32,012 bases of DNA from an uncultured Lachnospiraceae bacterium. Its GTDB lineage: Bacteria > Bacillota > Clostridia > Lachnospirales > Lachnospiraceae. Shown piece after piece: positions 1-32,012 of this stretch. The translations under genes and the position numbers were made by a program. The stretch lies in NCBI GenBank assembly GCA_946614165.1, contig CAMOGQ010000032.1, positions 1 to 32,012 of the forward strand, in the 5' to 3' direction. A model generated the notes under the pieces. The model was not told the origin of the DNA, searched no databases, and was given only the letters and a program-made list of their open reading frames with translations. How positions within the stretch are numbered: the stretch's first letter is position 1; each line of letters starts with the position of its first letter.

Positions 1-48
1 GGTATACTGGAGAGGGTACCCTGCAGGGTGCCGGAAAGGAAGAAAGCT

Positions 49-1785
49 ATGTATTACAGAAGCGATCTGGGAAACGGTCAGTTCAGAAACCCTGTCCTCT
101 TTGCGGACTACAGCGATCCGGATGTCATCCGGGTGGGGGATACCTACTACATGACCGCTTCCAGTTTTAACTATACTCCGGGCCTTCCCATCCTGCTGTC
201 GAAGGACCTGGTCAGCTGGACCCTTGCGGGTTATGCCCTGGAGAGCGTGGGAGAGGCCATGGCCCCCGCCCGCACCAGAGAAGAGAGTGCAGCCGTGGGA
301 GAGCGCTACTTTGTCCCCAGGCACTCCGAGGGGGTCTGGGCCCCGGCCATCCGCTTCCATGAGGGGACCTTCTACATTTTTTACGGCATGCCGGACGAGG
401 GCATCTACATGGTCCGGACAAAGGACCCCCTTGGCCGCTGGGAAGAGCCCGTCTGCCTGCTGGAGGGAAAGGGCTATATCGATCCCTGCCCCTTCTGGGA
501 CTCTGACGGCAGGGCCTATGTGATCCATGGCTACGCAAAGAGCCGGATCGGCTTCAATTCCATCCTGGGCATCTTTGAGATGATCCCGGACGGGACAAGG
601 GCCCTTTCTGGGGACAGCTTTATTTTCGACGGGAACGACCCCGCCCATCCGGCAAAGACCATAGAGGGACCCAAGGTCTATAAAAGAAATGGCTGGTATT
701 ATATTCTGGCGCCCGCAGGTGGCGTCCGCAAGGGCTGGCAGTGCGCCCTCAGAAGCCGCTCTGTCCATGGCCCTTATGAGATCAGGACCGTCATGGACCA
801 GGGAGAGAGCCTGATCAACGGCCCTCACCAGGGAGCCCTGGTGGATACGGCGGAAGGGGATGAATGGTTCTTCCACTTCCAGGACCGGGGCCTTTACGGC
901 CGCATCTGCCACCTGCAGCCTGTATCCTGGAAGGAGGAATGGCCTGTGATCGGACGCGACCCTCTGGGCAGGGGGTGCGGAGAACCCGTCTTTACGGAAA
1001 AAAAGCCGGGAGGAGAGAAGGCGCCCTGCACATCTCCCTCCTACCTGGAATCCACAGACCTCTTCCCCGGGGGAAAGATCGGACTCCAGTGGCAGTGGCT
1101 TGGAAACGCAGAGGCCGCGGCAGAGGCCGCGGGCCTGCCTCTTTATACGCCCCTTGCGGAGGGCGGCATCAGGCTCCACGCCCTGAACCTTTCGGGAGAG
1201 GCTTCTCCCATCCTCTGGCACAGCGCCAATGTCCTGACCCAGAAGCTGGTCCTGCCGGAATTTGTCTGCGACATCCGCATGCGCCTTTCGGGACTTCTGG
1301 AGGGCGACAGGGCAGGCATCGCCATGACGGGCGGCCAGTACGCCCTTCTTTATGTGAGAAAGGACGATGACGGATCCGCCTGCCTGGTCTACGCCGAATC
1401 GGAGGGCGGTGACCGGGACAAGAAGGAAAAGATCCTGACAGAGACCCCTCTGCCTTCTTCCATGGGAGGGAGAGACCCTCTGGAGGAGATGACTTTCCGT
1501 CTGGTCTTTGTCCGCAGGTCCTGCTACAGGGTCACCCCGGAGGGAGAGGTACTTCCTTTAAAGGAAGACATACCGGACCTCTTCTTTGCGGGAGACGAGG
1601 CGGAAAAGCCCGCCCTGTCCCTTTTCTGGTCCCCGGACGGCGAAGACTTTTTTGACGCCGGATGCGAATATGTGCCTTCGGACCATACCTGGGTGGGGGC
1701 CAAGATCGGCGCCTTTGCCTTCAGCGAAGATGAGGAGGGGGGATACGCCGACCTTGTCAGCGTAAGAACGGAGAAGACCGGCTGA
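49..1785 (+). CDS. GH43 family glycoside hydrolase (beta-xylosidase/arabinofuranosidase type)
   Basis: Probably removes xylose or arabinose from hemicellulose or pectin side-chain oligosaccharides. Residues 15-320 read as a GH43 five-bladed propeller. The three catalytic acids are visible: Asp23 in SDPDV (base), Asp145 in YIDPCPFWD (pKa modulator) and Glu206 in IEGPKVY (acid). Residues from about 335 to the end form the C-terminal concanavalin-like beta-sandwich common in this family. I chose ATG 49 because AAGGAAG lies 7 bases upstream; a GTG at 28 in the same frame is an alternative. There is no signal peptide, so it should act in the cytoplasm on imported oligosaccharides. It ends at a bidirectional hairpin terminator and faces an unrelated operon. 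TATACT at 3-8 may be its -10 box. The subfamily and exact substrate cannot be fixed from the sequence alone. Confidence 0.88.
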   Translation: MYYRSDLGNGQFRNPVLFADYSDPDVIRVGDTYYMTASSFNYTPGLPILLSKDLVSWTLAGYALESVGEAMAPARTREESAAVGERYFVPRHSEGVWAPAIRFHEGTFYIFYGMPDEGIYMVRTKDPLGRWEEPVCLLEGKGYIDPCPFWDSDGRAYVIHGYAKSRIGFNSILGIFEMIPDGTRALSGDSFIFDGNDPAHPAKTIEGPKVYKRNGWYYILAPAGGVRKGWQCALRSRSVHGPYEIRTVMDQGESLINGPHQGALVDTAEGDEWFFHFQDRGLYGRICHLQPVSWKEEWPVIGRDPLGRGCGEPVFTEKKPGGEKAPCTSPSYLESTDLFPGGKIGLQWQWLGNAEAAAEAAGLPLYTPLAEGGIRLHALNLSGEASPILWHSANVLTQKLVLPEFVCDIRMRLSGLLEGDRAGIAMTGGQYALLYVRKDDDGSACLVYAESEGGDRDKKEKILTETPLPSSMGGRDPLEEMTFRLVFVRRSCYRVTPEGEVLPLKEDIPDLFFAGDEAEKPALSLFWSPDGEDFFDAGCEYVPSDHTWVGAKIGAFAFSEDEEGGYADLVSVRTEKTG

Positions 1786-1823
1786 CAGGCCGTCTGTTTC
1801 CCGTTCAAATCTGAAACAGAAAA

Positions 1824-1867
1824 GCTGCCGGGCATCCTTTGACGGGGATGTCCGGCGGCTTATTTTG
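1824..1867. terminator. Bidirectional intrinsic terminator between convergent genes
   Basis: A GC-rich imperfect hairpin (GCCGGGCATCC paired with GGATGTCCGGC, with G-U wobble) is followed by TTATTTT on the plus strand and by a T-rich stretch on the minus strand. It serves the GH43 gene and the facing minus-strand gene. Confidence 0.75.
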
Positions 1868-1894
1868 GTCAGGCATTCAGTGCTTCGGGAGATT

Positions 1895-2497
1895 TCAGAC
1901 TTCCTGCCAGGAAAGAAGGCGGTAGAAGAAGGGATCCCCCCCTGCTCCGAAGACCCCTGTCATGGCTCCGGTAAAGCGCTTTCCCATGCGGAGCCCTTCG
2001 TCGCACAGATAGGTAACGGAGGGGCAGGTCTTTTCATAGAGGAGGTCCTCTCCGTCAAAGACCCGGAAGGTGCGGGAGAGAGCATGGCTTTCGCATTCAA
2101 AGGAAAGCAGATGCTTTTCCTCTTTCAGAGTGACGGAAGGGTGGCGGCAGGTCTCATATCCTGCATGCTCCGTGACCGAGAGGGTGAAAGCGCCGGACTT
2201 TTCTTTTCCCGCCGCGCACTTGACCCAGGAGTTTTCGTCGTAGTAGCAGGTGAGGCCGGCTTCCTGTCCTTCCCTGAGAGAAGGAAGTTCCAGGAGGGCC
2301 CTGGCCGTAAAGTCAAAGCGGGTCTGGCGCTTTAAAAAGATATTTCTGGCCCCCACCAGGGAAAGAGGAAGGGGAGAGGAGAGCAGTCTTACGGTGCCGC
2401 CTGGAAGCCAGGTCACAGCGCCTTCAAGAGGAGGCCTGGGGGTGACCCATTCCATGGGATCCAGGGGCCCGGTCTTCTTTTTTTCCTGGGCCTTCAT
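1895..2497 (-). CDS. Orphan GH43-type C-terminal beta-sandwich (concanavalin-like) protein
   Basis: This 200-residue protein matches the beta-xylosidase C-terminal module that normally follows a GH43 propeller. The signs are W-x-x-PRPP near residue 20, ARNIFLKRQTRFDF around 50-65, EEAGL-like GQEAGLTCYYD around 80-88, then alternating beta strands to the end. No catalytic domain precedes it: the reading frame starts 46 bases from a divergent ABC transporter gene. The start codon at 2497 has no clear ribosome binding site; the in-frame ATG 14 codons later is also poorly served. The complete GH43 next door has its own C-terminal module, so this is not simply a piece split from it. It could be a free carbohydrate-binding or accessory protein, or a remnant of a lost second GH43 enzyme. 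The domain reading is fairly sure; the function is unknown. Confidence 0.62.
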   Translation of the reverse strand: MKAQEKKKTGPLDPMEWVTPRPPLEGAVTWLPGGTVRLLSSPLPLSLVGARNIFLKRQTRFDFTARALLELPSLREGQEAGLTCYYDENSWVKCAAGKEKSGAFTLSVTEHAGYETCRHPSVTLKEEKHLLSFECESHALSRTFRVFDGEDLLYEKTCPSVTYLCDEGLRMGKRFTGAMTGVFGAGGDPFFYRLLSWQEV

Positions 2498-2543
2498 GAA
2501 GGGGAAGGGCTTTTAGAACGAAAAACAGGATTAAAACAGATTT

Positions 2544-4322
2544 ATGAATACGACACAGGAACGGTTTGTATATTATTACAAAAAGTACAAGGGCAGCCCC
2601 CTGAAGGTCCTTCTGGGCTTCTACAGAGGCTCCTACCATAAGTTCCTGATCAGCGCCTTCTTTTATCTGATCAAGCACTCCCCGTCCCTCTTTTCCCCTC
2701 TTCTGATCGCCGGCGTGATCAACGGCGTCCTGGCGGGAGGAGATGCGGCCAGGCATGCGATACTACTCAATACAGGCATCTGGCTGGGCCTTCTGTCCAT
2801 CCACCTGCCGGCCAACTATCTTCACAGCATGTACAGAAGCAGGGTGATCCGGTCTACGGAGGCAGGCCTCCGGGAGGCTATGGTCAGAAAGCTGCAGGAA
2901 CTTTCCATTCCCTACCATACCCAGATCCAGTCGGGCCGTCTCCAGTCCAAGATCATCCGGGACGTGGAGGCCATCGAGACCCTTTCCACCCAGATGTTCG
3001 TCAACCTTCTGAACATCGTCATGAATCTGACCATTATGATCACCATCACGGCCGTCAAGAACCGGATCATTCTGGTCTTCTTTATCCTGGTGGCCCCTGT
3101 GGCTTCCCTGACGGTGGTGGCTTTCCGCCGCAGGATCAGCAAGGTCAACAGAGCCTTCCGTCTGGAGATGGAAGAGACATCTGCCAGGGTCATGGAGATG
3201 GTGGAGATGATCCCTGTCACCAGGGCTCATGCCCTGGAGGAGGTGGAAAAGGAGCGCATGTCCCGCCAGCTCCAGGAGACGGCCGAGAAGGGCTACCGTC
3301 TGGATATGGTCCAGTCCAACTTCGGCGCCGCTGGCTGGGTGGTCTTTCAGTGCTTCCAGGCCCTCTGCCTTGGATTTTCGGGCTTTATGGCCTTCAGGGG
3401 CCTGATCCTGGTGGGAGACATCACCTTCTACCAGACCAGCTTTACCACCGTGGTCAACCAGTTCACGGCCCTGATCAACCTGCTTCCCATCATGACAAAG
3501 GGCCTGGAGTCCGTCACTTCCGTAGGAGAGGTCCTCTCTTCCGACGACGTGGAGGAGAACGAAGGAAAGGCGGAGCTTAAAGAGGTCAGGGGAGAGTTTT
3601 CCTTCCGCCATCTGGCCTACCGCTATCCCGGAAGCGAAAAAAGGGTCCTGGAGGACTTCAGTCTGGACGTAAGGCCCGGACAGACCATCGCCGTGGTGGG
3701 AGAATCCGGCGCGGGCAAGTCCACCCTCATGAACCTGCTGGTGGGCTTTATGATGCCGGAATCGGGCCAGATCCTGATCGACGGCCAGGACATCAGCACT
3801 ATCAACCTGAAGACCTACAGGCGCTTTCTGTCCGTGGTGCCCCAGACGCCCCTTCTCTTTACGGGGAGCCTTCGGGACAACATCACCTACGGCATGGACC
3901 ATGTGAGCGATGAAAAGCTGAAGGAGGCCCTGGAAGCCGCCAATCTGAAAAAGCTGGTGGACCAGCTGCCCCAGGGAGCGGATACCCTTTTAGAGGAGCA
4001 CGGGGCCAACCTCTCGGGAGGCCAGCGCCAGCGGATCGCCATCGCAAGAGCCCTGATCCGGGATCCCAAAGTGATCCTTCTGGACGAAGCCACCTCCTCC
4101 CTGGATGTGGTCTCCGAGCTGGAGATCCAGAAGGCCCTGGAGCGCCTGGTCAAAGACAGGACCACCTTCATCGTTGCCCACAGGCTGTCCACGATCCGAA
4201 ATGCAGACTGGATTGTTGTCATGGAACAGGGTAAAATAGCAGAGGCAGGGACTTATGAGGACCTGCTGGCCCGGAAGGGGATCTTCTATCACATGGAAAG
4301 CCTGCAGATGAGTCTTCGCTGA
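2544..4322 (+). CDS. ABC transporter, fused permease/ATPase (MdlB/MsbA-type half exporter)
   Basis: An exporter half-transporter of 592 residues, the usual length. Residues about 30-300 hold a six-helix membrane domain. The ATPase domain runs from about 350 and has Walker A GESGAGKST (about 385-393), a Q-loop VPQTP, the signature LSGGQ (about 490), Walker B VILLDEA (about 510-516) and the H-loop VAHR (about 543). It would act as a homodimer or with a partner half; no partner is encoded nearby. The substrate is unknown. The ATG at 2544 has only a weak CAGGA upstream. It is followed 40 bases later by yesL with no terminator between, so the two are probably co-transcribed. It diverges from the orphan beta-sandwich gene across 46 bases, leaving little room for separate promoters. 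Confidence 0.9.
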   Translation: MNTTQERFVYYYKKYKGSPLKVLLGFYRGSYHKFLISAFFYLIKHSPSLFSPLLIAGVINGVLAGGDAARHAILLNTGIWLGLLSIHLPANYLHSMYRSRVIRSTEAGLREAMVRKLQELSIPYHTQIQSGRLQSKIIRDVEAIETLSTQMFVNLLNIVMNLTIMITITAVKNRIILVFFILVAPVASLTVVAFRRRISKVNRAFRLEMEETSARVMEMVEMIPVTRAHALEEVEKERMSRQLQETAEKGYRLDMVQSNFGAAGWVVFQCFQALCLGFSGFMAFRGLILVGDITFYQTSFTTVVNQFTALINLLPIMTKGLESVTSVGEVLSSDDVEENEGKAELKEVRGEFSFRHLAYRYPGSEKRVLEDFSLDVRPGQTIAVVGESGAGKSTLMNLLVGFMMPESGQILIDGQDISTINLKTYRRFLSVVPQTPLLFTGSLRDNITYGMDHVSDEKLKEALEAANLKKLVDQLPQGADTLLEEHGANLSGGQRQRIAIARALIRDPKVILLDEATSSLDVVSELEIQKALERLVKDRTTFIVAHRLSTIRNADWIVVMEQGKIAEAGTYEDLLARKGIFYHMESLQMSLR

Positions 4323-4362
4323 CGGGCAGACAAAAACGGATGAAATATAAGGAGACAATGCT

Positions 4363-5076
4363 TTGAACTTTCTGAAAATCGACAGCCCTTTAATGAAACG
4401 CCTGGCAGTCATGGCGGACCTTCTGATCCTGAATTTCTGGACACTGCTTTTCTGCATTCCCGTCATTACGGCAGGAGCCTCCTTTACGGCCATGCACTAC
4501 GTGCTTTTAAAGATCGTAAGAGGAGAGGAAAGCTATGTGACCGGCCAGTTCTTCAAGGCCTTCAAAAAGAACTTTCTTCAGGCCACCATCCTCTGGATCA
4601 TCATGCTGGCTGTCTACGCGGTCCTCTTTGTGGACTGGCGGATCCTGCGCATGCAGGGCGACCAGTTCCCCGGCTATCTCCTGATCCTCCTTGGGGCTGC
4701 GGCCATGGTCATCTTTCTGATCTCCATCTATATCTTCCCCATCCTGTCCCGCTACGAGAATACAGTGCTGGGGACCATAAAGGCCGCCTTTACCATGTCT
4801 GTCATCGGTACGGTGACACTCAGGACCATCGGCATGGGCCTTGCCATGTTCATTCCGCCCCTCTTTCTCTGGGCAGGCGGATATCCCATCGTTCCGGTCT
4901 TTCTCTGCTTCTGCTTTTCCTTCCCCGGCTGGCTGAGGGCCCTTATGTACAACGGCCTGTTCAGGACCTATGAAGGGGTCGCGGGCATGCAGAAGAAGGA
5001 AGAGGCGGACGAAGCCTACATGGTGCCGGAAGAAGAGGCTTCTCCTGAAGAAGAGGAGACTCCCGCGGAGGAATAA
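4363..5076 (+). CDS. yesL: YesL family membrane protein (DUF624)
   Basis: A 237-residue protein with about five to six membrane helices and the family's characteristic N-terminus (FLKIDSPLMKRLAVMADLLILNFWTLL is the conserved block, residues 3-29). YesL proteins are found in rhamnogalacturonan and other carbohydrate loci of Firmicutes; their biochemical role is not established. The start is TTG at 4363, with AAGGAG 8 bases upstream. An ATG at 4358 reads only two codons and is out of frame. The C-terminus is a long acidic tail (many E and P residues after about 215). It follows the ABC exporter in one transcription unit and ends at a strong terminator. The neighbouring glycosidase makes a carbohydrate role plausible. 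Confidence 0.82.
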   Translation: MNFLKIDSPLMKRLAVMADLLILNFWTLLFCIPVITAGASFTAMHYVLLKIVRGEESYVTGQFFKAFKKNFLQATILWIIMLAVYAVLFVDWRILRMQGDQFPGYLLILLGAAAMVIFLISIYIFPILSRYENTVLGTIKAAFTMSVIGTVTLRTIGMGLAMFIPPLFLWAGGYPIVPVFLCFCFSFPGWLRALMYNGLFRTYEGVAGMQKKEEADEAYMVPEEEASPEEEETPAEE

Positions 5077-5111
5077 GGCGTCTCCCAAAGACAATAAGAA
5101 TGAAGAAGCGG

Positions 5112-5141
5112 CGCGGGATGCTCATCCCGCGTCTTTTTTTT
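5112..5141 (+). terminator. Intrinsic terminator after yesL
   Basis: A perfect 9-bp stem (CGCGGGATG with CATCCCGCG, 2-base loop) is followed by GT-C and eight T residues. It closes the ABC exporter-yesL unit. Confidence 0.9.
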
Positions 5142-5249
5142 AACAGAAGAGGCTGTGCGCTTTTCCGGCCCCGGCAGGATAATGGTCAGGGCGCGGAAAA
5201 TGCGCGCTTTTTGCAGCATCATCTGAAAAATGACAGGAGGTCTGAAGAT

Positions 5250-5621
5250 ATGGGATTTGTCGGAAATGTTTTGTGGTTTATATTCGGAGGCTTTTTCAGC
5301 GGCATGGCATGGATCCTGTCGGGCCTTTTCTGGTGCATGACCCTCATAGGCATCCCCTACGGCCTGCAGTGCTTTAAATTCGCCTCTCTTTCCTTTTCCC
5401 CTTTCGGCAAGGAAGTGGTCTACGGAGACGGAGCCATCTCTTTCCTGGTAAATGTGATCTGGTGCCTGCTTTTCGGCTGGTGGATGGCCCTGGTCAATTT
5501 CGCCATCGGCTGCCTCTGGTGCGTTACCATTATCGGTATTCCCTTCGGAAAGCAGTTCTTTAAGATCTCCAAGCTGGCCCTGGCACCATTTGGGGCGGAG
5601 GTGATCAGTATCAGAAACTGA
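5250..5621 (+). CDS. yccF: YccF family inner-membrane protein (DUF307)
   Basis: A 123-residue membrane protein built from two similar halves. The block WCMTLIGIPYG...SFSPFG (residues 28-53) is repeated as WCVTIIGIPFG...ALAPFG (residues 90-115), which is the hallmark of the YccF family. The function of the family is unknown. The start at ATG 5250 follows AGGAGG 8 bases upstream; an in-frame upstream extension to about 5100 would run through the yesL terminator and is rejected. It stands alone: a terminator lies before it and about 130 bases separate it from the next gene. Confidence 0.88.
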   Translation: MGFVGNVLWFIFGGFFSGMAWILSGLFWCMTLIGIPYGLQCFKFASLSFSPFGKEVVYGDGAISFLVNVIWCLLFGWWMALVNFAIGCLWCVTIIGIPFGKQFFKISKLALAPFGAEVISIRN

Positions 5622-5751
5622 AAGAGTAAAGAGCAGGAAGCCGGGAACAGGAGATATATGAAAAAAGACTGATCCATGGCTGTTATCAGGTTTTTTTTCT
5701 GATATGATGGAAAAAAGACGTCTGCATTAACAGAAATGGAGAGGCCTGGGA

Positions 5752-7608
5752 ATGGAAAAAGAAAAAAGGAAAACTGTTAAAAAAGGTTTTACACTTAGGC
5801 AGAGATTCAGCTACTGGTTCGACAACCGCATAGCAGAAGGATCCCTGGGCCTGATCCGGATTCTGATCGTTTTTTCGGTCCTTCTGGTACTTCTGATCAC
5901 AGGCCTGATCATGATGCTTGGTCTTTCGGAAGGAGGAGAAGGAGGCGCTGTCCTCTGGGACAGTATTGCGACAGTCATAAATGCCTGGATGCCGTATTCC
6001 TCTGACGGAAGCATCGGCTATCTGATCCTGATGTCCTGCGCGGCCATAGGAGGCGTGCTTTTTACCAGTATCCTGATCGGTATCATCACCAGCTCTATTG
6101 AAGAAAAGGTGACTGCACTGAAAAAAGGAAATTCCCATGTGATCGAAAAAGATCATCTGATCGTGCTGGGACTGTACCCTGGCGAATATACGCTGCTGCA
6201 GCAGCTGATCTTTGCTTCCGAAGGGAAACCGGTCTGTATTGTGATCGCCGATGATGCAGACAGGGAAGAAATGGAACAGAGCATCCGCGAGAACCTGACG
6301 GTTCCGAAGAATGTCAGAATCGTATGCAGAACGGCAGACATCACAGATCCGGTTTCCCTGGAAAAGTGTTCCATGGAGACCTGCAGGACAGTCATCGTCA
6401 GTCCGACCGACGATATGAAGACAATTAAGGTCATTCTGGCCGCTTCTGCCCTGCTGGAAGAGAAGCAGGCTCCGCAGATCAGCGTGAATGCCATCCTGTC
6501 CAGGAACGAATACAGCTTTCCGCCTTCCCTGGAAAGAGCCCATAATATCACAACGCTCAAGACCAATGCGATCCTGTCCAAGATGATCGCACATTCCTGC
6601 ACGCAGACCGGACTGTCCGAGACCTTCAGAGAGATCTTCAACTTTGAAGGATCGGAGTTTTACCTGACTGATTTTGACGGGATCGGAGGAATGACTTTTG
6701 AGGAGCTCATGGTCCGGACAGACAGGGCAGTTCCTTCGGGAGTCTACCGGAATGGAAGCATTCTGGTGAATCCTCCTGCCGGCTTTATCCTTGAAGAGGA
6801 CGACAGAATCCTGGTCTTTGCCGAAGAGAGCGGTTCTGCCATTCTCAGGGAAGATGCCCCTCCCGTCAAAAAACTTCGGGAAGCTGTCATGACAAGGAGC
6901 GAAGAAGAAACGGACGTTGTCATTCTGGGCAGGAACGAGACTCTGCCGGTGATCCTGAAAGAACTGCCGGAAAATGTCTCCGGAGTCTGGCTGGTCTGCC
7001 CGGGGATTTCCGAAAAGGAAAAACAAAAGCTCCTGACAGCAGGGGCAGCCAGAGATCTGAACCTGCGTTTTTATGAAGAAGACCCGGAAAGCGAAGACTA
7101 TCTGGAAAAGCTGGCCCGTATGGCAGGCCATGTGGTCATACTGGGGGACCATGAAAAGGATCCGGAACAGGCAGATATGGAGGGAATCTTCCTGCTGCTG
7201 AATCTGCGGGAACTCAAGAGGGATCTGGGACTTGGCTATAACATTACCGTAGAACTGCAGAAGGAACACAATCAGAAGCTGGCAGGAAGCGGAGAATCCA
7301 CGGATTTTCTGGTCACTTCCAGCATGTCTTCTCTGATCCTGGCCCAGCTGGCGGAAAGTCCGGCTCTGATCGATGTCTTTCGTGAGATCCTTTCCAATGA
7401 AGGGAATGAGCTTTATCTGAAGCAGACGGGATCCATGGGGCTTACAGGGACATTTACCGGAAGGGACCTCCGCAGAATCATGCTGCGGGAAAGGTATATT
7501 TTCCTCGGACACCTGGACAGAAATAAGCGGAGCAGGTTCAATATCCCCCTTGATGAAGAGATCGTACTGGACGGAAAAGACCATCTGATCGTTTTCGGAG
7601 AAAGCTGA
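5752..7608 (+). CDS. CASTOR/POLLUX-like ion channel with RCK-type NAD-binding domains
   Basis: A 618-residue protein with a short membrane part and a large cytoplasmic part. Helix 1 spans about 34-56, a pore-loop region about 68-85 and helix 2 about 88-113. Two tandem RCK (TrkA-like) regulatory units follow, starting HLIVLGLYPGEY (about 135) and VVILGRNETLPVIL (about 385). This two-helix plus double-RCK layout resembles the CASTOR/POLLUX family, known from plant nuclear envelopes and with poorly studied bacterial members that probably conduct cations. The segment between the helices does not carry the TVGYG potassium filter. The start ATG 5752 has GGAGAGG close upstream. It is monocistronic, with a strong terminator downstream. 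An alternative reading is a divergent K+ channel of the Kch/TrkA type. Confidence 0.78.
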   Translation: MEKEKRKTVKKGFTLRQRFSYWFDNRIAEGSLGLIRILIVFSVLLVLLITGLIMMLGLSEGGEGGAVLWDSIATVINAWMPYSSDGSIGYLILMSCAAIGGVLFTSILIGIITSSIEEKVTALKKGNSHVIEKDHLIVLGLYPGEYTLLQQLIFASEGKPVCIVIADDADREEMEQSIRENLTVPKNVRIVCRTADITDPVSLEKCSMETCRTVIVSPTDDMKTIKVILAASALLEEKQAPQISVNAILSRNEYSFPPSLERAHNITTLKTNAILSKMIAHSCTQTGLSETFREIFNFEGSEFYLTDFDGIGGMTFEELMVRTDRAVPSGVYRNGSILVNPPAGFILEEDDRILVFAEESGSAILREDAPPVKKLREAVMTRSEEETDVVILGRNETLPVILKELPENVSGVWLVCPGISEKEKQKLLTAGAARDLNLRFYEEDPESEDYLEKLARMAGHVVILGDHEKDPEQADMEGIFLLLNLRELKRDLGLGYNITVELQKEHNQKLAGSGESTDFLVTSSMSSLILAQLAESPALIDVFREILSNEGNELYLKQTGSMGLTGTFTGRDLRRIMLRERYIFLGHLDRNKRSRFNIPLDEEIVLDGKDHLIVFGES

Positions 7609-7711
7609 ACAGGGGGACTGGTGCCCTGGCCCGCTGAAAACACAGGACAGATGCGGACCGGGAGCAGCCGGTGGCCATGCTCGGGACAGAAGAAAAGAAT
7701 ATATGGGAAAC

Positions 7712-7757
7712 AAAAGGATCCCTGCTGCCCGGGAAGGCAGCAGGGATCCTTTTTGTG
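7712..7757. terminator. Perfect 18-bp bidirectional terminator
   Basis: AAAAGGATCCCTGCTGCC (7712-7729) pairs perfectly with 7736-7753 around a 6-base loop. T-runs flank it on both strands. It separates the POLLUX-like gene from the convergent uxaA. Confidence 0.92.
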
Positions 7758-7794
7758 GTGCATCAATATATGTGTTGCTTTTTGGAGGGCCCTA

Positions 7795-9279
7795 TCAGAG
7801 GACGACGCCATCCTTGAAGATGGAGATCTCTCTGCGCTCATGCTGCTCGGCAAGCGTTCTTTCTCCGCTGGCTACCTTCAGGACATAGTCCAGAAGCCTG
7901 TCGCCGATCTCGTCCAGGGTCTCGGTTCCGTCAGCGACGGTGCCGGCGTTGAAGTCGATCCAGCGGCCGCCCTTCTTGTTGAAGAGAGCGGAGTTGGTGG
8001 AGATCTTTACGGTGGGAGCGGGAGCTCCGAAAGGAGTGCCGCGGCCCGTGGTGAAGAGGATCATGTGGCAGCCCACGGCTGTCAGATCCGTGGCGCTGAC
8101 CAGGTCATTGCCGGGACCGGACAGGACGTTGAGGCCCTTCTTGGTAACAGGATCCGCGTAGCCCAGAACGTCCACGATCTGAGCGCTGCCGCCCTTCTGG
8201 ACGCAGCCGCAGGACTTGTCTTCCAGGGTGGTGATGCCGCCGGCCTTGTTGCCGGGGCTGGGGTTCTCATAGACCACCTGGCCGTGCCTGACAAAGTACT
8301 GCTTGAAATCGTTGACCATGTCCACAGCCTTGTCGAAGACTTCCCTGGTCTGGCAGCGGGAGAAGAGGATGTTCTCGGCGCCGAACATTTCGGGAACTTC
8401 GGTCAGGACGGTGGTGCCGCCCAGGGCGATGAGTCTGTCGGAGAAACGGCCTACGGCAGGGTTTGCGGTAATGCCGGAGAGACCGTCGGAGCCGCCGCAC
8501 TTCATGCCTACCACCAGTTCGGAGGCAGGGATCTCTTCTCTCTGGAAGGTGGAAGCGTAGTCGGCCAGTTCCTTCAGGATCCTGGAGCCTTCCTCGATCT
8601 CGTCTTCCACATCCTGGGTGATCAGGAACTTGACGCGGTCGGGATCATACTCGCCCAGGGCTTCCTTGAACAGGCCCAGGGTCAGGTTCTCGCAGCCAAG
8701 GCCCAGGCAGAGGACGCCGCCGGCGTTGGGATGTCTGACCAGAGCGGTCAGAAGCTTGCCGGTCTGCTTTAAGTCGTCGCCAATCTGGGAGCAGCCGAAG
8801 GGATGGGCAAAGGTATAAAGACCGTCGATGGAGCCTTTTACCAGGTCCTGATTGACTCTGACCAGTTCCTTGGCGATATCGTTGACGCAGCCGACGATGG
8901 GGATGATCCACAGCTCGTTGCGGATGGCAGCCCTGCCGTCCTTTCTCCTGTAGCCCATAAAGGTCCTGGCTGCGGGAGAGGGAAGGTCATAGACCTTGTG
9001 ATCGTAGAAGTATTCGCCGCCTTCGGACAGTCCGGTATGGACGTTGTGGGTGTGGACCCAGGTGCCCTTTCCGATCGCCTTGTCGGCGATGGCGATGGGG
9101 TTGCCGTATTTGATGATGGAATCGCCTGCAGAAATGTCTGTCAGGGCGATCTTGTGTCCTCTGGGAATGTTTTCTTCTGCCCTGACGGAAACGCCGTCTG
9201 TCAGAAGCTCGGTGCCTGCAGGAATATCCTGCAGGGCTACCGCTACATTATCGGAAGGATGTATATGAATCAGCTCCAT
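7795..9279 (-). CDS. uxaA: Altronate dehydratase
   Basis: Dehydrates D-altronate to 2-keto-3-deoxygluconate in galacturonate breakdown. At 494 residues it has the full family length. An N-terminal SAF domain (about 1-95, starting MELIHIHPSDNVAVAL) is followed by the large C-terminal dehydratase domain, with conserved stretches such as RTFMGYRRKDGRAAIRN (about 105), HPFGCSQIGDD and CLGLGCENL. Enzymes of this family need ferrous iron. The ATG at 9279 has AGAGGGG upstream. It is the last gene of the uxaC-uxaB-uxaA operon, 49 bases after uxaB, and is followed by the perfect hairpin terminator. Codon choice is strongly biased, as expected for a well-expressed enzyme. Confidence 0.95.
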   Translation of the reverse strand: MELIHIHPSDNVAVALQDIPAGTELLTDGVSVRAEENIPRGHKIALTDISAGDSIIKYGNPIAIADKAIGKGTWVHTHNVHTGLSEGGEYFYDHKVYDLPSPAARTFMGYRRKDGRAAIRNELWIIPIVGCVNDIAKELVRVNQDLVKGSIDGLYTFAHPFGCSQIGDDLKQTGKLLTALVRHPNAGGVLCLGLGCENLTLGLFKEALGEYDPDRVKFLITQDVEDEIEEGSRILKELADYASTFQREEIPASELVVGMKCGGSDGLSGITANPAVGRFSDRLIALGGTTVLTEVPEMFGAENILFSRCQTREVFDKAVDMVNDFKQYFVRHGQVVYENPSPGNKAGGITTLEDKSCGCVQKGGSAQIVDVLGYADPVTKKGLNVLSGPGNDLVSATDLTAVGCHMILFTTGRGTPFGAPAPTVKISTNSALFNKKGGRWIDFNAGTVADGTETLDEIGDRLLDYVLKVASGERTLAEQHERREISIFKDGVVL

Positions 9280-9328
9280 TGAATTACCCCTCTTTCCTTT
9301 TTGTGGTCGATTACATTAACGCCTGGAA

Positions 9329-10822
9329 TCAAAGTACGCTCTTGTAGGCTGCTTCCGCGCCTTCTTTGAGAATCAGCTTCAGGTCGGCTGTGACGGCTTC
9401 TTCCAGACCCTTGATCTCGGTCAGATCCTGATCCCACATCCTGGTGTTGGTCAGAACTGCGTGGACCAGAGCTTCGGGAGCGTCGTCCTTGTGGTCGTAG
9501 TAGAACTCAAGCACCCATGCATCGTCCTGTACCAGGTAGGAGTCGCCGTTGGGACGTACGCAGGTCATGCCGGCGTCGGACAGGCCCTGGATCTTGCTGG
9601 AATAGAAAGCGATGTAGGCGGCCAGGGACATGGTAGCTGCCTTGGGAAGCTCGCCGTACTTTTCGATGTACTCCAGGAAGGAAGGCATGACTCTTGCTTT
9701 CCACTTGGAGGTGGAGTTCAGGGAGATGGACAGCAGCTGGTGGTCAACGAAAGGATTGTTGAAACGGTCGGTCACCGCTGCGGCGAAGTTCTCGCAGTCC
9801 GCCTTGTCCAGAGGCAGGCAGGGGATGACTTCGTCATAGAGCATCTTGTTCATGAAACCGCGGATGGTGTCGTTGTGCATGCAGTCTCTGACGATGTTCT
9901 GGCCGGACAGGTATGCGCCGAGAACGAAACCGGTGTGGGCGCCGTTCAGGATGCGGACCTTTCTCTTCTTGTAGGGAGCGACTTCGGGAACCACGTGTAC
10001 GTTGAGGCCGGCCTTCTTGAAGGGAAGCTTCTCCTCCAGCCATGCGGGACCTTCGATGTACCATACGCCGAAGACTTCGCCGACGTCCAGAAGGGGATCT
10101 TCATAGCCGTGGATCTTGTTCAGCTCTTCGACTTCCTTGGGATCTCTGATCCTGCCGGGAACGATCCTGTCTACCAGAGTGGAGCAGAAGAGGCATTCTT
10201 CCTTGATGTACTTGAGGAAATCTTCGCCCAGGCCCCAGTCGGCGATGTGCTTCTCGACGACCTTCTCCAGCTCTTTGCCGTTGTTGTCGATCAGCTCGCA
10301 GGAAAGGATCACGAGACCCTTCTGGCCGGCTTTGAATCTGTCATAGAGAAGAGCGGTCAGCTTTGCGGGGAAGGAAGAGGGCGGAAGCTGGTCCAGAGTG
10401 CTTTCGGGATCGTAAACGATGCCGGCTTCTGTGGTGTTGGATACCACATACTCCAGATCGGGGCTCTTTGCCAGCTCGCGGATCTTTGCCCAGTCGTCGG
10501 GATCGTAGGGGTTGGCGCAGGAATCCACCACGGAGATGACGCGGCGCTGGTTGACCTTCTCACCGTTCTCGGAACCTCTCAGATACAGGGTGTAGAGACC
10601 TTCCTGGGCGTTGATCAGCTTTGTCAGGCCCTGGGCGATGGGCTGTACCAGAGCGGCCTTGCCGTTCCAGCCTGTACGCTCGTTGGCTACGTCGAACCAG
10701 TAATCCACGAAAGCTCTCAGGAAGTTGCCTTCACCGAACTGAAGGATCTTGACGGGAGCCTTCTCAAGAATGTATCCGTCATAACCTGCATTTTTCAGTA
10801 CTTCATAATTCAGGGTTGCCAT
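9329..10822 (-). CDS. uxaB: Tagaturonate reductase (altronate oxidoreductase)
   Basis: Reduces D-tagaturonate to D-altronate with NADH. It belongs to the polyol-specific long-chain dehydrogenase family: an N-terminal Rossmann domain (VKILQFGEGNFLRAF, residues about 25-40) and a C-terminal catalytic domain carrying the K-x4-N-x2-H signature as KVRILNGAH. The 497 residues fit the family. I chose ATG 10822 (MATLNYEV) because AAAGGA lies about 11 bases upstream; the frame remains open 13 codons further without a better start. It sits between uxaC and uxaA, with 79 and 49 bases to its neighbours and no terminator. UxaB is preferred over UxuB (fructuronate reductase) because of the uxaA and uxaC partners. 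Confidence 0.93.
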   Translation of the reverse strand: MATLNYEVLKNAGYDGYILEKAPVKILQFGEGNFLRAFVDYWFDVANERTGWNGKAALVQPIAQGLTKLINAQEGLYTLYLRGSENGEKVNQRRVISVVDSCANPYDPDDWAKIRELAKSPDLEYVVSNTTEAGIVYDPESTLDQLPPSSFPAKLTALLYDRFKAGQKGLVILSCELIDNNGKELEKVVEKHIADWGLGEDFLKYIKEECLFCSTLVDRIVPGRIRDPKEVEELNKIHGYEDPLLDVGEVFGVWYIEGPAWLEEKLPFKKAGLNVHVVPEVAPYKKRKVRILNGAHTGFVLGAYLSGQNIVRDCMHNDTIRGFMNKMLYDEVIPCLPLDKADCENFAAAVTDRFNNPFVDHQLLSISLNSTSKWKARVMPSFLEYIEKYGELPKAATMSLAAYIAFYSSKIQGLSDAGMTCVRPNGDSYLVQDDAWVLEFYYDHKDDAPEALVHAVLTNTRMWDQDLTEIKGLEEAVTADLKLILKEGAEAAYKSVL

Positions 10823-10901
10823 AATAAATATTCCTTTCTGCCGCATTTTCCGGCGCGGCATTTATATTCCAGGCCGCAGGGGCTGTATGTATAGGTTCCT
10901 G

Positions 10902-12338
10902 TCAGTTGATTCCGAAATATCTGGCTGCGTTGGAGTAGCTGACGCCTTCCACGATCTTCTTCAGGGAGGACTCGATGGCGGGATATTCGCCGTCCTCTAC
11001 CCACTTGCCTACCACGTTGCAGAAGATCCTTCTGAAGTAATCGTGTCTTGTGTAGGAGAGGAAGGAACGGGAGTCTGTCAGCATGCCTACGAAGTTGCCC
11101 AGAAGTCCCAGGTTGCCCAGGGCTCTCATCTGCTCTTCCATGCCGTCTCTGGTATCAAGGAACCACCAGGCGGCGCCCAGCTGCATCTTGCCGGGAACTT
11201 CGTCGGACTGGAAGCAGCCCAGGCATGTGGTGATCTGGTTGAAGTCGTTGTGGTCCAGGGAGAAGACGATGGTCTTGGGCAGGGAGTTCTCCATATCCAG
11301 AGCGGAGAAGAGCTCGGCCATCTGGTTGTAGCAGTTGGACTTGGCGATCATGTCGAAGCCGGTGTCGGGGCCTTCGATGGCGAACATTCTCTTGTTGTTG
11401 TCTCTGGTGCAGCTGTAGTGGATCTCCATGACGATGTTCTCTGCATGATACTTCTTTGCCAGGGAAACAAGGATGGTGGTCTGATACTTCTCGGCTTCTT
11501 CCACGGTCAGAGTCTCGCCGGCCATGGCCTTTGCGAATACGGCGTCTGCTTCCTCCATGGTGCAGGGCCTGTACATGACGTAGTCGATGCCGTGGTCGGA
11601 GGCCTTGCAGCCGTGGGCCTTGAAGAAATCGATCCTCTCGTTCAGGGCCTCGCAGACTTCCTGTGCGGAAGCAAGGGTCTTCTTGCCGACGGAGGCAGCA
11701 AGCTTTTCAATGTATTCTTTCCAGCCGGCTCTTGTGATGTTGATGGCCTTGTCGGGACGGAAGGAAGGGCAGACCATGAAGCCCAGATCCTTGATCTCCG
11801 CCAGTTTTTCGTGCCATTCCAGAGTGTCGATGGGGTCGTCGGTGGTGCCTACGAATTTGACGTTGGACTTGCGGATGATGCCGCGGACGGAAAGTTCCGG
11901 ATCATTCTGCAGCATGTCGGAGGTCTTGTCCCAGATCTCCTTTGCATTGTCCTCGGTCAGAGGCTCGGTGATGCCGAAGTATTTGTGAAGTTCCATGTTG
12001 GACCAGTGGTACATGGGATTGCCGATAGCCATCTCCAGGGCCTTTGCGAAGGCAAGGAACTTCTCAAAGGGGTCCGCGGAACCGGTGACGGTGTTCTCCG
12101 GAACGCCGTTGGAGCGCATGACTCTCCATTTGTAGTGGTCGCCGAAATAGGTGCCGTCATCGTTTCTGCCGCCCAGCCAGATTTCCGCGATGTTGTTGTA
12201 GCGGCGGTCCTCATAGATCTCCTTGGGAGAAATGTGGCAGTGGTAGTCGATGATCGGCATGTTTTCGGAATATGTATGGAAGAGACGTTTTGCTGTCTCG
12301 TTATACAGCATAAAATCCTGATCCATAAAAGCTCTCAT
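10902..12338 (-). CDS. uxaC: Glucuronate/galacturonate isomerase
   Basis: Converts D-galacturonate to D-tagaturonate (and D-glucuronate to D-fructuronate), the first step of the pathway. The protein has 478 residues, a normal length for the family. The metal-binding YHCHISP motif lies near residue 33, followed by NNIAEIWLGG. Further conserved blocks include ITRAGW and HYSCTRDNNKRMF. The ATG at 12338 is preceded by GGGAGGA at 9 bases; an upstream in-frame extension to 12386 lacks a binding site. It is the first gene of the uxaCBA operon and is driven by a consensus promoter at 12395-12423 with an adjacent palindromic operator. Confidence 0.95.
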   Translation of the reverse strand: MRAFMDQDFMLYNETAKRLFHTYSENMPIIDYHCHISPKEIYEDRRYNNIAEIWLGGRNDDGTYFGDHYKWRVMRSNGVPENTVTGSADPFEKFLAFAKALEMAIGNPMYHWSNMELHKYFGITEPLTEDNAKEIWDKTSDMLQNDPELSVRGIIRKSNVKFVGTTDDPIDTLEWHEKLAEIKDLGFMVCPSFRPDKAINITRAGWKEYIEKLAASVGKKTLASAQEVCEALNERIDFFKAHGCKASDHGIDYVMYRPCTMEEADAVFAKAMAGETLTVEEAEKYQTTILVSLAKKYHAENIVMEIHYSCTRDNNKRMFAIEGPDTGFDMIAKSNCYNQMAELFSALDMENSLPKTIVFSLDHNDFNQITTCLGCFQSDEVPGKMQLGAAWWFLDTRDGMEEQMRALGNLGLLGNFVGMLTDSRSFLSYTRHDYFRRIFCNVVGKWVEDGEYPAIESSLKKIVEGVSYSNAARYFGIN

Positions 12339-12394
12339 AATAAGTAATCCTCCCTTTCCCGGTTGTACCGATGAACATTTTTTCAACTGCTTTT

Positions 12395-12423
12395 ATTATA
12401 AACACAACGGTAATTCATGTCAA
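12395..12423 (-). promoter_or_regulatory. Consensus sigma-A promoter of uxaCBA
   Basis: Read on the minus strand, TTGACA (12418-12423) and TATAAT (12395-12400) are separated by exactly 17 bases. Both boxes are perfect. The predicted start lies near 12388, about 50 bases before the uxaC ATG. Confidence 0.92.
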
Positions 12424-12439
12424 TGTAAGCGCTTACATT
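12422..12439. promoter_or_regulatory. LacI-family/cre operator at the uxaC promoter
   Basis: AATGTAAGCGCTTACATT is a perfect 18-bp palindrome with the central CG typical of LacI-family operators, and it also fits the CcpA cre consensus. It overlaps the -35 box by two bases, so bound protein should block polymerase. A near-identical site stands at 14818-14835. The adjacent LacI-type regulator is the likely binder; CcpA is the alternative. Confidence 0.85.
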
Positions 12440-12523
12440 TTTTGCCCCGATTTTCTCTTTTCCCTCTTTTCAGGTCCGGAAATCCGCCCCCCTTTTTTAC
12501 CTGTTTCTACGCCGGAAAGAAAG

Positions 12524-12560
12524 AAGGCCGGGCCGCTTTTTTTGAGCGCGGCCCGGCCTT
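12524..12560 (-). terminator. Terminator of the lacI-type gene
   Basis: A perfect 13-bp GC-rich stem (AAGGCCGGGCCGC with GCGGCCCGGCCTT, loop of 11) is followed on the minus strand by CTTTCTTTCC. It separates the regulator gene from uxaCBA. Confidence 0.75.
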
Positions 12561-12587
12561 CCCGGATCTTTTCTTACGGATATTTTT

Positions 12588-13592
12588 TTAAGTGCGGGTG
12601 GTCTGGCGGACTGCCAGGATCCCGGAAAAGTCTGCGGCCTGGGGGACGGGATCTGTCGTTTCCAGGCGGCGGATCAGGAACTTCACCGTGTTGGTGCAGA
12701 GCTTTTCCACCCGGGAGTCGATGCTGGTCAGCTCCGGTTCGCAGCTGATGGCCAGAGAGGAATTGTTGTAGCCTATGATCTCCAGGTCCTCCGGGATCCG
12801 GATCCCTCTGGCATGGGCGTACTTGACGGCGCCCACCGCCAGGAAGTCTTCGGTGCAGATCACGGCGTCGAAGGCGGGAAGGGGGGTATTCAGAAGATAA
12901 TCCCGGACGGCGTGGATCCGGTCCCCAGGGAAGAGGATCCTTTCTTCACTTACGGGAATGCCGTGCCTGATAAGACCCTCCTTATAGCCCTGCAGCTTCT
13001 GCAGGGAGCTGTAAGAGCCGGAGTTGGTCATGAAGAGGATGTTCCTTCTTCCGTGGGAGATCAGCAGGGAGACCGCTTCATAGACCGCCTGCCTGTCGTT
13101 GCAGATGTTGCAGTAGATATTCCGGCCGTCGACGATGCCGTTGACGATAAAGACAGGGATCTTTTCGGCCGCGGACCGGATGTAGTCGGTCTCTTCGGAA
13201 TCGCTGCCGTCCCCCGCATAGGTGGATCCCACCAGGATCAGGGCATCCACCATCTTGTCCAGAAGCATCTGCACGGAAGCGGCCTTGCTCTTTTTATCGT
13301 AGCCGCTGCAGGCCAGGATGCAGGAATAGCCTTCCTTTTCCAGTTCCTTCTCCAGAACGGAAACACAGTCCGACATGTAGAGGTCGGAGATGTCCGGCAC
13401 GATAATGCCCACGGAATGTATGGTCCCCTGGTCCAGTCCTCTGGCAAAGAGATTGGGGGTATACTGCTCCCTTTCAATGACTGCCATGACCCTGGCCCGG
13501 GTCTTTTCGCTGACTTTTTCACTGCCGTTCAGGACCCTGGAGACCGTGGCGATGGAAACGCCCGCCAGGGAAGCAATATCATATATGTTCAT
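12588..13592 (-). CDS. LacI-family transcriptional regulator of uronate genes
   Basis: A 334-residue repressor of standard length. The N-terminal helix-turn-helix (IYDIASLAGVSIATVSRVLN, residues 3-22) is followed by the hinge (about 45-60) and a periplasmic-binding-protein-like effector domain, which begins with VGIIVPDISDLY. It lies between uxaC and the AraC-type gene. The two 18-bp palindromes at the uxaC and epimerase-operon promoters suit this family, so it probably represses both until a pathway intermediate (for example KDG or a keto-uronate) binds. The effector is inference. Only a weak AAAG-type binding site precedes the ATG, which would keep expression low. Confidence 0.9.
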   Translation of the reverse strand: MNIYDIASLAGVSIATVSRVLNGSEKVSEKTRARVMAVIEREQYTPNLFARGLDQGTIHSVGIIVPDISDLYMSDCVSVLEKELEKEGYSCILACSGYDKKSKAASVQMLLDKMVDALILVGSTYAGDGSDSEETDYIRSAAEKIPVFIVNGIVDGRNIYCNICNDRQAVYEAVSLLISHGRRNILFMTNSGSYSSLQKLQGYKEGLIRHGIPVSEERILFPGDRIHAVRDYLLNTPLPAFDAVICTEDFLAVGAVKYAHARGIRIPEDLEIIGYNNSSLAISCEPELTSIDSRVEKLCTNTVKFLIRRLETTDPVPQAADFSGILAVRQTTRT

Positions 13593-13670
13593 AAATCATT
13601 CTTTCTGAAGGGAAATGGGTAATTTTTCTTATTTTCGCATGAAACGGTCATAAAGGCAAGCTGTGTATGC

Positions 13671-14588
13671 CTATTTCACATCCTGCGGGGGCAGGGGAGA
13701 GGTGGGAAGGTCCGCTTTCCCGGAGGCTTTTTCTCCGGCCCTGGAGATTTCCAGGATATGGGAGTCCGTAAAGCGGTTCTTGCGGTAGGCCCGGGGGGAG
13801 AGGCCGTAGGTCCTGCGGAAGGAGTCCTTGAAATAATTGCTGTCGGAAAAACCGCTGTGCATGGCCACCTCGGTGATGGTGTGGTCCGTGGACAGAAGCT
13901 CCTGGGAGGCCTTTTGCAGGCGGATATAGTTGATGTATTCCATGGTCCGCATGCCCGTCACGATCTTGAAGCGGCGGGAGAAATAGGAGGGAGAGAGGCC
14001 GGCGATCCGGGCAAGGCTGCCCAGGGTCAGGGGCTCCCCGTAGTGGGCTCCTATGTATTCCGTGATATGAAGGATGGTCTGGTCCGCGTCGGAGGAGATG
14101 GGAGAGGATACCCTCCTTCGGGTGCCGTATCGGTCCGCATAGAGAAAGAACTGGCCCAGCTGCAGCCTGAGGACCCTGCCGGAGATGGGATCGTCCACCT
14201 TGTCCTCCCGCAGCATGGCGGAAAAGAGCTCTTCGATCACGGACCTGCAGGAGCCGGGGAAGTGGACTAAAAGGGGAACGGAAAGGGCTCCCTCCGGGCC
14301 GGTATAGGAGGCGGGCGCCGTCTCCAGATCTTCCCTGCGGAAGTAGAGATTGATCCTGGTGCACTGGGTCAGATAGCGGTTGTAATGGACCTCCCTGGGA
14401 GGGATGACCAGGAAGTCGCCCCGCTTTAAGTCAAACAGACTGCCTCCGATAAAAAAGCGGCAGCTGCCCTGCTCCACATAGAAGATCTCATAGTAATAAT
14501 GAAAGTGGTTGACGGACATCTTGTAGTCCGCCTCCCGGGTGATTTTGTTGATATAGATCCTGTCGATATTCAGATCGGATGCCCGCAT
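13671..14588 (-). CDS. AraC-family transcriptional regulator
   Basis: A 305-residue regulator with an N-terminal cupin-like sensor domain (about 20-110, with HFHYYYEIFYVEQG and later PPREVHYNRY) and a C-terminal double helix-turn-helix. The first recognition unit is about 187-209 (LTLGSLARIAGLSPSYFSRRF) and the second about 237-258 (ITEVAMHSGFSDSNYFKDSF). I chose ATG 14588 because GGGAGGGG lies just upstream. The frame stays open to 14801, but that extension would run through the divergent promoter region and has odd composition. It is divergent from the pectin operon and therefore probably activates it. The effector is likely a uronate or oligogalacturonide (inference). Confidence 0.88.
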   Translation of the reverse strand: MRASDLNIDRIYINKITREADYKMSVNHFHYYYEIFYVEQGSCRFFIGGSLFDLKRGDFLVIPPREVHYNRYLTQCTRINLYFRREDLETAPASYTGPEGALSVPLLVHFPGSCRSVIEELFSAMLREDKVDDPISGRVLRLQLGQFFLYADRYGTRRRVSSPISSDADQTILHITEYIGAHYGEPLTLGSLARIAGLSPSYFSRRFKIVTGMRTMEYINYIRLQKASQELLSTDHTITEVAMHSGFSDSNYFKDSFRRTYGLSPRAYRKNRFTDSHILEISRAGEKASGKADLPTSPLPPQDVK

Positions 14589-14740
14589 GCGCCCCTCCCG
14601 GCCGGCTTTTCCGGCAGCTGGAATCATTCTCTGTATCCATAGTATCAGAAAAAGGAAAGCCTGTCTTTTTATAAAAGAAAAAAAGGACAAAAAATCAGTA
14701 TTCTGACCCTGCAGAGGGCGAGAAACTAGCGGAAAAAGGT

Positions 14741-14761
14741 GTAAAAATATGTTATTTTTAC
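14741..14761. promoter_or_regulatory. AT-rich 21-bp palindrome in the divergent regulatory region
   Basis: GTAAAAATA and TATTTTTAC form a perfect 9-bp inverted repeat around a 3-base centre. It lies 22 bases upstream of the predicted -35 box of the pectin operon. A protein-binding site, for example for the AraC-type regulator, is possible but not shown. Confidence 0.4.
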
Positions 14762-14783
14762 TGCTGAGAACAGATATATACTG

Positions 14784-14813
14784 TTCGCAATCTATCTCCA
14801 TTCATAGTATACT
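14784..14813 (+). promoter_or_regulatory. Predicted promoter of the pectin operon
   Basis: TTCGCA (14784-14789) and TATACT (14808-14813) are 18 bases apart. The -35 matches consensus in four of six positions, so activator help is plausible. The start would fall near 14820, inside the downstream operator. Confidence 0.55.
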
Positions 14814-14817
14814 GTAA

Positions 14818-14835
14818 AATGTAAGCGCTAACATT
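14818..14835. promoter_or_regulatory. LacI-family/cre operator at the pectin operon promoter
   Basis: AATGTAAGCGCTAACATT differs from the uxaC operator by a single base and overlaps the predicted transcription start. This placement is typical of repression. Confidence 0.82.
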
Positions 14836-14872
14836 ATTAATATTAAGAAGCCGAAATATGAGGAGGATACAT

Positions 14873-15739
14873 ATGCAGCTCGGAATCCGTCTTCACGACA
14901 CAGCAAAGCTTTCCTTCGAGGAAAGACTGAAAGCGGCCAGGGACCAGGGCTTTTCCTGCATCCATCTGGCGCTTTCCAAGATCAGCGGCCTTCCCGCCGG
15001 AAACGAGGCCCTGACCCCCGGCTATGCGTCCTGGCTGAAAAGGACCCTGGACAGATATGACATGGACACGGCGGTCCTGGGCTGCTATCTGAACCTGGCC
15101 AACCCCGATCCCGATAAGCTTTCATCCTTCCAGAAGCGCTACACGGCCCATCTGAGATTTGCCTCCCTCCTGGGCTGCGGCGTGGTGGGGACCGAGACCG
15201 GCGCTCCCAACCTGGAATATAAGTACGAGCCCGCCTGCCACACCCAGGAAGCTCTGGACACTTTTGTGGAAGGCCTTCGTCCCGTGGTCCGGGACGCCGA
15301 GCGCTTCGGCGTCAGGATCGCCATCGAGCCCGTCTACAAGCACATCGTATGGAACGGCAGGGCGGCCAGATACGTTCTGGACCAGATCGGATCCCCCAAC
15401 CTCAGGATCATCTTCGACCCCGTAAACCTCCTGCATCCAGACAACCTGGACAGGAGGGAAGAGGTCCTATCCGAGGCCATGGAGCTTTTAAGGGACGAGA
15501 TCGACGTCATCCACCTCAAGGACTATCAGATCCAGGCGGATCCCGAAACCGGGGAAAAGAAAATGAAGGCAGTGGCCTGCGGCCTGGGCGAGATGGACTA
15601 TACCTCCGTGATCGACTTCGCTGTCCGTTATAAGCCCTATATCCACGCCACCATGGAAAACACCCTGCCCGAAAACGCGGAGGAAGCAAGAAAGTTTATT
15701 GAGGGCCTGGAAAAGAAGGCTCTGGCAGCACTGAACTGA
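14873..15739 (+). CDS. Sugar phosphate isomerase/epimerase-like TIM-barrel protein
   Basis: A 288-residue protein of the xylose-isomerase-like/AP-endonuclease 2 TIM-barrel superfamily. Visible blocks are GTETGAP (about 103), IAIEPVYKHIVW (about 145-156), IIFDPVNLL (about 178-186) and VIHLKDY (about 211-217). The Glu, Asp and His in these blocks are the usual metal ligands. The ATG at 14873 is preceded by AGGAGG at 6 bases. It is the first gene of the pectin operon, 19 bases before GH105. The exact reaction is unknown; epimerising or isomerising a uronate or its keto form would fit the setting. The family is too broad to name a substrate. Confidence 0.82.
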   Translation: MQLGIRLHDTAKLSFEERLKAARDQGFSCIHLALSKISGLPAGNEALTPGYASWLKRTLDRYDMDTAVLGCYLNLANPDPDKLSSFQKRYTAHLRFASLLGCGVVGTETGAPNLEYKYEPACHTQEALDTFVEGLRPVVRDAERFGVRIAIEPVYKHIVWNGRAARYVLDQIGSPNLRIIFDPVNLLHPDNLDRREEVLSEAMELLRDEIDVIHLKDYQIQADPETGEKKMKAVACGLGEMDYTSVIDFAVRYKPYIHATMENTLPENAEEARKFIEGLEKKALAALN

Positions 15740-15758
15740 TTCATGAAGGGAGAAGATC

Positions 15759-16907
15759 ATGAACGAAGCAAACAGAGCACGCATTCAGAACTATATCGAA
15801 TACCTGCTGGACAATTCCAGCGCCGAAGCCCCCATGTGGAACATCGAGCAGATCCGCAGCGGCAAGCCCAACAAGTGGAACTACATCGACGGCTGCATGA
15901 TCAATGCGGTCCTGTCCCTGTATGAGTTCACCGGCGAAAAGAGGTACCTGGACTTCGCGGACGGCTTCATCGGCTGGTTCGTCAACGAAGACGGCACCAT
16001 CAAGACCTACGATCCCCAGGAAAAGAACATCGACAACATCAACGAAGCCAGGAACCTTTTCCGTCTCTACGACCTGACCGGAAAGGAAAAGTACAGAAAG
16101 GCCCTGGACCTGGTCCGCAGCCAGCTGGACCTGATGCCCAGGACAAAGGAAGGCAGCTTCTGGCACAAGCAGATCTATCCCTGGCAGGTATGGCTGGACG
16201 GCCTCTACATGGCCCAGCCCTTCTACATGGAATATGAGACCCGCTACAACAAAATGAAGGGCTGCATCGACTCCTTCCAGCAGTTCCAGCGGGTCAGAAA
16301 GTATATGCGCGATCCCAGGACCGGCCTTTACTACCACGGCTACGACGAGAGCCGGGAGATGTACTGGGCGGACAAGGAGACCGGCTGCAGCCCCAACTTC
16401 TGGCTGAGGGCCCTGGGCTGGTTCACCTGCGCCCTGGTGGATACCACTTCTCTGGTGGACGAGTCCCTCTACTATGAATACAGGACCCTGCTGTCCATGT
16501 TCCAGGAGCTGTGCACCGCTCTTCTCAAATACCAGGACGAGGACGGCATGTTCTGGCAGGTGGTGGACTATCCCGGCGAAGAGGGCAACTACAGAGAGAC
16601 CTCCGGCACGGCCCTTCTGGCCTACGCTTTCCTCAAGGGCGCAAGGCTGGGCTATCTGGACGAGCGCTTTGCGGCGGCCGGCGAAAAGGCCCTGGACGGC
16701 ATCATCGACCGCTATCTGCGGGAGGACGAGCAGGGCAATCTGGAACTGGGCGGCATCTGCCTGGTGGCAGGCCTGGGCGGCAAACAGCACCGCGACGGCT
16801 CCAGAGAGTATTATTACAGCGAACCCGTTGTGAAGAATGAAGCCAAGGGCACGGCCCCCTTCATTCTGGCCTATACTGAGTTATTGAGAAAGGCTGCAGA
16901 AAAGTAA
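15759..16907 (+). CDS. GH105 unsaturated rhamnogalacturonyl/galacturonyl hydrolase
   Basis: Cleaves the terminal 4,5-unsaturated galacturonate from oligosaccharides left by pectate or rhamnogalacturonan lyases. At 382 residues it fits the GH88/GH105 (alpha/alpha)6 barrel. The catalytic motif WLDGLYM puts Asp147 in the place of Asp143 of Bacillus YteR. QIYPWQVW just before it and NYRETSGTALLAYAF near 275-290 are also family blocks. It has no signal peptide, so it acts in the cytoplasm. GAAGGGAGAAG precedes the ATG. GH28 follows after only 2 bases, which suggests translational coupling. The unsaturated uronate released opens spontaneously to 5-keto-4-deoxyuronate, the substrate of KduI. Confidence 0.9.
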   Translation: MNEANRARIQNYIEYLLDNSSAEAPMWNIEQIRSGKPNKWNYIDGCMINAVLSLYEFTGEKRYLDFADGFIGWFVNEDGTIKTYDPQEKNIDNINEARNLFRLYDLTGKEKYRKALDLVRSQLDLMPRTKEGSFWHKQIYPWQVWLDGLYMAQPFYMEYETRYNKMKGCIDSFQQFQRVRKYMRDPRTGLYYHGYDESREMYWADKETGCSPNFWLRALGWFTCALVDTTSLVDESLYYEYRTLLSMFQELCTALLKYQDEDGMFWQVVDYPGEEGNYRETSGTALLAYAFLKGARLGYLDERFAAAGEKALDGIIDRYLREDEQGNLELGGICLVAGLGGKQHRDGSREYYYSEPVVKNEAKGTAPFILAYTELLRKAAEK

Positions 16908-16909
16908 AT

Positions 16910-18493
16910 ATGAATTATTCGGTTATTGATATTTTCGGAAGAAGCGTAACGATCGAACTGGAAGGGGACAGGCCCTTTTATCAGGAGGGACCCTACGAGA
17001 TCTATGTGAACGGGGCCCTTTACGGATCCGACAGCAGGAACGTCATCGCCATCGACGGCCTTGAGCCCGCAACTTCCTATTCCATCCGTCTGGTCAGGGG
17101 CGAAGAAGCCTGCGAGCAGGTCATCACCACCGAGGCCGAGACCATTCTTATGGACGTGCATCTTTTCGGCGCCGCGGGCGACGGGGTTCACGTGGATACG
17201 GCCTGCATCCAGACAGCGCTCTACTCCTGCCCCGAAGGCGGCACGGTCCACTTTACAAAGGGCACCTACCTGACCGGTCCTCTCTTTTTAAAGAGCGGCA
17301 TCACCCTCTGGCTGGATGAGGGCGCAGAGCTCCTGGGCCTGCCCGACAGAAAGGACTATCCCATCCTGCCCGGCATGATCATCCCTCCCATGGGAGAAGG
17401 CCCCGAGTACAACCTGGGCAGCTGGGAAGGCAACCCCCTGGATACCTTCGCCTCCCTGATCACCGGCATCTGCGTCAAGAACGTGGACATCGTGGGCCGG
17501 GGTACCATCAACGGCGGCGCCGACACGGGCACCTGGTGGAAGAATCCCAAGGTAAAGGTCACGGCCTGGAGGCCCAGGACCGTCTTCCTCAGCCACTGCT
17601 CCAATATCCGCCTCCAGGGCGTAAAGGTCTGCAATTCTCCCAGCTGGACCGTGCATCCCTACTACTGCGACGGCGTCAGGGCCCTGAACCTGAACATCTT
17701 TAACCCGGACAATTCCCCCAATACCGACGGCTTCGATCCCGAATCCTGCACCGACGTGCTGGTCCTGGGCACAGAGATCTCCGTGGGCGACGACTGCATC
17801 GCCATCAAGAGCGGAAAGTATTACATGAGCCAGTACCACTACAGAAGGACCTCGGGCGTGGAAGTCCGAAACTGCCGCCTCATGAGGGGCCACGGCAGCG
17901 TGACATTGGGCAGCGAAGTGGCCTGCGGCGTGGAAAAGGTCAGAGTCTCCAAATGTCTTTTCGTAAGGACAGACCGGGGCGTCCGCCTGAAGACCAGACG
18001 GGGCAGAGGACAGAAGTCCTGCCTGAATGACCTCCTTTTCGAGAACATCGTCATGGAGGACGTCCACATGCCCATGACCGTCAACATGTTCTACTACTGC
18101 GATCCCGACGGCCACAGCGACTATGTCCAGAACCAGGCCTTCCGCCCTGCGGATGAGATGACCCCTTCCATAGGCACCATCCATCTGAAGGACATCGAAT
18201 GCACCGGCGTGGACGCTTCCTTCGTATGCGCCTGCGGCCTGCCCGAGATGCCAGTAGAGGGGATCATTCTGGAGAATATCAGAGCCTCCTTCCGTCCGGC
18301 GGAGGAGAGAAAGCCCCATGTTCCCGTCATGATGGACGGCTTCCCGGAACTGTCCGGCGTCAGCCTCTACCTCAAGAACATCCATACGGTGAAGATCTCC
18401 GACGTGCAGATCACAGGGGCGGCGGACATCGAGCCCACCATTGAAAACGTACAGAAACTGCAGATGGAAAACCTGTATTATTTAAAGGAGTGA
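16910..18493 (+). CDS. GH28 polygalacturonase (probably exo-acting, cytoplasmic)
   Basis: Hydrolyses alpha-1,4-galacturonan bonds. Residues about 1-80 form a fibronectin-III-like domain; the beta-helix follows. All GH28 catalytic signatures are present: NTD (Asp273), GDD (Asp294, Asp295), GHG-S (His328) and RLK (359-361). The N-terminal extra domain and 527-residue length resemble exo-polygalacturonases. There is no signal peptide, so the enzyme should trim imported oligogalacturonides to galacturonate for UxaC. It starts 2 bases after the GH105 stop, and the kduI binding site overlaps its own 3' end. Rhamnogalacturonan hydrolase activity is an alternative within the family. Confidence 0.92.
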   Translation: MNYSVIDIFGRSVTIELEGDRPFYQEGPYEIYVNGALYGSDSRNVIAIDGLEPATSYSIRLVRGEEACEQVITTEAETILMDVHLFGAAGDGVHVDTACIQTALYSCPEGGTVHFTKGTYLTGPLFLKSGITLWLDEGAELLGLPDRKDYPILPGMIIPPMGEGPEYNLGSWEGNPLDTFASLITGICVKNVDIVGRGTINGGADTGTWWKNPKVKVTAWRPRTVFLSHCSNIRLQGVKVCNSPSWTVHPYYCDGVRALNLNIFNPDNSPNTDGFDPESCTDVLVLGTEISVGDDCIAIKSGKYYMSQYHYRRTSGVEVRNCRLMRGHGSVTLGSEVACGVEKVRVSKCLFVRTDRGVRLKTRRGRGQKSCLNDLLFENIVMEDVHMPMTVNMFYYCDPDGHSDYVQNQAFRPADEMTPSIGTIHLKDIECTGVDASFVCACGLPEMPVEGIILENIRASFRPAEERKPHVPVMMDGFPELSGVSLYLKNIHTVKISDVQITGAADIEPTIENVQKLQMENLYYLKE

Positions 18494-18499
18494 GAAATT

Positions 18500-19366
18500 A
18501 TGGAACTGAGAACAGCAGCTTCCCCCAGGGACGTGAAGCACTACACCACAGAGAGACTCAGAGAAGAGTTTCTTGCAGAGCACCTTTTTGAAAAGGGCGA
18601 GATCAGACTGATCTACAGCCACATCGACAGGATCATCTTCGGCGCCGCCGTGCCCGGAGAGGAGCCCCTGAAGCTGGAAGCGGGGGACGAGCTCCGCGCA
18701 AAGTATTTCCTGGAGAGACGGGAAATGGGCATGATCAACATCGGCGGCCCCGGCAAAGTCACAGCCGACGGCACGGTCTATGAGATCGCATCCAGGGACG
18801 GCCTCTACATCGGCATGGGCACAAAGGACATCTTCTTTGCCAGCGACGATCCGGAAAACCCCGCCAAGTTCTATATCTGCTCCGGCCCTGCCCACAGGAC
18901 CTGCCCCACAAAGCGCGTTCTGGCAGAAGGCCCTGCCGTCATGGACTACGACGTGGTGATCCTTCCCGAGAACAACAAGGAGCTGGGCACCCTGGAGGAT
19001 TCCAACCACAGGACCATCCACAAGTACATCCTGCCCGGCCAGGTAGAGTCCTGCCAGCTGGAGATGGGAATGACCCACCTGGAGCCCGGCAGTGTCTGGA
19101 ATACCATGCCCTGCCACACTCATGACAGACGCATGGAGGTCTATCTCTACTTTGACCTGCCCGAGGACGCTTTTGTCATGCATTACATGGGCGAGCCCAC
19201 AGAGACCAGGCACATCGTGGTCCGCAACGAGCAGGCCGTCATTTCTCCTTCCTGGTCCATCCACTCTGGCGCAGGCTCCAGGAACTATACCTTTATCTGG
19301 GGCATGGTCGGCGAGAACCAGGACTTCGACGACATGGACGAGGTCCGCATGCAGGATCTGATGTAA
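18500..19366 (+). CDS. kduI: 5-keto-4-deoxyuronate isomerase
   Basis: Isomerises 5-keto-4-deoxyuronate to 2,5-diketo-3-deoxygluconate. The cupin-fold zinc site is intact: His206 and His208 in CHTHDRRME, Glu213, and His255 in SWSIHSG. These match Escherichia coli His196, His198, Glu203 and His245 with a constant offset of 10. The length of 288 is close to the usual 278. AAGGAG overlaps the end of GH28 and serves ATG 18500. A structured spacer of 153 bases follows before kduD. Confidence 0.95.
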   Translation: MELRTAASPRDVKHYTTERLREEFLAEHLFEKGEIRLIYSHIDRIIFGAAVPGEEPLKLEAGDELRAKYFLERREMGMINIGGPGKVTADGTVYEIASRDGLYIGMGTKDIFFASDDPENPAKFYICSGPAHRTCPTKRVLAEGPAVMDYDVVILPENNKELGTLEDSNHRTIHKYILPGQVESCQLEMGMTHLEPGSVWNTMPCHTHDRRMEVYLYFDLPEDAFVMHYMGEPTETRHIVVRNEQAVISPSWSIHSGAGSRNYTFIWGMVGENQDFDDMDEVRMQDLM

Positions 19367-19369
19367 GTA

Positions 19370-19473
19370 AAGCGGCGGCTGCCTGATCCGGGCCCTGTCC
19401 GGACCGGGCGCTGCTTCAATAAAAAAGTCAAAAGAAAAAGTATTCCGCAGGGGGACGGGACATTGCCCTGCGG
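19370..19473 (+). other. Structured spacer between kduI and kduD (two RNA hairpins)
   Basis: AAGCGGCG (19370-19377) pairs with CGCTGCTT (19410-19417) around a GC-rich inner palindrome. Further on, CCGCAGGG (19445-19452) pairs with CCCTGCGG (19466-19473). No T-run follows either hairpin, so they are not ordinary terminators; mRNA processing or stabilising elements are possible. Confidence 0.45.
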
Positions 19474-19519
19474 ATCCCGGGGAGGGATGATTTTCAATGG
19501 CCCGAAAGGAGTATTTATC

Positions 19520-20383
19520 ATGGGAATGATGGAAAAATTCAGAGTCGACGGTAAGGTGGCATGGATCACAGGCGCATCCTACGGCCTGGGTCTTGCCTAT
19601 GCAACTGCCCTTGCAGAGATGGGCGCAAAGATCGTTTTCAACGACATCAACCAGGATCTGGTAGACAGAGGTCTGAACGAGTATAAGAAGCTGGGCCTGG
19701 AAGTATACGGCGCTGTCTGCGACGTTACAAACGAAGAGCAGATCAATGCTTTCGTAAAGGACGTGGAAGAGAAGGTCGGCACCATCGACATTCTGATCAA
19801 CAACGCAGGCATTATCAAGAGGATCCCCATGATCGAGATGACGGCAGCTCAGTGGAACCAGGTCATCAACGTTGACCTGACAGGTCCTTTTCTCTGCTCC
19901 AAGGCAGTTCTGCCCGGAATGATCAAAAAGGGCAGCGGCAAGATCATCAACGCCTGCTCCATGATGAGCGAACTGGGCCGTGAGACCGTATCCGCATACG
20001 CAGCAGCCAAGGGCGGCCTGAAGATGCTGACCAAGAACATCTGCTCCGAATACGGCCAGTACAACATCCAGTGCAACGCCATCGGCCCCGGCTACATCGC
20101 CACCCCTCAGACAGCACCCCTTCGTGCAAAGCAGGCCGACGGTTCCATGCATCCCTTCGACCGTTTCATCCGTTCCAAGACCCCCGCTCAGAGATGGGGC
20201 AAGACCGAGGACCTGATGGGCCTTGCAGTATTCCTTTCCTCTCCCGCATCTGACTTCATCAACGGTCAGGTCATCTACATCGACGGCGGCATCCTTGCCT
20301 ATCTTGGTCAGGACCCCAGCCAGCTGGATGAGAGCAAGTTCAAGGAAGAAGAAGAGCAGGATATCAAGGTCATCGACGAATGA
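19520..20383 (+). CDS. kduD: 2-keto-3-deoxy-D-gluconate dehydrogenase (2,5-diketo-3-deoxygluconate reductase)
   Basis: Reduces 2,5-diketo-3-deoxygluconate to KDG with NAD(P)H. A classical short-chain dehydrogenase: TGASYGLG (residues 17-24), NNAG (94-97), and the catalytic Y160-x3-K164 (SAYAAAKGG) with a serine near 147-150. At 287 residues it is longer than E. coli KduD (about 253): it has an insertion after the PGYIATPQT loop and an acidic C-terminal tail. ATG 19520 is preceded by GAAAGGAG at 8 bases; upstream in-frame starts lie in the hairpin spacer. Its codon use is more biased (many GCA, GTA, CGT, CTT) than in the upstream operon genes. The RpiB-like gene follows 17 bases later. Confidence 0.9.
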   Translation: MGMMEKFRVDGKVAWITGASYGLGLAYATALAEMGAKIVFNDINQDLVDRGLNEYKKLGLEVYGAVCDVTNEEQINAFVKDVEEKVGTIDILINNAGIIKRIPMIEMTAAQWNQVINVDLTGPFLCSKAVLPGMIKKGSGKIINACSMMSELGRETVSAYAAAKGGLKMLTKNICSEYGQYNIQCNAIGPGYIATPQTAPLRAKQADGSMHPFDRFIRSKTPAQRWGKTEDLMGLAVFLSSPASDFINGQVIYIDGGILAYLGQDPSQLDESKFKEEEEQDIKVIDE

Positions 20384-20400
20384 TCCGAAAGGAGTAATGA

Positions 20401-21039
20401 ATGAGAATCGCACTGATCAACGAGAACAGCCAGGCCGCCAAGAATGCCATCATCGAAAAGGCCCTGAAGAAGGTAGTGGAGCCCATGGGCTTCGAAGTCA
20501 GGAACTACGGCATGTATGCGGCGGATGACGCCGCCCAGCTGACCTATGTCCAGAACGGCATCCTGGCAGCGGTCCTGTTAAATTCCGGCGCGGCAGATTT
20601 TGTCATCACCGGCTGCGGAACAGGCGAAGGCGCCATGCTGGCCCTCAATTCCTTCCCCGGCGTGATCTGCGGCCATGTGGCAAATCCCCTGGATGCCTAC
20701 ACCTTTGCCCAGATCAATGACGGCAACGCCATCTCCATTCCCTTCGCTCTGGGCTTCGGCTGGGGCGGAGACCTGAACCTGGAATACATCTTCGAGAAGC
20801 TCTTCAGCGAGCCCTTCGGCGGCGGCTATCCTAAGGAAAGAGTCGTTCCGGAGCAGAGGAACAAGAAGATTCTGGACGGCGTCAGAGCCGCAGCTTTCAG
20901 GCCCCTTGCGGATATCCTGAAGGATCTGGATCCGGAACTGGTAAAGGGCGCCTTCGCAGGCGAGCATTTCGACGAGCTTTTCTTTGCGGACTGCAAGGAC
21001 GCTGCTCTGGCTGACCTGGTCAGGGAACTGAAAAAATAA
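20401..21039 (+). CDS. RpiB/LacA/LacB-family sugar isomerase (DhuI-like candidate)
   Basis: A 212-residue member of the RpiB/LacAB isomerase family. The core signature is VITGCGTGEGAMLALN, with Cys72 at the usual catalytic cysteine position, and then NDGNAISIP. It is longer than RpiB (about 150) owing to a C-terminal extension after residue 130. In streptococci a family member called DhuI isomerises 4-deoxy-5-keto-uronate and is paired with the dehydrogenase DhuD. Here the gene follows kduD directly (GGAG upstream, 17-base spacer), so the same reaction is likely. That would duplicate KduI, which is in the same operon. Another uronate or ketose isomerisation is possible. Confidence 0.78.
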   Translation: MRIALINENSQAAKNAIIEKALKKVVEPMGFEVRNYGMYAADDAAQLTYVQNGILAAVLLNSGAADFVITGCGTGEGAMLALNSFPGVICGHVANPLDAYTFAQINDGNAISIPFALGFGWGGDLNLEYIFEKLFSEPFGGGYPKERVVPEQRNKKILDGVRAAAFRPLADILKDLDPELVKGAFAGEHFDELFFADCKDAALADLVRELKK

Positions 21040-21050
21040 AAAAGAGAAAG

Positions 21051-21083
21051 CTTCCGGCGGAAGAGATTTCCGCCGGAAGTTTT
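21051..21083 (+). terminator. Hairpin with short T-run between the RpiB-like gene and kdgK
   Basis: CTTCCGGCGGAA pairs perfectly with TTCCGCCGGAAG across a 5-base loop, followed by only four T residues. It may stop part of the transcripts, lowering kdgK relative to upstream genes, or protect the 3' end of the upstream mRNA. Confidence 0.65.
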
Positions 21084-21106
21084 GCGACTCAAACAGGGAG
21101 GGAAAG

Positions 21107-22153
21107 ATGAGATTTATTACTGCAGGCGAGGTCATGCTGCGGCTGACGCCTCCCAACTATGAAAAGATCCGTATGGCCGGCAGCTTCGAAGCTTCCTACG
21201 GCGGAAGTGAAGCCAACATCGCTCTGGCCCTTGCCAACCTGGGCATAGACTCCTCCTTCTTCAGCGTGGTGCCGGACAACTCCATCGGAAAGAGCGCCAT
21301 CCGCTGGCTCCGTGCCAACGACGTGCACTGTACACCGGTGATCCGGGCTACCCCGGAGGAGGCCCCCACTCACAGGCTGGGTACCTACTACCTGGAGACC
21401 GGCTACGGGATCCGGGCTTCCAAGGTCACCTATGACAGAAAGCATTCCGCCATCACAGAGTACGATTTCTCCAAGGTGGATCTGGATGCCCTGCTTAAGG
21501 ACTTTGACTGGCTGCACCTGTCCGGCATTACGCCGGCTCTTGGCCCCGGCTGCGCGGACCTGATCATGCGCATGCTGCAGACCGCCAGAAAGCAGGGCAT
21601 GACCATCAGCTTCGACGGCAACTTCCGGGCCACCCTCTGGACCTGGGAGGAGGCAAGAGACTTCTGCACAAAGTGCCTGCCCTACGTGGATGTCCTCTTC
21701 GGCATCGAGCCCTATCATCTGTGGAAGGATGAAGAGGACCATTCCAAAGGAGACTGGAAGGACGGGATCCCCCACCAGCCCGGCTTTGGCGACGAAGACC
21801 TGGTATTCAGGAAATTCGTGGAGAAGTTCCCCAACATCAAGTGCATTGCCCGCCACGTCCGCTATGTCCACAGCGGCAGCGAGAACAGCCTCAAGGCCTA
21901 TCTCTGGTATGAGGGCAGGACCTGGGAGAGCAAGCTCTTTACCTTCACCATCCTGGACAGGGTGGGCGGCGGCGACGCTTTTGCCAGCGGCCTGATCTAC
22001 GCCATGATGCAGGGCTACGAGCCCCAGGAGATGGTGGACTTCGCAGTGGCCAGTTCGGCCCTCAAGCACACCATCCACGGCGACGGCAACATCACCGACG
22101 ATGCGAACGCCATCCGGAGCCTTATGAACATGAATTTCGAGATACAGAGGTAA
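21107..22153 (+). CDS. kdgK: 2-keto-3-deoxygluconate kinase
   Basis: Phosphorylates KDG to KDPG, joining both arms of the locus. It is a PfkB-family ribokinase fold: GGSEANIALALANLG near residue 32-46 and the anion-hole/catalytic motif DRVGGGDAFASG near 285-296, with its second Asp as catalytic base. The length of 348 exceeds the usual 310-320 because of an insertion around 205-235 (HLWKDEEDHSKGDWKDG). ATG 21107 follows GGGAGG. It is the last gene of the operon. KDPG aldolase (Eda), the next enzyme, is absent from the window and must be elsewhere. Confidence 0.9.
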   Translation: MRFITAGEVMLRLTPPNYEKIRMAGSFEASYGGSEANIALALANLGIDSSFFSVVPDNSIGKSAIRWLRANDVHCTPVIRATPEEAPTHRLGTYYLETGYGIRASKVTYDRKHSAITEYDFSKVDLDALLKDFDWLHLSGITPALGPGCADLIMRMLQTARKQGMTISFDGNFRATLWTWEEARDFCTKCLPYVDVLFGIEPYHLWKDEEDHSKGDWKDGIPHQPGFGDEDLVFRKFVEKFPNIKCIARHVRYVHSGSENSLKAYLWYEGRTWESKLFTFTILDRVGGGDAFASGLIYAMMQGYEPQEMVDFAVASSALKHTIHGDGNITDDANAIRSLMNMNFEIQR

Positions 22154-22193
22154 AAAGGGTCCCGGAAGAGAAAAAGATCCATAGATGCATGAA

Positions 22194-22231
22194 AACAGGC
22201 CGCAGGGGTTCTTCCTGCGGCCTGTTCGTTT
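22194..22231. terminator. Hairpin terminator between convergent kdgK and the repeat-protein operon
   Basis: AACAGGCCGCAGG and CCTGCGGCCTGTT form a perfect 13-bp stem with a 7-base loop. TTTTC follows on the minus strand and a weak CGTTTC on the plus strand. Confidence 0.8.
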
Positions 22232-22258
22232 CAGATGTTCTGCTTCCCGGCTTTCCTT

Positions 22259-22606
22259 TTATTTCTTTTTGAAGTGGACTTCCGGCATGGCCAGGTTGTC
22301 ATAGGAGATGCCCGAGACCTTGTGGTCCTTCTTTTCGGGCTCTGTATCCACCTTACCGGTATGGACTTCGGGGACGGCCAGGCTGTCGGTCTCCACCGAA
22401 TATTCGCCGGCGCCCTCTTTCGCTTCTTCCTTTTTCTTCAGATGGATCTCGGGCATGGCAAGGTTATCGGATTCCACAGAGACGGTATTCTTTCCCTGTC
22501 CCGCATCCCCGGTCTTTTCATCCTTCTTTTTCTTCAGGTGGACCGCTTCCAGGCCCTTTTCAATTGTTTCTTCTATCACTTCCAGGGTGTGTTTCAGATC
22601 GCTCAT
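22259..22606 (-). CDS. Small charged repeat protein with LA(M/V)PE(I/V)H motifs, unknown function
   Basis: I do not recognise this 115-residue protein. After an amphipathic N-terminal helix (LKHTLEVIEETIEKGLEAV, about 4-22) it carries a repeated unit: SDNLAMPEIHLKKK (46-59), TDSLAVPEVHTGK (73-85) and YDNLAMPEVHFKKK (102-115). A partial copy, AVHLKKKK, lies at 21-28. The linkers are rich in Lys, Glu and Gly and look disordered. There is no signal peptide or membrane segment. ATG 22606 follows AAAGGAGA at about 7 bases; the frame continues upstream into gltS but without a better start. It lies 28 bases after gltS with no terminator, so it belongs to the TAXI-GltS operon. A regulatory or scaffold role for the transporter is a guess. 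Confidence 0.72.
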   Translation of the reverse strand: MSDLKHTLEVIEETIEKGLEAVHLKKKKDEKTGDAGQGKNTVSVESDNLAMPEIHLKKKEEAKEGAGEYSVETDSLAVPEVHTGKVDTEPEKKDHKVSGISYDNLAMPEVHFKKK

Positions 22607-22634
22607 CTGACTTCTCCTTTCTCTTTGAGGCTGC

Positions 22635-23825
22635 TTATACAAGGTTAATAAAGAAGGTGATCACAAGACTGTTGATAAAGTCGGCAAAGAGCGAACCGAC
22701 GATGGGGATCAGGATGTAGGCCTTGATGGAAGGGGCGAACTTGTCGCAGATGGCCTGCATGTTGGCCATGGCGTTGGGGGTGGCGCCCATGCCGAAGCCG
22801 CAGGTGCCCGCCGTAATGACCGCCGCGTCATAGTTGCGTCCCATGACATTGAAGATCACGAAATTGGCGTACAGGTACATGAAGATGGTCTGGCCGATCA
22901 GGAGGATCAGAAGGGGCAGGGCCAGCTCGGCCAGCTGCCAGATCTTCAGGGTGATCATGGCAATGCCCAGGAAAAGAGAGAGCATGATGCCGCCGATATC
23001 GTTGATCTCGCCCATATGGATCTCAAACCAGCCGGTATATTCTCCCACGTTCCGGATGACGGCCGCCACGATCATGGCCCCGATATAGATGGGGAAGGTC
23101 ATACCTGTCATGGACAGGAAGTAGGAGACCAGGGTGCCGGCGCCCACCGCCAGGACCAGCTGATAGGTGGCGGGAGCGTAGTTGCTCAGGTTCCTTACAT
23201 GGTGGGCTTCGTCCTCCACCAGAAGGCTGTCGTCATCTGTGACCGCTGTCTTTAAGAGATCGTATTTCAGGATCAGACGGTTGGCAATGGGACCGCCGAT
23301 CAGGGAGCCGGAGATCAGGCCGTAGGTGGCCGCCGCGGTGCAGACCGTAGTGGCCCCCACAAGGCCGAAGTCCTCCAGGACCGGGCCGAAGGCGCCTGCC
23401 GTGCCATGTCCGCCCACCATGGGGATGGAACCGGTGCACAGGCCCACCAGGGCGTCCAGACTGAGGACTTTTGAAAGGCCCACTGCCAGGATGTTCTGGC
23501 CGATGATCAGGATGATGACCAGGACCAGGAAGAGCAGAAGGGACTTTCCGCCGGTCTTCAGGATCTTAAGGTTGGCCTGGAAGCCTACAGAGGTAAAGAA
23601 GAAGACCATGCAGACTTCACGCAGAGTATCGGTAAAGGTGACCTCCATGATGCCTGCCACGTAGAGGATGCAGGTCAGGATGGCGAAAAGCAGTCCCCCC
23701 ACCACGGGAGCGGGAATGCAGAAGCGCTCCAGAAAGGAGACTTTCCTTCGGATGACAGCGCCCAGAAGCAGGGCGATGACGGCCACTGCCAGGGTCTGAT
23801 ACATGTTCAGAGTGATCGAAAGCAT
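22635..23825 (-). CDS. gltS: Sodium/glutamate symporter GltS
   Basis: A 396-residue membrane protein of the ESS family, which imports glutamate with sodium. It has about ten helices arranged as two inverted halves. The paired re-entrant loop motifs are visible: MVGGHGTAGAFGP (about 137-149) and CGFGMGATPNAMANM (about 337-351). It sits between a TAXI solute-binding lipoprotein (12 bases upstream) and the small repeat protein (28 bases downstream) in one unit. GltS does not normally use a binding protein, so this pairing is notable. AAGGAGGTG lies just upstream of the start. The substrate is probably glutamate or a related anion. Confidence 0.93.
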   Translation of the reverse strand: MLSITLNMYQTLAVAVIALLLGAVIRRKVSFLERFCIPAPVVGGLLFAILTCILYVAGIMEVTFTDTLREVCMVFFFTSVGFQANLKILKTGGKSLLLFLVLVIILIIGQNILAVGLSKVLSLDALVGLCTGSIPMVGGHGTAGAFGPVLEDFGLVGATTVCTAAATYGLISGSLIGGPIANRLILKYDLLKTAVTDDDSLLVEDEAHHVRNLSNYAPATYQLVLAVGAGTLVSYFLSMTGMTFPIYIGAMIVAAVIRNVGEYTGWFEIHMGEINDIGGIMLSLFLGIAMITLKIWQLAELALPLLILLIGQTIFMYLYANFVIFNVMGRNYDAAVITAGTCGFGMGATPNAMANMQAICDKFAPSIKAYILIPIVGSLFADFINSLVITFFINLV

Positions 23826-23837
23826 TGTTCCACCTCC

Positions 23838-24803
23838 TTACTTTCCGATGCTGACGCCGGCTTCTTCATAATAGGCCGCCGCGCCGGGATGGAAGGGAAT
23901 GGGGATATCCTGGACCGCGCTTTCCTCCGTCAGAGTAAAATCCACGGGGACTGCCAGCTGGAGCTGGTCCGCATTTTTAAAGAGAGCGGCGGTGATCTTC
24001 TTAACGTCCCCTTCCGGGAGCTTATTGCTGGCCAGAAGGACGGCCTTTACGCCCACGGTCTTCACGTCCTTGTTCATGCCGGTATAGGTGCCGGCGGGGA
24101 CGGTATAGGTGGTATAGAAATCATAGGTGCCGATCAGGGATTTTCTCTCGTCGCCGGTTATGGGCAGCAGGCGTATGTCCACCTGCTTGGCCAGCTCCTC
24201 CACCACGGTGGTCCGGACGCCTGCCGTGCAGAAGAAGGCGTCGATCTCCCCGTTCTGCAGGGCCTTTGCCGCGTCGGTATAGTTGAGGTTGACTTCCTCC
24301 ACCAGCTTTTCGTTGAGGCCGTAGGCCAGAAGGATCTGGACGGCGTTGACTTCGGAGCCGGATTCCGCTTCGCCCACGCTGACTTTCTTTCCCCGCAGGT
24401 CGCGGATGGATTTGATGCCGGAATCCTTTCTGGTGATGAACTGGCATACTTCCGTATAAAGTCCCGCCACGGCCCCGTAGCCGGTCAGAGCCTTCCCACT
24501 GAAGGCGTCCGTGCCGTTCCAGGCGGAGCTGATCACGTCGGTCTGGGAAATGGCCAGCTGGATATAATCCTCCGACATAAGACGGAGATTGGCGGCGGAG
24601 CCTGCCGTGACCTTGACCTCGATCTCCATGGGATCTTCCTGGGAAGCAAGAAGACCCGCAAAGGTCTGTCCGAAGGTGTTATAGTTGCCGCCCACGCCTG
24701 CCGTGCCGAAGCGGATGGCCTTCCCTGTGCCCCCGCAGCCCGAAAGCAGCAGGCAGAGACAGAGGAGACAGGCAGCGGCTGTGCCATAGCTGATTCTTTT
24801 CAT
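23838..24803 (-). CDS. TAXI-family solute-binding lipoprotein
   Basis: A 321-residue extracellular binding protein of the TRAP-associated TAXI family. The signal peptide (about 1-22) ends in the lipobox LSGC, so Cys23 is the lipid anchor. The mature part opens with the family block IRFGTAGVGGNYNTFGQ (about 30-46) and has VSVGEAESGSEVNA (about 142-155). TAXI proteins of known specificity bind glutamate, glutamine or related acids. No TRAP membrane subunit (DctQ/DctM type) is nearby; instead gltS starts 12 bases downstream. I infer that it captures glutamate-like substrates for GltS. AAGGAGGGC precedes the ATG. It is the first gene of a three-gene operon. Confidence 0.9.
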   Translation of the reverse strand: MKRISYGTAAACLLCLCLLLSGCGGTGKAIRFGTAGVGGNYNTFGQTFAGLLASQEDPMEIEVKVTAGSAANLRLMSEDYIQLAISQTDVISSAWNGTDAFSGKALTGYGAVAGLYTEVCQFITRKDSGIKSIRDLRGKKVSVGEAESGSEVNAVQILLAYGLNEKLVEEVNLNYTDAAKALQNGEIDAFFCTAGVRTTVVEELAKQVDIRLLPITGDERKSLIGTYDFYTTYTVPAGTYTGMNKDVKTVGVKAVLLASNKLPEGDVKKITAALFKNADQLQLAVPVDFTLTEESAVQDIPIPFHPGAAAYYEEAGVSIGK

Positions 24804-24959
24804 CTTTGCCCTCCTTGATCATGTGAGAATTTTGTATACGTGTGTATTTTAATGCATTTATTTTAAAAAGAAAACAGGAGGACCGGGTTTTTGTCAGCTG
24901 TTTTGCCATCCCGGGGCGGAAAATGATGCATTTTTATTCCCTGCCTCCCGGAGGAAATG

Positions 24960-24965
24960 TATAAT
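24960..24965 (+). promoter_or_regulatory. Probable -10 box for the DUF523-GNAT gene
   Basis: A perfect TATAAT lies about 36 bases upstream of the ATG at 25001. The -35 region is poor (TTCCCT at 17 bases), so this call is tentative. Confidence 0.4.
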
Positions 24966-25000
24966 ACCGGAAGGAAAGCCTTTTAAGGAGGAGAGTCTTC

Positions 25001-25897
25001 ATGTATGTGATCAGCAGATGCCTGGCAGGATATCCCTGCCGCTACGACGGAAAAAGCAAGGGAGTCCCGGAGATCATGGAGCTTGCAAAGAGGGAGGAGG
25101 TCCTCCTGGTCTGTCCCGAGGTCCTGGGAGGGCTTCCCACCCCCCGCATTCCCAGCGAGATCCGGGAGGGCAGGGTCCTGAACCGGGAAGGAGAGGACGT
25201 GACGGAGGCCTTTTTGCGGGGAGCGGAAAAGACCATGGCCCTCTGCAGGGAAAAGGGCTGCAGCGCTGCTATCCTGAAGGCGGATTCCCCCTCCTGCGGC
25301 ATCGGAAGGATCCACAACGGCCTCTTTGACGGGGGATATGTTTCTGCAGACGGGATCTTTGCGGATATGGTCAGAAAGGCGGGGATTCCTGCCGTTACGG
25401 AAAAGGAATATCTGGAAAGCATAGGGAAAGAGGCCGGGGCAGAAGAAAAGACAGGGCTTAAAGTCATCCGGGCAGAGTCTCTTGCCCACAGGGCCGGGGC
25501 TTTCTATGTCCGGATCCAGGGCATGGGCCGGGCCCATCATATCTCCCTGGAAGCTGAGTTCGACGACCACGACGGGGAGGGCACAGACTATATCCTTATA
25601 ACGGATGACAGCTTTCCCATAGCCACCTGCCGCTTCTATGAACTGGGGCAGGGAGAAGCCATGATCGGCAGGGTGGTGGTCCTGCCGGAATACCGTGGGC
25701 AGGGTCTTGGAAGAAAGGTGGTCCTGGAGGCAGAAAAATGGCTCTCCGACCTGGGCTTTGAAAAAGCCGTGGTGGAGAGCCGGGACGTGGCTGTGGATTT
25801 TTATAAAAAGCTGGGCTACCGGGTCACGGACGGGACCCTTCTGCACGGGCCAACCTTTGACTGCATCCGGATGGAAAAAGACCTTTCCAGGTCCTGA
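25001..25897 (+). CDS. DUF523 (TudS-like)-GNAT acetyltransferase fusion
   Basis: Two domains in one 298-residue chain. Residues 1-145 are a DUF523 domain: SRCLAGYPCRYDG (Cys7, Cys13), CPEVLGGLPTPR (38-49) and KADSPSCG with Cys99. Three such cysteines hold the iron-sulfur cluster in the thiouracil desulfidase TudS, a member of this family. Residues 153-298 are a GNAT acetyltransferase with the acetyl-CoA loop YRGQGLG (231-237) and the typical DFYKKLGYR near the end. The AAGGAGGAG upstream supports ATG 25001. The gene is monocistronic, and I see no terminator before the convergent gene 5 bases away. Desulfuration is known for one family member only and is not shown here; the acetyl acceptor is unknown. 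Confidence 0.85.
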   Translation: MYVISRCLAGYPCRYDGKSKGVPEIMELAKREEVLLVCPEVLGGLPTPRIPSEIREGRVLNREGEDVTEAFLRGAEKTMALCREKGCSAAILKADSPSCGIGRIHNGLFDGGYVSADGIFADMVRKAGIPAVTEKEYLESIGKEAGAEEKTGLKVIRAESLAHRAGAFYVRIQGMGRAHHISLEAEFDDHDGEGTDYILITDDSFPIATCRFYELGQGEAMIGRVVVLPEYRGQGLGRKVVLEAEKWLSDLGFEKAVVESRDVAVDFYKKLGYRVTDGTLLHGPTFDCIRMEKDLSRS

Positions 25898-25902
25898 GGG
25901 GA

Positions 25903-26904
25903 TCAGAGCATGCCTCTGGGGCGCCGTGGCGCCTCCTGCCTTGGCTGCATCAGGGCCGTATGGAAATCCGGGGAGAAGACATAGGCGGCGCCCAGCATGA
26001 TCAGGATCTGGGGGAAGGTGAACATGGCGGCAAAGCAGAGGATGCCGGTCACAATGCCGTTCCTTATGCCCAGGTATTTGCGGATGACCAGGGTCAGGGC
26101 CAGGACCCCGAAGGCGGCCAGAAAGAGGTAGCCGCAGACCCAGAGGGACTGGGAGATGTTGTGCTGCAGCTCCGGCATGGCATCGTTCCGCAGATTGGCG
26201 GCGCCGTAGCCGTAGGCGGCCACTGCAATCAGGGCGAAGTACCTGGGAGGATAATAGGTGGTCAGAGGCTCGGCCCTGGGGACTTTGAACCGCATGCGGC
26301 GCAGCACCGCCAGGCTCAGGTAGTAGACCACCACGCCCTGGATCAGGCCGAAGAAGACCATGGAGATGACGAACATCTGCCTGAGGAACTGGTCATTGTA
26401 GATGGACATGACCTGTTCCATGATCTGCTGCCCCTTCTCTCCGGCGGAGGCCGTATAGGTGGTCATGACCTGGGTCAGCATGGCCTGCATTTTCGTGATG
26501 GTGGCGTTTATGTCGTAGCCGAAGACGGAAGCCAGGGCCACGGTATCCAGTACGTTGAAGAAGGCGGACAGGCCCATGACCAGAAGCATGGTCTTGGCCA
26601 TGCTGACCTTTTTGAAGATGCAGGTGCCCAGCACCAGGCCCGTGAAGGCGGAGGTGATGGCATAGAACATGGAGGTCAGGGTGCCGAAGATAAAGGAGAA
26701 AAAGCACATGCCGGCAAAGACCATGAGACCGCTCTTAAAGCTGTATTTTGAGGTATAGGCCACCATGGGGATGGGCATGAGGTAGACGAAGATCTCCTCG
26801 AAAAAACCTCCTGTCTGACGGTTGAGCAGAAGGAGGATGGTAAAAATGGCCAGGATCATTGCCCCTGTAGTAATCTGCAGGGTCATTGTATTTCTTTCTT
26901 GCAT
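25903..26904 (-). CDS. DUF2232 (YybS-like) membrane protein
   Basis: A 333-residue integral membrane protein with about eight helices. Pairs of helices at the N-terminus (about 10-110), a polar segment (about 140-185) and further helices after 190 match the DUF2232/YybS family, whose function is unknown. ATG 26904 follows GGAGGAG at 6 bases. The C-terminus is a basic, proline-rich tail (QPRQEAPRRPRGML). Its 3' end stops 5 bases from the convergent DUF523-GNAT gene. The preceding HMA2-like gene lies 42 bases upstream on the same strand, with a plus-strand-oriented terminator hairpin in the gap. Confidence 0.75.
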   Translation of the reverse strand: MQERNTMTLQITTGAMILAIFTILLLLNRQTGGFFEEIFVYLMPIPMVAYTSKYSFKSGLMVFAGMCFFSFIFGTLTSMFYAITSAFTGLVLGTCIFKKVSMAKTMLLVMGLSAFFNVLDTVALASVFGYDINATITKMQAMLTQVMTTYTASAGEKGQQIMEQVMSIYNDQFLRQMFVISMVFFGLIQGVVVYYLSLAVLRRMRFKVPRAEPLTTYYPPRYFALIAVAAYGYGAANLRNDAMPELQHNISQSLWVCGYLFLAAFGVLALTLVIRKYLGIRNGIVTGILCFAAMFTFPQILIMLGAAYVFSPDFHTALMQPRQEAPRRPRGML

Positions 26905-26915
26905 AGATTTCTCCT

Positions 26916-26948
26916 CCGGCAGCTTCCGCTGCCGGTTTTTTGTTTTTT
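26916..26948 (+). terminator. Plus-strand intrinsic terminator within a minus-strand gene pair
   Basis: CCGGCAGC-TTCC-GCTGCCGG forms a perfect 8-bp stem followed by T6-G-T6 on the plus strand. Genes on both sides run on the minus strand. It therefore points the wrong way for them and probably ends antisense readthrough from the DUF523-GNAT gene. Confidence 0.8.
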
Positions 26949-27372
26949 AAAGCTTTTCCAGTCTGAAGAGCTGGTAAGCGTGCAGGGCCAGCTGGATGGG
27001 CGCGGGCATGATTGCGTCGAAGGCGGCTTCCGTCATAAACTGCATGCGCATCTTCCGTTTGACGTGGGGCGCCAGGCCGCGCTTTCTGATCTCTGCCATA
27101 TCCAGGAAGGGACTTTCGGGCCCGGTGTCCGGATAGGCCGTCTCCCCCGGACAGGCGGGATCCAGCTGCCTGAGGGCCGGAAGCAGAAAAGATTCCTCTC
27201 CTTCATAATAAATGCAGACGCCGCCGGTGTTCATGAAGATCCTCACATCCCTTACCTGAGGAAGGGACAGAAGGGCAAGGCGTATTTTTCTGGACTCTTC
27301 CAGGCTGATCGTTCCGGACAGGAGCCGGATCCGGAGAAAGCCTGAGGCCCTGTGCTTTACTGAAAACTGCAT
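26947..27372 (-). CDS. Stand-alone HMA2-like domain protein (P-type ATPase N-terminus-like)
   Basis: A 141-residue protein. Residues 1-55 resemble the HMA2 domain found at the start of many clostridial metal P-type ATPases (HRASGFLRIRL, then SLPQVRDVRIF and GGVCIYYEG). The C-terminal part (HVKRKMRMQFMTEAAFDAIMPAPIQ) resembles the linker before the first ATPase helix, but the frame then stops. No CxxC metal-binding motif is present and no ATPase core follows. ATG 27372 has AAAGGA upstream; an extension to 27417 lacks a site. It could be a free regulatory domain or a truncated remnant. It sits 42 bases upstream of the DUF2232 gene on the same strand. Confidence 0.62.
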   Translation of the reverse strand: MQFSVKHRASGFLRIRLLSGTISLEESRKIRLALLSLPQVRDVRIFMNTGGVCIYYEGEESFLLPALRQLDPACPGETAYPDTGPESPFLDMAEIRKRGLAPHVKRKMRMQFMTEAAFDAIMPAPIQLALHAYQLFRLEKL

Positions 27373-27561
27373 GACATATCCTTTCCCTGCCGCGGCAGTG
27401 TGTTCCACAGCGAACATTATAGCACAGGAAGATCCGGTATTCCCAGTCCCGAAAAATGTCGCCTGCCGCGCGACCTTTTCGGGCCCTGTCCGGGGTATGG
27501 TAAAGATACCCAGTCAGAACACCACAATTTCATAATTGTTTTTCCAAAGGAGGATACTATC

Positions 27562-28206
27562 ATGAGAAAAAACCTTACGGAGATCGTCTTTATTCTGGAC
27601 AGGAGCGGTTCCATGCGGGGCCTGGAAAAGGATACCATCGGGGGCTACAACGGCATGCTGGACAAGCAGAAGAAGGAAGAGGGAGAGGCCCTGGTCACCA
27701 CAGTTCTTTTTGACGACAGGATCGAGGTCCTCTGCGACAGAGTTCCCATCGGGGATCTTCCCGAAATGACGGAGAAGGAATACTTCGTCAGGGGCTGCAC
27801 CGCTCTTCTGGACGCGGTGGGCACCACGGCAGAGCGGATCGCCACCATTCATAAATATGCCAGGGAGGAGGACAGACCGGAGCATACCATTTTTATCATC
27901 ACCACCGACGGTCTTGAGAACGCTTCCCGGAGATTTTCCGCCGACCAGGTAAAGCGCCTGATCAGCAGGCAGCAGGAAGAAGCCGGCTGGGAATTCATCT
28001 TCCTGGGCGCCAACATCGACGCGGTCAGGACTGCCGGGGACATGGGCATCCCCAGGGAGAGGGCCGTCAACTACCACTGCGATCCGGTGGGAACAAAACT
28101 CAACTATGAGGCAATGAACAGGGCCGTCCATTCCGTGCGCATGGGGGAAGAGCTGGACGACTCCTGGAGAGAGGAGCTGGACGAGGACTTCCTTCTGAGG
28201 CAGTAA
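27562..28206 (+). CDS. von Willebrand factor A domain protein
   Basis: A 214-residue protein consisting of almost only a VWA domain. The MIDAS metal site is visible as D13-R-S15-G-S17, with GCTALLDAVG around 86-95 and TTDGLEN around 120-126. There is no signal peptide or membrane anchor, so it is cytoplasmic. VWA proteins bind partners through the metal, but no partner such as a MoxR ATPase is encoded here. ATG 27562 follows AAAGGAGG at about 9 bases; the longer frame back to 27400 crosses promoter-like sequence and is rejected. It ends at a strong terminator and stands alone. Its role is unknown. Confidence 0.85.
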   Translation: MRKNLTEIVFILDRSGSMRGLEKDTIGGYNGMLDKQKKEEGEALVTTVLFDDRIEVLCDRVPIGDLPEMTEKEYFVRGCTALLDAVGTTAERIATIHKYAREEDRPEHTIFIITTDGLENASRRFSADQVKRLISRQQEEAGWEFIFLGANIDAVRTAGDMGIPRERAVNYHCDPVGTKLNYEAMNRAVHSVRMGEELDDSWREELDEDFLLRQ

Positions 28207-28219
28207 GACTTTGGCTGGC

Positions 28220-28263
28220 AGGGCCGCCCCTTCCCAAAAAAAGGGGGCGGGGGCGGCCCTTTA
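28220..28263 (+). terminator. Terminator after the VWA gene
   Basis: AGGGCCGCCCC (28220-28230) pairs perfectly with GGGGCGGCCCT (28250-28260), followed by TTTAT. The loop contains a run of A residues. Confidence 0.75.
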
Positions 28264-28283
28264 TCCCTTAAAGCAAAAAATGC

Positions 28284-28312
28284 TTGCCAGCTTCCGGATT
28301 CTGAGGTATAAA
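28284..28312 (+). promoter_or_regulatory. Predicted promoter of ddh
   Basis: TTGCCA (28284-28289) and TATAAA (28307-28312) are 17 bases apart. Each box matches consensus in five of six positions. Confidence 0.65.
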
Positions 28313-28384
28313 TGTAGCTGTATTTTATACACTTTTACGCATTAAATCCGTAAACTATCAGCTTGAACAAGGAGAGCACGTTTT

Positions 28385-29368
28385 ATGATCAGAATCGGTA
28401 TTTTAGGCTACGGCAACCTTGGCCGCGGCGTGGAAAGCGCCATCCGTCAGAATCCGGATATGGAACTCGTGGCAGTATTTACGAGAAGAGATCCCGCATC
28501 TCTGAAGATCCGCACCGAAGGCGTCGGCGTTTACAGCGTGGACGACGTACTTTCTTTTAAGGATAAGATCGATGTCATGATCCTCTGCGGGGGAAGTGCT
28601 ACGGACCTTCCCGTCCAGACCCCTCTCTACGCCAGGGACTTCAACGTCATCAACAGCTTCGACACCCACGCACGCATCAGCGAGCACTTCGCGGACGTGG
28701 ACAAAGCCGCAAAGGAAGGCGGAAAAATCGGCGTCATTTCCATCGGCTGGGATCCCGGCATGTTCTCCCTGAACAGAATGATCGCCACAGCCTGCCTGCC
28801 CGAGGGCCAGAACTATACCTTCTGGGGCAGAGGCGTCAGCCAGGGCCATTCCGATGCCTGCCGCAGGATCGAGGGCGTAAAGGACGCCAGGCAGTACACG
28901 GTCCCCGTGGAGGAATCCGTTGATAAGGTAAGAAAGGGACAGAATCCTAAGCTGACCACCAGGCAGATGCATACCAGGGAAGCCTTCGTGGTGGCAGAAG
29001 AGGGCGCCGACAGGGAAAAGATCGAAGAAGAGATCAAGACCATGCCCAACTACTTTGCGGACTACGACACCACCGTTACCTTTATTTCCGAAGAGGAGAT
29101 GAAGAAGAACCACGCATCCCTTCCCCACGGCGGCTTCGTGATCAGAAGCGGCGTCACCGGCTTTGATAAAGAGCACAAGCAGATCATCGAGTACAATCTG
29201 AAGCTGGATTCCAACCCGGAATTCACCGGCAGCATCCTGGTGGCCTATGCCAGAGCCGCCTTCAGGCTCTATACGGAAGGCCAGACGGGCTGCAGGACCA
29301 TCTTCGATATCGCACCGGCTTATCTGAGTCCCTTAAGCGGCGAAGAGCTGAGGGCCCACCTTCTGTAA
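28385..29368 (+). CDS. ddh: meso-Diaminopimelate dehydrogenase
   Basis: Forms meso-diaminopimelate in one step from tetrahydrodipicolinate, ammonia and NADPH, for lysine and peptidoglycan synthesis. The 327 residues fit the family (about 320-330). The Rossmann motif GILGYGNLGRGVE is at 5-17, followed by the conserved GGSATDLPVQTP (about 69-80), NSFDTHARI and ISIGWDPGMFSLNR (about 118-131). ATG 28385 is preceded by AAGGAGAG. The gene is monocistronic with its own promoter and terminator. It bypasses the succinylase, acetylase and aminotransferase branches of the lysine pathway. Confidence 0.95.
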   Translation: MIRIGILGYGNLGRGVESAIRQNPDMELVAVFTRRDPASLKIRTEGVGVYSVDDVLSFKDKIDVMILCGGSATDLPVQTPLYARDFNVINSFDTHARISEHFADVDKAAKEGGKIGVISIGWDPGMFSLNRMIATACLPEGQNYTFWGRGVSQGHSDACRRIEGVKDARQYTVPVEESVDKVRKGQNPKLTTRQMHTREAFVVAEEGADREKIEEEIKTMPNYFADYDTTVTFISEEEMKKNHASLPHGGFVIRSGVTGFDKEHKQIIEYNLKLDSNPEFTGSILVAYARAAFRLYTEGQTGCRTIFDIAPAYLSPLSGEELRAHLL

Positions 29369-29382
29369 GACAAAGCATCCAG

Positions 29383-29434
29383 GCACACCGGAGAACGCAG
29401 GGCGAAAGCAGCCCTGTTCCCCGGTGTGCTTTTT
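29383..29434 (+). terminator. Terminator of ddh
   Basis: A long hairpin: the outer stem GCACACCGG pairs with CCGGTGTGC and the inner stem CAGGGC with GCCCTG. TTTTT follows. Confidence 0.85.
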
Positions 29435-29500
29435 GTATTTTTACTGTTTCCTGGCCTGCTTTTTTGTGCTTTTTTGCCTGCGGGCTTATGCGCAGAAGTT

Positions 29501-29529
29501 TTGACCCCTGTGAGAGCCCATGATATAAT
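29501..29529 (+). promoter_or_regulatory. Strong promoter of malQ
   Basis: TTGACC (29501-29506) and TATAAT (29524-29529) are 17 bases apart. A TG two bases before the -10 box gives an extended -10. The start should lie near 29536. Confidence 0.88.
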
Positions 29530-29564
29530 CTATGGCGGACCTGAAAAAAATGGAGGTGATTCTT

Positions 29565-31088
29565 ATGGGACGTAAAAGCGGTATCCTTCTTCCGATCTCT
29601 TCTCTTCCTTCGGACTACGGCATCGGAAGCTTTTCGAAAGAAGCATACGAATTTGTGGATTTTCTTGAAAAGGCCGGCCAGTCTTACTGGCAGATCCTGC
29701 CCCTGGGGCAGACGGGCTACGGAGATTCTCCCTACCAGTCTTTTTCGACCTTTGCGGGGAACCCCTATTTTATCGACCTGGACGCCCTGGCCGCGGAAGG
29801 CTATATCAGCAGGGAGGATGTCTCCTGCCTGTATTTCGGCTCCAGTCCCTCCTACGTGGACTACGCGGAAATATACAAAAACCGCTATATCATCCTGAGG
29901 AAGGCCTATGACAACAGCCCCTACTGCCTTTCCATGACCAACCGGCCGGAGAGTCCGGAGGACCGCGAAAAGCAGCAGGCCTTCGAGGAATTTATCCGTG
30001 ACAACAGAGACTGGCTTACGGACTACGCCCTCTACAGGGCCGTAAAAAGGGAAATGGGCAACACTTCCTATATTGAATGGGATGATCCCATCCGGCTCAG
30101 AGACCCCGAAGCCATGCGGACCTACAGGGAAAAGCTCTCGGACGAGATCCGCTTCGTGGAATTCCAGCAGTATCTGTTCTATACCCAGTGGACGGCTCTC
30201 AAAGAGTACGCCAACGGGAAAGGCATAGAGATCATAGGGGACCTTCCAATCTATGTGGCCTTCGACAGCGCCGATACCTGGTCCCATCCCGAGCTCTTCG
30301 AGTTCGACGAAAAGGGCTTTCCTACCGTAGTGGCAGGCGTTCCCCCGGATGCCTTCTCGGCCACCGGCCAGCTCTGGGGCAACCCCATCTACAGGTGGGA
30401 TTATCATAAGAAGACAGGCTATGCCTGGTGGATGGACCGCCTTGCATACGCCTTTAAGCTCTACGACGTGGTCCGGATCGACCACTTCCGGGGCTTTGAC
30501 GAATACTATGCCATTCCCTACGGGGCCGAAACAGCCATGGAGGGCGAGTGGCGTCCGGGACCCGGCGCGGAGCTCTTCAAAGTCATGGAGGAGCGCTTCG
30601 GCAGAAAGAGAATCATCGCGGAGGACCTGGGGATCCTGACCCCCGGCGTATACAAGCTTCTGGAGGATACGGGCTATCCCGGCATGAAGGTCCTGCAGTT
30701 TGCCTTCGACGGCGGCAGCCACAACGAATATCTGCCCCACAGCCATGTAAAAAATACCTTCGTCTATACGGGGACCCACGACAACGATACCACCCTGGGC
30801 TGGTACCTGAGCCAGGACGACTGGCACAAGGCCTATATCTGCCGCTATCTGGGCGTAAAGGAAGGGAACTTCAGGACTATGGACATGATCCGGGCCGCCA
30901 TGATGAGCGTGGCCGATACGGTCATCATTCCCATGCAGGATTATCTGGAAAAGGGAAGCGAAGCCAGGATCAATACCCCTTCCACCCTGGGAGACAACTG
31001 GAAATGGAGACTTGGCAGGGATGAGCTGCAGGATGCCCTGGCCGATGAGATCAGAGACCTGACCGGACTCTACGGCAGGCTTAAGTAA
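29565..31088 (+). CDS. malQ: 4-alpha-glucanotransferase (amylomaltase, GH77)
   Basis: Transfers alpha-1,4-glucan segments between maltodextrins in starch or glycogen metabolism. The 507 residues fit bacterial MalQ. The catalytic triad is visible: Asp306 (VRIDHFRG, nucleophile), Glu353 (IAEDLG, acid/base) and Asp406 (GTHDND). The N-terminus has the family block GILLPISSLPSDYGIGSFS. ATG 29565 follows GGAGGTGATT; a frame open to 29532 starts inside the promoter region and is not used. The unknown membrane protein follows 22 bases later without a terminator. No other maltodextrin gene is in the window. Confidence 0.95.
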   Translation: MGRKSGILLPISSLPSDYGIGSFSKEAYEFVDFLEKAGQSYWQILPLGQTGYGDSPYQSFSTFAGNPYFIDLDALAAEGYISREDVSCLYFGSSPSYVDYAEIYKNRYIILRKAYDNSPYCLSMTNRPESPEDREKQQAFEEFIRDNRDWLTDYALYRAVKREMGNTSYIEWDDPIRLRDPEAMRTYREKLSDEIRFVEFQQYLFYTQWTALKEYANGKGIEIIGDLPIYVAFDSADTWSHPELFEFDEKGFPTVVAGVPPDAFSATGQLWGNPIYRWDYHKKTGYAWWMDRLAYAFKLYDVVRIDHFRGFDEYYAIPYGAETAMEGEWRPGPGAELFKVMEERFGRKRIIAEDLGILTPGVYKLLEDTGYPGMKVLQFAFDGGSHNEYLPHSHVKNTFVYTGTHDNDTTLGWYLSQDDWHKAYICRYLGVKEGNFRTMDMIRAAMMSVADTVIIPMQDYLEKGSEARINTPSTLGDNWKWRLGRDELQDALADEIRDLTGLYGRLK

Positions 31089-31110
31089 AAGAAGAGGGAG
31101 AGACGGATAC

Positions 31111-31671
31111 GTGTCCAACTACAAACTGAAGAGAAAAAAGGGCAGGGCGGGAAGACCGGAGGAACTGAAGAAAGCCCTGATGTTTGACAGAGATGTATAT
31201 GATGATCATGCGGGCCTAATCTACAGCAGGCTTATGTCCGTAACCATCTGGGGCCTGATCCTCAGCGCCCTGGTGCTGGGCCTTATCAACAGCGGCATTG
31301 CCGACATCAGCAAATGGGATACCTTCGGAAAAGTCCTTTTTTACGCGGTGGTGGTCCTTTTCGGGATCCCCAGCATTTTCATCTTCCCCACGGCCTTTTT
31401 CCTCAAGCAGGGAAAGATCCGTCTCTATAAGGAATCCTTTATCGAGATCTACGGGGACAGGATCATCTACCAGAAGGTCCCCAGGATCACCGGCAACAAC
31501 ATTACCTACGAACCCATGGTGGTGACGGGCATAAAGTCCGTGGAACCGGGAACCTACAGCTATCTGATCACGGGGGACGTCTTAAACGGCAATACCGGCA
31601 GAAAATATGACAGCGTCAGGATCCCCAATGCCTTCGAAGACATGGATGCTCTGACAGGGCTGGCAAAATAA
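31111..31671 (+). CDS. Two-helix membrane protein of unknown function
   Basis: I do not recognise a family with certainty. This 186-residue protein starts with a very basic segment (KLKRKKGRAGR, 5-15). Two hydrophobic helices follow at about 43-60 and 75-97, and then a soluble C-terminal part rich in beta strands (RLYKESFIEIYGDRIIY, about 104-120). The C-terminal half could be a bacterial PH-like domain, as found in other two-helix proteins, but this is a guess. The start is GTG 31111 with GAGGGAGAG about 10 bases upstream. It follows malQ by 22 bases with no terminator between, so the two may be co-transcribed, and it ends before a strong terminator. Confidence 0.65.
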   Translation: MSNYKLKRKKGRAGRPEELKKALMFDRDVYDDHAGLIYSRLMSVTIWGLILSALVLGLINSGIADISKWDTFGKVLFYAVVVLFGIPSIFIFPTAFFLKQGKIRLYKESFIEIYGDRIIYQKVPRITGNNITYEPMVVTGIKSVEPGTYSYLITGDVLNGNTGRKYDSVRIPNAFEDMDALTGLAK

Positions 31672-31724
31672 GCGGATGCCTGCCGGAAAAGATCCGGATT
31701 AAAAACATAGTGAGACCCATACAG

Positions 31725-31767
31725 GGCGGCCGTACTGAAAAGCTTTTTTCGGTACGGCCGCCTTTTC
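31725..31767 (+). terminator. Terminator of the malQ unit
   Basis: GGCGGCCGTAC (31725-31735) pairs perfectly with GTACGGCCGCC (31752-31762). The inner GAAAA/TTTTC extends the stem, and TTTTC follows it. Confidence 0.85.
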
Positions 31768-31804
31768 TGCGTCTTTTTTTCATCCTTAGACCGCCTTTTT
31801 TCCG

Positions 31805-31843
31805 CCCCGCGGAAATTCCCTGTACCAACGGATTTCCGCGGGG
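31805..31843. repeat. 12-bp perfect inverted repeat upstream of the last gene
   Basis: CCCCGCGGAAAT (31805-31816) and ATTTCCGCGGGG (31832-31843) are perfect reverse complements with a 15-base loop. No T-run follows. Apart from this and the preceding terminator, the 303-base gap between 31672 and 31974 holds only purine-rich leader sequence and a poor promoter-like TAAGAT at 31883. Confidence 0.6.
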
Positions 31844-31974
31844 GTGGAACCTGTCGGAATTAAGCCAGGGCCTCCTTTTTACTAAGATAAGGTCAGCAAA
31901 GGAAAACAAGCAAAAACAAACCAAAAGAAACAAAAAAGGCAAAGCAGAAGGATTTCGAAAAGGAGGAAATCAAA

Positions 31975-32012
31975 ATGGCAGACTGGTTAAAACTTGAAGG
32001 CAAGGTAGTAGC
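31975..32012 (+). CDS. Start of a probable short-chain dehydrogenase (cut by window edge)
   Basis: Only the first 12 full codons are present, reading MADWLKLEGKVV. AAAAGGAGGAAA lies about 6 bases upstream, an excellent binding site, so the start is real. The pattern W-L-x-LEGKVV is typical of the N-terminus of short-chain dehydrogenases such as sorbitol-6-phosphate dehydrogenase or KduD-like enzymes, just before the TGxxxGxG nucleotide-binding loop. The rest lies outside the window, so the substrate cannot be named. Confidence 0.55.
   Translation, partial: MADWLKLEGKVV

Follow-up and report, generated by a model that had tools for sequence, protein, structure and literature searches.

A TAXI–GltS locus of an uncultured Lachnospiraceae bacterium and the conserved tandem-motif gene that follows its GltS clade

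Known TAXI–GltS systems and the present locus

Before 2025, the secondary transporters known to have a soluble binding protein belonged to the TRAP and TTT families only (PMC12344293). The 2025 study described the pairing of TAXI proteins with GltS, including TAXI neighbours of conventional size and TAXI–GltS fusions in Lachnospiraceae. BP0403 of Bordetella is a dimer and binds L-glutamate, with a Kd of 180 nM measured on the isolated domain, and its gene overlaps gltS; functional coupling of TAXI and GltS needs experimental verification according to the same study (PMC12344293). The pairing has therefore already been published and is not a discovery of the present work. The locus reported here is a new member of this class, and the new part that it carries is a conserved tandem-motif protein, apparently undescribed. 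The main text of PMC12344293 contains none of the terms “hypothetical”, “small protein”, “third” or “accessory”, and a tandem-motif gene is not mentioned there.

The window, by which we mean the whole stretch of DNA analysed, covers positions 1 to 32012 of contig C32. The genome was assembled from a metagenome and amounts to 3.78 Mb in 288 contigs, with a completeness of 87.65%. The closest named relatives at the locus, both labelled Lachnospiraceae, are UBA3287 (L182, GltS 100% identical) and SRR1222429_bin.76 (L198, 95%). Three genes are transcribed from the minus strand in the order TAXI lipoprotein (24803–23838), gltS (23825–22635) and a small open reading frame (22606–22259). The small frame had been listed as 22259–22642 with a TTG start; we prefer the ATG at 22606, after AGGAGAAG, which gives 115 residues. 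Both gaps in the operon hold a Shine–Dalgarno-like sequence, GGAGG in the 12 nt between TAXI and gltS (23826–23837, minus strand) and another in the 28 nt between gltS and the small frame (22607–22634). The terminator scan returned nothing terminator-like in the gaps between the three genes. Its three minus-strand matches lie within gltS (two, overlapping) and within TAXI (one), and both strands together gave 5 matches against 2.3 expected from shuffles. A preliminary description of this DNA had placed the TAXI gene 12 bases from gltS, in the same orientation and with no terminator between them, all of which is confirmed.

The TAXI–GltS pair

The TAXI protein (321 residues, conventional size; 23838–24803, minus strand) matches TIGR02122 at 289.1 bits (cut-off 84.35), and its gene is the only TAXI gene over the cut-off in the genome. 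The lipobox LSGC at residues 19–22 (24738–24749, minus strand) was read in the translation rather than called by a signal-peptide program. Pfam NMT1_3 spans residues 32–316; relatives in the PDB are 1us4, 8s4j and 9ibo. Since the domain starts at residue 32 of 321, the additional N-terminal and helical domains of the Bordetella protein are absent, and the window protein does not have the elongated three-domain form of the dimeric binding protein. That form is not required of the class, because conventional-size TAXI neighbours are also counted in PMC12344293. Gene order differs from Bordetella as well: in the window TAXI precedes gltS, and the conserved tandem-motif gene follows it. What the locus shares with Bordetella pertussis BP0403/BP0402 and the other published forms is a TAXI lipoprotein with GltS and no TRAP membrane gene.

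The ligand site was compared by alignment to PDB chain 9ibo_A, in which the VcGluP residues named in the available text of PMC11574862 fall on the right letters. The VcGluP contacts Y45, S75, Q93 and E125 are retained in the window protein, and Y200 and M201 are altered. According to that text, Y45 and Q93 are the two largest contributors to binding in VcGluP, and Y200 and M201 contribute little. The equivalents of Y45 and Q93 are Y41 and Q87 in the window (numbering checked), so that the key tyrosine and glutamine are kept here as in the TAXI–GltS proteins of PMC12344293. Judged from the aligned residues, the ligand of the TAXI–GltS system is likely to be glutamate. The TAXI–TRAP system VcGluP–VcGluQM, as far as it is set out in the available text of PMC11574862, and the window thus have homologous binding proteins of the glutamate type; the membrane part in the window is GltS, of the ESS family, and not a fused TRAP permease.

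The gltS gene (22635–23825, minus strand) encodes 396 residues and belongs to the ESS family, matching TIGR00210 at 338.8 bits (cut-off 310.75) and PF03616 at 1.9e-108. For a model of the GltS of a close relative, the best PDB matches were the CitS elevator transporters (5a1s, 5xar, 9lsh). Compared with stand-alone GltS (ESS, TIGR00210), the membrane family is the same and the window adds a dedicated binding protein and a third gene. The genome holds two gltS genes. The second, on C143, has neither TAXI nor the third gene, and by eye its neighbours resemble RraA and a LysR-type regulator. The clade of the window GltS comprises 43 distinct full-length proteins that are at least 63% identical to it (support 0.919). 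Comparison with 21 other GltS gave 20 diagnostic positions whose residue is at least 95% constant within the clade, with no more than 15% alike among the other GltS; they include C72, V74, Q83, N85, E204, H209, R211, Y216, G272 and N275. E204, H209, R211 and Y216 sit in the hydrophilic central loop (residues 198–216; 23178–23234, minus strand).

TAXI lies directly upstream of gltS in 40 of the 43 clade members, the exceptions being L141, L219 and L220; this set was fetched largely through the third-gene motif and was not chosen for TAXI. Across the 150 genomes of the family scan, TAXI–gltS pairs span three separate GltS groups. TAXI stands before gltS in the window clade (G000, G014, G120, G088) and in G053, and after it in G019, G063, G048 and G072. 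Single-chain TAXI–GltS genes occur naturally in G088, L159 (a Firmicutes MAG) and L168 (a Lawsonibacter MAG). In the model of the L159 fusion both parts are folded and their relative placement is unreliable (mean pLDDT 83.4, pTM 0.53). The survey of adjacency proposed in the preliminary description has therefore found it conserved, with natural fusions in three genomes. The same description had proposed a secondary transporter that acquired a binding protein. Adjacency and the one-chain genes support this, functional coupling being inferred, and we consider it very probable that TAXI and GltS work together. A search for DctM gave zero matches within the window, bearing out the reported absence of a TRAP membrane gene. 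The locus therefore lacks the DctQ/DctM-type permease partner of a TRAP transporter and has what marks the TAXI–GltS class: TAXI adjacent to gltS, GltS as the membrane part and, as far as the 87.65% complete genome shows, no cognate TRAP component.

The third gene and its association with GltS

The third gene (22259–22606, minus strand) encodes a 115-residue protein of no known family that ends in lysines and in which a motif of the approximate form [YF]DN[LV]A[IMV]PE[IV]H occurs three times. The copies are DNLAMPEIH (22442–22468), DSLAVPEVH (22361–22387) and DNLAMPEVH (22274–22300), all on the minus strand; the first and third were located with the motif DNA pattern and the second in the translation. 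A third small component had been left without detail in the preliminary description; it holds up as a gene and turned out to be the new part. In the genus sample, 10 of 50 other genomes match the small frame, every one directly downstream of gltS, and a motif-free listing of the frames downstream of gltS revealed relatives in further loci. We collected 37 distinct small proteins of 54–115 residues, starting 12–181 nt after gltS. By regular expression, 31 carry two copies of the motif, three carry three and three carry one. dN was lower than dS in all compared pairs of three groups except the near-identical L107–L163 (dS 0, dN 0.01). Values in the window group were 0.09–0.16 for dN and 0.30–0.64 for dS; dS in the other groups was often saturated. 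On these rates the third gene is genuine and subject to purifying selection. All four codons of alanine and all four of proline occur in the last motif, thus it is the protein that is constrained. That Ala, Pro and Glu are constant in 37 of 37 proteins is partly by construction, as the regular expression and the DNA patterns require these residues; A-x-P-E is also present in the copies of the 16 loci whose downstream frames were listed motif-free (the window, 12 genus loci, L129, L130 and L141).

Searches with 39 members returned no NCBIfam match at E 0.01, no solved PDB chain at E 1 and no shared Pfam family (each of three families was matched by a single member, best E 0.0012). Small partners of transporters include MetS, which is a membrane peptide, and GlnK, which is folded. 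As with these, the small gene here stands beside a transporter gene; its product differs in being a tandem-motif protein that is predicted to be disordered, and it scores 13.9 bits against NCBIfam MetS (cut-off 70). Metal binding through the Glu and His of the motif is unlikely, His being absent from some copies (L202, L159, L168, L225). No paper was found for the motif strings in a literature search whose coverage of subscription journals is thin. Among the matches listed for accessory or small proteins with GltS, only PMC12344293 was relevant, judged by title and start of the abstract.

When loci were fetched by GltS (up to 480 nt downstream), the motif was present downstream of 18 of 19 clade GltS and of 0 of 37 other GltS; an antisense control gave 0 of 56. 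By sample, the clade counts are 3/4 (family), 12/12 (genus) and 3/3 (class), and the non-clade GltS, all without the motif, number 15, 5 and 17. Fisher's test gives p ~9e-14; two points qualify this value, namely that clade members are related, so that the counts are not independent, and that we composed the regular expression once the loci of the family and genus samples had been seen. Of the three samples, that of the class (391 genomes, matches listed only at E up to 1e-100) is the fairest, because the expression was fixed beforehand and its three clade GltS come from two further families. Each of these three is preceded by TAXI and followed by the motif, which is diverged in one case. The count excludes the window, 16 family-scan matches below 60 bits, three genus matches below 32 bits, L032/L137 (an out-of-clade gltS with ~150 nt of contig downstream) and the genus pieces G181:C38 and G194:C90, which end before the 3′ end; L121 was retained with 276 nt.

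A scan of species genomes for the motif DNA gave 50 stretches, 46 of them 36–338 nt downstream of the end of a gltS on the same strand (L156, L162 and L164 only after extending the stretch). By a hand calculation with equal base frequencies, about 7 matches would arise by chance in 257 Gb (both strands), and three of the remaining stretches (L155, L170, L187) look like chance. The fourth, L193, is a true copy that is not linked to gltS; on another contig, its genome (G201) carries a clade TAXI–gltS (76% identical) with no motif downstream. A relaxed DNA pattern gave 4 matches in the 150 family genomes, three of them at gltS, and the reversed control pattern gave none. We rejected the idea of a general genome-wide tag, as the motif occurs outside the gltS locus only once in these 150 genomes. 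G102 has a 50-residue motif protein and no GltS, and in G088, which has the clade TAXI–GltS fusion, the motif was not found. The small gene also occurs with gltS without adjacent TAXI (INDEPENDENCE from TAXI) in L141 (G017), L160/L219 (Faecalibacterium prausnitzii APC923/61-1) and L167/L220 (a Mogibacterium MAG). It is thus GltS, and not TAXI, that the small gene follows. The TAXI–GltS of gut Firmicutes is usually accompanied by this third, apparently undescribed gene, which tracks one GltS clade; such loci were seen in Faecalibacterium, Roseburia and Anaerostipes.

In some loci the small gene is replaced, directly after gltS, by an enzyme gene with the motif as its N-terminus. These enzymes are an M20-family hydrolase (L173 and L156/L215, directly after TAXI–gltS), a NUDIX protein (G014 = L129/L192) and an isochorismatase-domain protein (G120 = L130, whose motif is a degenerate ENLAFPEF). 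By eye, the enzyme types do not recur as next genes elsewhere, and the fused enzymes do not make up one glutamate pathway. The arrangement suggests that the motif is a tag placing proteins at a common partner, most simply GltS.

A possible role for the small protein and the alternatives

Our preferred reading, to which we give a probability of about two in three, is that the operon specifies a Na+/glutamate symporter that depends on a binding protein and belongs to the TAXI–GltS class, together with a conserved, disordered and probably cytoplasmic partner. The TAXI lipoprotein, anchored outside the membrane, would capture glutamate or a close analogue and hand it to GltS, which would bring it into the cell together with Na+ by an elevator movement. 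The product of the third gene, a small disordered protein with tandem motifs and a basic tail, would act as a partner of this GltS clade, and its two motif copies, the usual number, would suit a GltS dimer. Contact may be made through the clade-specific central loop of GltS, which we take to be cytoplasmic from the GltS topology and because the N-terminal TAXI fusions put the GltS N-terminus outside. We treat this candidate docking site as a lead only, since G088 keeps the loop without a motif protein. AlphaFold2 was given one chain in which translation continued past the gltS stop codon to include the small protein. GltS was predicted confidently (blocks mostly 80–95, central loop 52–65, pTM 0.76) and the small-protein tail was disordered and undocked, with pLDDT ~25. 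The small protein is likely a functional partner of GltS; that it binds GltS directly we rate at a little under even odds. It may regulate the transporter or tether enzymes to it. A more specific and still tentative proposal, which we think rather unlikely in its full form, is that the small protein acts as a disordered adaptor in the cytoplasm, its tandem A-x-P-E motifs docking on both GltS protomers and either switching GltS or recruiting enzymes. In some species the adaptor would have become an enzyme tag, and the entering substrate would then be processed at the membrane.

The undocked model also fits a different reading, in which TAXI and GltS are the whole transporter and the small protein, merely co-expressed, has a job of its own, for example at an unrelated cytoplasmic hub. 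The orphan motif protein of G102, the unlinked copy in G201 and the functional diversity of the tagged enzymes point the same way. Set against these are the restriction of the motif to one GltS clade (18/19 against 0/37) and the single match to the relaxed pattern outside the gltS locus in 150 family genomes, and we consider an independent job improbable. Less probable again is the import of a glutamate conjugate in place of free glutamate, with the partner or a fused hydrolase processing the conjugate. The M20-family hydrolase tagged with the motif directly after TAXI–gltS would suit such a system; however, this tag is limited to two closely related loci (L173 and L156/L215), the remaining fused enzymes do not fit, and the main glutamate contacts of VcGluP, as given in the available text of PMC11574862, are kept.

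The least probable of the alternatives, by a reckoning that leaves it very little room, is that TAXI has no partner, or works with a TRAP permease encoded at another site, and stands before gltS incidentally. The genus does include relatives of this TAXI gene that have neither gltS nor any other recognisable transporter gene beside them (L128, L138, L139), and a permease could be missing from a genome that is 87.65% complete. Against this stand the conserved adjacency, the natural TAXI–GltS fusions and a DctM search of the genome in which no TAXI-type TRAP permease was found. The one strong DctM match (390.3 bits, contig C46) lies by eye with DctQ and two DctP-like genes and is hence of the DctP type; two weak matches just above the cut-off (30.4 and 24.7 bits) resemble other transporters by eye. 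With the sole strong match of the DctP type, this 87.65% complete genome gives no support to the idea that TAXI really belongs to a TRAP permease at another locus. For the reading of a TAXI–GltS symporter with a small partner, the survey supplies a defined peptide motif and a specific candidate for what it binds. If that reading is true, short tandem-motif adaptors on transporters, with their natural enzyme fusions, would give gut bacteria a new means of regulating or coupling uptake.

Beyond the third gene the loci vary, with no conserved fourth gene seen by eye among up to three frames of at least 100 residues per locus. A GPH/MFS-like symporter gene is the sole recurrent downstream gene, by eye and in close relatives only. 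In the window, a perfect 12-bp inverted repeat with a 7-nt loop (22195–22225), read in the sequence, lies between the third gene and a convergent sugar-kinase gene. It is a possible shared terminator of the two, a role that is a guess because the repeat is absent from the terminator-scan listing. The adjoining cluster is of the uronate type, and four of its genes were named through Pfam.

Genes flanking the operon

The TAXI-gltS operon is convergent with a gene cluster on the forward strand (+) of the window at 18500-22153. Pfam matches identified a KduI-type isomerase, a short-chain dehydrogenase, an RpiB/LacAB-type isomerase and a PfkB kinase within the cluster, which likely encodes a uronate (ketodeoxygluconate) pathway. 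Divergent from the operon is a gene at 25001-25897 (+), whose product joins a 2-thiouracil desulfurase domain and a GNAT acetyltransferase domain in one protein.

gltS and TAXI genes outside the pairing

The window's own genome carries a second gltS (41-42% identical) on contig C143, seen in the fetched stretches L002 and L127. Neither a TAXI gene nor a motif gene is found at this locus; the adjoining genes were judged by eye to be RraA-like and LysR-type-regulator-like. Tandem arrays of three gltS genes were observed in two genomes of the class sample, G560 (L234, L240 and L241) and G491 (L235, L239 and L242). Related TAXI genes are present at three loci (L128, L138 and L139) from which gltS is absent. 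These loci have a common context, comprising a multicopper-oxidase-like (laccase-domain) gene and a MATE-like gene, both named by eye.

Doubtful loci, with possible interruptions and remnants

In genome G088, the region adjoining the natural TAXI-GltS fusion (L132, 3440-5546) contains a transposase-like ORF beside the fusion, followed by a second piece of a gltS 3′ end. At the locus L114/L180, where both gltS and the motif gene appear intact, the TAXI gene is matched as two pieces lying apart; the split may reflect an interruption or an assembly error. A record labelled uncultured Bacteroides (L166) carries a TAXI-gltS-motif locus of Firmicutes type, and we suspect that it is mislabelled or derives from a mixed bin. 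Genome G102, which has no GltS, encodes a motif protein of 50 amino acids (L221, 4896-5048, − strand). This orphan is possibly a remnant of the operon.
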